64,000 nucleotides of DNA from Albifimbria verrucaria (taxonomy: Eukaryota; Ascomycota; Sordariomycetes; Hypocreales; Stachybotryaceae): NCBI GenBank assembly GCA_020081605.1, contig JAHREC010000009.1, positions 4,836,001 to 4,900,000 of the forward strand, read 5' to 3'. Under the pieces are notes generated by a model. It was not told where the DNA came from and did not search any database. It saw only the letters and a list, made by a program, of their open reading frames with translations. Each line of letters opens with the position of its first letter. Within the stretch, counting starts at the first letter, position 1. A program made the position numbers and the translations under genes. Positions 1 to 64,000 of the stretch are shown here, piece after piece.

Positions 1-396
1 AAATAATAAACAATTTGCATAGCTTACCATTAATTTGTCTTCTTCCCAACACGTACGCACGCACCTCTGTCTATAACTATATATGTTTCGGAGTTGCCAT
101 GTAGAACAAATAGATGCATCTTCACATGCCCTGTGTGCCTTAATGAATTAGATGATAAGGAAAACACAAGTCCATTGTATTTATAAGTCTTTCCAGACGT
201 AATCAGGAAGCCATTTGTCTAGTGCCTTTGCTGAACGCCTCTTTAGTACCTTTCTCTTTCATGATTCCTGCTGGGCTTAGTTTCGGGGTTTGGTATCAAT
301 TAAAGCCATGTTGACACTGACGACCACGCGCAGGTGTGTTGCTTAAATGACATGTTTGGAAGCGCACGCCAGAATAGTCTTTCCAAATACGAAACA
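1..396. other. intergenic, left edge of window
   Basis: I see no gene, tRNA or repeat here. This is the 3' flank of the minus-strand gene that ends at 397. The short reading frames that overlap it lack coding character. Confidence 0.5.
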
Positions 397-1285
397 TTAA
401 CGATGCCAAATCGGCATCCCAGGTTGCCAGTCTTTTTGCTTATGAACGAAAATGACATCCGTCTCGGAGCCGTCTGGCCCATTTGTCATATCAATACTGG
501 AGTAAACTGTATATCCATAAGTTTCGAGTGTCTGTAGCAGAGCAAGAACCAAGATACGCGTTTCTACGGTCTGGTTGCCATTGGGAAGCCATGGGTCACC
601 GTAGAATTTTAACATGAGCCGACCTTGCACGAGCTCGTGTTCCGACAATTCGCTGCCAAAAGTCTGAATCACTGCCTGTGCAAGGTCCCACTGTATATCA
701 CCCACGATCTTTAGCTTGTCCCAATTGTCAAAGGAAATGGCTAGCCAGTGACACTCGGGCGGCGCCGGATTCTGGGACCTGAACATGAGAGTATCTAAAG
801 TACTGTTTAGAACAGATTCAACATAGAGTTGGTGATGGGCATGATGTACCTTTGTCAAGCTTTTTCTTGCTCATATCCATGGCTACCAAGAGGACCCATC
901 CACGATTATATAACACCTCCAAGACACGGAGCACCAGCAGGCGAGACTCGTCAGCGCCAGATGACCTGTAAGCCCAAGGTCGGCCCCTGAGCTTTATCTG
1001 CATTGACCTACCATAAGGTTCAATCTGCTGAATGCCTTCGGGCCAAGCGGCTTGAATGACACCTTGTAGATGGGCCCCATCTTGGGCAGGAAAATTAATG
1101 AAGCGGATGAGGTCCGTCATGTTCAGGGTGATGCAGGCGAATTGGGTGCGAAAGACAGGCTGAGTGCCAGCACTGCTGGAAGCCGCTGGCATGGCTGCAT
1201 ATGAGGGAGGCACTTCTTTCTCTCCAGTGGCCTGGAGCTCAGAGTCGGAAGGCTCGCCATTGCCGTTTTTGTGTGAAAACTGCAT
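397..1285 (-). CDS. conserved fungal protein with internally duplicated domain
   Basis: Two exons, 1285..850 and 794..397. The 55-bp intron is GTACAT...TTTAG and the junction reads DK|DTLMFR in phase 1, giving 277 aa. The function is unknown. The N-terminus is low-complexity and carries a PPSY (PPxY) motif near residue 26. The rest is a tandem duplication: half one runs from about residue 45 and ends in a stretch with RPW...SRLLVLRVLEVLYNRGW, and half two repeats the pattern with DPW...TRILVLALLQTLETYGY. Each half closes with an acidic D-M-S/T turn. From memory this matches a widespread uncharacterised fungal family with the same two-fold layout and the DKDTL junction. No signal peptide or membrane segment was seen, so it is probably cytosolic. 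There is no frame break. The gene is well supported, the role is not. Confidence 0.86.
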
Positions 1286-1958
1286 ACCAATCGTCTTGCT
1301 TACTTCTTGTCTAGCGTTCTAGTTTTCGTGGTGGGAGGCTGTATGTGGATGCAATCCCTCAATGCAAACGCTGAGTGCGCTGTATTCTGATGGAATTAGG
1401 AGGATTATTGGCCTGGTGAATATCTAGAGGGGTGCTGGATACATTTACTAGAGTTTCAACAAGATGAATAATCGAGGTGACCTATTTGTCTTTTGACAGA
1501 CAGTCGAGAGCCATTGTGGACAGCACCATGATATTTTCAGATCAAGAGACAACGCGCGCACACAACAGGGCTATGCGAACTTGACAAGGACCATGCTGTG
1601 GCAGTGTTTGCGTTTGGTCCATGTAGGAATGGCTAGGCTGACAAGAGCCCGCCTATGGCTTGGTTGCACAAGCCACTAAGGATGCTGTCTAAAGTCCCTG
1701 TGTTGATCGTTTCGGCTTCGCTGAACAGGCGCCAGGCTGCTTTTAAGTTACAGGCTTGATTGACCCTTGTCTTTCCACTGTCTCACTCCACCGCCCACAC
1801 AGCAAAAGTTGGAGTGAGTCGCGGCCTGATCAGAGTTTACTCAACTCCAATGCAACTTTTAATTGCCATTGCCGTGCGCATCGGGCCGTGACGAATCCAG
1901 GTTGCAAAAAGGGAACAAAGCAAAAGGTATATGTGCGGAAGCACTTGTGCTGATCAAT
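1286..1958. other. intergenic, upstream of conserved fungal protein
   Basis: This holds the presumed promoter of the minus-strand gene starting at 1285. No conserved element or additional gene was recognised. Confidence 0.4.
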
Positions 1959-2045
1959 CGACCACGCCAGGAGTCGAACCTGGAATCTTCAGAGGAGGGT
2001 AGCACGAACCGAAATCTGACGCCTTAGCCATTAGGCCACGCGGCC
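1959..2045 (-). tRNA. tRNA-Arg(UCG), with intron
   Basis: On the minus strand the acceptor arm GGCCGCG pairs with CGTGGTC (1966..1960) with wobbles. The D stem is GCCT/AGGC, the anticodon stem TCAGA/TCTGA and the T stem CCAGG/CCTGG with loop TTCGACT. The anticodon loop reads TT-TCG-G, so the anticodon is UCG (Arg). An extra 14 nt directly after position 37 is a standard-position tRNA intron. The discriminator base is G. Confidence 0.93.
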
Positions 2046-3564
2046 CCGAATTGCTTGTGAGAGGATGCGAGCATAATCGCACCAAGTTTCACCGGCGCCG
2101 AGTCTCTTCCTCGCCTGCTGTTTCTCACCAGCAATCAGAGGCTTTCGTCTTTGGCTTTAGATTTGGCGCTCTGCGGTGTCACTCAAGTTGTTGGTTTAGC
2201 AGCAGCAGAGGTAGAATTATCACATGTTCTTTGAGACTCTCGAAATACAAACCAACAACTTTCTCTGGAAAATGCTGAGATTTTGAGAGACTGTCGGAGT
2301 TGTTTGAGATAATGCCTAGGCGAAGATTCAACTCACTGTCTGTTCGGTGTCTGTTCGGTTTCTGGACGACATTCTAAGTGGCAGGCTGGAGGCGGACAAA
2401 CACGACTCCATCAAACCCAAGCAGTACGAATTGTAAGAGCTAATTTCTCTCTGTTTTGCTACCTGATGTGGATTAAGTGATCACACAAAAGTATGGTCCC
2501 CTACAAGCCCCGGAATCCTGCTTCGTGGCACGTCCTTCAATCTGCCGGTTTTTATTCCAGTTCTTCCCTCAGGCAGTGCACCAGACAGCACACTGGCTGC
2601 ACTTGGCTGTCTCCAAGACAGGCTCGTCCTTCTCAAGCTCAGGATAGCGTTGAGTATTTGGGCAGCTCTGCCTTCCCAAGTTGGTTCGACTGTCAGTTAG
2701 CGGTCGTGCGATGCGTGCCATCTCGGTGTCACAGGCCGCACCCCAACCAACGTAACTATAAACACCGATAACATGATAGTTCGTGCCTTTGTAGTTTTTT
2801 GTCTTGATCATGTTACAGTTCTTGCGGACTTCGCAAGGGCAGACGTGCACCTTATAGTTGAACCTGCACATTTTGTTGCAGAAATGGTTTCGCTAAATTT
2901 AATGTGCTGTTAGTGGTGTCGAGGATTTACCAAGGCTGAGATTTTGGATATGTGTGATGACCGGTGGTTCGAATAATTTTCCAATCTAGGAGGAGAAACA
3001 CCTTTTATATGCATCAGGTTGGACTAATAAGAGTATAGCAAGTTGGATACAAACCAGCACCTTGTCACTGTATCGTTGTCGTTCTTGACACTGATCAAGA
3101 AGAGGCTTCTTTGCTTGCTAACAAAACTGATGCAAGCAAACATGGTAAACATGTTTTCCTGTCACCGCATTGCAGCCGTTTGTCGGTTCATAGAGCCACC
3201 CTATGGCAATATCCCAGTGGCTCTTAATCTGCTCTACAAGATAAACAGTGATTATGATAACACAATCACGATATTGCCAACAAACCAAGGACCAGTCACT
3301 GAGGCTCCTGCCGTATGCACATACAACAACATATTGCAAGATACAACCTATCTGATTTGAGTCGGTGACATGGTACCCTATACAGAGTATGTTTGGAAAG
3401 AGAATCAAAGCCCATGGTTTATGAAAGTGATAACAAGAAGTTTCAGCATTTAACAACGGCTCATATTCACATGCTGGCACTGAGGTACTGGCATTCTCCT
3501 TGTTTCCGTGATCCTCTGTCGATCTAATGCTGTTTAGCAGACCGGCCGTCAATCCATCGCATCA
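2046..3564. other. gene-poor stretch between tRNA-Arg and tRNA-Met
   Basis: Several open frames of 75-144 codons occur on both strands but have no intron structure, recognisable family or coherent composition. I treat them as chance. No rRNA or transposon signature was seen. Confidence 0.4.
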
Positions 3565-3670
3565 GTCTTCGTGGCTCAGTTGGTTAGAGCGTTGGTCTCA
3601 TATCGTTTCGATGTGATGAATTTCAAATTCAGCCATCCAAAGGTCGTGAGTTCGAGTCTCACCGAGGACA
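3565..3670 (+). tRNA. tRNA-Met(CAU), elongator type, with 32-nt intron
   Basis: The acceptor GTCTTCG pairs with CGAGGAC and the discriminator is A. The D stem is GCTC/GAGC, the T stem GTGAG/CTCAC with TTCGAGT loop. The anticodon stem is TTGGT/TCCAA with one T-T mismatch. The loop CTCATA gives anticodon CAU. A 32-nt insertion after position 37 is the intron. The A/T-rich intron and the stem agree with fungal elongator tRNA-Met. CAU can in principle also be Ile after modification, but that is a bacterial/organellar case. Confidence 0.9.
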
Positions 3671-4423
3671 CCAATCTTTTGCTGATTCTTTTTGTTCTGT
3701 TCAGAGTCTGGCAACTGAAGTGCTCCACAGTCATCTGAGCAGAGATGGTCGGTGATTTGTGTTCTACGACATGTGAATCCCAGATCTATGCATAGCTCAG
3801 ACTCATCTTAGATCAAGTCTATGAGCAGACCTCTTTTATGGGAACATGATATAATTGCCAACATGTTGTGATCAAAAATCGAATAGTGGAGAGTTGAAGG
3901 CCACCAGTACCTCTCCTACCATGCTGTTTACTCCTTCCTTGTATAAGAACCTTCCGCCTCAATAAAGTTCATCAGCACATGTTTTGGGTATCAAATATTT
4001 TGATGGACAATATCCACTGTAAGGCAGAGCATGACATGGCTGAACTCGGTGAATCTTCACCATCTTCTGCCTTACCGAACATGCAAGATAGTAAGTAGTC
4101 AGTGAGTATTGTAGTATAGGGTTGGTACGGAATCGGAAATCCACAAATTCTTGGTGTTTTCACACAACTAACAACAGCGTGGCTGAAGCAACTCGAGCTG
4201 TCCAGAGGAAAAAAAAAAAAAAAGAGAATGCCGATTGCCTAAAACTCATCAACAGATTTCATGACTCTCCGAGATAGATAACGGCGCTTACTCTTTTACA
4301 CATCGAGAGTAAACAACGAAGTGTGGGTTGGCCCCCTCGCCCCGGCTTAAAAATCAAAATGATATCCAGGAGACATAATAAAAAAGTATACCTGGTGACA
4401 AAAAGATGAGTTTGAAAGGCATG
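3671..4423. other. gene-poor stretch between tRNA-Met and tRNA-Glu
   Basis: No supported gene. It contains a poly-A tract at about 4209-4223. Short frames around 3959-4163 are not convincing. Confidence 0.4.
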
Positions 4424-4507
4424 CTCCGATACTGGGAATCGAACCCAGGGCTGCTCGGGCACTCAGAAGATGAGAGCGAGCGATGTTAGCCACTACACCA
4501 TATCGGA
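4424..4507 (-). tRNA. tRNA-Glu(CUC), with intron
   Basis: On the minus strand the acceptor TCCGATA pairs perfectly with TATCGGA (4431..4425), discriminator G. The D stem is GTGT/ACAT, the anticodon stem GCTCG/CGAGC and the T stem CTGGG/CCCAG with loop TTCGATT. The loop CT-CTC-A gives anticodon CUC. A 12-nt intron follows position 37. Confidence 0.92.
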
Positions 4508-5159
4508 TGAGCTACTCTTGCTTGACTCGTGGCGTGAAAGTTGCGTTCAACTTCCTGGTGGTGGATTCGTACGAGATCTTGGCAGAGAGAAAAATCACAC
4601 ACTAGTGGGACTGTTCTCAGCTGGCGGACGAAAGTAGATTAATCTTTCGACAATAGTGGGTTCTTGTCATGGCTGGGCAGCTTAGGGCACCGGGCGGCCG
4701 ATACACCTGAGTTACGATAGTGGAGACTCATCTCTCGCAGTGATCCAGGGTCATCTGAACCATGACAGGTTCCCGAATGCGAGAACCGAGAGCTAAGACC
4801 ATCACAGGATAGTTAGTAGAAGCACAGATCATTTGGATGCTGATCCTGGAAAGCACTTCGGCCTCTCGGAGCCGAACGAAGCGGAGCAGATTTAGGCCGC
4901 CTGTGCTATCAGATCAAAGACACCACCAGCACTGCTTCACAGAATGGCAAATTCTTTACTGACGCGAGAGAGTAGTAGCTGAGAGACAGCGAAGTCTTTC
5001 CAGGTTATGTCCATATATTTATTTACATGTATCTACATAGAAAAGTCTAGAGGCGAAGGCCAATTTCGAAGCAAGCAACATGGCCAAATGTACAATAATC
5101 CTTTACAGACCTGAAGTTGAAAAACGGACTAAATTACAATGCGACTCCAAAGTCCCCGA
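4508..5159. other. intergenic between tRNA-Glu and FAD oxidoreductase 3' end
   Basis: No gene recognised. It includes the presumed 3' UTR of the minus-strand oxidoreductase. The G/C-rich part at 4640-4900 has short local inverted repeats but no RNA family that I could name. Confidence 0.4.
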
Positions 5160-6691
5160 TCAGAGTCCCTCAATCAGCTTGGGGAGCAGCACGTTGTTGT
5201 ACTCCCATAGAACAGTTGTGAAGCCGGCGGAGAAGGCAGCACCAGTGTACCAGGTAGAGCGGTGTCCCTGGAGGGCGAGCTGCTTCTGGATGAAACCAGA
5301 GCGAAGATCATCAGCAGTGACATGCGCGTGCATCTTGCCGTGGTTGGCAAAGGAGGAGAAGCTGAGAGTGCCGTTGGATGCAGGAACGGTGCCTGCTTCG
5401 ATCAAGGTGTCAATGGTCTCAGCAATGAGGCCCTTCATGCTCTCCGAGGTGTCCTTCTCAGTGCCAACGGCAGTGAACTGGAACAGATCTTCGGTACCAC
5501 CAATGTAGTCCATGCGTCCGAGCTGCGAAGCAGTGGGGAAAACAGTGTAGTTGGTGGATCCAGGCGCAGGCGATCGGTTAGAATAGGCAGTGCTGACCTG
5601 CAGGGAGGGGTGTCGGAGGATGCCGGCGTAGACAGTGGCATACTTGAACTTCTCGAAGACGGCCTCCTCAGTCTCGTCGAGGTGGAAGGGCTCCAAGTTC
5701 TCCAGAGTGGGCTCAAAGGCAATGAGCAGGCGCTTGGCCTTGACGCAGGTCAGCTTCGACTCAGGACCGCGCACCTTGACCAAGACGTCTTGGTCTTCCT
5801 CACGGAGGGCCGAGACAACTGTGCTCGAGTAGAGGACATCATCGCCCAGGAAGTTGGCAATGCTCTCGAACAAATCGAACAGGCGGCCGGATGCAGGGAC
5901 CGCGGCGGCACCAACGCCCAGCAAAGCGCGGACCATAGGAATGCCGGATGCTTGCACTACCCACAAGGTCGGCACGTTCATGGTGTCGCCGAGACCTTGG
6001 GCGGTCGAATCCCAAATCTGGGGACGGCAGCAGCAATGTCATACTTCTCGACGAATTCACCAAAGGGCATCAGAAGGTCCTCTGGGATGGATTCTGGGTC
6101 AGGGAAGTTGAAGAATCCAGGCAACACCATGTCCTCATATGGCTCAATGGCATCAAGATACCTCTGCAGAGCAGGGTACATATCGTTAGGGCCGGGCGCA
6201 GTCCATCCTGCGACAGGCTGACCGGTCTTGAAATCGACATACTTGTAGTCGAGCGTGGTGAACTGCATCGAGCCACTGGTCGACACATTCATGCGCGCCG
6301 GGAAGTCGAAGGTATCCTTATACTCCATCCAGGCCTGAACGCCGACGTTGATGTCCTTGCCTGTCTTGGGGTCATGGTAGAAGTTTGTGTGACCACCCTG
6401 CAGGAGTCAGCGAGAGTCACGATAAAAGTAAGATAGAATTCTGACGCGAGACGCGGGGTCCCAGGGCGATCAGATTGGGGTACTCACGAGCTGATCGGCC
6501 TTCTCAACAAGAAGTACGCTCTTACCGTGGTCGCGTAACCACACGGCAGCGTGAGCACCGGAAGCACCACCACCGACGACAACAACATCCCGAGAGATAG
6601 TCGAGCTGCAGCAGTTGATGCCAGCAGCAGCAGCCACATTAGCAAGGGCGACTGCTAGGCTTACGCCTGTGCGCATGGTGCTGAAATGCAT
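5160..6691 (-). CDS. secreted FAD-dependent amine-oxidase-like oxidoreductase (beta-cyclopiazonate dehydrogenase family)
   Basis: Exon 1 is 6691..6488, the 90-bp intron 6398..6487 (GTGAGT...TGCAG), and exon 2 6397..5160; about 480 aa. An N-terminal hydrophobic Ala-rich stretch (about residues 8-24) looks like a signal peptide. It is followed by the Rossmann dinucleotide-binding motif DVVVVGGGASG and an acidic end to beta-2 (VEKAD), typical of NAD_binding_8/amino-oxidase flavoproteins. The family uses FAD to oxidise C-N or C-C bonds of small molecules; the substrate here is unknown. One base appears missing in the G run at 6020-6023 (CCCC on the coding strand). Restoring it joins ...AAAVP to QIWDST...GLGDTMN, a conserved stretch in the family. 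I read this as a sequence error rather than a pseudogene. No biosynthetic cluster partners were seen nearby. Confidence 0.82.
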
Positions 6692-8349
6692 CTTGACCGA
6701 GAAAGGTTGCAGGTTCTCTTCTTACACGGTGAAGGGTGCCTTGTCTGGCGCAGAATTTGGAGAGAAGGCCAGGGATCTTATGGCGCAAGCCGATGACTTG
6801 CACGGTCTCTCGGTCTCGTCCGAATAGCAATGCCGAAGACTGCATATTAAATCAACACTATGCATATGCTGGTCGAGGGATTCAATATATCCACCGTTGC
6901 CCTGCCGGACGACTCCACTAGTTTCCGAAAAGCGTTATGCTATAAGGTATAGGCAAGATGGGTTTGAGAATAATAATATTGGAAATTTGCCCACAGTTGC
7001 GCCCCCGTAGTCCTAGAGCTCCACGCATATTCATCATAGTATGAGCGTAGCTCTCCGGGGCAGCCGAGCCGGTGCCCTCTTCACTGTAGTTCTGCGGTCT
7101 AGTCCACGGATTGACCACGGGTGCAGCCGTAGTGTTGGTTCCCGCAGTGGAAGACACAGGGGTTGTATTGGGCAATTGCACTCACCTGGCCACCGTGATC
7201 CATCGTGTGGTGGTTTAGCGTTGCCTCCTCACCAGCCCAGCCATTAGCCTGATAAACACGACCCACTCCAGGACTTGTTCTCCACGTCCACCGACCCCTA
7301 CCCCGTCATTTTCGTCTATAACTCCGATGCGGCAGGGTAAAATGTTGGTACTGTATAAGGTTGGGTCATGTCTGAACAAGGGTTGTCAAAGAGGGCCTCG
7401 GTTCACGGTATGGCTTCCAATTGGGCCATCCCACCCAGCAAGTGGCGCCCTCTCGGGTTGAGGAATTTTCGTTATCCGAAACAGACAAAGGTACGGAAGG
7501 AATGGCTTCAACAGGCTCTGAGACATTCTCTTGGCAGGCATTCTGGGAGGAGCTTCTACTCCGCTATTCGGCCGCGAACCCCTATTCGGTTCATCAAGGT
7601 ACGCTAGTCGAAGATCCCTTTGCGTGACCGGATCGTGGTCCGAGGAGGGTGTACGCTTGTTGATCACTTTGAGGGGTGCTGATGATGTTTGACGATATCC
7701 GAACTTGCCATCACTTGTATCAATGGTAGATGTGTAAATTGTAAATACCGAAGTAAGCAACATTGAAGGATTGTTCACGCATGAAGCCTTCAAGGGTTGA
7801 ACGTACCGGGTCCCCGGTACCGTGGTAGAGCATACACACCTTTTCTGCAATATGCAGCAGGGGCTGCAGGTTCGGATCCTTCGCCGTTCTGCGTAAAGAA
7901 AAGGTGGAGGTCGCCGATGGATGCCATCATGAGCCTCTGACGCCTCATGACCCACTGACAATGTCGGCTGTCTGATGCAGGGTATCACCCTCGATTCGGA
8001 AGAATTTTCCTATGCTGGTACGAGTATCGATGACCTTCTGCAAGTAGACCTGGTACCTGCCTCGTATGCACGTTTTTGAGAAAGAAAAGAGACAGCAAGC
8101 ATGGCACCCTGAGGTCCCAGGGGACTGGTCTCCCACATGCTTTCTTCGCTACCGGTAACGGTGTGTCAGTCTGCCGTTTTAAGCGAGCTGGCAAAAGTCT
8201 TCAGGCCTTTACATGACTGTGCCCTCGATTTTGCGTCGACTATGTAAAACACCCCCAGCCCCACTGGTGGTCGTTGATCGTCGCGCGAGATGCTGGTCTG
8301 ACAGCAGTCGTGGTCATTCTGCTCGCTTCCTCTGCGAACAACTATCACG
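6692..8349. other. 1.66-kb intergenic region with unsupported open frames
   Basis: It separates the divergent FAD oxidoreductase and PTH11-like receptor, so both promoters lie here. A 200-codon minus frame (7988..7386) starts with GTG and has no family resemblance. A frame at 7181..6918 on the minus strand has protein-like composition (NTTAAPVVNPWTRP) near a strong GTGAGT donor, but I could not build a gene from it. Confidence 0.35.
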
Positions 8350-10002
8350 ATGCAGGGACCACCTACTGATTTTCCTCCGGAATATGTCAACGCAAACAAT
8401 TCAGCACGGATTGTCGGAGTGATTGGGGTCTTCCATTTCATTGCGTTGACATTTGTGGCGTTGCGGGTGTATGTCCGGCTGGTCATTGTCAGGACTTTCG
8501 GTATTGACGATGGACTCATCATTGTTGCAGGTGTAAGTTTCCAGAAACCTATGATTCCATCCCGTTATGGGTGTAAAAATGTCGCTAATTCAAGTTGTAG
8601 CTGCTCGCGCTCGGCTCATGGATCTGCTTGGTCCTCCAGATACCGTACGGACTGGGTCGTCATGGGCTCACGATACCAATAGAAGATAGACAACGGTTCG
8701 AGCAGATAACGTTTTGGAAAACAGTTCTATCGGATGGCTTTGCAATGGGTTTCTTGCGTATTTCCATGGCCTTCAGTTTGTTGAGCCTCAAGAGAGACCT
8801 TAACTGGTACAGGTGGTCACTCTACGCGGTCATTGGTAATTGATTTTTTCTCCCTCTAGCCGAATGATTTATTTTGCTAACGGACGGGTTTCTCATCCTG
8901 TGAATAGCCTTCGTCATAGCGTACTCCATTCAAGCGATTGCTTGGTTATTCGTCTATTGCACACCGTTTTCAGGATGGTGGGAGTTTCAGTGGATGAACC
9001 CATTCGACCCTCGTTGCCACAGTTTTACGACTTTCGTCAACCTCGTATACTGGAACATCGGTTAGTCTTTTCGTCGTGACTGCACTTCGACGTCTGCATG
9101 GAGCTCATATTGATATCTTTCATAGCTTGCAACATATTTACGGACGTATGCCTGGGAGCACTGCCGGTTCCAATCATCTGGAATCTCAAAATGAGCCTTC
9201 GCTTGCGTTTATACGTGATTGGCATTCTCAATCTCGGATACTTGTAAGACTTCTTCCAATTCTGCTCTTGCAGAACCGAGTAGCTTGTGCTACCTTTTGG
9301 TTCAGCGAAACTTACCAGTTATGTTTTTAGCGCTGTATTGATGGGCATTCTCAAAGCCGTGTACATGCTTACAACGGGTGGCGACCCAGATGCCATCTTC
9401 AATTATTGGGTTCATTTCTGGCAAAAGTAAGTGGACATGCAAATGATGGAACAGGGTGGACCATCCACTCCTTTTCTTGATACCCTCAAACACTAGACAC
9501 ATCCGTTACCGTCCTTTGCTCTCTTGCTAACACAATGGTGGCGAAAAGTATGCAACTGAATATCGGTATCATCGCGGCTTGCGCTTCATTCCTTCGAAGC
9601 CTCGTTGGACGTTTCCTGAAAATCAACTCCTCGGCCGAACGATACGGTAGTAGCTACCCATATAACCGAAGCGGTCGCACTCCCATTGGAGCAACAGGAA
9701 GCAATGCGTATGCTGCGAGTAGGAGACGAACGAGAAACCTAGACGACACTTTACACGACGAATTCGAACTTCATACCAAAAGCGAAGTCCGCGCAACGGC
9801 CCAGGATGTGTCATCAGGAGCTCCTTCGGCGCGTACCACTCGCTCACAGCTTGGTTCGGACGACCACGGTTCGCCAGAAGTTATGCACAATGCTGCAGCC
9901 ACATCGGATTCGAATAGCGAGGAGATAATACTACAAGGGACGGAAAGGACCAATGGGATTGTCTATACGAGGGAGTACACCGTCAAATATGATGACAAAT
10001 AA
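8350..10002 (+). CDS. PTH11-like integral membrane receptor (fungal rhodopsin-fold domain)
   Basis: Six exons: 8350..8532, 8601..8835, 8908..9060, 9126..9243, 9331..9426 and 9549..10002, giving 412 aa. All introns are GT..AG (65-122 bp) and all phases agree without any frame break. It has seven hydrophobic segments in the first ~290 residues. Diagnostic features are the DDGLI after TM1, the Trp-rich loop SGWWEFQWMNPFDPRC, the ...LPVPIIWNLKM segment and the final NIGIIAACASFLRSL. The hydrophilic Ser/Thr-rich tail of ~130 residues is cytosolic. There is no N-terminal cysteine-rich CFEM domain. Family members are candidate G-protein-coupled sensors of surfaces or metabolites. The upstream intergenic region is shared with the divergent FAD enzyme. 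The ligand is unknown. Confidence 0.92.
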
Positions 10003-10421
10003 AAGTTAAATAGTCCTTGTTAATGGTATGTGTGGGATAGGTCTTTGCCAATTGGCACAAGGAAAACGAAGATGTGCCACTGGAAATAGAATATCACCTG
10101 CATTGTCGAAAAGTTTAGTGCACTGAGCCTTGTAGGATATGTGTTGATCCTGTCGGAAGTCCATCTGCAAGATCCTTTCGTGTGAGATGTCTGTCGTCTG
10201 CTATCTAGGTTCAGAAGTTTGAGTCTATTGCCAACAAAGACTACTTGGGTGTCTAGGCTCTCATTGCTTTGACGGGGTCGTCAACACGAACCATTATGAC
10301 GGCAGCGGACGGTCCAGCGGCACCAGTCCAGTAAATGCGCCACTTGCGAGGTGTGTTCCACATAGGCGTGAGGTTGGTGGTGCTGAGTGTCATGGGTGGC
10401 CGCAGTTCTGCCTGGACTTGT

Positions 10422-10894
10422 CTAGAAAGCGAAAAACGGATCGCTAAGCTCGTCGACGTCGGCAGGCTGAATATGCAATTTGACGGGGAGCAGCAACATT
10501 GCCTGCAGGTCCTCACTGGTAATATAGACGCCCAAAAGGGCAGTGGGCTTGAAAGCGGTATGGACAGGCCAGAAGCCGAGGTTGACGGGCCCTGAAGTGA
10601 CACTGGCAACAGGCGGGAGCAGGGTTGGTTGACATGATGCAGAAATATCGATGAGCGGGTCGCTAGCTAGGCGTACCGAGAGCACTTGGCGGGCCGTGTC
10701 GTAATTAGCAGCTATGATTGTAGGGCAAGGTGGACAACAAAACCCCAGTCGATATGGGAGGCCAAGCGCAGAGCGATTGAGGTAGTAGCGGACCGGACTA
10801 TGACGTGGACAGTGTCGCCGTGACGGATGCCGAATAGTGGGACATTTCGGACGGAGTGCCGATGTCCGGGGCGCCGAGGTCGGCAAATCGTCAT
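10422..10894 (-). CDS. hypothetical protein with one frame break
   Basis: I do not recognise it. From ATG at 10894 the frame runs to a stop at about 10712, but adding one base in the G run at 10723-10725 (CCC on the coding strand) continues a coherent reading to the stop at 10422; about 157 aa. The joined part reads ...HLAPTIIAANYDTARQ. It contains alternating hydrophobic and polar segments and no clear signal peptide. A further protein-like stretch follows in another frame down to 10253 (ending VRVDDPVKAMRA). It would join if one T were removed from the T run at about 10432-10436, so the true end may be 10253. It could equally be a decaying gene. Confidence 0.4.
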
Positions 10895-12258
10895 CTTCTT
10901 TGCTGTTAGTACCTGCTGGAGCTCCGTTACTCTGCCCTCCTTTTGCGATTGAACGCCCTCGTTCTTCTCAACACCTTTCTACTCTTCCACTCTGACTGCC
11001 ACGAGGTCTGAGTCGTAGCTTGCCCTTTAGCAAGGCCTCGCATGACGAGCCACTGGCAGCCGCTTTTGATCGCCTCTCTTATTTTCTCAGCTAACCGCTT
11101 GCTGCATGGAGGACTCTCCTCTTTATTGGCAACCCCTCCAATCATTCGCGAGTGCATGCGTGGCAAGACACTCAGCTCCTCCAGGCCAAGGTCTATATCA
11201 TAAATAGTATTTGTTCAACTTGGCGGAAACGGACGCTGTGATATTGACGTACTTATTGTGGATAGATATGACCCCAATCTCATTGACCCTTCAGCCCTCT
11301 GTTATTTGACAGTCGCCGTCCTTCTTCTTGGGCAGTTCATAACCACCAGCTAACATACCCAGAAGCCCAGCTAACTCAGGCAATCGCGTGGGCTTGGTGT
11401 CGTGCGTCAGCCCTGAGCTTACTGTGACGTTTGTGTCTGTCAGTCCATGTTCGCCTAATACGCTCGACGTCTCAGTGTCGTTACCGCCTGTCTCCCCTTC
11501 GGCTTTGTCATTGTCAGCCGCACCACCCGTTTCAGGTTCTCCCGGTACGAGCAGCAGCATCTCCTTATTCTTCTACTTGACGGCCAGGTTGTAGTATTTA
11601 CACTCAATCTTCACCTTCCAACGTCAACCCAGCGCCTAAGGCGAGCTTGCTGGGGCCGCCTCAACTTGTCCCCTCTAAGTTTCGTCTTCTTTTGCGATAC
11701 TTACAACGCAAAATACAATAGAGAATATGGCGGCAATCAACATGCCCTTGTCTCCAATAGGGTTCGGACTAGCTGTGATCGCGAGCAGTCGATCTACAGG
11801 CTGCCTGGGAGCCACTTGCTGGTGTACGCAAATTGACGTCGGCACATAACATGGTGTTGGTAAAGTAGACGGTGCCAGTCACCTCGGCTTATGGTTTGCC
11901 ATAGCTCTCCATTACCTATAAGTGGACATCTTGTCGCTTTGAGTTACCACTGGCAAGCTAGCCGTTGGATCTGCGTTCTCGGAGACGCCTGTGCTCAAGC
12001 CAGCCACAAGGTGGCTGTGTAGCCCCTCAGCCTTGTTGGTCGATCAGTAAAACGACGTTACCAGATCGGGTGCGATGGAGCGCTGTCGTCACATCCGGAC
12101 CCGAAGGCAGCGCCGAAGCGCATATATATTAGACTTTGGTCCCTCGTCAATGCCCTCAATTAATTTGTGGAATTGCCAAGCGAAATCAAGACCATTTGCA
12201 AGAATATCTCAATACTACATCTTCAGGATACCCGCGCAATATCACAGAATCACCAGCC
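10895..12258. pseudogene. decayed coding remnants, minus strand, plus promoter of next gene
   Basis: Minus-strand fragments have protein-like composition but stops and frame changes. One is 11166..10927 (Lys/Arg-rich). Another, about 11690..11291, reads through ...KIECKYYNLAVK, an in-frame TAG, then KNKEMLLLVPGEPETGG. The TAG sits where TGG would keep the frame open, compatible with a C:G to T:A change. I cannot name the family. The last ~200 bases before 12259 are presumed promoter of the plus-strand gene. Confidence 0.3.
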
Positions 12259-13193
12259 ATGTCCTTTTTCACGACCCCATCGAGCCCGTCGCCCAAGGAC
12301 GCTCGGCAGTCATTCTCAGATGCTGAGGATACACAGCTATCCAAAACACATTCCGCCTCATCGTCAACCTCAGAGTCTGGACCCCCACCCGCATACTCTG
12401 ATGTCGTTGGCCAGGCCAGCACAAGCGCTCAAGCATCATCGTCAGTGAGCTTTGCCGCCACCGTAGAGCTGCAAATTCAGGCCACGGGTATAGGCAACTC
12501 GTCCTTGTCTATGCCTAGGCCGGATCCCATCCCTATATACCGGCTGCAACCCTCGCTGAAGCAAATTACCCTGATGCTCAGGCACCAGCGTACTTTTCTC
12601 TTCGTCTCAAACGTAGCTCGAACTCTTGTGGATTAGTCCGCGCCTCGGATCCAGATGGCACACCTATAATCGCCACGATATACCGATGGGGACCTGGGAG
12701 GCGTCCTAGAATGCGCATCATACCACCCACTTCCTCTGTCTCCATTGAAGACGCTATTAAGGCCGACAATGTCGATTGCGAGATGGTCGAGGTTCGAAGC
12801 CGTTCTGTCTTCTCGCGAACGCAGAGGATAGAGACCTCATTCGGCACGTTCCAATGGCGCTATGGCAGTCGCGCTGAGCGTGGAGAGGCATTCTACGCAA
12901 ACTCGCTCTTAATCCTGGAGAGAATTGATCAGCACACTACGGAAAAGAGCTCAAAAGAGGACAAGCCTATGCGCATCGCGCAATTTGTGCGCAACGACGA
13001 GTTTCGAACGCCTGGGACGCACAAGTGCATGGCCGGCAACGGCGGCAGATTAATGATCGATTTAAGCGCTTGGAGGGATGAGAAGAGTTCCACAGCTGAG
13101 AAAGTCGAGGCATTCATAGTGGCGAGCTGTATCTGCATGCTGAAGAGGGAGGTAGACTGGATGAGAGATAATAATATTGCCGTTATAGTTTGA
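12259..13193 (+). CDS. conserved fungal hypothetical protein (PPxY N-terminus)
   Basis: ATG at 12259, 311 aa if one base is restored in the CCC run at 12550-12552; without it the frame ends at 12636. The N-terminal ~70 residues are Ser/Thr/Pro-rich with a PPPAY (PPxY) motif at about residue 42. The joined region reads DPIPIYRLQ...PAYFSLRLKRSSNSC and then an Arg/Gly-rich GPGRRPR and FGTFQWRYG. From memory these anchors recur in an uncharacterised fungal family. The C-terminal third contains AGNGGRLMIDL and an amphipathic helix with a short hydrophobic run. No catalytic motif, signal peptide or membrane segment is obvious. It may be a beta-sandwich (tubby- or LURP-like) fold, which is only a guess. 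The break looks like sequence error. Confidence 0.72.
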
Positions 13194-13940
13194 TATTGTT
13201 CTAGATTAGCTGCTTCAAGTGAGGTGATAATTTCTCAGCAACTTACGCCAAATTGGCATTGGAAGAGTGCCTAGTTTTGGGTGTTATTGCACCTGCTATG
13301 AAGTGAATATTTATGAGGGAGACGAGTTCACCCAACTCCACACAGCTCTATAGGAAATTGCAGGCAGATCCGTCAAGTTTAATGTTTACAATATCAGGTC
13401 AATTCGCTATCTTAGTTACACAGCTGATATCTGATACAGCCCATCTCCTAGAGCGCCTTAAGGAGCCAAATATGTCACTGACAAGGAAACTGACCAATTA
13501 TAATCTGGTAAAGCCTGGTAACATTAAAGGCTTAGTAAATTGGCTGATGATGTATGTATCGATATTTAGCGTCGCTACCTAGTACTACCTTGCAACAGTA
13601 GTCTATTTAGCTGACTGAGGATCGTTTAGATGTTACTTTTCGTATTGATACGATGACTAACATGTTGTGGGGTTGCTACATTTCCGGATTCTTAAGGCGC
13701 TCAAGGAGATGGAATCCACAGCAACTGAAGCATTTGTAGCATCCCTGTGGAGCGTCAAAGGTCGATGTACGAACACATCAGGGAAAATATAATGTAGCGA
13801 GCCAAGGAAGAGTTAGTTTAGTAGCTAATGCTTCTGATATTCCAATTCTTCATCATCCCTTCCCAATAACACAATCGTAGAGAGAAAATATCGAATGCAA
13901 CGGAAATCTTGTCAGAATGATCTAATGGCTGATTTTGGAG
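13194..13940. other. A/T-rich intergenic stretch with possible coding relic
   Basis: It lies between the 3' ends of two convergent genes. At about 13692-13762 a short plus-strand stretch reads like protein (ILKALKEMESTATEAF) without start or continuation, so it is probably a relic. Confidence 0.3.
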
Positions 13941-16600
13941 CTAAGTCGGCGAAGTGTGAGCCTCTTTCATCTGAGCTAGCCGCTGTTCTGAGTTTTCAGT
14001 GTCTGGGTGGGTTGGGCCCAGTACTTCCCTCCTTCGCAGAACGCATTCTTCCATAAGCCTGGCCGCCTCTTCCAATCGACTTAGACTAAACCACAAGTCG
14101 GCAATTCCATGCTTGATGTGCAGCGTCTCTGGATGCATCTCACCGAAAAGTCGAAGACTCTGTTCTAACACACTTGTGTATATTTCCTCAGCCGCATTGA
14201 ATTCACCCATGTAGTAGTATACAGTTGCCAGTTCGGTTGCGCTGGCTATTGTCTCTGGATGCATTTCTCCGAACATCTGGCGACGGTATTCTAATACTTG
14301 GATGCTCATTTCTTTAGCTTTAGTATAGTCGCCCATGTGATGATAAGTAGATGCAAGATTTGCTTCACTGGCTATTGTTTTTGGATGCACCTCTCCGAGA
14401 AGTTGGCGACGCTGTTCTAATACTCTGATTCTCATTTCCTTAGCTTTAGTATAGTCGCCCATGTGATGATAAGTAGATGCAAGATTTGCTTCGCTGGCTA
14501 TTGTGTCTGGATGCACCTCTCCGAGAAGTTGGCGACGCTGCTTTAATACTCTTATTCTCATTTCCTGGCTTTAATATAGTCACCCATGTCGTGGTAAGCA
14601 TATGCAAGATTTGCTTCGCTGGCTATTGTGTCCGGATGCAATTCACCGAGGATTTGGCGGTACTGTTCCGTTACTCGAACTTGTGTTTCCTTGGCTTTAG
14701 TGTAGTGGCCTTGGTCACTGTAGATGAGTGCGACCATTTCAGTACTGCTGATTGTTTCCAGGTGCATTTCTCCCAATGTTTCGTGGCGAACCCGATGTAC
14801 TTCGGTTATGAGTCTTTCAGCTTCACTGTAATGACCAAAAAATCTCTGCAGGCCTGCGAGGTGGTACATGGTGTTGAGGACCACTGCGTGTTCCCTCCAA
14901 GCGCTTGTTCACCTCTTTGTAAAACTTCAAGGAGGAGCTCCTTGGCTTCATGATGGCGGCCCGATTGTCGGTAAGTGACTGCGAGATTAGCCGACACCTG
15001 AAGGACGTCTGGGTCATCATCTCCAAGCTTCTCTCGCAGCAGCGTTAAGGCTGCACCTTCCAGAATTTCTGCCTGTCTGAACATCCCCGGTCGCCTGCGT
15101 ATAACCCTGCCCGTTTAAGGAGATGGCCGCCCACAGTTCCGTCTCCATGCCTATCCGCAAAGCCGGCCATTTGGATGCAGTGTGCTAAGTATCTTTCGCA
15201 TTGCCCCCATAGACTGACTTCGCCCTCTTGATAATCAGGAAACAGGTTGTCAATTACTTTTAGGGCAGCGTGGGCGTATCCGTTTTCTTCATTACAGCTC
15301 TGACCATCTTTCAGCGCTGTGTCCATTGAAATGCTTTCTTCTGTTTGGCCTGCGTGGCCTAGCTGGTAGCGTATCCCTTCTTGTACGAGTTTGTGCATCT
15401 CATAGCTCAACTCGCCCTCAGCCTCCGTACGTCTGGCGAGGAAGGAGAAATCTCGGAGTCGCTTGATTGCTCTTCCAATGGCTACTTCGTCATGCTGCTG
15501 CTCGTGATTGGCTGTGGCTTGCCTGGCCAGCACCAATCCTGCTTCTTGTAATACTTCTTGCTGGATCTTTTGGTTGTCCAGGTACGCTATTATATGCAGA
15601 ATTTCGTATGCTAGTTTGTTGTGTTGTTTAAGGTACTGAACCGAGATGCTCCAAGTTGCGAGAACACTATTTGTGACGCCCTCTCTTCGATGTGGATCAT
15701 TGTACGACTCCTTCAATACTTCCCATCTTTTCCGTCCCTGTCGAAGTAATTCGAGGTATTCAGTGATTCGTGTTAAAGTTTCTCGCATATATGCGCCGGC
15801 TTGAGAAACAGCAAGAGGAAGCCATTGCAGCTCCTCTAGCAATGCCTCGATAGCTTGTTCGTCATTGGAGCCAACTGGTTCATCGCCTCTCGCTAGTGAC
15901 AAGAGTTCTTTTGCCTCCCTTCTGTCATCCGAGCAACCTTGATGCCTCTTCGAGTACCGACAAGAGTGCCAAGAATCTGGTCGTCTCGAGTAGTCCATAG
16001 CACCGTTCCTCCTGGACCGGCAGGAATATACGATCGCATGGTCTTGGAGCTAGCCATGCCACCAATGCCAAAAAGATCAAGATTATCGGCATTATCGACA
16101 ATTAGCACCCATGAAGACTGCTTCTGAATGCCAGTGCTAACAGCCTGTAGCATGTCCACCTCAGCAAGACCGCCAATATTCAACCCCAAGATGTCGGCAA
16201 TGCATTTAAAATCATGGGAAAAAGTTGCCTCATTCTCGGCATGAACCCAGAATACGGAAGTTTTTGGGTCCTGACATCGATCGTATGCGTACTGGAGTGC
16301 TATTTGTGTCTTTCTATGGTTCATTCAGCAGTTGAGCACTTCTAGACAACATCTGACCTACCCTGACCCTCCGAGTCCGCATAGTGCCGCACTTTGAGCC
16401 CCATGCTGTTGTGATAGACGACTCTCCAAAAGAGCTGTGATATCCGGACGTAAGATGATGTCTTCGTTACGCGGATAAGGAATGTATGATCGGATTGTAG
16501 GTTTGTCGGATCCATAATTGACATTCACGGACCCATCATTAACAGTGAAGGAGCTGAAATTATGACCGGAAACCGGCCCATTAAACGTCGCTTGGCTCAT
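13941..16600 (-). CDS. NLR (STAND) receptor: N-terminal short motif, NB-ARC, TPR repeats
   Basis: Exon 1 is 16600..16362, the 48-bp intron 16314..16361, and exon 2 16313..13941. It gives about 871 aa once four single-base losses are allowed for (15917-15919, 15085-15088, 14893-14895, 14564-14565; all C runs on the plus strand). There is no large effector domain. Residues 1-33 are a Gly/Asn/Ser-rich segment (TFNGPVSGHNFSS...NVNYG). The P-loop GLGGSGKT is at 75-82 and the Walker-B-like VLIVDNADN at 149-157. Arm and winged-helix regions follow (PLAVSQAGAYMRE, YEMHKLVQEGIRYQL). The C-terminus has about eight kinesin-light-chain-type TPRs of 42 residues (GE-x-HP-x-TI...ANLAxxYHxMGDYxKA). NB-ARC proteins switch by ATP-dependent oligomerisation, and fungal ones sense non-self. 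It is divergent from the PNP gene, 312 bp away. See the pair finding. Confidence 0.85.
14290..14667. repeat. 126-bp tandem repeats encoding TPR units
   Basis: Three consecutive 126-bp units begin near 14290, 14416 and 14542. The first two differ at roughly eight positions (about 93% identical by eye). The third is clearly more divergent and lost a base at 14564-14565. They encode successive 42-residue TPRs of the NLR. High DNA identity between adjacent units indicates recent duplication or gene conversion. Confidence 0.8.
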
Positions 16601-16912
16601 TTTACCATCATGAATATTTGTTCACTTCTAGAAGGCAGCTCATCTTGGATCTCTGATGCTTTCAACGCTGCCAATGCGATGTGGGAGACGTGTGAGAAGA
16701 TATGAATGGATGAAAGAGGGAATGGGGCTGAGTAGAACCTGGTTGATACCCAAATCAACATTTCACAGCCTCGCACGTGAATTCCTCGCTGCTTATTCGA
16801 TGATCTTCCGATTCGTTTTATGACCTGGACGGGACTAATTTGGATACATGAAAACAAAACTATTCTCATCCCTTCTTCAACTATGCTCCGACACCTAGGC
16901 CAATAATTCACG
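16601..16912. promoter_or_regulatory. shared divergent promoter of the NLR and PNP-domain genes
   Basis: Only 312 bp separate the two ATGs, which point away from each other, so both promoters must lie here. No clear TATA box was seen. A minus-strand open frame of 113 codons across it has no coding features and is discounted. Confidence 0.55.
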
Positions 16913-18155
16913 ATGGCCCCACCCCAAGCAACAATCAAGTTGGCATTGCAATAGTTTGCGCACTAGAAAATGAGTACAACGCAATTGCGCTCATTGTAGA
17001 TCATCTATGGCCTGCAAGCAGCGAAGACAATCACGAACAGACGCGGGGTGATCCGAACGTGTATACCAAAGCAAAAATATTCGATCATAACGTGGTGCTT
17101 GTCCGATTGCCTGAAATGGGCAAAGTCAGTGCCGCCAGCACGGCTGCGAGCCTTAGATTGAGCTTCCCTCGTTGATGTTGCTTCTGTTGGTGGGGATATG
17201 TGGTGGCAACCCCAGTCCTGAATCCAACATTGAGATATTACTGGGTGATGTGATCATCAGCAAGTCAGTCATACAATATGACTTGGGCAAACGCTTCCCT
17301 GATCAGTTCCAGGCAAAAGAGACTACAGAGAGCAGCCTCGGTCGACCACCGAAGACTGTGCGGAGTCTTGTGGCCATGTTGGAGACAGCCCGAGTGCGAT
17401 TCCAACTTCAGCAAACTGCCGCAAACATTTTAGAGGAGAAGATACAGCGCCAAGCCAGTCCTACAGAGCCTGTTCGAGCAGATTACTCTTACCCTGGAAC
17501 TGTACAGGATACGCTATTTCCAGCAGATTATCGCCACAAACACCAGTCCCCGAATCAATGTAATACCTGTGCCTCATGTACTCAAGCAGCAGATCCGGTA
17601 TGCGCAGAGTCCCGGGTGCGCTCTTGCGAGGAACTTGGTTGTTCAAGCGAGAATCTCGAATGGAGAGAACGTCTGGAGGAAAAGGCAGTATTGGAGAGGC
17701 AGGGCAATCTAGTTCAAGCGCAGAAGCCCAAGATCTTTTTCGGCTGCGTTGCGTCTGCCGACACGGTGCTTAAGTCAGGCGAAGAGCGCGACGCACTAGC
17801 TAAGAAGCTCTCTCAAAGCAGCAGTGCTCCAATCCTTGCTTTCGAAATGGAAGGGGCTGGAGTGTGGGATGAGTTACCAAGTATTATTGTCAAAGGTGTC
17901 TGCGACTATGCTGATAGTCATAAAAACAAGAAGTGGCAGGACTTTGCGGCAGCAACAGCAGCGGCTGTGGCAAGGGCAATTATCGAACGCGTTCCCACAG
18001 CTCAGCTGGGGGCCGCCGATCCCGACAACATAGCCGACAAGCCGCAAACTGCCACGGTGGTTAATGGGTTTGTGTTCAATGGGCCTGTTCAGGGAAAGTA
18101 CTTTTCATCAGGGACGACTATTCACGGAGGAACAAACACCTTCAACTACTCATAA
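16913..18155 (+). CDS. PNP/UDP-phosphorylase-domain protein with C-terminal motif shared with the NLR
   Basis: ATG at 16913, about 414 aa, no intron. Two single-base losses interrupt it, in the C runs at 16922-16925 and 17166-17168. Restoring them gives MAPPPSNNQVGIAIVCALE...GKVSAAS and then LVGICGG and EILLGDVIIS, the signature of the nucleoside phosphorylase family as found in fungal NLR-associated proteins. Later anchors are LGRPPK, YPGTVQDTLF, GCVASADTV, FEMEGAGVWDELP and KGVCDYADSHKNKKWQ, the nucleoside-binding and C-terminal elements. The last ~30 residues (NGFVFNGPVQGKYFSSG...NTFNYS) form a separate low-complexity tail resembling the NLR N-terminus. The PNP domain in such proteins may act on nucleosides/nucleotides. 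The role proposed here (effector triggered by the NLR) is inference from the shared tail and the divergent arrangement. Confidence 0.85.
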
Positions 18156-18216
18156 TTTCTAGTTTCAATCCAGCCCTTCTCTGATATTATCCTGTTATTG
18201 TCGCGGGTGAATCACA

Positions 18217-18422
18217 GTGTGTAGCCGAAGAAAGGGCCCCAAGTGGATCGAGCTGGCTAAGGCATTCTTCGCGGGGCCGAGGCTGACAGTGGATATGCCT
18301 TCACTAAGATCAGGATCCAGCCGACTGCAAAAGCCCGCATTGCCCACTACATGCCCTTCCTCCTCGTTCTCTGGAGCAGAACGATTGAAGAAATCATTGC
18401 GCCTCCTGGAATGATTGCTTGA
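18217..18422 (+). pseudogene. C-terminal gene remnant
   Basis: With one base restored in the GGGG run at 18273-18276, a coherent stretch of about 65 residues ends at TGA 18420-18422. It includes IELAKAFFAGAEADSGY, then IRIQPTAKAR and PFLLVLWSRTIEE. There is no start codon, and stops lie upstream in frame. I read it as the 3' end of a lost gene. The parent family is not identified with confidence. Confidence 0.4.
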
Positions 18423-18431
18423 ATCGAAAGA

Positions 18432-20471
18432 ATGCGCCGTGCCTTCGAGATTGCGGACTTCAGCAGGTCCCTAGGCACCACCATTGTTACTGCCGGGAAG
18501 CGCATTGAGAAGCACACAACAAGAAATGTGTCTGTTGAAATACCAAAGTCAACGTTGAAAGTATTTGGTGATCTGCGATTGATATTTGATCAATTAGATC
18601 GCGAATTGGTCAACAAAAGAAACAATTCAGAATATAACTTGCCCCCGCCTATTGAAGACAAGATTCTGGACATTTTGCGATGTTGCGAGCAAGGCATCAC
18701 AACCCTCACATCAGTATGCTGCGATGAGCAAAGTCCTCCAAGTAGTGCAGAGCCTCAGAAGATTCTACGCCAGCTTAGTGGTGCTTTCAGACGTATAAGA
18801 ATTGCCTTAGACATCCTGACACTGTAAGGTCATTTACCGTCGTTTGTTTCTTGGGAAATTAATGTGTCTGTCAGGTCTACCTCGCCGTTACTCGGGCGCC
18901 AGCAGCCGGAGAAAATGATGAGCAATCATACGCCACAGAAAAGGCTAATATTCTGATTAGCGTCGCTCAAATGCGCGGCTTGTATTCACCTATTAACGTC
19001 ACTCGTGATGTTCCTGCGGCCCCGGGATCACCACCAACCTATGACGAAGCTGTAAAATATAATGATGAGGACAAGTCGCCGTTGAATCATGCATACGACC
19101 CTTCAGAATATCCACGAGACATCAAAAGAACATTATCCAATGAGAAGAGCCTGAGTTTGAATCTAAGCAATGACAATGCTGGCCCCAGCTCAACGAAGAA
19201 GGACAATACACTGTGAGTTTTGTCTATGATAGCACTGGATCTCTTAAGGCCAAGATATATACTGTCATATCCAATGCAAAGGCTGATACGTATGCCACTC
19301 TAGGGCACATATTATTTCGCAACCTAAGCTCGAGCTCAAGCAGGTTGCCTCGATTTCACCAACCGTCGCGAACTCAGACAATGAGATTCTTAGGGTAGCT
19401 TGTTTCGAGACACGGACTATGACCATGTTGGCTGTGGCAACTACGAATGCCCTCAGGGTATACAATGCGATATCCGGGAAGCTTATCTGGGAGCTCTACG
19501 GGAGTTCACCCTCAATTGTCCGACTAGACGAATCGCTAGCCGTTTTACAAATTTCATGCGACCTTCTCCAGACGGCGGTGTTATCTGCGCTGAGATTCGG
19601 CGCGGGTCACTGAATGAATTGCTCGTCATAGAAACGTCTGACGGACGAGTAAGAACAAAAAGGAAACCGAATTCCTACGATGGGAGTGTAACATCTACCT
19701 CTTTTGACAACAATCATGTTGGCCTCTTTGCGTGGAGACCGAGCTGTATAAAACTTCACGCCATTGGCGTTGGAAAAATTGAAGATGGTTCTTTCTATAC
19801 CATCCCTTTCCAGTCGCCGGAATGGGGCTTCGATATTTCGCAATGTCATTTACTCCAGACAATGAGCACATTCTCACATGCGAGGGACCGATGATCGGAC
19901 CGAATACCACTGATTTCTCGATTAAAGTCCGCGTCTTTCGCCACAAAGGCGGGAAGCTAATAGATGAACACAGCTTTTCCAGTTCAAGAACTAGGCCAAA
20001 TCTCCTACAAACAGAACGACAATTTTTGCGAGTTTTCATTTTCCTAGCGAGGATCAGTGGCTGGTATGTTTCCCAGATTTCGACGACACTTCCAATGTTT
20101 GTATCGTGAACGCCAAGAGCGGGACAGTTTTGGCAAGGGTATCTGCAGAGTTGAGCTACGTGCAGCAATTACAGGCTGGCGTTGTGCCAACCAAAGCAGC
20201 CATACAAGTAGCGTTGGACGTAGAGACTGGCATGTGGACGCGGATGCAACAGAACACGACTCTCATTCCGGGCCGGCGAACCGTGACAATCATGAGATTT
20301 GCGATTCCGGGGCTTCAGATGAAGTGGGAGAAATCATCTAACCCTGTACAGTTTGGATCCATTATTATAAACATAGAGTCTGGAGATAGGTGCCATCTAT
20401 CCTCGAATGGGCTCTTCTTGACCATTCAACACGGTCCAAATGGAAAGATAGACGTAATGTCATTAAGCTGA
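18432..20471 (+). CDS. helical N-terminus plus PPxY linker plus beta-propeller-like protein, heavily frame-broken
   Basis: ATG at 18432. An apparent 51-bp intron is 18824..18874 (GTAAGG...TGTCAG). About six single-base losses (18823/18824, 19211, 19303-19305, 19500-19502, 19824-19827, about 20040) must be allowed to read about 664 aa. Residues 1-135 are predicted helical (FGDLRLIFDQLDREL, LRQLSGAFRRIRIALD). A flexible linker with SPPTYDEAV (PPxY) follows. The rest resembles WD/beta-propeller blades: short beta-rich units such as MLAVATTNALRVYN-ISGKLIWELYG, SPDGGVICAEIRRG, FTPDNEHILTCEG, WLVCFPDFDDTSNVCIVNAKSGTVLA, ending DRCHLSSNGLFLTIQHG. The number of breaks is higher than elsewhere, so genuine decay is possible. 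It lies next to the NLR/PNP pair in the same orientation as PNP. The start and the exact frame at 19975-20045 are uncertain. Confidence 0.6.
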
Positions 20472-21415
20472 GGAAGTAACATTGGTTAGAAACAAAGATG
20501 CCATGGGGTCTCAGTCATCTCTCATGTCTCTGCTGGGTCAAACTGCAAATAGCACCATCGTCCTCAACTAAAAGTATAAACCGATACAAAATAGCGGCAG
20601 CTATATGCTCGACACATACGTGAATCAAGAAAGCCCCTCTATACGAATAGTCAGGATTGAAGAAAGCTTCTCATATATTATACAACATGTTGATACTAGT
20701 AGCTGTCAAGACATATTTGCTTTCTATTAACCTTCTATCATCCTGACATTTAATGTGGTGCCTCCAATTCTTACGTACCTCGGCCTCTGTTCCAAGGAGG
20801 GCAATTAAGACTTAGCAGTAGACAAAGTGAGTGAATCGTATCCATAGGAACCGAAGTGAGCCTGCTTGTTTCTTTCTGCTGAGTGGTTCTACGACGCCCT
20901 ACGTGTCTAAGCGCAGGGTTTGGAAGCGGGTTCTTGGCAATAGAGCTTTCCCATGCTAATCTTTCTATGCCCAAAAAACAAACAACACCAACATGCATCA
21001 GGGTAGCTAGAAGTCAACAACCCGTCAAATCTAGTAGATCTACCTTGACTTCTCTGGTAAGCAGTAATGCACGCATCGTAGCTTGGATTCGTAAGAACCG
21101 TGATATAGAAGAAATATATGATATTGCAGCTACGAAGAACAATGAAAAGCTCTGGAACCTCACTGGCATCAATAAAAGTGATGACATCTACTGTAATCGT
21201 TCCAGGCATCGATCTAATTGCTGTTGTAGTTAAACAATGGCAAGATGTTTCTTGAATCATGAATGGGAATCACAATGTTAGCTTTAATTTGTTTGATGAG
21301 TCAATTGGTTTCATTTATGATCATTCATTGCACATTAAGCCTTAGTTCTTCCTTGGAACACCGGCGTCTTCGTACATTCCCAAGTCCTTGAGAAATAGAT
21401 AGGCTTGTGCTTGAT
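20472..21415. other. intergenic, no supported gene
   Basis: Frames of about 117 codons overlap on both strands at 20883-21260, but neither has intron structure or a recognisable family. The right end is the 3' flank of the phospholipase gene. Confidence 0.4.
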
Positions 21416-22059
21416 CTACTCAATCAAACCAGCCGCCTTTGCCTCAGCAACCAGCCTCTCATACTCGGCAACAGCGTCATCGTAAGCCTGGATCAAGTCC
21501 TCCTCACGCTTTCCAGGACCAGCATCACCTCCTCCGAAAGCACGGACAGCGGCGTAGTAGACCTGGGCCAGGCCGTTGCAGACCGAGACAAGCGAGGTGG
21601 TCTGGCACTGGGTCTTGAGACTAAAATCCAAAGGTTAGAGAATTGAGGTGCATAAAGATGAAGAATAGTCGCTTACTCCTTCAGGAAGTTGTTGTCGATA
21701 GCGAGCTTACCGCTCTCAGTGAACCTGCTCTGCTTGCGGTAGTTCTGGTAGCCGAAGTCGTGGCGGTCTATAACAGAGTTAGCAAGTAAAAATAGGCCAG
21801 GTTGAATTGGACACTCACAGCATGCAGGGACGAAAGGGAAGTTAAGAGGGTTGTCGGGAGAGCTGGTGCAGCCGTCAGAGCTCCAGTCCAAAGTCGCCGG
21901 GTTCTTGGCGTTTCGGCGAGAGATGAAGTTGGGGAGGGTGGTGCTGAAAAGGAGTGTATCGGTAATCTGAGCCAGGCTCTGACGAGGAGCAATTGAACTA
22001 TCGGCAGGGAGGGCAGCCGCTCCAGAGAGGAGGGCGAGGAAAGAAACGGTGAACTTCAT
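21416..22059 (-). CDS. secreted fungal phospholipase A2
   Basis: Three exons: 22059..21819, 21767..21677 and 21620..21416 (introns of 51 and 56 bp), 178 aa, no frame break. The signal peptide is about residues 1-16 (MKFTVSFLALLSGAAA). The prokaryotic/fungal-type PLA2 core follows: DGCTSSPDNP, then PAC-YRHDFGYQNYR with the catalytic His83-Asp84 dyad, then the second helix with LAIDNNFLKD. Cysteines are placed for the family's disulfides. It hydrolyses the sn-2 ester of phospholipids, normally Ca-dependent and extracellular. The C-terminal ~40 residues are a helical Ala/Glu-rich tail. The length is usual for the family. The first intron splits the codon just before the catalytic dyad. Confidence 0.93.
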
Positions 22060-24478
22060 GTTGCCGATAGTCTGTGGCTGCAGCTACACTTGGAGGCTGG
22101 TTGTGATGAGACCGGTGGTGGTGCTGAACAAGACAAGACAATGACAAGGCGGGCAAACCAAAGAATTTAAACACAATCGCCGAGCCTGATCTGAGTAAGA
22201 TGCCAGCCGTTCCAAGATAGTTGTGCTGTTATCACTAGCTCGATATGGCAGCTGGAAAACGAAAGTGTTAACAGATCTTGGCTTCCCTCTCGCCGAAAAC
22301 CGATTGATCAGGCGCATCGCAAGCCACGAGAAATCGTTTTAGTATCTGATTGGGGAAGTGATCGACTCGAGGCCAAAATCTGGTAAGCCAGGGTAAAGCC
22401 CACTCTGCTGTTTCTCCGCCAAGATGCGCATGACCAGTTAAGCCGTGGCAGCACAGCCAGGTTTGAGAGTGGTTGATGTGACATTGCTCCATTCTTAGCC
22501 GTTGCATCTTCCTAATCGGAAAGGTTGGGATGGAATGGTTGAATGTGATTGCCCTTAAGCTGAAACTGAAGCGCCTAATCCAGAGGGAATTCATTCCTCA
22601 GTGGCCTTGGTGGATTTCGGAACGGGCCATGTCTTGGGGTTGGTGGAAGACCTGCCGAATCAAGGACGGCGTCCGGGGAAGCTCAGATCCTTCGGTCGAT
22701 CACATAATGCATAATTGTGCCGTGAGGGGGAGGCCAAGAAGAGCGACTAGCCAATGATCTGACATATTTGGACCTCCCTTACGTGATTCACGTTTGAGAC
22801 GGACGCTCTAGGTAAAAACAGTGCATGACCAGGGATGATCAGACGAAAGCTGTCGGGCATAAGAAAAGTTGATGCCAGGGCAGCACCTCCATGGGCGCAC
22901 GGCAGTGGCTTCCCTCCCTTGCAGATGGAAGGCTCTCCTCACTCCGAAGAATTTCAGATAGCAAGCCGATTGGCGAGCTTATTCTGCACCATGCAAGTGT
23001 GCAAGCCAGGCAGGCCGACAAGCAGGCCAGGGCTGGCTAGAGACAGGCTGGTGTGGACCAGGCTAACCGGCATCCCCGACCGAGACTGAATTGGGAAACA
23101 GCAAATGGAATGGCGGCCACAACGCACGGGTACAAGCCTTCCCATGTCTTGATTCTGCATGTTCATGGCCATGATTATGAATGAAGGGACCTATGTGGAT
23201 TTTACGAGGATCTTCGAGCGAGAATTATGCCAGGCTGCCTCACCGCTAGGTAGTTGACACGGAGAAGATTACCCTCTTCGTCAGGTTTGGGGCCGAATAC
23301 TACCGTGTGAAGGGAGCGTCATTAATGGAAACCTAACAACAGTAGGAGGTTTTAATATCAAGACCAAGACCAAGACCAGGTTAATATACTGTCCTCTAAA
23401 ACAACGCCATGTGGAACGTGCTTGGAATGATGCCCACGCTACACCTGCAAAGGTCCGAGTCTAGACCCCACGGCCTCTTCTCGTGGAATTGCACACAAAA
23501 TGGGTCCAGGCCTCAGCTGCTGGGTCTGAGACATATATGTCTAAGTCGAAGATGTGGGCAATTTTATGATATATCGTTACCTTTTTCTTGATTTTGGAGT
23601 TGTAGAACTCAGTGCGTAAAGGGCAGTGATCCCATCCGTATTCAACAGAGAGTGCCACAGATATTGAGTAATCGAATATAGTATGTAGTGTGAACTCGAA
23701 AAATCAATCTAGCTGATTCTATGAGCTCTTTAAATTTCTATGACAAGCTAAGCAACAACAGCATATCGATGACTTTTATAGGGGTTAGTGGAGCTAGGGG
23801 TTGTCTTGACGCGCGGTTTTTGCTTTCATCCTGATTTGATATGTCTGTTTATCATTAAATACGGTTGCTTTACCAGCAATTGATTCATTTTGGAGGCATA
23901 ACACCGGTGGTTGTAGGCTTCTCAATCCTGTGATCCTATTATCGTCTAAGGAAGCTATCGAGTGAGGTGGCCTGTTTAACTGCTATAACTAGATACGACC
24001 GCCATAGCACAAGGACATTGTATAATTATAAAAGCTTTTACCTTTCGAAATGATGTTACCCGCTATATGAAGCGGCTGCTATGTTAAGAACAAGAGTCTG
24101 GGTATGAGAAGTGGGCGTCTAACTTCAAGGTGATGTCGACACAATCGATAATCTTGGTTCAACGTCAACAGCTCATGCGGCCAGCCAGATATGGATAATA
24201 AAAATTGTGTTTAGTTCGAATCATGTATTCCATGCAGTATATTATTTAACAAATTCCAAGATAAAAGGCCCAATTGTAAATGGTTGTACTATAAGCTCAC
24301 CGGCTTTGCACAGTGGCAGTCGTTGCTTCGAACATGTAGATTATGCTCCCTTTTGATTAAGGCTTTACTTCTAAGTATGGGCCTCTTTGTAACGAGTCAC
24401 AACAGGTTGAATTGCGAAGAATGAGATATGCTTTCCTACGTGGCCAATTGCTTGCCCCGATATAGTAATCGAATGGGT
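22060..24478. other. 2.4-kb intergenic region, partly A/T-rich
   Basis: The left part holds the presumed promoter of the phospholipase gene. From about 23640 to 24420 the sequence is A/T-rich with no coding signal, possibly a degraded element. No terminal repeats or transposase motifs were seen. Confidence 0.4.
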
Positions 24479-25285
24479 TTACTGGCGCTGCAATCGAACT
24501 CGTACAAGAATACCCCATCCAGTGTTCGATTCCCAAATTCCAAAATCATTTTCTCGCCTGAATGTAACCTCCTCGGCTTTCGTTGTCATCACAGCATCCT
24601 CTGTGGGCACATGATTGGAAGTGCTGGAGGCTGCGGAGGTAGATGCTTGGGTTTCGGGTGTTGTACCCTTTGTGAAAAGCTTCCACCGACTGGGTTTGCT
24701 CTCTTGCTTAGGTGAAGGCTTGGATTGAGAACTAGTGGCTATTCTCTCTGGAGTGTTTTTGTGTGGTTGTAGGTGCTTTGCCAGGCGGCGAGCCATGTCT
24801 TCGTCGTTCCACCAGAGGTCTGAACCAGCACCACCGTTAGATGCACCGCCCTCGGTTCCCGAAGCCCTTTTCGTATCGCCTCTTAGTTTATTGTGCCGCT
24901 CAACCAGTATAACCTGGCGGATCTCCCCTTCTCCAGTCTCTTGCTCATCACTAAGCTGCCACTCATGGCCGACCGCATCGCTAGGAACCAGGATTGCTTC
25001 AGCTTTCGTAGGCGTTGGAGTGAAAGTAGCGATGGATGAAATAAAATCCTCGACATGGGGAACTAGAAGAGCAAGGATCTGGTTATCTCGTTCTTCTCGT
25101 GCTGATGTATTGGCAGCCTGTTGGCTATGGATCAGGTGCCTCAAGTTGGACAGCTGTGGTGTGAATAAGGATGGAGATGGAACAGCAGATTGACTGGAGG
25201 CAAATGCCTCGTCCACTGTCGACGTGTATGGAGGCGGAAGGTCGTCGATCTGCGACAGTACAGGATCGATTGGCTGCTTCGACAT
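24479..25285 (-). CDS. hypothetical protein with PPPY motif
   Basis: Single exon, ATG at 25285 (MSKQPIDPVL), 268 aa. An upstream in-frame extension to 25384 is possible but starts poorly. The function is unknown. The N-terminus has DDLPPPYTST (PPxY) at about residue 17. The middle is helical (LRHLIHSQQAANTSAREERDN). A conserved-looking WWNDEDMARRLAKHLQP lies at about 165-182, followed by a Ser/Thr/Lys-rich low-complexity region and a C-terminal FRRENDFGIWES stretch with a short beta-rich end. No signal peptide or TM segment. No frame break. From memory similar proteins with the W-W-N-D-E-D-M-A motif occur widely in Pezizomycotina without assigned role. Confidence 0.8.
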   Translation of the reverse strand: MSKQPIDPVLSQIDDLPPPYTSTVDEAFASSQSAVPSPSLFTPQLSNLRHLIHSQQAANTSAREERDNQILALLVPHVEDFISSIATFTPTPTKAEAILVPSDAVGHEWQLSDEQETGEGEIRQVILVERHNKLRGDTKRASGTEGGASNGGAGSDLWWNDEDMARRLAKHLQPHKNTPERIATSSQSKPSPKQESKPSRWKLFTKGTTPETQASTSAASSTSNHVPTEDAVMTTKAEEVTFRRENDFGIWESNTGWGILVRVRLQRQ

Positions 25286-26968
25286 GATGATAGCGGGGAA
25301 GTCAGAGTTGGAAGCTTCAATGTAGAGGCGTAGAGTGATGGCCCAGGCGCAATGTAACCTTCGATTACTTATTTCCAGGTTCAAAGCAATCCGCCAATTA
25401 GATCATGTAAGGTGTGCGTTCCGTGCTGCACGTCGCATCTCCGTGTAGCCGCTGTCGAGTCCTCGTCGCAGCGATGAGCGATAAAGATAAGGCCAAGTGC
25501 AATGAGTTCATGCACCCTGACAACCCCAGACCTTGATGGAGAAGCAAAAAGTCACATGAGGCGAGTCTGATTAATCAGTCTCACGCATTTTCTCTGTGAA
25601 CCTTCAATCACACCCTACCGCCAAGGCTGATCCATGGGAGGTGGGCCACTAACGCCCGAGGCGCAGCAGGCGAATTGGGAGCTTGGGCTTCTAGAAGGCA
25701 GTGTTCAGGAGATAATTGGGCTTGGGCATGAATTTGTGGAGCATGGAGGTAGAGTTTAGCATCTTTACCTGCGCATCATGTGAGCCCGAGATGGCTCATG
25801 GGTTGGGGTTTAGCAAAGATCGTGTGTTAATGGTCCTCAAGCAGCGAACTTGGCATGCGGAGGATTGCCGTCATAACCGAAGAGCCTCACTTAACTTCAG
25901 CAACATGGAAACATAATCTTTAACTCCGCGGGGTTGATTCACCGTGGGCTCGCCAAAGGAGCATTGACACGGGCGGCTCCGGAGACGTGCTAGCCGTAAC
26001 CATGGTTCGGTCGGCATCCCTGAGCATAGCCGCCCAAGCCAGGCACTCCCAAAGTAGGTCGAAGCACAGGCTTGTGGACACGAGAAATGACCGTTTGGCT
26101 TTCTTCGAGGCTGTCTTTCGCAAGCTTATTTAGGTCCTTAAGCTCAGCTGTCAATTGGCCAATGGGTCGGTGTCCTTTCAGGCACACGTGCACTAGCATC
26201 TAGAAATTCTTCACTGAGCAGGGCTCAGCTTAGGCTTTTCTTATTGAGAATCGGTGTCTGGTTTGGGACACTCGTATAAGCTCAGACACTGATGGCACAG
26301 CAATTGCTGGCCATTGTCGCAGTTGCCTATCAGTAAAATCCATCAACAACACAATCACTCTCAAATGGAGGAACTCAGCGCCTATCAGTAATCAGGATTG
26401 GCCAAGAACCTGTAATTTTAATACTGGCCAGCATTATCACAGCCTTATCTTCTTGGCGGTGCACTGAATTTTGCTGCCTAATGTTCACACCACAATCATC
26501 ACGAACACGGCACCGGATCTCCGGACCCACCCTTCGGAGGCGACTGATCAGCACCGCAAGTGTCAAGGCTAACCCTTCGGTAGGGTTTCTGGAACTAGGC
26601 GTAGCTTCTTCCACTTGGTCCCGGCATAGTTTGGGATCCTGCAGTGCCTGAAGTTTCCCGCTCCGCCCCCGTAATACTGGTGAAGATGGAGCACCATGCC
26701 AGCCGCACCCGTGCAGGGGCTTGTCATCGCATCTTGGCGCAACCCTTCTGGGTCACAAGACATTGACCCTGCTTGGCATACCCAAAGAGGTGCGGCACAG
26801 ATTCTATCTGGACGTTTATATAAGAGGAGCTTCCCAGAACTTCTTGATTGCTTTTTGGTCTTCATATCGGTATAGATTGGCAGGTTCTTCAAGACTTGCC
26901 ATTCCTTTCTACGTCTCTGCTTGTCGTTTTCACCCAATCCACTTCATCAAAGACTCGCCAAGATCAAG
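25286..26968. other. 1.7-kb intergenic region between divergent genes
   Basis: It holds the promoters of the minus-strand PPxY gene and the plus-strand flotillin. Several short frames near 25920-26940 have no coding support. Confidence 0.4.
26817..26824 (+). promoter_or_regulatory. candidate TATA box of flotillin gene
   Basis: TATATAAG lies 145 bp upstream of the flotillin ATG, a normal distance for a fungal TATA element with a ~100-nt leader. Confidence 0.4.
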
Positions 26969-28602
26969 ATGTCCTACAAGATCTCAGCACCCGATGAGTA
27001 CCTTGCCATTACTGGCATGGGAATTGATCGTGTCAAGATCACCAAGGCAACATGGGTTCTACCATTTCAGCGATGCAAGCGCTTCAGCGTACAGCCGAAA
27101 GACTATGCAATGGACTTGCAAGCAATGACGAAGGAGAAGCTGCAGTTCCGTCTTCCGGTTGTCTTCACCATTGGTCCTGATGTTAACCGACGCGGCGCCA
27201 ATGCTGGAGGCCCTGGCCAAAACTTGAGCAATTCCGCACACGAGGACGACGAGGAGAACATGCAGAGCCGGGAGGACCGTGGCGATGCACTCATGAAATA
27301 TGCCATGCTGCTTGCTGACTCTACAGAGAAAGCCAAGGAAGGCCAGAACGATCATATCAGGTACGCCTAAACTTGTCTTGAACTTGTTTTGCGCATAATT
27401 GTAGCTAATCAAGATCAGGAATATTGTGGTGGGTGTGATTGAGGGAGAGACTCGTGTGCTGGTTTCTAGCATGACCATGGAAGAGATCTTCACCGAGAGA
27501 GAGGTTTTCAAGCGCAGAATTTTCCGCAACATTCAAGGCGAGCTTCAGCAATTCGGTCTTTGCATTTACAATGCCAATGTCAAGGTATGTACCGCCCGTT
27601 TATGAGCCGCCCAAGGCACCTCGCATAAGTTCTTCACATGCTGATCAACAATGGCGTCCAGGAATTGAAAGATGCCCCCAACTCTATTTACTTCGAGTCC
27701 CTCTCGAGGAAAGCCCACGAAGGTGCCACCAACCAGGCGAGAATTGATGTGGCCGAGGCTCAACTCCGTGGTAACGTCGGCGAGGCCCAGCGCAAGGGTG
27801 AACAAGACCGAGAACTGGCCAAGATTAACGCCGAGACGGCCGTTCAGAAGACAGAGCGTGATATTGAGAGGGCCACCGCCGAGGCGACCCTGCAGACCAA
27901 GCAGGCCGGTCTCACACGAGATGTAGACATCGCTAAGGTTACTGCTCAGCGTGCCTTGGAGTCTAAGGATGAAGACCTGAAGAGAGAAGTTGAGCTTAAG
28001 CGTGCGGCCGCCGAGATGGAACGCTTGAGAGCAAAGGATGTCGTCAAGGCTACCATTTTGAAGGAGTCAAGCAACAAGCCGCAGATGCTGCAGCATACGA
28101 GATTGAGGCGGATGCGCGTGCAAAGCAAGAGGCCATGAAGTTGGCCACCGACGCAGCAGCCTACCAGACGCGTGCAGAGGCCGATGCAGCGAAGTACGCC
28201 ACCCAGCAAGCCGCCGAGGCAGATGTCGTCCGCCGCCTCCGAGAGGCAGAGGGTGTTGCCGCTATGGCCGACGCCTACTCTAAGCTCTCTACTGCCTTTG
28301 GTGGACCTGCCGGCTTGCTGCAGTACCTGATGATCGAGAAGGGCACATACACCGAGCTCGCCAAGGCCAATGCCCAAGCCGTCCAGGGTCTCCAGCCCAA
28401 GATCAGCGTCTGGAACACGGGCAATGGAGCTGCTGCTGGTGGGCAGCGAGACGAAACTGAGATTATGCGCAACGTCTACCAGATGCTGCCACCACTGATG
28501 ACGACTATCAACGAGCAGACTGGAATCACACTACCTGAGTGGCAGTTTGGCAAGATGAACGCAGGGATGAAGGCTATGAACGGCGACGGCAATGCCGCTT
28601 AA
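26969..28602 (+). CDS. flotillin-like SPFH/band-7 protein
   Basis: Exons 26969..27360, 27419..27584 and 27662..28602 (introns of 58 and 77 bp), about 499 aa. The N-terminal SPFH domain ([20 protein letters not shown]..., [15 protein letters not shown]) is followed by [10 protein letters not shown] and [13 protein letters not shown] long Ala/Glu/Lys/Arg-rich coiled-coil 'flotillin' domain ([20 protein letters not shown] onwards) and a C-terminal segment with [18 protein letters not shown] follow. Flotillins assemble as membrane microdomain scaffolds at the plasma membrane and endosomes. One base is missing near 28063-28067. Adding a G to GAGTC rejoins KATILKE to [12 protein letters not shown] without loss of the coiled-coil register, so I treat it as sequence error. 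The acidic insertion in the SPFH domain (about 85-110) is notable. A TATA box candidate lies 145 bp upstream. Confidence 0.9.
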
Positions 28603-29027
28603 TGATTCTTTCAAGATTCTTGCATTGCACACTGTCGTTTGTTGGCTTCACTATTTCTTTTGTTGACACTGTATTTCTATGCTTAGCGGCTTAGTTATTG
28701 CTTCTGCATTCTTCTGTTTGTCTTGGATTTACGATACCATATACCACAAACTCAGATTGCAGCGCAGGTTAGAATGTTTTAGATAGTTCAATGGTTACAT
28801 GTAATAAGTTCAAGTGGTTGGGTTTGTGCCTAGATATGACAGTGCATAATCGCGACTCTTGCGCCTTACTGATGGCTTCGACCATTGTTTCGAATTCAGT
28901 AACGGGCTTTCACAATTGCTACGCAACTAATAGACTCCACAGATGGTATGCACGCTCAAACACAGGTTACTGAACAGGATATGGACTATTCTTTGAACGT
29001 GTTTGCTAGGGTATTTTTATGATGTTA
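28603..29027. other. intergenic between convergent genes
   Basis: This 425-bp stretch holds the 3' UTRs of the flotillin and thioesterase genes. No other feature was seen. Confidence 0.5.
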
Positions 29028-29943
29028 TTAGTTTTGAGGTGGCAGCCTCGAGAAGAGGAACTCCTCAACGTCATCAAACTCCTCCAAGCAAGCAGAGTGT
29101 CCCATACCCCTAGCAAAAAGTAATCAAGTCAGTAAGGTCCCTAGAAAGTACTAACGAGCATGTGCCAGTTTGTGACCGCATAAAAGATCCTGCCACTCAC
29201 CTGTACTCCTTGAAGGTAATATCGTAGCCATACTGTTGAAGAGCCTTGTAACTCTCCTTGGCCAAATCGTACCTCACCAGAGGATCTTCTGTTCCCTGGC
29301 CCATGAGAATTGGAGTGGCCCTGTTGATGTTGTCTTTGGAGGCGTGCTCCTTAACCATCTGGTTAAGCAGAAGCCAGGAAGACAGACCAATGATGCCTCC
29401 GAGCTTGACGGGGGCAGTAAGTCCGAAAAGATGCTCATGGCGCCACCTTGGGAGAAGCCGCCAAGGACGATGCGCTCAGATGAGATGCCGCTAGAGACCT
29501 CATCTTGAATGAGTGAATGGAAATAGGCTTGGGACTTGAGGATTCCGTCGGTATCTTCCTCGACACGGCCAGCGACAGCATCCTCAACAGAGTAACCCAG
29601 AGCTTTCTGCAAGTCGGGTGTCAGAGCATTGATGTTGAAGGGCTACGAGTGGGAACTTACAAGGTCGAACCAACCCGGCATTTGCATTCCACCGTTCTAA
29701 GTCTGTTAGAATCCGCATGTGAATTGGTTCAAGTATTAAACATACAACACTGATGGGAATGTGCGGTGCGTGAGGCAGGATGAACTTGACCTCATTCAGC
29801 CTTCTCTTCTGGACCCAATGCTGAACAGCATCCGCCCAGCCGTGGCCGGTGTCACCGAGGCCATGGCAGAAGATGACGGTAGCGGTGTGCTTGCCCACGG
29901 GGCCTATGACGATCGGCGCCGCTCGTCGAACCGATGAAGCCAT
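29028..29943 (-). CDS. APT1: acyl-protein thioesterase 1 (lysophospholipase-like alpha/beta hydrolase)
   Basis: Four exons: 29943..29746, 29696..29661, 29606..29201 and 29109..29028, introns of 49-91 bp; 240 aa against ~227 in yeast. It removes palmitate from cytosolic proteins such as Ras and G-alpha. Anchors: HTATVIFCHGLGDTGHGW, FILPHAPHIPISVNGGMQM-PGWFD, the nucleophile elbow GFSQGG, the acid in GTEDPLV and the catalytic His in RGMGHSA. One base is missing in the CC pair at 29423-29424 (GG on the coding strand). With it, MSIFSGLTAPVKLGGIIGLS is restored, exactly the family sequence, so this is a sequence error. ATG at 29943 is preceded by no in-frame extension with domain sequence; the longer upstream frame is not needed. 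Confidence 0.93.
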
Positions 29944-30695
29944 TGTGTAGAGCTGTGATGGTATGAAGAAATATGTGGATATCTGGGATGTGCTTGTGAG
30001 GTGTTTTGAATGGGGCTCCAGCACGTGTTGAGGCGGTGCGTGGCTGTCGCGTGGCTGTGCAGCTGCGAAGACGAGACAAAAGCAAAGCACATACAGGTGC
30101 CAACGATTTAATGCGGAAATCTGAAGCATCTAGATGACTATTCGCGTCGACTGGCCTGTTTACAATTCTTGTATTTTGAGACGGGGGTTGTGTGGAATTT
30201 TGCTGCAATTGAATCGCTCACGGCAGTATTACCGTTCTAGGTGATTACTCTGGCTGTTCACCGCCCAAGTTCTATTTCGAATGCCAGCGTATATGAAGAT
30301 GGGAAATCTGGGTTCTAGTATATATAACCAATTAATATATCTTCACAAGGCTCATCGTTTTGTTCATTGCGGGGTCTCACTCTTACTCCATCATTTTGTC
30401 ACACCCTTGCACAATACTTTGCGCACGTACTTTGAGAGTCAACCTGAAGTAGGTATGTTAGATCTTTGCATTTGCTTGTCCATGTCACCAATTCGAATGC
30501 CACTGAAATATGCATCAGATACAGATTCATAATAAATAGCAGAGCAGTGCAAGAGATTGATAAAGAATTAAGAACTAACCCTGGGTATCTAGCATTATGC
30601 CTTCCATCTAATTACACCATAACGCCATCCGAAACCGCTATCAGTAAATGCTACATAATTTTACACAAAGAAAAACAATGCCTTGGTCCTCGATT
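29944..30695. other. intergenic, thioesterase promoter and GPCR 3' flank
   Basis: No gene supported. The left part is the thioesterase promoter/leader and the right part lies beyond the GPCR stop. Confidence 0.45.
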
Positions 30696-31932
30696 CTACC
30701 TTCCTGCACGCCACTGCTGGTTCAGACCATAAGTAATTGCATTGGCGAAGCCGATGTACTGCGTGGAGCATTGGAGGATAGCCAAGACTCGGCTGGACGT
30801 GCCACTGCCCGTAGCTTCCATGACACGGTTGATGATGCCAGGAATCCAGAGAATGACATATAGAAGCGGGTACCCATTGAGTAATAGCATGCGCTTGATC
30901 TCCTTGTACTTTTGTCTCGACTGGTTACGCATATATTCGTTTACCGTGTTTTGACGGTTGAAAGTAGTGCCCTTGTCCGTCTCCGTCAAAGCCACGGTGG
31001 AATGTCCGATAGTAGATACTTGTGAGTGATAAAACCCGTCAGGTTCTTGACTGGAACCGATTTCTAAATCCACTTCATCGGATTTGTGGCCCAGCTGTGC
31101 AACTTCGGTTTTCATCTCAATATTTTGAGTAATAGCAGGCGCGGAATTGCCGTGAGTCTTAAATCGCGGACTAAGGCGGTGTAGCGCAGTCTCCTCATCT
31201 GGTAAGCCGTCCTCGTTTTCCGCATCGTTTTGGAAGCCAGTGTTGGGACTGGTTGACTGGTTTGAGGCAGGAGTGGATATATTAAGACTTCTCATTGCCT
31301 TGAAATGCCGGCTGAGGTACCACCAGACATAGCTGTAGGCGCCAATTGTGATGGCAATAATAACAAATCGCCAGCCGTGCGTAAGTCCGTATCGCAAATC
31401 GGTCCGATCTTTTGATATCCAGCACCAGTTACCGCTCACTGGCTTCATGGCACCCACTGCGGTCGCCGTTGTACTGGTAATGAAGGGCATGACCCATACC
31501 GATAGACAGATCGTAAGCGTCGTGGTCGTTGACACACTGATCAAGCGAGCCTTTTGCGTAACAACAAGTAGGGTGGCGATGCTAATTGCCAGAATGGAGA
31601 AGTCGGTCGCTTGTACGGAGAACTGCTCGATCCACCCATTGGCTACGCAGGACGGCGAGTCGATAATTTGGTGGTCTCGAATATATATCGAGCCGCTGAC
31701 CACGTTGGCGGTGGCATTAATGAAATCTGCGCGTTCACAACAGTTAGTCGAGTAAGACAGGATAAACAGAGCGATACTTACCAGCAATTGTTAAATTAAG
31801 AACTAAGGCGTGACGAAATGTTCGCTGGTTCTTGCGGAAGACAACAAAACAGCACAACACACAAAACGTCGCAACAAAAGACAAGATTGAGCCCGTCAAT
31901 GTGATCGACGCCACTTGCCGATCAAAAGCCAT
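30696..31932 (-). CDS. cAMP-receptor-like G-protein-coupled receptor
   Basis: Exon 1 is 31932..31782, the 55-bp intron 31727..31781, and exon 2 31726..30696; 393 aa, no frame break. Seven hydrophobic segments. TM1 is about residues 10-32, then RKNQRTFRHALVLNLTIAGD, TM2, and a Cys-containing loop (IDSPSCVANGW). TM3-TM5 contain ISIATLLVVTQ, SGNWCWIS and WRFVIIAITIGAYSYVWWYL. A ~140-residue cytosolic loop 3 follows, then TM6/TM7 (LLLNGYPLLYVILWIPGI ... YIGFANAITYGLNQQWR). This matches the Dicty_CAR/class-V fungal receptors (GPR-1/GprH-like). Such receptors couple to G-alpha and modulate cAMP signalling; the ligand is unknown. A weak TATATTTA lies ~170 bp upstream on the minus strand. Confidence 0.9.
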
Positions 31933-34245
31933 GGTAATTACACGGTGCTACCATGCACGCTTGCAGACGTTGAACCAAGGAACTGGTACAGAGAGCGAAC
32001 CGGCAGGAGTTATATGCTGGTTCCATCGCACCTGTAAGCTTAGTCCGTCGGGGTATGGACCATGCCAGTTGTGTTGGCGGGTGTAATTCTCCATGTGCGC
32101 TCTAAATATAACCCCTGACTTTTAGCCCATTATTGATGCGGTGTGCTCGACGCTTAGTGTTCCTTGCCAAATGATGGAAAAGCTGGGCCAGGAAGAATTA
32201 TGGACCACGTGGAAGTCGGTAGTTCAAGGCCATCAACATGGGTTCATCAGGCAAAGCCCTGAGGATTGTGTAATAAAGCCGTTGAAGGAGCTGGGTTGCG
32301 CTCCGTATTTCTGTCCAATCAATGTACCATGCCCTTCGTCTACGTATTCCAGGGTCTGTTGCTAAGCGGTCGCTTCTGCTAACCTGGTCACCGCACAAGG
32401 ACTTTTGAGATTTCTCTTATTGTTTGACCTCATCCTCACCACGCACTTCACGGACCAGCTTACGCATCGTGGAGGCAATATCATGTGTTGGTTGGCTCAT
32501 TTGTAACACTGAAGAAGTCCGCTGCGGTAGCTGTTGGCTGCTAGAGTTATTGGCCTCCTAAATACAGAACAACCCATGCGTGTTTAGCTTAGCATGGGAA
32601 CAGGCTTAGGTGGGTCTTCATCTCCAGGGCCATGCTGAAATGACAACAACCCACAATGACTTTACCTTACCTATCAGTTGCGGTACTTTTGGCCCCGGCA
32701 ATTCTACTATTGGCTTGGTCCCCGAAGGGGAACACCTAAAAGTCCGACCAGTACAGCATCTCCGGCATTGGAAGCGTGACAGAGCTCGTGACTAGACTTC
32801 CTAGAAAGGATACGCGTTTGCTTAGCCCAATCCTGCTTGGGTTATTTGATGTAGCGGAGGATTGCCAACTGCGATCGGGAAACCCACGTGTTGGTCATGC
32901 CATGTGGTGTTTTGATGAGTGAAACTGCTCGGAGGTTCCAACCAACAGGCCGGAGCTTGCGAAGAGATGGGCACTGAGCATAAACAGGCCCGGGATGTCT
33001 CGTGCTTGATTGAGGCTCTGGGAGCTGGTGCATAGCCAAGGCTGATGCATTACAACACCCTCGTCGCCCTTACAGACCCAGTCTAGCGTGAGCTGCGTGA
33101 ATCCTTCAATGACCGAATGAGGTTAAGTTGATGAGGCGAGCTCTCAGCCAGCTGCAGGAACAGCTCCGTTTGATTACAGCTCTCACCTGGGGCTTTCTGA
33201 CCCAGGTGGGCTTTGGTGGCATATAGTTTGCCCAGGAAATGACACCGTCATTTGTGAGAATGGACTTTGGCACACCATCGCGATTGACATAAGAGAGGCA
33301 GCAGCTTATTGTATCGGCAGCGACTGTTTACTAAGCCGTGCGACGTTTACTGATAGTATCCTATTCAGGCAACTCAACCTTTTCAGGACCAACTGATGCT
33401 GGGCCCGGATCGACAATTTCGCATATATGCCTGCATAAAGATAATGCATCTCAGTACTTGAACATTAAAGTTACAGATAAATTGTCCCATCGTCTCTATC
33501 TTCATCCTTATTGCAGGCCAGTTTCTCTTCCATCCGTAAGACAGCGTGTTTCAGCGCCATCTGACATTTTCGCAACCAACAATGCTTTGGTGGCCATAGC
33601 TCACTGAGGCACCCTCACACTTGCCTGTCCCTTGGACGGAATTATAGCAATAATCAACAAATCTTAGCATCCGCACTCACTCTTGTTACACTGGAGCCGT
33701 CCCTTGTTGCTTCTTTGCTTCTTTGCTTCTTTCTTTATTTTCCCCTTTATTTCCCCTTTTTCTTTCCCTTTCTTTTTTCCTTTTTTTCTTTTCTTTGCTC
33801 TTTTCTTCCTTTTTTTTTTTTTTGCTCACCGCTGTATTAGTGCCAATTGCCCATCTGCCCCTGGTGTGCCATCTGCTCAGACTTGCCTTCAGGTGTTGGT
33901 ACCAGCATTGAGGGCCTTACTCATTACGTAGAGCGGTCCTTGCGCAAGCAATCAAGTAAGGTAAGCTGTTGGTAGCAGCTTATAGAACAGAAAACGGTTG
34001 TTTCCTTGTTCTCCTAAAGGGCACCATCGGTGATGCCGGTGAGTTCTAAAGGAAGTCGTAAGATAAACATGTTCATTCGCTCAATGTGTGGAACCCGCGC
34101 TGATATAACCATTAATGGAAGAAGATGTGTGACACCACAGGCTGTAGAAGAGCGCATTTTCCCATTAATATGTGCCAATAGACTATGCGACAATGAGCTT
34201 TTCGACTTTAACCACCTCCCAATGACTGAGAAAGAGAAACTCTTC
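31933..34245. other. 2.3-kb intergenic region
   Basis: The left end is the GPCR promoter. A perfect 8-bp hairpin (CACCTGGG/CCCAGGTG) lies at 33184-33208. A pyrimidine tract is annotated separately. Open frames here are short and unsupported. Confidence 0.4.
33704..33833 (+). repeat. polypyrimidine (T/C) low-complexity tract
   Basis: About 130 bp of almost pure T and C on the plus strand, ending in a 13-T run. It gives spurious Phe/Leu/Ser frames. It may be a promoter-associated CT tract or a simple expansion. Confidence 0.8.
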
Positions 34246-36030
34246 CTATCCCTCTCTTCTTGACTCTGTGTGCTGTCCCTCGACCGATATGCAATCTACG
34301 AAAAGTTCACCTGTACTTCTGATCTTTCCGTATACAAGAAGTGAATCGATGATCTGCCCGCAGTAGCAACTAAATTTAGCACCGTCAGGGCCATCAACCA
34401 GTTTGGAAACCGCAAAAATATCGCGGCCCATTGTTCTTTGCCGATTAATGGCTCTGACCACACTTAAGGCTTGGAAAATGGGCATGTTTCCTTCTTCTGT
34501 AGGCTCCAGCTCGTCCAAAGCCTGCAGCCAGTTTTCAATGTTGCTACTAAGGGACAGATCCTGGCACCTGAAAAAAGCAGCCAAGAGTAAGCCTGAGATT
34601 CCGATGGTGTAGACATTCTGTGTGATTGATTTCCGCAAGTCGGACCCTTGTGCAATACGAAGTAGTTGCCTAACCCAGGGCTCCGTCTTGGAGCACTCGT
34701 GTCCAAGCACTTTGGGGTCTCGAGTTGAAAGGCAACGCAAAAAGCCCGTACACTGCATGATACGAGCAACGATATAATATGCATAGTTGAGGGCTGAATC
34801 GTGTGAAAGAAAGTACAACGCTGTCTTTGAGCTCATTGAAATACATCTTCCTGTCGTGTCCTCTGAGAAAGGCTGTTCTGATGGCGGAAGGTTTACCAAC
34901 CACTCGTCGAGTCGCCGTGCTTCTGCAGCTAACAATGTATAACAAGTCGCAATAGTATCATAGCCCGTGCATGCAGAGCTCATACTCCCCAGCTTATCAG
35001 CGGGGGCCCAATGCTTGAGTGTTGCAATAACGTTTAACCTATGAGATTCGCACATTATACTCAGCACTTGAACCCGTCGCTCCTCAAACAACTCAAAACT
35101 TGATCGAAGAATGCCTGGCAGAGGTATTGACGGCAACTGCAGTTGAGCTTCCATAGAACTGAAATAGGCTCGAGCCCACCAAGCCACAAGCCGTGGCTGC
35201 ATCCAAGCAGTAAGAAGGGCTTTGACGAATGGATCTCCGCTCTTCTGGTGAAGGGTATTCATAAAAACTGAAAGCGCACGGACGTGACACTCGAGTCCTT
35301 TGTAATTACCCAGTGAGCACTCAATGTACGCAAATATTACGATGACTGTGAGAACGGCTGTAAGTTGATTTTGCGTTTCCTCATAACTCAGTGAGGCAAA
35401 GCCTCTCATGGCTTGGGAATAATACACCTGACTCCTGGTCAAATGCGTGAGATTTGGGCGATAAGTTCCCAAACAGGTGATAGTTTTTGGAGATCTGAGC
35501 TCCGCGGCCCTACGACTGATATTGCAAGAAGCCAGAGCTAGAATCGCGTCTTTCAGCAATGGAAAACGACCAGAGATCTGAGTTGCCGTGAGGAACATCT
35601 TATGCAAGGCCGGGATACATCGATCTTCCCAATAGGTGGTATAAAAGATATCACGCCCGGTATGCTGTAGCGACCCAGTGAGTGCAAGGTCAGGAATGGT
35701 AGCCTTGAGTTGGCAATCTCGATTGGATACGACACACGAGGATCGAGACCCAAGTGGTTCCACGCCAGATGACCGCGGCCTTGGGCGTGTTGTTGTAGCC
35801 ACGTGAAACCTGAGCTGTGGCTTCACGCTCTCACATACTTTTCCTAGTCGGGCGCATGTACTACATGTGGGATTCTTTTCATCGCACTTTGATGTCGTCA
35901 GTTAGTTCGTCTGCTCAACCCCCAAATTGATAAATCAAACCTTGGTGCGTCGTTCTCGACAACTTTTGCATCCTGTTCGCGACCGAGTGTTGCCGGTTTT
36001 GTTGTGTCGAGCTGGAGCTGGCTTATACAT
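34246..36030 (-). CDS. Zn2Cys6 transcription factor, Fungal_trans_2 type
   Basis: Exon 1 is 36030..35941, the 54-bp intron 35887..35940 (GTTTGA...CAAAG), and exon 2 35886..34246; 576 aa, no frame break. The zinc cluster is at residues 21-48: C21-x2-C24-x6-C31-x6-C38-x2-C41-x6-C48 (GCKSCRERRTK|CDEKNPTC...). The intron falls exactly between Lys30 and Cys31, a common position in this family. Basic residues in the first loop contact DNA. The rest is helical with patterns of the Fungal_trans_2 (PF11951) class: LLKDAILALAS, SQAMRGFASL, VIFAYIECSLGNYKG, RPRLVAWWARAYF-like. It is nuclear and its targets are unknown. It is divergent from the O-methyltransferase gene (582 bp between starts), which makes that a plausible target. 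Confidence 0.9.
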
Positions 36031-36612
36031 CTAGCAGTATATACACCAAACAGGCTTGAACTGGTGTTCTCTGACTGGTGGCCGAGATGGTGATAACAAA
36101 GCTGAGTGCTGGGGTTGGGAGCGGCAAACCGGTCCGATCATGTATCCCCGCTTAAGAAAAGCGGAGCGCTGTTTGTCGTCGTAGCTTTCCGTCTCTGACT
36201 CAGAGCTTATCAAAATGCCTCGGGTATGAATTACTTCGTAAACAAGTGCAAGACTGGGTAATTCGGCATTTTCCTCGTCCTCTTGACGTTGCTACGCTCC
36301 TTGGCCAACGTCGCAGCACGATCTTGTCATGCTCCATCCATCATAAACTAGTCCTGATGTGGTGCGCGTAAACGATGCTAACGGCCTAAGGCTAGACTGT
36401 GCTACTATTGTGAGTAAAACAGCGTCTCATTGCAGCCGATGCCGCTCGAATGGATCCTATAGGTTAGCTGGCTTGTGGGAAGCCGAGCTGTGCTTCCTGT
36501 AGATATAAGAAGCCGTCTTATCCTCAGTTCCTTGATATTTAAATACAACCTTTTAACTCAGTTATTCACATTGTCAGTCATACTAGCACCACCCCAGCAC
36601 CAACCCAGCACC
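36031..36612. promoter_or_regulatory. divergent promoter region: Zn2Cys6 factor / O-methyltransferase
   Basis: 582 bp between two opposite starts. Near the methyltransferase start an A/T-rich TATTTAAATA lies at about 36537-36546. A 60-codon frame on the minus strand upstream of the regulator could be an upstream open frame but has no support. Confidence 0.4.
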
Positions 36613-37408
36613 ATGTCTCACCCTTCACCAATTCAGGCACCTCCTCATGTGCTTCAACTTCTATCCAAGCTCCATAAGCAATCCATAGAGCAAGAAGCTG
36701 CCATCTCAAAGACCGGCAAGGTTTTCTCCTCCAAGGTCATTGACTACATCGAGGAAACGGACCCAAGCAAGGATGCCAAAAGGAATTTGACAATCTCATG
36801 ATTGATAAGTTCATTGCACTCGATGAAGATAAGTGCCAGTTTACCTATCAGCTGATAAATGCTATGGGGCTACCAATGTTATCGAAGCTGGAACTAGCTT
36901 CGGTGTCAGCACCATCTACTTAGCTCTCGCTGTTATGGAAACAAAGGCAGCTACTGGAAAACCTGGCAGGGTCATTGCGACTGAAAAGGAGGAATCAAAG
37001 GCTGCGATTGCAAAGAGCTATTGGAAGCAATGCGGCGAAGCCATTGAAAAGGAGATTGATCTGAGAGAAGGAAATCTCCTTGAGACATTGAAAGTCGACT
37101 TACCAGAGGTTGACCTTCTCCTACTTGATAGTGAGTTTTTCCTCGATAAATGCAAATGCATGGTGTCTCCAAAAGCAACTAACAAGATAAATCTAGTCTG
37201 GGTCGAGTTGGCACTCCCAACACTTAAACTCGTCAAACCTCACCTTCGACATGGCGCAGTAGTGCTCGCTGATAATACCATCTCAGGTTCTGAAGGCTAT
37301 GCAGACTACTTGGCATACATGAGGGATCCGGAAAACGGCTTCCGAAACATGACATTGCCTTTCACGAATGGCTTCGAAATGAGTGTGTACTTACCCGGAA
37401 AGAAGTAA
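36613..37408 (+). CDS. SAM-dependent O-methyltransferase, catechol-OMT-like
   Basis: Exons 36613..37130 and 37197..37408, 243 aa once two G-run losses are allowed (36782-36783 and 36866-36869). The joined sequence reads KREFDNLMIDKF and then INAMGATNVIEAGTSFGVST, the SAM-binding glycine motif I. RVIATEKEESK is motif II, LLLLDIWVELALPTLKL the metal-site aspartate region, and VVLADNT the conserved Asp-Asn of Methyltransf_3 / class I cation-dependent OMTs. It is likely cytosolic. The 66-bp intron (GTGAGT...TCTAG) is a multiple of three with no stop, so retention would give a 22-residue insertion after LLLLD. Such enzymes methylate catechols or small secondary metabolites; the substrate is unknown. 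It is divergent from the Zn2Cys6 factor. Confidence 0.86.
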
Positions 37409-39865
37409 ATATATTATAAGATTGCAATACTGCTTTCTTGAGAGAAATATATTTTCGATTCGTTTAAAACAATTGAGAATGTGTAACCTTTTCCAAGCCC
37501 ATTATTCTACTGTCCATTGATTTCTCATTTGTCTCTTTTATTTAATACTTAAGGTCTCGGAAGGACTGCCATGCGCTTAGTATAATGCGGAGTTGGACTA
37601 CCGTGGCAATCTTGTCGTTTGATGGCACGCCACTGGTGATAACTAGTTGCACTATACCTGCTGGCGTGTGCGGTGAACCACAGCTCTGTTAGGTTCTCTA
37701 TCGCAGGCAAGCCCCTGATTCCATCACACTAAGAGGTTCAACGATGGCATGCTTTTATCAAAGGCGAGGAAGCTTATTTAGCTTACATTCCTCTATGGTA
37801 AGATGTAATGATGATTGTTACATGGCACCCACGGCTATTGATGAAGACAAGCAGATATGTAGTAGGTTCCACGGGGTTTCCTTCTCTGTTCTACAAAAGC
37901 TCGAGCATATGTCAGATTAAGATTTAAAATCTTATATCATACGTGTTTTGGGGATGGGTATGGCCTGATATGTTGCTCGATATGAGTACAGCTTGCACCC
38001 TACGGAGCCTTCCACTTGTTACTACCTACCTGCCAACCAGGATAACCAACCCTTATATTGACATTCAGCAAAGGAGGAAATACTTCCAAGGTTAGCATGA
38101 AGAAGAGCATCAGGCAAGGAATTCGTGCAGGTTGGGTGGCAATATTCTAGAAAGAGGGAGAATGAGCAACGTTGGAGGCTAGGACATTTTTTATGCCTAG
38201 CTGAAGTTGAAGTGATCAGTGATGCTTTAGTGATTGATATACAACCGAGATAATTACAGTCCCATAGCGGATGGCCAATCACTACCTCCTTGTGAAAGCG
38301 AATGGGACTTTGTAGGTCGAAGTGAAAAGAGGGAGACACATAGCGTATTTCGAGGTATCTTATAGCACGACGAAATACTTGTAATAAAAAGATAATAGAT
38401 GTTGTCTGCCTTGCTAAATGAAAATACTCATGATATTTATGTGAGTCAGAGGCATCAACTGGCTAGATGTCCATCTGATAATGCGAATGCTTTCCTTTGT
38501 AGTCGAGCCAAATGAAATTACAATGGGGTGAGCTCGACTAGCCTTTATTGTGCGTTTTGTGAACTATGACCTTGTCGGACAATTTTGAGTTGGAAACTGT
38601 AGTACAGTATGCTTTCTCTGTTTTCTGGGTCAAGAGTTAAGTAAAGAATGATACGATTTGGACGAAGATGATTCAACTGTAATGCACCTGCCATAAGCAA
38701 CACCGCGTGGTGATATTAGCTCAAGAAATTTGCATGCTTATTGTATCACTGGAGACTTGTCATTTTTGAAGGCATAAATTTCTAAACATGAAGTGCCCTT
38801 GATGGTTCCATGCTGGTCATTGATACATTGGAAATTCCTGATATCGACAGAAACACCACCATGAACTGGATGCATTTATTATGTACACGCAGTCTGCATA
38901 ATATGACACCAATGAGGGCAGTGTTACGGCAGGATGCTCGCATAGGTGGTTGCTACTCTGTTGACTTGGCCTCCATTCATGTGCATTTCGCACTATGAGT
39001 GGAAAGTTTACTGAAGACATTCCAGATCATACATTTCACGACTGATGCCATATTTCAAATCCACTCGTACTGGGAATAGCTTATGCTTTAAGCATTTTTC
39101 AAGAGGATAACTTGGCATCAATGCCAAAGCAAATGATGGCGTTTATGCCGAGACGGATGATCGAAGTCAGCTGATTTTAAGAGGAGTTGTATACCAACAA
39201 CAACAGGCCACCCTTTCAACTTAACCGAAGCTAGATGTATGCCCGGCCCACAAGGAGAAAGAAGTGACGTGCTAACCATGCCATAGCTAAGCTCCAGAGG
39301 GTTAAGGATTTCTCCGAAGGCAGCAAGGAGTAGCGAGTGCCGAGCCATTATACCGAGGGCCCCCTCCTCTGTGGGCCTTTCCCCACTACCCTACGGGGGC
39401 GGACGTTATTGTCCTTGATCGTCGGATAGGACGGAGGTTGACCAATCTTAAGTATTTAATCTCGAGCAACTTTTGCTTCATTCTTTTGAAGGATGTTTCC
39501 TGTGTACTCCAAAAGACAGACCGAAATTTGGACGTTCTTCTTTACAACTAACACGTTAGTTGACCAACCGATACGCCCGCAATGTTGACGTACGCAGGAT
39601 GCAAATTTCCTCAAACTTGTCGATGTAGATGTTATCCCAGGGTATCCCTGCTGTAAGAAGCTTGGCCAGACTTCAAGAACAAGGTTTCGGTACAGCTACT
39701 AACCTTGCAAGCAAGAAATCGTCTATGGTCCACCATGAGTGGAGCAACCTCAATTGACCGTTTTACAGCACCAAGTCAGTGGAGTCGCATGCGCCTCAAA
39801 AGCCCCTTTAGATGCTTGCTAATTATTTCTTGTACATGTTCTTACACGCGGCTAAGCTATCCTTA
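37409..39865. other. 2.5-kb A/T-rich intergenic region
   Basis: It lies between the 3' ends of the convergent methyltransferase and aldehyde dehydrogenase genes. There is no coding signal. A G/C-rich patch at 39355-39410 stands out but has no recognised feature. Confidence 0.45.
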
Positions 39866-41469
39866 TCAAACACCCGAGTGCTTAACCCAGTAAGCCTGGG
39901 CGTTACACCAGCCCTTGAGACCGACCTCTCCCCAGTCCATACCAAGACCGCTTTGTTTATGACCACCAAAAGGTACGTTAGGGGCAACCTCGAAGTGGGT
40001 GTTGACCCAAATGCTGCCTGCTTCAAGCTGTTCTGCAATACGCTTAGCCTTTTCGACATCCTTTGACCAGACTGAAGCGCCAAGACCCATTTCTGATGCA
40101 TTAGCACGTTTGATAACATCGTCTTCGTCACCATTCCACTTGAGGACAGGCACAATGGGACCGAAGGGCTCCTCAACAACAATGCGTGAGTCCTCCGGGG
40201 ATTGTCGATGATTGTGGGTGGAAGGAAATAACCCTTGCCGCTCTTCTCTTCGGGTTCACCACCCAAAGCAACCTTCCAACCTTCCTTGCCAATTTGCGAG
40301 TATAATTCCTGGAGTTTCTCGTACTGCATCTTGTTTTGGATAGGGCCGAAGAAAGCCTCGCCGTCAGTGTAGTCACCAACCTTAAACTGCTTAATGAATG
40401 CCACCATGGCAGCCATGAAATCATCGTAGATCTTCTCATGAACGTAAATTCGCTTCACGTTCATGCAAATCTGACCAGTATGTACGAATGCCAAGAAAGC
40501 CACCTGTTAACCCAGTGATTAGTACATTTCTTGGTTTTGGAGAATTGTCATTAAGTACCTTTGAGACGACCTTCTCAATGTCAACATCGTCACAGACGAT
40601 GGCGGCATCGTTACCACCGAGCTCTAGAGTAACACGCTTGACTGTGCTTGCGCATGCTGCCATAACCTTCTTTCCGGTTCCGACTGAGCCAGTAAAGCTA
40701 ACCTTGTTCACACCAGGATGAGTAGTAAGCATAGGCCCAAGGCTTTCCTCTCCGCTGAGAGCCTGGAAGACTCCAGGAGGGAAGACCTTGGCGCCAAGCT
40801 CAGCAAGCTTCAAAGCCGAGTAGGGCGAGTAAGGTGAAGGCTTCCAGATGAAGGTGTTACCAGCCAACAGCGCAGGAAACAGCTTGCCGGAACCAAGCAG
40901 CATGGGGAAGTTCCAGGGAACAATTCCGACACCCACACCAAGAGGGACGTATCGTACAATGGCAGTTCGCTAAACTGGGTCAGCTTTCTGGTCTGTTTGG
41001 CTGTTCAAGCATACGTACGTCCTCATTGTCTTCTGGCTTCTCCTCCTTTAGTCGTAGCTTAGGTGTTTCACGGGCAATTCCCATGGTCAGGAACAGTTCA
41101 AACCCGCCGGCCTGCGGAGGCTTTCCTGCTTCCTTTCCAAGGAGATCAATGAACTCTTGCTGATTGGCTTCAATAGCATCGGCAAATTTGTTCAAGTACT
41201 CGGCACGTTCATCTTGAGACAGCTTGCGCCAGGCTGGCCAAGCAGCCCTCGCAGCAGCTACAGCCTTGTCAACGTCCTCTTGGGTGGAAACGGGGCATCC
41301 CATAAAGGCTCTTCAGTGCTGGGGTTAATGGCCTGACGTGTCTTTGGCGTCGAGACCAGCTCGTTGTTGATAACATTTTGGAAGGTCTAACGGACACTTT
41401 AGTAAGTACATGCTCGTGAAGAGTAGGCATGATGAGGCTGACCTCGAAAGGAATCTTGTAGTCCGTCAT
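39866..41469 (-). CDS. NAD(P)-dependent aldehyde dehydrogenase
   Basis: Four exons: 41469..41443, 41386..41019, 40969..40559 and 40503..39866 (introns of 49-56 bp), 481 aa after restoring two G-run losses (41292-41295, 40197-40200; C runs on the coding strand). Cofactor and catalytic anchors: VPWNFPMLLGSGKLFPALLA, FTGSVGTGKK (nucleotide-binding turn), LELGG with general-base Glu248, and GQICMN with nucleophile Cys282. The 34-residue Glu-Cys spacing is canonical. C-terminal anchors: EEPFGPIVPVLKW, AGSIWVNTH and PFGGHKQSG. It oxidises aldehydes to acids. No targeting peptide is evident, so probably cytosolic. Substrate class is not resolvable. Exon 1 encodes only nine residues (MTDYKIPFE), so the start rests on a clean GTCAGC donor and the phase. 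Confidence 0.93.
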
Positions 41470-43527
41470 CTTGGCGGTAAATCTAGTTACTTTTAACTTA
41501 TGAGAGAGAATGAAGACGAGTTGAAAAGGAACCAAGAAATAGCAATGAGGAAGAGATCTTAAAGCCTGCAATCAGTCACCGGAGCCTCAAGACGTTACAT
41601 ACCACGAGAAAGGAGGGGCAGCAAACAACCCGTTAGGACCCTTTTGCAGGGTTTCCCTCGGCTGTTGGTTGACTGTACAACTTCATTTCTTGTGCATCTG
41701 AATAGTGGACACTTTGACCTACGTGGGGAAGCGATGGGTAGTACAGAGCCATTCAACATGCTTGTTACGTGCATGTCCACGTAAGAATTTCATGCGCCCT
41801 GTTGACACAGGGAGCATTTGCGCACATGGCTTGACCAACGATCTCACGAAGATGACAGACGCTACGATTTTGCAAGGACAAGGAGCCGAATTGTCTATCC
41901 CGACTTCGATCCAATGCATGATAGACGCACGTGTCCCCAACCGCAGTAGATAAGCTGCTCAACTCTGTCGTACATCTCCACAATAGGTGAGGAGACGTCT
42001 GCCAGCAACCATGAAATGAACCAACCTCCACGTATTGTTGTTAGCTGGGTCCTAGTAGCACGTACACAGTAACGATCGTCACCTGTGAGACCTGACACTC
42101 TTGAGCCCCGGGCCCCGCTGAAATGGTGTACCCCGGCTCGGTGACACTAGGTTCCTGTTGTATTTTTCGGCCCAAAGCCGGACGAGTATGCCCGTGAAGC
42201 GGGAGAAATTCGGTCGGGGCTCTAGCAGGGTTATCTTGTCCATTTTACTCTTCTTAGGCCCACATCGGAATGTCAAGCGGCGACGTGTTAGCCATTTAGG
42301 CATAGGTGAAGCCGTTTCTAGCCGATAATGGCAGTCACTTGAACCCTGGCACAAAGTAGTAACTCGCTCTAACATGAAAAGTCGGCCTAATAAACTTGGT
42401 TCGGATCTTTTCGCCGCCCTGTCTCGCTGGTGCCTGGTCTAGGTCAGCGCGGGTGTATTTCCGTCTCTTCTCCATTTAAGGACCCCACAAGATGCTCTGG
42501 GGGCAATCTAACCTGAGAGTCACTGCTTAAGATGTCCGTCGACATCTCATCTTAGCTTAACGTCTCCCAAGAATCAAGTCAAAGTACCCCTAGGATGTGC
42601 CTGAGTGAAGCTGCTGCACGCAGGGTCCTTATTGCCTAATCAGTAATGGTGTATTTGACGCGCATGTTTGTATCATTTCGGCATTTGTTCCAGTGACAAG
42701 ATATGGAGTCTAAAACGGCTAAGTCTAAGTTCTTGACATCTTCTATGGAGTTTCCAGGCAACGCCGGAACCAACGGACTTCTAGACCCTTGTTTTCTCGC
42801 CTCGCTGGATCGTAAGTTAGGCACGTGGAACAGACCACTGTGGACGCTTCTCTACGCCGTTTGAGCCGTGGTGTTGGGATCAATAGCTAGGTGTATTAAA
42901 CATCGTGAGATGATACAGAAGGGTATTGTGGCCGCAAAATGAATTTTTTGGGCAATACAAAGTCCATTCAGACCTTCCAATCAAGTATTTCTAACGAGGT
43001 GTGTCGACTGTCTTCGTCTAATCAACTCAACCCCTGATTTGGGCGTAGAGCCGATCAGGGCATGTTCGCCATCCTGTTTGACGTTTCCATGACGGACGCA
43101 GATCATCTGCTGCTTTGGATTGAGGAATATGAAGAATCTTGGTCGTTCTATCCTCTTCTGGTATTGAATCCACAATCACATATATACGTCCATCCCTGCT
43201 AATCGGAATTTCTGGGGCAGCTGTCTGTGTGGATTCCTTGTGCTCCGCGCTGCTTAGCTAGGGTGTAAAGTTTTGCCATGCTTGCTCCAATCTTGGCTTT
43301 GGCATGGATCCTTGATATAACATTCCCGCTGTCGCGGTACCAAGCCGTGTTCGTGGAAGACTTTCCACAGGTTCCACACCCAATTCGTAAGATCCGGAGT
43401 GCTGGTTCACAAGGCCACTTTTTCTTTTTCTGAGTCGAATTGTTCTTCAACTTTGGCATACATACGTGGAAGACTCGTACTATTTTTCATCTTCAGTATC
43501 AGAGGCCTCGTGCCAAACTTGACAGTC
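41470..43527. other. 2.1-kb intergenic region between divergent genes
   Basis: It holds promoters of the aldehyde dehydrogenase (left) and PTH11-like receptor (right). Short frames at 41600-43460 are unsupported. Confidence 0.4.
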
Positions 43528-45048
43528 ATGGGCGCACCCTCAGCTCTCGTCGAAACCTGGTGTTTATACGCTGTCGGCTCACTTATCATTTTCTTGAGAA
43601 TATTTACACGATGGCAGACTATTGGCATCAGAAACTGGCAGCCCGATGACTATCTGATCATCCTGTCTTGGGTGCGTGCCCAGAATATCTGCTCTCAACA
43701 CCAACTCTGAATAGCGTATGCATGGATTATGTACTGACACATACTCTCGATATCAGGGAACCTATACCACGATGACCGTAGCAGCACACATTGTTGGCGG
43801 ACTTGGCGACTTACATGCGCTGTCAATGGAACAACGCAAGGCATTGACGGAAGAACAAGCGAAATCCTACATATACGGGACTCAGTGGTTCTGTGCCGGC
43901 GTAGCGACATATATCTTATTCATCTGGTCCCTGAAGTTGAACCTTCTATTCCTCTATCAAAGAGTGGTCCGCGGGCTATGGGTCCAAAAGTTCATAAAGC
44001 CTACCATGTACTTGGTTATCGCCACATTCATCGCCACCTATTTAATTCTGTTCTGCGCATGCAGGCCATACAATCGCATGTGGGTTGTATACGAAGACCA
44101 AGGGCGTGAGTTCTCGAACCATACCAATCTCTTTACATGTGAAGACTAACATATTGGACCTTAGCTCTTTGTCAACCTCAATCATTCCTTAACATGGTAC
44201 CTCCCTTGATTATGAATATAGTCACCGACTTGTGCATTATGGCTATCCCAGCACCTGTGGTCATACCGGTCAAGACTACATTGTGGCGCAGAATCGGACT
44301 ACTTGGTCTTTTCGGAGCTGGAATTTTCGTTATGATCGCAGCCATTCTTCGAGTTACCATGGTGCTTGTGGTATGTAAATGCTTTTGATTCTAGCTATGA
44401 GCTATCCTAACGCACTTTTAGGCTAAAAATGGACCAACCGCTGCCATTTGGTCATGTCGTGAAGATTTTGTTGCCATCGTTGTCGGACAAGCCATTCTCA
44501 TTCGTCCCATGTTCACCAAAAACTTTTGGACAGGCAGATACTCGAGCTCAAACACCAATTTCTCTTCGGGGCCTTCCAAAAACAGCAAACTGGGTGGTTC
44601 CATCGAGATGAATAGCGCTAGAAAGGGGCTCAAGAGCAAGAGCAGAGATCCGTTCAGTGTGACAGTCGCACTGGCAACTGTAAATGAGGACGACCACCAT
44701 CTTCAGCGGACCAGCTCGACAGATCACATTTTCGACCAGTCCCATAACCGAAATGATGCCTCTTTCCACAACACAAGGGATGGTTCCATCTCCTCGGCCG
44801 AACTAGAGAAGGGCCAATTGGATAAGTCTAACTCTAAGTATGTCATTCACGTCAGCAAACAGGTGCGAGTGGAGACGGAGGAGGAAAGCCCGCAGTTGCT
44901 GTATCGCCCGCATAATGTAGTAGACAGAGGGAATGATGCTAGTTGTTGGACTGGTGCTCCTGGTATGAGTAGTTTAGGCCAGCAGGACAACCATGAGAGG
45001 GTAAGCTCAGAGAAGCCGTCGTCGTACCCTCCAGGAAGAGCTTTCTAG
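43528..45048 (+). CDS. PTH11-like integral membrane receptor (second copy type)
   Basis: Four exons: 43528..43671, 43757..44105, 44165..44370 and 44422..45048 (introns of 85, 59 and 51 bp), 441 aa, no frame break. The fungal rhodopsin-like domain has seven hydrophobic segments. Anchors: QPDDYLIILSW after TM1, TVAAHIVGGLGD, GTQWFCAGVATYILFIWSLKLNLLFLYQR cut by loops, PLCQPQSFLNMVPPLI, DLCIMAIPAPVV, and NGPTAAIWSCREDFV before TM7. The ~180-residue tail is Ser/Asn/Asp-rich and cytosolic. No CFEM domain. It is not a close paralogue of the receptor at 8350; loops and tail differ. It is a candidate sensor of extracellular signals. Confidence 0.91.
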
Positions 45049-46245
45049 ATCGAGGCCCTAAAAGCGTGGTTTTACTGTTTTTGTTTTGTACACTACTACC
45101 CTTATAACTGTCTGTGGCATATAACGAGAGACGTAATAGAAGCAGGGCCATACCAGCCCGTTAATAATTTACATTTAATGTATGTAGACCTAAGACAGAT
45201 AATTATTTGCAGAACTAAAAACCCGATCGGAGCGTCTCGTCCCAACTTTTTATTAATCAGTCATCAGCTCAGTCCTTTACCTGGTGTAGACTATCTGCTA
45301 CAACTGTCCCACTTGCTCAGTGAAGACTGGAGAGATAGTCCTATTGTGACTATGCAAGTAAATAGACGGATTAGGACAAATTGGTACTATAGAACCAATT
45401 ATCTGCTGAGTCTCGATAAACCATGTGTTTTTGTTCGTCCGTGTCAGTTATGTTGCCCTTGTCCTGTCACCATAGTACAAATAAGTGCACCCTGATGATT
45501 GTCTCGCTGCGTCGACACTCCATGCCTCTTTTGACTTGTTACAAAATGTTTACCTCAAGTGCCGAAGTGCAGCTCGCCTGGCTGTTATCATACCTCTCAG
45601 TCTATACGGTTGGAAGCTAAATTCCGTCCTCTGTCAATCTTCATGCTCGACATTAATTCACGAAACCCGTAGCTTTAATAATTAGTCATCCACTAATACT
45701 GTGTGGCACAAAGTTGAGCCTCCAAATTCTGTTTTGGCCAGGCTGGTTGGAGTCTTGCAATCGTGATCCAGACCCATGTTCGGGGTAAAACAAAACTCCA
45801 CCCCGCAGTTGGAGAATCCTCTGACATCATGATAATAAATAGAACATCAAACCAGGTTTGAGAACGACTGTATTCGCAAGACAATTAATGAACAGAAAGG
45901 ATAAAAAATTGTCTTTGAAAGCGAGTTGAGAGTCTATAAAGGCGCAGTTTTTAATGTTGGTGTCATTGTCTTCCTTTGCATTATCGACATGTCATTTACG
46001 GGCCAGTGATGGAATGCGTTGAAGCAAGATGCGACAATTGAGCTACCCCACAGGGATACGCTGTAGCTACGGCATGCCATGTGAACGATGATCTAATCGC
46101 TACGTAATGCAAAGTATGAGCTTATTAGATGGCCAGCTCCTCACCCTCTACTCTTTGTTCCCTCCTCCTACAGCTACTACATGCTTCTTCGCATAGCTTT
46201 GAATCTGCCCTTTAAATCGACGAAGAACAATTGATCGTCGTCAAC
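45049..46245. other. 1.2-kb intergenic region
   Basis: A TATAAA at 45935-45940 lies 306 bp upstream of the DUF1295 gene start and could be its TATA box. No gene supported. Confidence 0.4.
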
Positions 46246-47732
46246 ATGGCAGGCTGGTTTGGGGCAAAGCCTCCTCTTCCTCCGATGTTTCCGACAAAGT
46301 ATTCCAAGGCTCTGGCGCTGAGCAAGATCGCCTCGGCTCTCACCTGAGCGGAAAGGCACCCTCTGTGGGAGCATTTGCCGAGCAGCTATCGCACACTTCG
46401 GGCGCCGAACAAGACAGATACGGCTCGCACTTCAGCGGCAAGGCACCATCCTTTAGTGAGATTGGCGACAGACTGCCGCGGACGTCTGGAGCAGAGCAGG
46501 ATATCTACTCGTCTCACTTGAGCGGGAAGCTCCCTCTGCTAGTGGGATCACAGACAAGCTGCCTCAAGGATCTGGTGCTGAGCAGGACCGATATGGAAAT
46601 TGGTTTGGAGGGAAGAACGTTCCAATTGAGAAGGCAGCTGGCAAGCTCCCTCGAACATCAGGTGCGGAGCAAGACAGATACGCCTCGCATTTCGGATCGC
46701 ATCCTACAAACCCCATCAATCCCACTGCTGTCGGGCTCTTACAGCATGCAGTCCTCCCATCTTTCAGCTTCCATGCAGGCCTGTCTCTTGTCGGCTACGG
46801 TATTTCGCGCTACACGAACCGAGCCGAGGGTAAGGACTGGCTTTGGCCTGCTGGAATGACGGCGAATGCATGGTGGAGCGCTATTGGTACTCGTGTCGTC
46901 TACGATGGCTTGACCATCCCCGAAGCTTGGTCGACCTTGACATACTCCCAGAAATTGGTCCTCGCGGGTGCTTCTGCCTGGGGCCTCCGACTCTTCTACC
47001 GAATTGCTACACGAAGTGCCAAGCGTGGCAAGGATGACCCTCGCTACGATGCCGCCAAAAGCGAACCCGGCTTCTGGAACAAGGCGCTGTTTACAATGTT
47101 CCTGCCAGAAGCTGTTGCTCAGACAATCATCTCCCTGCCTTTCATTATCCCATTCCGTGCTCCTCTGCAGAGCGCTCTTTCGTCTCCTGTCTTTGGCAAT
47201 GCTGGCCTCTTGCATGGTCTCGCTATTTTCCTGTACTCGGCCGGTTTTGCGACAGAAGTCTTGGCCGACTCTCAGCTTGCATCTCACAAGAAGAAGAGCC
47301 TGGGAACTCTGAACCAAGATGGTGTCTGGAGTATTGTTCGCCACCCCAAGTAGGTCCCTTCCGAATCCTGACTATCCATTTCTCCGACTGACATGTTACA
47401 GCTACCTTGGCGATGCCCTTGTTCATGCTTCCTTCCCAATTCTGCTCCTTGGATCTGGAATTATGCACCCCATCGTGCTCGCCGGTCCTCTTGTGAACTA
47501 CTTCTTCCTTCGTTTCATCGGCGGTGACAAGGAGAACGAGGCCAACCAGGAGGAGCGATATGCTAAGAATGATCCGCTCAAGGCCCAGGAACTTGAGAAC
47601 TATAAGCAGGAGAAGAACAGCTTCTGGCCATCTGTAAACGAGATCCAGAACAAGTGGAGCTGGGTTGTTATCGCTATTGGTGCTGGAGCTGTTGTCGTCG
47701 AACAGACTCTTCGCACAATCTCCCGAAACTAA
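46246..47732 (+). CDS. DUF1295 (steroid-5-alpha-reductase-like) membrane protein with N-terminal tandem repeats
   Basis: Exons 46246..47349 and 47402..47732, 478 aa after restoring losses at 46261-46264 (GGGG) and 46532-46534 (CCC). Residues ~20-150 hold five copies of a ~29-residue unit around SGAEQDRYxSHxSGK. The C-terminal ~300 residues are a multi-span membrane domain with DUF1295 / steroid reductase-like features: GLTIPEAW, LRLFYRIATRSAKRGKDDPRYD, EAVAQTIISLPF, and the NADPH-site motif SIVRHPNYLGD split by the 52-bp intron (AA|C). PLVNYFFLRFIGG follows. Such proteins are ER membrane reductase relatives; the reaction here is unknown. The repeat extension is hydrophilic and probably cytosolic. 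Confidence 0.86.
46311..46698 (+). repeat. five degenerate coding repeats (SGAEQDRY units)
   Basis: Period about 84-90 bp. The core Ser-Gly-Ala-Glu-Gln-Asp-Arg/Ile-Tyr/Leu recurs five times within the N-terminal part of the DUF1295 protein. Codons differ between copies, so the protein sequence rather than the DNA is conserved. Confidence 0.75.
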
Positions 47733-48486
47733 ACATCGGATATGTAAAATTAAGTAGGACTCGCTGGCTGTCCATGATGAAGCTACAGAATGTAATTGTA
47801 CATAATGACAACCAATATACTCCAAGCAATCAATTTATGGACACACCAGAGAGAAATGTCCTAGCATGCTTATGTTCGTAATTAAAGATAATGACATCAA
47901 TGATGGAAGAATGTTGCAGCCCAGAATTCCATGTAATCTGTGAAATGACATAGAATTATGTATTAGGAGATTTATGCAAAGTTATATTGTTAATGATTAC
48001 CGAGGTTATACATTCATGAGATCCCTTTTCTCTCTATCACTGTGGCCATGGAAAGTCTCCACAGTTGTCTAACATATCAGTGTCAAGTGCTCCCAAGATC
48101 ATTTGTGGCTTGCAGTAAAGCTGAACTTTTTCTTGAAGACAAACTAGGATACACGCTGTAGCCTGACCCAGTATTTTGTGAGGGAGATGCATGATGGCGC
48201 GGCGCCAACGCCACCAGCTGATCAGATTGAAATCCAACGTTAACGGAGAGCCAGTTCCGTAACAATACCGGTTAATACGTCGAGAGTAATCTTGAATGGC
48301 TCTTGGATCTGGAATTATGATCCTGTATTAAGGCACAACCGTAAAGTGTCCGACTATAAAATAGGGCGGTCATCACCTATACACAATGAGCTGCTGATTC
48401 CTTAAGCATTCATTCTTCAGTAAAGAATCGATCACAAATTATTAAGAAGAAAGTTTTTCTCGCTTACTCGTATCATTCAACTTGAA
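47733..48486. other. intergenic upstream of secreted cysteine-rich protein
   Basis: It contains the DUF1295 3' flank and the promoter of the small secreted protein gene, including the TATA box listed separately. Confidence 0.45.
48355..48364 (+). promoter_or_regulatory. TATA box of secreted cysteine-rich protein gene
   Basis: TATAAAATAG lies 123 bp upstream of the ATG at 48487, in a good position for a strongly regulated fungal promoter. Confidence 0.5.
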
Positions 48487-48841
48487 ATGAAATTTGCATT
48501 CTCAATCCTCCTACTTGCTGGGTTCAGTGTTGCTGCACCCAGCACTGACAAGCCCACTCTCGGTAAGTACTCTCCAAGATAGATTCAACGTCAGTGATAT
48601 CTGTGGGAACAAAATTATCTAAAAGACTATTGGGTTTTCAGTGCTAATCTGTGAGGATCGGCTTAGAAAAAGAGTATGTGACCGCAACTCGGCTCAGTAC
48701 ATCTCGTGCAGGAACACTTGTGCAAAAAGATGGAGACCCCCATCCCCATGTGATGGACCATGTCAGGAGATTTATGGGCGAAGATTGGGTGCATGTAACC
48801 AGTGCTGTGATGAGGGTGATTGCACCATGTGCTATAGTTAG
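48487..48841 (+). CDS. small secreted cysteine-rich protein
   Basis: Exons 48487..48562 and 48642..48841, 79-bp intron (GTAAGT...TTCAG), 91 aa, no frame break. Residues 1-17 (MKFAFSILLLAGFSVAA) are a clear signal peptide with a cleavage-like A-A-P. The mature ~73 residues hold eleven cysteines, including one CC pair (ICEDRLRKRVC, ISCRNTC, PCDGPC, CNQCCDEGDC). They are rich in Arg near the N-terminus and acidic near the C-terminus. No family recognised. Size, Cys density and secretion signal fit effector-like or antimicrobial small secreted proteins; no function is claimed. The odd Cys count could mean dimerisation or one free thiol. A TATA box is 123 bp upstream. Confidence 0.85.
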
Positions 48842-49607
48842 TGAGGTTAGAGGTAAATCTAGCCTATAAAGAGAACTGGAAATGTCGGAAGAAACAATGT
48901 TGCCTCTCGTTTCAATACGCAACCATTAAGTGATACTAGTTGTATTGAGGGCGGGTGAGGATTGGCTCGATGTCTTTTGGCCTTCAGCTTTGCTTGAATC
49001 GAAGTGTCTACCGATCTGAATGCAAGTTTCTCAGCTGATGCCGAGCCAGCTTGGCTGAAAGTTGAAGCGCGCCAATGGCGGTCTCATTTCACCGAGATTA
49101 TGGCCGTGAAAGCCTTGCATTGCATGCCTTAGCTTGCATAGTATGATATGGCTAAGGATTCGGTGAGTACCAATCCCGAGCAAGGTTCAAATATGCGATA
49201 GCAACTATCTGAATACATTTCGCGATTAGTGTCTTAACGAACGGCTTACCGAATTCCTACTAGTAATATGAGGGAGGATAGAAGCAAATCTATGTCCTAA
49301 CATACTTCTTAGCATTGTCGGTTGAGTTGGCCATCTATAAAGAATCATGACTGTCACTATGCATATACTGATAATCACAACAATAGAGGGGCTCTGAATA
49401 TCCGTTAGATCTGCGATTTTAGCGCGATTATGTACCCTAAGTTATTAGGGCCCTATGAGAAATTTGAAACAATTTCATATGCTACTTGAGCTGCTTGCCT
49501 TTAAAATGCTCACTCGGCTCCCAAAGGGATGCAGAGATCACCCAAATAAAAGCCGTATGGTATACGTTAAGCTCATCAACCATCATCTCGTAATGCCTTT
49601 CCTGGAG
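48842..49607. other. intergenic between convergent genes
   Basis: No gene or repeat recognised. The flanks are 3' UTRs of the secreted protein and the Zn2Cys6 factor. Confidence 0.45.
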
Positions 49608-51950
49608 TCAGATTTCGCCATAAGATCCTGCCTCGGCGGTAAAATCCTCCACATCTTCTTCATCTTGAGCCTCAGTACTTGTTAGGGACTTATCGTCTCC
49701 ACTTTCAACACTGTCTCCGCCATATACGGTATTCCATTGCTGCTTTCGTTCTGGATCTTCTGGGTTGTTAACCTGAAGTGACCAGTTGGTTCGTACCAAC
49801 CTCAGCCTCTCAGCCGCAATCTTTGGATCGTCGATATCCTCGAAACTGGCATACTGCTTCAGAATGGCAACGTCACTAGGCTGCATGACTTTGCAAATAG
49901 ACCTCAGCATAGCATCGGCAAGATAGTAACATTTCCTTGATTGCTGATACCTTTGGCGAGTAAGATCAGGGTGGATCGTGTGGCTTCAACGTCCATATCT
50001 TCGTCTCCGTTTTTAATTCCTGAACTATGAGGAAACCCAATCTGGTAAGATAAGAAAATAACCAGGGATTGTATATGTCGAAGCCATGTCTAAGATAGTA
50101 AATCCGTATAAGCAATTCGAGCTGAAGTCTGGCTTCGTTCTTTATCTCGAGCAGGGTCCTGCCCTGCAGCAAAGCCTTGTTCATATCTACGTTGATAAGA
50201 ACTTGAAACAGGCTCATTATCAAAGCCCAATACTCTATGCTGTCGAAGTATTAGATTAAATCTTTTTAAAATAGAACGCGGAAATTCTGTAAACCTAGTT
50301 GGAAGGGAAATATCGCTTTGTCTGGTTGTAATTGTCGGGGAAGCTCGTTAAACCAGGCTAACAAACGTGCGTAGAATCTGGAGGCTTGATGCAATGGCAT
50401 ACCATCCTCTGAGATATTTGTCGCATTGGCAATGGCAATATCGTTTTGGATTACGCGGAATTTAAGCTGTGCATGATAGGCCTGAGGATGCAGAGTCCAG
50501 ACAGAAACTGGTCCTGATGGATATCGCACCAAAATATCACTATACCAACTTGGGTTCAGGTCTGGCTCCGGTAAATGTGCTGCAGGTGGTTTGAGTAATA
50601 AAGTTGCCTCATTTTTGGAATATGAGGACAGGCTGTGCCAAAAATCAACAGGAATGAACGGGGTCATCGGGATATACGCATCAAAACACTTACGATTGCC
50701 AGCTAAACATGCTCCATGCTGTGAATTCACGAGCAATTCTCCATTCTTTGCTTTGGGTATCTGTCGATGGACTGAATAGGCCCATTCGATGGGCCATCTC
50801 AATGGCTTGCACATGGTAGGAATGTGATATTTTATCCATGCCTTGCTCATTGATATTGAGGTTTAGAACAAGTAGTGCCTGAATTGTTGTAATCTTGTCT
50901 TTCCCTACCTCTAACTCCAAGAGCCGCTTTGCTTCTGCTTGAAAAAGGTATCCTATATTGTTGGGGTTCCAATATTCGTTTCTGCCTGGTAGATCTGGTG
51001 CAGCGTGGCAAGCAGCAGCTAGAACAGCATGGACCAGCAATCGGCTACAGAACCGGTGGCGATAGGCTTTGAGGTCTCTCAGGAACAAGTCTTTGTGGAA
51101 TTGGACAAAAATGGGGTATTTGTGAAGGAAATATGCCTCCATGAGGCTATGCAGAAAGGACTCGCTGGCTTTGATTGTCGTCCATGCTGAGATGTTTGCA
51201 TTGTCCAAGAGAGGGTCAACCATCCGCACAGAATGGAATGGCTTGACGTATGGGTCTTGGACATGAGACATTGGATACTTGTCTTTACCTTCCGGAAGTG
51301 TTATTCCAGTACTGGCATAAGGGGCCTCAAACAAAACGGATTGCAAGTACGCGCTGTGGACTGTCTTTAGATAGGCCGGCATTGCACTTCGATATGGGAA
51401 TTCGTAGCGATATTTGCTCTCAGGCACTAGTCGCAGTTGTAAAAGAAGGTCCCCTGGTTGACCTGTCGCAGGACGGCTTCGGGCTCCTCGCCTTTACGAA
51501 TAAGCTCAAGAATTGCCAAGGCTTCGTTGTCGGATCCATCCCGGAGTAGTTCATGCAATCTTTTAAGGGCAGAATTTTGATCTTGTAATTCGGAGAATTT
51601 TCGCTTCAGGGCCTGATTATGTGTCTCGGAGTCAGACTGGGTATTGTAGACACAGACCTGCCACCGTTTGTCGCAGCCGGAACATGGGCGCTCGCCATCG
51701 CACTAAGCTCCTTGTTAGTGACATAGTCAGGGAAAAAATGTTATAGAAAAGTTGAGAAAATATCATTGAAAACCGGCGTATGGTCAGCTCAAGGGCCATA
51801 CCTTGATTTTTCTTCGTCGACATGTTTCACAAGCCGCGGAAACAGGGGTCTTCTACGATCTGGCAGCGGCGCTTGTTCTGGAGCCGCCCTGGATCCTGGT
51901 AAAAGAGGCAGCAGACGGCGTTGATTAGAGGCAGATGAGGTTAGATCCAT
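49608..51950 (-). CDS. Zn2Cys6 transcription factor with fungal-specific TF domain
   Basis: Four exons: 51950..51802, 51702..50694, 50632..50295 and 50239..49608 (introns of 99, 61 and 55 bp), 710 aa. Five single-base losses must be restored: 51845-51848, 51451-51454, 50305-50307, 50010-50014 and 49932-49934. The zinc cluster is C41-x2-C44-x6-C51-x5-C57-x2-C60-x6-C67, with an intron just before C51. A coiled-coil-like linker follows (ALKRKFSELQDQNSALKRLHELL), giving dimerisation. The middle homology region (Fungal_trans, PF04082) starts about residue 200: FLHSLMEAYFLHKYPIF, LLVHAVLAAACHAAPDLP, SYHVQAIEMAHRMGLF. The end has acidic residues (EDVEDF). It is nuclear with unknown targets. It could regulate neighbours such as the divergent phosphatase. 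Confidence 0.86.
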
Positions 51951-52847
51951 GTTTTAAGCGCTGGCACATGCAAGGTTGAATGTTGACGTGAAGCTGCTAC
52001 TCTTGGCAGCCTGTTGGGCACAATTACGTCGACTTGATATCATCATTCAATGGCGCACGCCCTGCTTTGCCTGGAGTTGTTCCGTGCTCTCAGAGTTGGA
52101 ACTCGGATTAATCTCCGCCCTAGCTCATCCAATCACAACTCTGCCATGTTGCCTGCTGGAGGCGGACGGGAGCAAGCGTGGGGTGGCCTTGGAAGACCAG
52201 TGATGGCAGCTCCCGCAAAGCTTCAAGTGGAGACTGACGTGGAACATTCTGCTGGGCTTTAATTAACGTTAGGGCTAGGTAGAGACCTGAAACTTGTCCA
52301 TTAGCATCTCGAGCTCATTGTGACCACGTCGGTAATATTCCTCATTTAATTATACCTGTAGTTTTATAGCCCTTATCAGAATAATTGAGGGCGTCTATGG
52401 AATTATGTAATAGACGACAAGCGTATCCATCATATTAGCCGGTAGAGAATGCAAATGAATAGTGTGTATTTGGCAGCAAGAAACAAGACTGGCACATGAA
52501 CTAAAAGTGCCTATGTAATCTAGCTGGTTGAGAGCGATATTTAGTGCAACGGCTTCAATAAAGTGAATGTGAGTAACTAGCTAAGATTATGCTGAGTCCT
52601 GCGACTCTGGTTAAAACAGCCGAACGTCACTGTCGCAAGATACCAGAGCTGAAATGGATAAATGACCAGCCGATTCCGTACACGATCGCGTTACAGATAC
52701 CTCACTCTCAAATCATCTCATCCTGGCCTTTGCATTTTCGACTTCGCCATTTTTCATTTCACTGCCTGATCTAAAAAATTCTTGGCATTTAAATGCTGCT
52801 TCTGTTTCAGTGTCGGCGTCAGTGACTGGATAGCCTCGTCTGCCTGA
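51951..52847. other. divergent intergenic region (Zn2Cys6 factor / DCR2-like phosphatase)
   Basis: Promoters of both genes. The true start of the phosphatase may lie in the right part: an ATG at 52793 opens a ten-codon frame that does not join by itself. Confidence 0.4.
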
Positions 52848-54639
52848 GTCTTATCCCTCTCAAAAACGTGGTCTCCATATGCCAATGTCGCCCTCCCTCA
52901 AACCACGGCGGTGATTTCTTACCCAGTTGTCACGGACCTGACCGTGCGCATCTTCTCTCCAATAGATAATACCTGCACCTGCGAACTGGATCCGCGAGTA
53001 TGGCACCCTATTAAAAAGATCTCTACCTCAGTACAGCCCAGCAGCGTGCATGGCTGTATGTGGCGGTAGCAAACGAGAAAGAGCTTGCAACTGGGGATCT
53101 TGTGGTTGTTGATATCAAGCTCGGCGATCCCGCACCCAAACATAGTTTAGAAAACTCATGGGAGGGTCGACCTGGCAAATTATGGGTGCTGAGAAGCAAA
53201 TGGCCTGGTATGATTGACCAGACTGTGACAGATGTGGACGTTCTATATGGCATGGATGCAGTTGACCCGCGGCCACAATGGACTCTGATTCCATCATCGC
53301 TCCTACTTGACGGTCAGCCAAATGCACCAGTTGCCAGACTCAGCGTAGCTCGTGGTAGGGTCAAGCCGATACCAGGAGCTCGAGCGGCGTTAAGAGCCAG
53401 GGAGGATGGCAAGTTCAAAATTGTTCAGATTTCTGACACGCACATGGTCAATGGTGTTGGGGTATGCAAAGATGCTATTGGTGCTCAGGGGAAGAGCTGC
53501 CCGAGAGCGAGGCTGACCCGCTTACGGTTGACTTCATTGGAAAGATATTGGATGTCGAGAGGCCAGACATGGTGGTTTTGACTGGAGATCAGCTGCACCA
53601 CGACGTGCCCGACAGCCAGTCTGCACTCTTCAAGGTTGTTGCTCCTATTATCAAGCGTTCAATCCCATTCGCAGCCGTCTTCGGCAACCATGATTCTGAG
53701 GGTATCCACGCATTATCACGTAAGTGACTTCTTCTAAAAGCGACCAGGATAATGCATAACCTCCAACAACATCTTGCCAGTCTCTGTAATGCTCTAGACT
53801 GCTTTTCCTATCAAGGCCACTAGGAATTACCCAGCAAATCAGACCTTGAGAAATGATAGCTGTTTATTTTACTGACCAAACCGTAGGTGAGGCACAGATG
53901 TCAATACTCGAGAAACTGCCTTTTAGCCTCTGCGAGCCAGGACCAGAGAATGTTCATGGAATTGGTAACTACTATCTCCAGATTCTTGCTGCTGCACCTC
54001 ACAGCTCGCGTCGTCTACTTTATATTTCCTAGACTCGCACGGTCAAATACCAAGCCAGATAAAGAATCCCGACTACGAGCCGATTCAACAAAGTCAAATT
54101 GACTGGTTTACTAAAATTGCTCAAGCACAACGATTTAAGTGTAGGAGAAATGATGATAACAACTCCTTTCACTTGTCTCTGGCTTTTCAACATATCCCTC
54201 TTCCTGAGTTTGGTGATAGTCATCTAAATATACACAACGGCCACCGGGGGAACCATCTGAAGCTCCTAGTTTCAATTCCCATTTTTACGACGCTTTGGTG
54301 AAAGGAGGCGTATCGGCATTGGGCTGCGGCCACGATCATGTAAATGATTTTTGCGCTCTTCTGCCACAAAACACGCAGTGGGGTGGCGACTATATCCCCG
54401 AGCCTGCGCTTTGGCTGTGCTATGCAGGTGGCAGTGGGTTCGGTGGTTATTGCTCATATGGTGGAACGCGATTTCATAGACGAATGCGAGTGTGGGAACT
54501 AGACGCAAATACCGGTAGCTTGAAGACTTGGAAGCGGGTCGAATATAACATGGACAGAGTTGATGAGCTGGTACTGGTGGAAAGTGGAGCGGTGGTAGAT
54601 CCTTCGGTGAAGATGAAGCCAGAGCCTACAGTGAATTAG
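52848..54639 (+). CDS. DCR2-like calcineurin-type metallophosphoesterase
   Basis: Two exons visible, up to 53719 and 53887..54639, with a 167-bp intron (GTAAGT...CGTAG). The start is not resolved: the frame opens after a TGA at 52845 without an ATG, so an upstream exon or another lost base is likely. Four losses interrupt it (53013-53017, 53488-53491, 54025-54027, 54246-54250). Metallophosphatase motifs: FKIVQISDTHM (Asp-x-His), VVLTGDQLH (GDxx), AAVFGNHDSEG (GNHD/E), LAFQHIPLPEF and the C-terminal GCGHDHVNDFC. The order and spacing match fungal DCR2/PDCR2-like phosphatases, including the N-terminal beta domain (TCTCELDPRVWHPIKKDLYLS). Yeast DCR2 affects cell-cycle and UPR signalling; role here is by family only. 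Confidence 0.87.
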
Positions 54640-54998
54640 GTATCACTAAGTGACGGAGCAAACCCAGCCTTTAGTACAGTCTTCACTTACTCGGACGAGA
54701 TGACAGGAAACAAATACAGGGTTCAGCTAGGACAAGCATTAGTTTATATTTATTTGATCTATCAGAGTGTATCGGATGTCGAGATAGAAAATCACACACA
54801 ATATCAAATATCTGAAAGAATAAGGTAATCGTTGGTCGCGTTGCTCTTATGGATCTAGCTATACCCAGAAATATGTAGATTGATACAAGTTGAACCAAAG
54901 CAGGCTATGTTAAACTTAATCTTTTTCCACAGTCCCATGACCAATAGATTGTATGGTCTTCAGTGTATAGAAATACACTAATGCATACTTCTCTGGTT
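54640..54998. other. intergenic between convergent genes
   Basis: 359 bp holding two 3' UTRs. Nothing else seen. Confidence 0.5.
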
Positions 54999-56062
54999 TT
55001 ATTTTTGCCAGACGTAACTCTCACAGTCTAAGAAAGTCTCGCACCCCAGTTTCTCATAGAAGCCTCGAATAGTAACTGAATCAATGAGTACCCCTTCCAT
55101 GCCCCTCTCTTTCATGTTCTCCATCGCTTTTACCACCAATGCTAAGCCAATACCTTTACCTCTGGCATTCTCATCAACGCCAACAGCAGCAACCAACCCT
55201 GTCTTCTGCCGAGATGGCAACAGGGGCAAGAATGCAAAGGTATCGCTCACGATAGAGGATGGGGAACACATAAGTGTCCAGCCAACTTGGGTATTAGTAT
55301 CAGGGTCAATTGCTACCATTACTTCATGATATTGATTGAATGCGGCGAGCTGTGCGTATGCCTCACCCCAGTTCTAGATAAATCAGCGGTGTGAAAGAGT
55401 GAGAGAATTAGTGTAGACCTACGAATAATGCGGTTTGTTTAGCCATGCATTCTTCATATAGCTCAGGCGACCATTGGGAAAATTTTAACTTAGTCTTAGC
55501 AACCTTTTTCAGCACCGCGGCTGGCGCAACATCACCACGAATATCTTTGAAGAGATCCCGCGCTGGAGCCGCGGGGATCTTATGTATCCTGTACAACATT
55601 AGCATATGTGCATATCATAAATGGAACTTCTAACCTACCTCGATGAAGGAAGAAGTCCTTTACCTCTTGTGGAAAAGTTAGAGGCATCTGTGGCCAGAAC
55701 CGAGGAACAGAAGATCCGATCTCCAAGGTCTCCAGTTCACCTTTCCCATCCACTTGGGCGGCATCTCTCAACGACAATCGTGCTCTTTCAAGCAATGCCG
55801 TTCCAAGTCCTTTGCCTTGAAAGTCTGGTAAGACACCGATGGCAGCTATTTTACCTTGCCTTCCTGCTGATAGAAAAGCTAGACAGAAGCCTTTTTCGTG
55901 GATAGAATGATGCCCGGGAAGCAAGCGCAAGATCTTTTCCAATCTTAGCCTGTCAATTGACCACCCTGGAAAAACCAATTGCCACATATTCACTAGATTC
56001 TCTACATCCTCGTCAGAGCTAGTAAAGTCCCGAATTTCGTATGTAATTGCTGATGAAGTCAT
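54999..56062 (-). CDS. tandem GNAT acetyltransferase protein
   Basis: Three exons: 56062..55639, 55588..55423 and 55373..54999 (introns of 50 and 49 bp), 321 aa with one lost base at the first donor (55638-55639). An upstream in-frame ATG at 56080 is possible; 56062 has A at -3. There are two acetyl-CoA folds. The first has IAAIGVLPDFQGKGLGTALL (the R/Q-x-x-G-x-G/A pyrophosphate loop). The second has VAAVGVDENARGKGIGLALV and ends GFYEKLGCE. Between them lies WSPELYEECMAKQTALF. From memory this arrangement equals the C-terminal half of fungal GH3 beta-N-acetylglucosaminidases that carry GNAT domains; here it stands alone, without a GH3 domain upstream. The substrate may be an amino sugar; that is inference. 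Confidence 0.85.
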
Positions 56063-56702
56063 TTTATCAAAGCAATGCAATGGGCGTAAAACAGGCTAGA
56101 AGATTATTGCTTTATGGAAAGCCTCTTAAAACTCAAAGTCAATTGAAGCAATAAGGCTTGCTATGTTTGTGTTTGAGAAAATCTAATAGGATGAGCTGGC
56201 AGTTTTAGTCACTGAGTGTAGGAAAAATCAGCGAAATTATAAAGGGCGCGAAAGGATTGCGTAGACGCAGTGCACTTGGTCCCATATTATACCTAGTTCA
56301 ATCGGAATGGTTAGTATTCCCGTACGCCCGTCGGCCAAATACCTTGGTTTATAGGCAAATCGAAATTCTGGCTGAACCCGATGTCCTAGACCATTGAAAG
56401 GCATGAGGTCTAAGCATCGACATAAGAAGATAGTTGAATGTCCGAACTATTGTGATACCGCGCATTTGGTTGTGCTGCAATGCTCTTGATTCGTGCCAAA
56501 AGAGTTAGAAATTCATCAATATGCTTTGTCTGTGGTCAAACTTTGGGAGTGTTTGCTAGCCACGATGTTAATCCAGTACAATTATTTTGATACGCGTATG
56601 ATCTCAACTAATAAATCTCGAAGCCTAGATATGGTGAAAAGGATTTCATTTTCTTCATTAGCATATATGGAGTAGCTCAAGTTCCTTTTCCTAATAAATT
56701 TC
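56063..56702. other. intergenic, GNAT promoter side
   Basis: 640 bp with the GNAT gene promoter and the 3' flank of the next minus-strand gene. No further feature. Confidence 0.45.
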
Positions 56703-57032
56703 TCAGAAGTAGTGGACTTCTGAAGTATCAAGCTTCCCAGCAGCCTCTAGCTGTGGGATGAGTTCCTTGACACGTCGCACCATTGCTTTGCCGTAAGCCG
56801 GACCAAGTGGCGGAGCAGGCTTATTTTGGTCAGGGCGAAGCCATGGCAAGGGCTTGAGCCCCTCCGCTGCTTTCATCATGGTAACAACCCCGGCATCATC
56901 GAATCCACCGCCAAGGATTACGCAAATGGGTGACCGAGAGTAGTCTTTGCTCCCGAGCGTGGAATCAGCAGGAATTGACTGCTCACCTCTAAGAATGGCT
57001 GGTATTTGAACCGCTCCACTCTCAGGTGACAT
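56703..57032 (-). CDS. small conserved fungal protein
   Basis: ATG at 57032, 109 aa, single exon as seen; an upstream exon cannot be excluded. It reads ICVILGGGFDDAGVVTMMKA, then LPWLRPDQNKPAPPLGP and YGKAMVRRVKELIPQLE, a regular protein with a glycine-rich turn after a beta strand (Rossmann-like look) and a C-terminal helix. From memory, short fungal proteins share the GGGFDDAGV...PWLRPD...APPLGPxYG signature with no assigned function. No signal peptide or TM. No frame break. Confidence 0.68.
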   Translation of the reverse strand: MSPESGAVQIPAILRGEQSIPADSTLGSKDYSRSPICVILGGGFDDAGVVTMMKAAEGLKPLPWLRPDQNKPAPPLGPAYGKAMVRRVKELIPQLEAAGKLDTSEVHYF

Positions 57033-58474
57033 GATAAATTGTATGACTATTTAAACTGAGCATTAGTTCAACAAATTTGGCTTGCGATATCGCGTAGTGT
57101 GGTTTGTCATACGAACCGTCATATTCTGGTTGAAGGCCGGCAATCACTCCGGACCCAATGGCCTCGGTTCTGCCACACAAGATGACTGGAGCCCCATTTT
57201 TTACACTTGGAAATGTAAGAGGTTTCTCTTCAACGAGAGCTGGCGAGGAAATTCGATACTCTGCAAGATTGTGGTTGAGTGCAAGAATGAAGAAGAAGGA
57301 AGGGTTTTGGTCAGCAAGTATTGGAATTATCCCCGCAAAGATCCGTCAGCTCAGATAAGGGCCATAACGTCACTCCACATGAAGTCTATTAATATGCCTT
57401 GAGAGGATCGACCAACAAAGTTGCAGCTAACTTAGGGTTTCCTTTGATGCTTGTTGTCTTGCTATCTTGACCCACACCGCTAGTTGTGGCTTTAAATGCG
57501 TGTGAGAATATCTGGTGGCATGGCTCCTGATGTGCCAAAACGATTCGTCCTGAAAAGAGCTCAACTGCCATCAAGATCAATTGCACTCTGGTATTTTGTT
57601 ACGCAATCGCCAGTGAAGAACAAAACTGGAAACTTTTGATAAAGGACCTTTCACTAAGCAATTTCGCAACAGCTTCGTAGTTGGGCGCCCCACCCCAAAA
57701 CTACACATAACTCAATCCTATCTTGCAAATAATGTATGGCAGTTAGCAGTTGCACGACAACGATAGTCCTGCAGACTTAGACTTGGTAAAATAGCATGAG
57801 GTTTGATACATGCACCAGTGAACAAGGTTAACAGTTTCTTGTGGCCGTCCACCAATCATGATTCTGATGAGCTCAACTAATCTGGCGGTTCTCTCTGACG
57901 AATTTGTTGAAAATCAACGCTGTGCCACTCACTGGCCTTGTTAGTAATACGACAGAATATGTGTAGCTGGTTTTCTTGTCGAAGTGAGTGCATGTTAGTT
58001 AACTGGGCAAAGTTATGACATACGATAGCCGTCAAGGTCCGGCCATGATCAAGTGTAGCATTTGGAGAGCGCATACATATTGATAAAGAAAATTCTCTGA
58101 CCCATTTTCGAAGACTAAATAAGTATTAGTTGGACAATTTGTTACGGCTTCTTACTGGGTTGAAGGCTCAGGTATGTGAGCGTTGCAGATGCTCCAAGGG
58201 CTTGTCAAGGAAAAGGCCTACCAACCACACAATTAAATCCATCTCAATTAATGCAACAAGCCCGAGAAAATGATAAGAAAATTCTGATTCAAGTTGAATA
58301 GAGACAAATCAAGACATGAGCTGTTTAATTGGTTGACAGTTCGAATTTAGCACTGCCAGCTGCAGGAGGCCGACCAGCCTGTGTCATGTCCTCACTTTGA
58401 CAACGGACCTGAAAATTCCATCCGTTTGCAACCTTCTTCGACTCTGCCAACACAAAGCACAAGCATATTCCAAG
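57033..58474. other. 1.4-kb intergenic region between divergent genes
   Basis: It holds the promoters of the small minus-strand gene and of the helicase. Frames around 57082-57402 (plus) and 57389-57586 (minus) are unsupported. Confidence 0.4.
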
Positions 58475-61400
58475 ATGGCGCCGACGCGCGACGCCAGCAC
58501 CTCATCACCATGGCAAGCACCTTCTTCCTCTCGCCGAGTGGACATAGTCGGTGACTTTGCGGGAAAGGAGCTCTTCGGCATACACGGCGAAGCCCTCATT
58601 GCCCACTGCCTTCCCAAGGCAAACGTTGATTACGATGGTTAAATCTACATCTATACCCTCCCTTTACTGAATCGGTTTACTAATGTTTGCTTTGCAGAAG
58701 GCTTCCAGCTTCTCCACGCGATCCACGTCATCGAGCGGCTTCTGAACGACCTACACCAGCGAGGATGCAACTTTCACATTCTTTGGTTGGACGATTCCAA
58801 AGATCTTGCCGTTCCCTACGGATCAGGTTCGCAGTCATTCAAGTACCATCTGACCCGGCTCGTCTTGATTCAACATCTGCAATCGCGCCCTAGTCCCCAG
58901 CAGCCAAAATCCGGACCCTCGCACCGAACAAACGCATCAGCTTCGTCTTCCCTTCCGTTTCGAGCCAACAATTTCGAGACTATACGGCAGAAAATTCTCT
59001 GCATTTCATTATGTGTGGCGCCGGCTGGACAAGGCCTGGTAGTCATGGGAAGAATCGTGCTGCCTTTAGAAACAGTCTCGTGTACTCTGGCTTCTCGGTT
59101 GCATTCATAGACAATATTGAGATACGAAGCTCAAAGGTCCATCAGTGCCATTCAGATTATATGGGTGAAGGCTAATGTGGTGTCAGGTTTATATCGACAT
59201 TCTCACAGCGCCGCCACTTTCTGCCGACCCCTTGAGATGGTATCAAGCACAGCGTGCGAGGAAACTTCCCAGTCAGCGTGGCTACATATCACGACACAGC
59301 TAAAATCACACCCTTCAAGCACTGAGGCCAGGTTGACTACTCGGGACAGGATAGGTCTTATCGCCTGCGCGACCATTCTATCTGAAGATCCAGAGGATAG
59401 CCAGTATCACGTTTATGCTTTCCTTTTCACCTTCACCTGTTGAAGCGTGCTAAATTAGCCCAGAGATCTTATCCCAAGCCATGTGACAAGAGCAACGATG
59501 TTTGCAACCGTTTTCTGGAAAAGTTCTCTGCTATCGCAAGCAGCTTGATCAAATACTGGACCGAGCATGAGAGTGCAGATTGGACTGGTACAGACCTATT
59601 CGACCTCGTCGATGGTCGCCTGTATCGACACGCTTTCAGTAACCCTAAACTAACGAATTTGATTGTCGAGGACGGTCTTTACCTGGGTGTAATGCGGAAG
59701 CTTGTTGGCGACGATGCGTCAAAACATTTTTCTCCTTGCTTTTCTGACGGCCCAGCAACCCTGGCCCCAAACCTCCAGGAAGATAGGTCGAATCTGACCA
59801 AGCCCGCATGCACAGTTCTTCCTTTCAGCCACAAAATCATTGACAAATATCTGGCAGACGTGCAATTGAAAACAGATTCTGACAAAGAACCCGATTCAGG
59901 CTCTCGGATCTTCCAAGAGTTGACTCACTGGCATAATGCCAAACGTTCCATCGACCTGAAACAACCCAAAAAGCCTCTTGGCTTCTTGGCAAGGAAACGA
60001 AATCAGAAATTCATGGCTGACACCATTGCCTATTCGGCAAGTTTGACCAACTCGACTGGAAAAAATATTGAGCCTGAAACCATCGTGGTTCAAAAATCAC
60101 TGCCGCTGACTTATAATCGCCAATCTCAGCCACAGAAGCAGAAGAAGCCGCCTGTGACCAAGTCGTCAGGAAAACAGGCTGCCCTAGAGGCAGCCAGAGC
60201 GGTCCAATTGAGGAAGTCAGAAGGCAAAGCACTAAACGTGGTCAACCACTGGCATGAGACTTGTCAAGAGCTTCAGATGGAGCCTCTGAAGGTGAAACAG
60301 TACTTGAAAATGGTCAAGTATTTGTCCAGTCTTTCTCAACCTGACAAAGAAACAGTTGGTGCCGAAATCTTCTTGTACGGCGCACAAATTCTCAGCAGCC
60401 ATCTCAACGCGGCCAAAACAATGTTCAATATAGGCAAACTGAGCGTTCTTGCCTTAGCTTGGTCGAACCTTCACGAGATCGCCAACTGGCCGATGAATAA
60501 AAGCACACGGAAGTACGCCGAGCAGCTAGCCAAGTCCTTCAAGTTGGCCCTCGATCTTCCACAGCCAACCGCACCACTTCGACAGCTACCTTTCGAAGTC
60601 TCGATTCGAAAAGCCGCAATTAGTTTACCACAAAATCAGATTGAATACCAACTTGAGTATTGCGGGCCTTACTTGGATCGCAGTTTCGATCCGACCCCAG
60701 ATCCTCGTGTGCAATTCATGCCGGATGCTTGGCAGCGCAAGGTTCTTGATGCCATTGACGCAAACAGCAGCCTATTCGTGATCGCCCCAACGTCGGCTGG
60801 CAAGACATTCATATCATTCTACGCCATGAAAAAGGTCCTGCAGAATAATGACGACGACGTTCTTGTTTACGTCGCCCCAACCAAGGCTCTTGTCAATCAG
60901 ATCGCAGCTGAGATTCAGGCCCGTTTCTCCAAGTCGTATCGTCATGATGGACGTTCTGTCTGGGCAATTCACACAAGAGACTACCGAATCAACAGTCCAG
61001 TCGGATGCCAGATTCTGGTGACTGTTCCACACATTCTCCAGATCATGCTTTTGGCCCCTTCCCACGCACAAAAGCCGAGTTCTTGGGCGCGACGAGTGAA
61101 ACGCATTATTTTTGATGAAGTGCACTGCATTGGCCAGGCCGATGAGGGAGTTATCTGGGAACAGCTGCTTTTGATGGCACCTTGTCCTATCATCGCATTG
61201 TCTGCAACTGTTGGCAATCCTCTGGAGCTTGGAGATTGGCTTGCTAATGCCCAACGAACGAAAGGCTTCAAATTGGTGACTGTTACGCACTCTACACGGT
61301 ACTCTGATCTGCGCAAGTTCATTTACATGCCTCCGCGGTATTTCTACTTCGATGGCCTCAAGCATGTCGAGCGTTTACCTCTTCCTGGCCTAGATGCAGA

Positions 61401-63833
61401 GGGGAATAATGCCAGGTTCTCATTCATTCACCCGGTAATCAGCATTCTGAGCAGGTAGGTTGATATAAATTTCGTTGTTCACCTTTCCATGATCGTTTTA
61501 CACACCTGGTTCCCGCAAAATCTTACCTCACGCATACCATTACTAATAGATTTTAATAGGGATAAGGGAACGTTGGATGATTTGAGTCTGGAGGCTCGCG
61601 ATTGTCTACGCCTGTGGCAAGCCATGAAGCATCACGAAACAGAAGATTTTCCCATGAGCCCAAGTCTCTCGCCAGACTTTGCCTTGCCCCCTACCCCGAA
61701 AAAGTCGGACGTGGTAAACTGGGAAACAGCGTTGAAACATCAACTATACTTGTGGATGGTGGACTCTCGATCTCCATTTACTAATTGCCGCAAGCACCTC
61801 CAAGACCAGACAGCCCTAAGATACAACGTCGGCAATGACAAGAAAGCAAGTTCCTCCGACTTTTGTCTGCTCCTCGATCTCCGGGACCAAGGTGGCCTGC
61901 CTGCCATTCTGTTCAACTATGACAGACAGGAATGCGAGAACGTCTTAGACATAGTACTCAAGCAATTGAAAGATGCTGAACAAGAGTATCGAAACAAGAG
62001 CCCCTTGTGGAAAAGGAAAATTGAAGGGTTTGAGAAATGGAAGAAGAACATGCAGAAGAGCCAGCAAAGGCCAACAAGACCATCGAAGGATCCTGGCATG
62101 ACAAAGGCGGATCTGGCTCGAGAAGCGGCCAGTCGTGAACAAAGCTCATTTGCAAGCTTTAATCCCCACGATGCCCTTGAAGATTTTAGTTTTGCAGATA
62201 TGACCAAAATTTCTCGCTCAGAGCTCGACAGTTTGCTGTATCCGCTCAAAACACTGGTGAAAGGGCGTTTCATTGAAGGTCTTCGTCGTGGTTTGGGTGT
62301 TCATCATGCTGGAATGAATCGGCAATACAGACAAGTGTAAGTTATTGGTCCCTATTTGAGCAAGCCGAGTTCACTAACATCTTCCCTAGTGTGGAGCTTC
62401 TATTCCGACGATCAGTGCTTACCGTCGTCATTGCAACCGGCACACTGGCACTTGGCATCAACATGCCATGCAAAACTGTGGTGTTCTGTGGCGACTCGCC
62501 TTACTTGACTGCGCTCAACTATCGCCAAGCTTCTGGACGTGCTGGTCGTCGTGGCTTTGATCTACTTGGGAACGTTGTATTCCACAAGATTCAGCCTCAG
62601 CGGGCGATGGAGATCATGTCTGCTCGCCTCCCAGATTTGCGAGGAACATTCCCCATGTCTGTCACTTTAGTACTCCGTCTCTTCGGTCTACTCCATGGAA
62701 CTGAAAACTCGGAATATGCCACTCAAGTGGTCCAATCTCTTTTCACCCAGACTCGACTCTACCTGGGTGGTCCGACAGCTCGAATGTCGATCGCTCACCA
62801 TCTGCGGTTCTCTATTGAGTATCTTCGCCGACAAAGTCTGCTATCTGCTACAGGAGTGCCACTGAACTTTGCAGGTTTGGTTGGTCATTTGTATTTCACT
62901 GAAAATTCTGTTTTCGCTTTCCACTCCTTGCTGAAAGAAGGGTATTTACATGAGCTCTGTGATGAGATCGACGATGAGTGTGAGCAGAAAGATATACTTC
63001 TTGAGCTTGTGCTAATTCTTTCTCATCTATTCTGTCGGTTTCCTTGTTTCCAGTATAACAACAAAGAGTGGCTGAACACGGTTGTTCGCTCCTCGCCGTC
63101 CGTTGTCATACTACCTGAACTTCCAACAGAGGCAGCTAGACTTCTTCGTACACACAATGAAGAAACGCTTGACATATTCTTGAACTATGTCCGCACGTAC
63201 GTAGAGCAACATGTACACACGGTTGACGACGAATTGCCTTTCACAAAAAGAAGTGTGGCTCCAGAGCATCCTATAGAGCTTCCTGATATTGGGATCTGCA
63301 GTCTTCCTGCAACGGTCATCCGCTCTCCCTTTGCTGCACTATCGGGGCTTACAGATGAGTTCAGCAGCATTCATGAGCTGGTTGCGACGGTTCGTGCTGG
63401 GGTGTTCCTTGACGAGAGTGCAATTCCCTACATCCCGATTTATCCCGAGGAAACAAACAATGTTCCATTCAATGCTTACCTGCTAGACTTTTTCAAGCAT
63501 GGAGACATCAACGCACTCGTCCGTGACAATGGTATCAAGCGCGGTGACATTTGGTTTCACCTCAAAGACTTCTCCCTAATACTTGCGACCATTGTAACGA
63601 GTCTGGGGCTTTTCCTCGATTCTGATAATGAGCTTGACGATGCAGCAATGGTCGATGTTGAGAGTGTCGGCAACGCTGTGGAATACCCTCTGAGCTCCGA
63701 TGATGAATCCGATGATCAATTGAAGTCTGACTTGAGTTCTGACTTTGGTGAATCAAGTCTGGTCAATCTCTATAAGGCTATGAAACTTGTCCAAACAGAA
63801 TTTGACGAGAAGTTTAAGAAGGTTTGGGCATGA
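58475..63833 (+). CDS. DDX60-like Ski2-type DExH-box RNA helicase
   Basis: Five exons: 58475..58637, 58698..59136, 59187..61454, 61560..62336 and 62390..63833 (introns of 60, 50, 105 and 53 bp). It is 1,697 aa after restoring three losses (58991-58994, 59228-59231, 59436-59437); all phases then agree. The N-terminal ~500 residues carry the DDX60-specific region (HAIHVIERLLNDLHQRGCNFHILWLDD, SGFSVAFIDNIEIRSSKV). Helicase motifs: APTSAGKT at ~735 (motif I), IIFDEVHCIG at ~840 (II, DEVH), ALSATVGNP (III), GVHHAGMN and LGINMPCKTVVF (IV/V), QASGRAGRRG at ~1262 (VI). A winged-helix and acidic C-terminus follow (SSDDESDD). Ski2-like enzymes unwind or feed RNA to decay; vertebrate DDX60 is antiviral. 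The fungal role is unknown. The gene is near complete in the window. Confidence 0.92.
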
Positions 63834-64000
63834 TTGGATATGAAGACCACGTAGTGCTGAAGAATATTTTGGATCTGAAGCTAAAGTAGAGTGCTGCCTG
63901 AATAAAACTTGTTGGTCTTTTAAAATTTCTTTCTCGGTTGCAAGTGACAAAACTCATATTCCAGGGTCCCCAAGACCTCGGCGCATACATGAAGCGCACA
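63834..64000. other. 3' flank of helicase, right edge of window
   Basis: Presumed 3' UTR. An AATAAA signal lies at 63900-63905, 67 bp after the stop, a plausible polyadenylation element. Confidence 0.45.

Follow-up and report, generated by a model that had tools for sequence, protein, structure and literature searches.

The question raised by this locus is whether an NLR and the PNP-domain protein encoded beside it, in a 64,000-nucleotide stretch of Albifimbria verrucaria DNA (the window), are partners coupled through a short tag carried by both. The reading favoured here, with a probability of roughly 0.62, is that the fungal NLR and the separate PNP/MTAN-fold effector constitute a receptor-effector pair activated via amyloid-type motif stacking. 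The features of the locus are collected in Table 1.

Table 1. Coordinates of the divergent NLR and PNP-domain genes and of their motifs in the window.
Feature	Position	Strand	Remarks
NLR remainder	13941..16313	-	NTPase (NB-ARC type), DUF7779, TPR repeats; four frame changes; stop at 13941
NLR intron	16314..16361	-	48 bp, GT..AG; gene model
NLR exon 1	16362..16600	-	short motif-bearing N-terminus, then stretch up to P-loop (GLGGSG/K)
NLR-side motif	16511..16588	-	TFNGPVSGHNFSSFTVNDGSVNVNYG, residues 5-30
NLR start codon	16600	-	ATG; gene model
Gap between divergent genes	16601..16851		
PNP-domain protein, frame piece one	16852..17172	+	no in-frame ATG at start position of P0001
PNP-domain protein, frame piece two	17157..18155	+	EMEG and CDYAD stretches, C-terminal tail
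Effector-side motif	18072..18152	+	VFNGPVQGKYFSSGTTIHGGTNTFNYS, last 27 residues, extreme C-terminus

The NLR carries its short N-terminal motif ahead of the NTPase and is devoid of an annotated effector domain, the 39 residues that precede IPYPRNED being without any Pfam domain in a Pfam search. Splicing out the intron restores GLGGSGKTQIA; the first exon likewise ends at GLGGSG in the related records P0002, P0003, and P0004, and the open frames of P0005, P0006, and L042 depart from the common sequence at the same point. The initial annotation had set the motif directly before the P-loop, a placement that has to be amended, as 44 residues lie between the two. The window NTPase was classed as NB-ARC type on account of the paralogue L042, which scored 35.1 bits for DUF7779 and 21.3 bits for NB-ARC, under the cut-off of 23.5 bits for the latter.

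The neighbouring gene specifies an effector-domain protein whose C-terminus bears a similar motif. Its second frame piece matched Pfam PNP_UDP_1 at 26.5 bits, and P0001, an intact relative of 413 aa, did so as a whole at 43.3 bits. The structural model of P0001 displayed an MTAN-like fold matching solved MTAN and futalosine hydrolase structures (best E 1.2e-13; TM 0.73 by target length and 0.43 by query length), and its match to the NCBIfam MTAN model was strong in E-value (4.3e-18), yet at 65.7 of 169 bits fell below the equivalog cut-off; a PNP sequence search of the PDB returned 0 matches. The separate PNP-domain enzyme probably cleaves nucleosides. Residues 366-413 of the P0001 model (pLDDT < 50) form a tail outside the enzyme fold.

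Both genes are frame-broken, the NLR near 15.94, 15.1, 14.9, and 14.56 kb and the PNP gene once, near 17.16 kb. Gene decay or sequence error may each be responsible; an aldehyde dehydrogenase gene in the window that is frame-broken too leans to sequence error, while a helicase at 59.4-63.8 kb is readable along its length apart from two interruptions that resemble introns by eye, a single in-frame stop at 61.46 kb and a single change of frame at 62.3 kb. The two motifs themselves sit in undisturbed stretches, and independent records repeat the same residues. Aligned with the window pieces, P0001 shows 26 differences over 413 columns, two of these being the X join, with none within the last 45 columns and an identical effector-side motif. 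The core of the NLR motif, FNGPVSGHNFSSFTVNDGSVNVN, is unchanged in P0002, which covers the NLR side only, and in P0003, an NLR first exon with the motif kept, in which one extra N follows the core. The longest contig listed is 41,605 b for P0001 and likewise for P0003, so that the PNP gene and the NLR exon may lie on one contig, if these equal figures denote the same one. With NLR residues 1-58 as query against full-length proteins, none of 10 candidates was retained, an outcome probably due to the intron, which interrupts gene calls of this kind; a profile of exon 1 then retained 5 of 18. The plasmid collection gave no match.

That the NLR N-terminus and the divergent PNP C-terminus have a short segment in common, as initially annotated, was confirmed by alignment and shuffling. 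Local alignment of NLR residues 5-30 with the C-terminal 27 residues of the PNP protein gave 14 identities over 25 columns, one gap included, the very number counted earlier by eye (about 14 of 25); a second comparison gave the same 14. The Smith-Waterman score of 58 was reached by none of 20,000 shuffles (top shuffle 54; Gumbel p ~2e-5), and against 11,429 six-frame open reading frames (543,271 residues, drawn from the window and the fetched loci with overlapping copies included) the best unrelated sequence scored 37 with the NLR segment and 46 with the PNP segment. A chance match was ruled out by these shuffles and this background. The identical residues use the same codon at just three of 14 positions; the likeness is therefore not a recent DNA copy, and recent duplication or an assembly artefact was rejected on the codon differences together with the presence of the motifs in P0001-P0003.

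Searches of the own genome with each tag disclosed two further sites, both NLR first exons. The NLR motif led to C6:2565197 (E 1.3e-5), an NB-ARC paralogue, and the PNP tail to C8:886094 (E 6.2e-5), a frame-broken NLR of another class (NPHP3_N/NACHT with WD40). Reverse searches agreed, and apart from the PNP C-terminus every match was an NLR first exon; neither tag search recovered the partner motif of the window itself, and true cases are therefore missed. All six pairings of the four copies were significant by shuffling (p <=0.0055, 2,000 shuffles each), and the copies conform to the pattern F-[NQ]-G-P-[VT]-[SQ]-[GN]-x-[NY]-F-x(3,4)-T-[VI]-x-[DG]-G-x(2)-[NT]-[VIF]-[NH]-[YL]. Both motifs stand side by side at the window locus only: among the 101 of 151 candidates scored, the nearest PNP genes lay ~86 kb and ~61 kb from the C6 and C8 NLRs. 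An undescribed family of amyloid-signalling motifs, in which one PNP effector serves non-adjacent receptors of two NLR classes in trans, is a speculative extension that we regard as doubtful; it counts two NB-ARC type NLRs, of which at least the window one has TPR repeats, and one NACHT-WD40. A positive control was furnished by L024, where a PNP protein with a PP tail (PF17046, 23.4 bits, cut-off 23.2) lies 2.2 kb from an NB-ARC NLR preceded by a PP stretch, found by pattern and missed by the PF17046 model; the L024 pair scored 65 vs 58 for the window pair.

Elsewhere in the genome, two PNP paralogues, the closest one included, are joined with an NB-ARC region of the type found in the window NLR: at C10 a single 382-aa frame spans the PNP domain through GLGGSG, and at C8:2601 PNP and NB-ARC follow in the same strand and order, frame-broken. 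This fits the earlier description of a split PNP effector, and the tags seem to replace the covalent link. A second divergent NLR/PNP arrangement occurs at C21, with a broken PNP and no tail evident within the 2.2 kb retrieved.

Coupling of PNP effectors to NLRs through amyloid motifs is already documented (PMC9815663), so that the principle is not new. The PUASM pairs described there share with the window pair a PNP_UDP effector with a C-terminal motif beside an NLR with an N-terminal motif of similar size, but their NLRs are, in that text, NACHT or NACHT-WD40, whereas the window NLR is of the NB-ARC/TPR kind. The PUASM pattern FxGxGxQxxGxGxF occurs in one of two printed PUASM peptides and in none of the four motif copies; comparisons with the two peptides stayed at shuffle level in 8/8 cases (p 0.13 to 0.91), and an own-genome search with a PUASM peptide, run without a positive control, gave no match. 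PP pairs (PF17046 "Ses_B", RHIM-like) follow the same gene logic, and HET-S/NWD2 (HRAM) and sigma systems likewise combine short N-terminal NLR and C-terminal effector motifs in clustered genes; the effector of these latter systems is a HeLo pore former, whereas the window pair has an enzyme and a single motif copy. The four motif peptides returned 0 Pfam families and thus matched none of PF17046, PF17106 (NACHT_sigma), and PF11558 (HET-s), on which grounds sigma and PP identities were rejected and a HET-s identity is regarded as improbable. The PP core NxGxQxGxN is absent from the window motif. The HET-s model reached 79.6 bits at C33; in the own genome the sole PF17106 hit was C15:6618221, which at E 0.008 stayed under the cut-off, and since an E. 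coli control genome was matched too, the sensitivity of this model here is unproven. The HRAM criteria, given in the accessible part of PMC4518210 as G19, hydrophobic residues at 5, 8, 10, 16, and 18, and R/K preferred at 15, did not fit the motif in register by eye; one motif of this class, HRAM3/NLR12, is PNP-associated. Neither QY nor GDQN of the GDQN pattern NxxxGxQYxxxGxGDQNxVSxxxxQxN (PMC12261475) was seen by eye in the window motif.

Weaker similarities surfaced in the same comparisons. The N-termini of P0004 and L051 (VSGNQFGDxTxIxQG) reached p <0.05 in 4/8 comparisons, a looser relation that serves as a lead. Printed peptides (two PUASM, sigma, BASS3, and an archaeal one) did so in 2/20 without a consistent link (window NLR with BASS3, p 0.003; C6 NLR with sigma, p 0.022), and PP and sigma stretches of the genome itself in 1/12 (window NLR with the L024 PNP tail, 0.029). 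Five motif strings looked up in a literature text search occurred in 0 papers, a result that says little. Of the earlier proposal of a distinct type, the part that stands is that neither the PUASM pattern nor any of the Pfam models for sigma, PP, and HET-s recognises the motif, and the looser likeness to the VSGNQFGDxTxIxQG N-termini qualifies it. Among the Pfam models, patterns, and printed peptides compared, the motif looks like a new version of a known tag logic.

It is conceivable, though we hold it the lesser prospect, that the motif is one already published and the type not new, a reading compatible with an amyloid pair. The available text of PMC9815663 lists PF01048_015, which like the window motif is PNP_UDP-associated and NLR-paired (four NLR/effector pairs) and probably corresponds to the second motif under "PUASM 1-2" in PMC12261475, and NLR34, a 28-residue ascomycete NLR motif with no known effector. 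A different explanation, rather unlikely in our estimation, holds the motif to be a functional homotypic docking peptide in which ordinary beta strands or a small oligomerisation tag recruit the enzyme. Terminal placement and protein-level conservation demand interaction and not amyloid, and AlphaFold2 monomer models yielded strands in both segments, and strand pairs, at low confidence only; moreover, a sigma-like NLR peptide chosen by several predictors failed to aggregate according to the available part of PMC8086366, so that likeness to a known motif is no proof of amyloid. Against docking, the experimentally tested cases of such a gene layout are amyloid in the accessible text of the sources, namely PUASM (PMC9815663) and HET-S (PMC12881547), and the G/N/T-rich 25-residue make-up resembles these by eye. 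Least probable is that the segments are inter-domain linker remnants of an ancestral PNP-NLR fusion, since split, with no present role. The joined PNP and NB-ARC genes would suit such an origin, as would a PNP-NACHT fusion at C4 with a vaguely similar linker, FGTMVGHTIIAGTVIHSGGTANFNV, whose shuffle p values against the four motif copies ran from 0.001 to 0.075 (<0.05 in 3/4); however, its score of 45 is level with the six-frame background (46), the NB-ARC fusions at C10 and C8:2601 lack such a motif between their domains by eye, a NACHT-WD40 NLR also bears it, and codons have changed while residues were kept.

The receptor/effector logic proposed initially is upheld by the motif at both relevant termini, the adjacent divergent genes, the position of the tail outside the folded enzyme, the joined domains in the same genome, and the occurrence of both parts in other records. 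Since the matching tags lie at the ends where such proteins often join, it is probably through them that the receptor turns the enzyme on, most likely by amyloid-like stacking. We infer for the pair a physical interaction, an amyloid fold, activation, a substrate, and cell death, in the following course. Sensing by the TPR part would lead the NLR to assemble, and the short motifs thereby gathered at the N-termini would nucleate a cross-beta (amyloid-type) stack; this would capture and template the PNP protein by its similar C-terminal tail, and the enzyme, once clustered, would be activated to cleave its substrate, a nucleotide or a nucleoside (ATP, if bacterial PNP effectors are a guide), killing or arresting the cell. 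We know of no motif coupling in one such bacterial system, Detocs. Its PNP effectors, ATP-cleaving in the available text of PMC11249213, resemble the window PNP in their PNP/MTAN-type hydrolase fold and immune setting, and its sensor differs from the window NLR.

The pairing logic is known, and the tag looks like a new version. If the favoured reading is true, a motif type coupled to an enzyme effector would be added to the small fungal set named in the sources (HRAM, PP, sigma, PUASM 1-2, and the provisional GDQN), and the finding would bear on one fold-templating principle driving both pore formers and nucleotide-cleaving enzymes. With joined PNP-NB-ARC genes and a tag-linked pair in one genome, the passage from covalent linkage to coupling by amyloid would be directly testable in one organism.

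Residues 5-30 of the window NLR and the C-terminal 27 residues of the divergently transcribed PNP protein share 14 identities in 25 columns on local alignment, a score equalled by none of 20,000 shuffles, and the initial annotation's count of about 14 of 25 positions is thereby borne out. In a set of 11,429 six-frame ORFs covering the window together with the loci fetched up to then, the top distinct matches were NLR first exons and the window PNP C-terminus (scores 49 to 84), with the remaining ORFs reaching at most 37 with the NLR query and 46 with the PNP query.

Two further copies of the motif were recovered from the same genome. The NLR segment matched, besides itself, exon 1 of a paralogous NB-ARC gene on contig C6 (MNVASFQGPVSGRNFNPVTISGGVANIHYG; E 1.3e-5), the next exon of which is open for 439 codons, up to the end of the available sequence. 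The PNP tail matched, besides itself, exon 1 of an NLR on C8 that combines NPHP3_N/NACHT with WD40 repeats (MNSAVFNGPTSNSNFVLGTTVHGGQVTFNLS; E 6.2e-5), in which the frame changes downstream of the first exon and the start codon is inferred, an upstream in-frame ATG being possible. Reverse searches gave the same partners for both motifs. The forward searches are incomplete: the window's own partner motif was missing from both the NLR-segment and the PNP-tail results. Among the 101 of 151 candidates scored, no PNP row lay beside either NLR, the nearest being about 86 kb (C6) and 61 kb (C8) away. Since few common residues use the same codon (3 of 14 between the window NLR and PNP motifs, 4 of 13 between the window NLR and the C6 paralogue, and 4 of 16 between the window PNP and the C8 NLR), the likeness, judged from the codons, is not that of a recent copy; residues have been retained while silent positions diverged.

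Searches of other database records kept one of 16 candidates for the PNP tail, five of 18 for the exon-1 profile (P0002-P0006) and none of 10 for NLR residues 1-58 against full-length proteins, the rest (15, 13 and 10) lying above the E-value limit. The PNP relative, P0001, is an intact 413-residue "nucleoside phosphorylase" on a 41,605-b contig; it differs from the window PNP pieces at 26 of 413 columns, two of which belong to the X join, and matches them throughout the last 45. The NLR motif core is unchanged in P0003 (41,605-b contig) and P0002 (14,226-b contig), and the more distantly related P0004-P0006, N-terminal fragments of NLRs of this kind, show a looser stretch (VSGNQFGDGTTIHQ in P0004). 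The equal length of their contigs strongly suggests that P0001 and P0003 are neighbours.

Features in the window and in its assembly (G000, 48.4 Mb, 41 contigs; window G000:C6:4836001-4900000, 64 kb)
Feature	Location	Strand	Remarks
NLR	window, start 16600	-	39 residues, then IPYPRNED..., P-loop, NTPase region, DUF7779, TPR repeats
PNP_UDP-domain protein	window, ~0.3 kb from NLR	+	C-terminal motif
tRNA	window 3565-3670	+	Rfam match (57 bits), absent from ARAGORN output
tRNA-Arg	window 4423-4507	-	ARAGORN, absent from Rfam output
Aldehyde dehydrogenase	window ~39823-41200	-	frame change within conserved domain, as in NLR and PNP genes
DEAD-box/Helicase_C protein	window 59401-63833	+	~1,480 codons; a single in-frame stop and a single frame change, possibly introns
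NB-ARC NLR, motif	C6:2565197
NACHT-WD40 NLR, motif	C8:886094
PNP protein, PP motif NYGAQTGINHGTINNTFY	L024 (G000:C6:2851500-2861400), 5764	+
NB-ARC NLR	L024, 8012	+	PP stretch NYGSQVGNNYGAINNEFH just before it; ~2.2 kb from PNP gene
Sigma-like stretch NLGSGPQNVAAGSGAQYVNNGGGVQFNNG	L028 (G000:C15:6612500-6622400), ~5722-5835	-	just upstream of same-strand PNP gene
HET-s match	G000:C33:2659902-2660099
Divergent NB-ARC NLR/PNP pair	L051 (G000:C21:134300-136500)

By its gene content the window is fungal. The window NLR, the P-loop of which is interrupted by a 48-bp intron, is likely of the NB-ARC/TPR class because its paralogue L042 scores 35.1 bits for DUF7779 and 21.3 bits, under the 23.5 cut-off, for NB-ARC. 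Both window genes contain frame breaks; the close PNP copy P0001 is intact. Because the unrelated aldehyde dehydrogenase is also frame-broken, a hint of indel errors in the assembly, gene decay is no likelier a cause than sequence error.

The pair fits a known kind of NLR/effector motif arrangement. PMC9815663 describes PUASM, an amyloid- and prion-forming motif common to PNP_UDP C-termini and neighbouring NLR N-termini, together with a further PNP-associated motif, PF01048_015 (four pairs), and NLR12, an HRAM-like motif with PNP effectors. The PUASM pattern is absent from the window motif, which is also unlike the two printed PUASM peptides, and the Pfam models of sigma, PP and HET-s gave no match to it. 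Five literal motif strings did not occur in a literature text search, which misses logos in figures. The earlier proposal of a distinct type is thus partly supported: the motif looks new relative to the PUASM pattern and the Pfam sigma, PP and HET-s models, with PF01048_015, NLR12 and NLR34 lying outside the comparison. Elsewhere in the genome, the PP model matched the PNP tail at L024, which reads as an ordinary PP-type PNP/NLR pair, its NLR-side stretch being found by pattern only and in a frame different from that of the NTPase. The HET-s prion-domain model scored 79.6 bits on C33, and the sigma model scored weakly on C15, with a chance-level match in E. coli too.

Structure prediction gave low-confidence strands in the NLR N-terminus (residues 18-21 and 24-27; mean pLDDT 56.3) and in P0001 (380-389), which speak neither for nor against amyloid formation; a sigma-like NLR peptide chosen by predictors failed to aggregate in PMC8086366.

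The AlphaFold2 model of P0001 (mean pLDDT 74.4, pTM 0.78) ends its domain with a helix at 339-358, residues 366-413 falling below pLDDT 50, and Foldseek grouped it with futalosine hydrolase and MTA/SAH nucleosidase (best E 1.2e-13). The ALENE, FEMEG and CDYAD stretches probably hold the glutamates and aspartate of the MTAN active site. In bacteria, the PNP effectors of Detocs systems cleave ATP (PMC11249213), an activity extended to fungal PNP_UDP domains in reviews (PMC12881547, PMC10197012); by likeness to the Detocs effectors, ATP may be the substrate of the window enzyme.

The PNP_UDP repertoire of the genome is very large, with some members joined to NLRs; at least 130 match rows were obtained (101 of 151 candidates scored; several genes with more than one row), and equal-scoring copies on the small contigs C20, C21, C23 and C24 may be recent duplicates. 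The best-scoring paralogue among those scored, on C10, runs in a single frame from PNP directly into the same NB-ARC start (IPLPRNEDIILRP...GLGGSG), and at C8:2601 the two domains follow each other in that order on a single strand, with the frame broken; by eye, the motif is absent between the two domains at both. A PNP-NACHT fusion on C4 has a linker faintly like the motif, at background score. Close paralogues lacking such joining also exist, for example C8:1272742 and C6:2856324, the latter ending in a PP motif. At L051, the NB-ARC is of the window type, both genes are apparently broken, the NLR N-terminus is of the VSGNQFGDYATINQGD type, and no PNP tail was seen in the 2.2 kb fetched. Since PNP is joined to or adjoins the same NB-ARC type elsewhere in the genome, PNP makes a natural effector for receptors of this type, and the tag pair in the window seems to replace the covalent PNP-NLR link.
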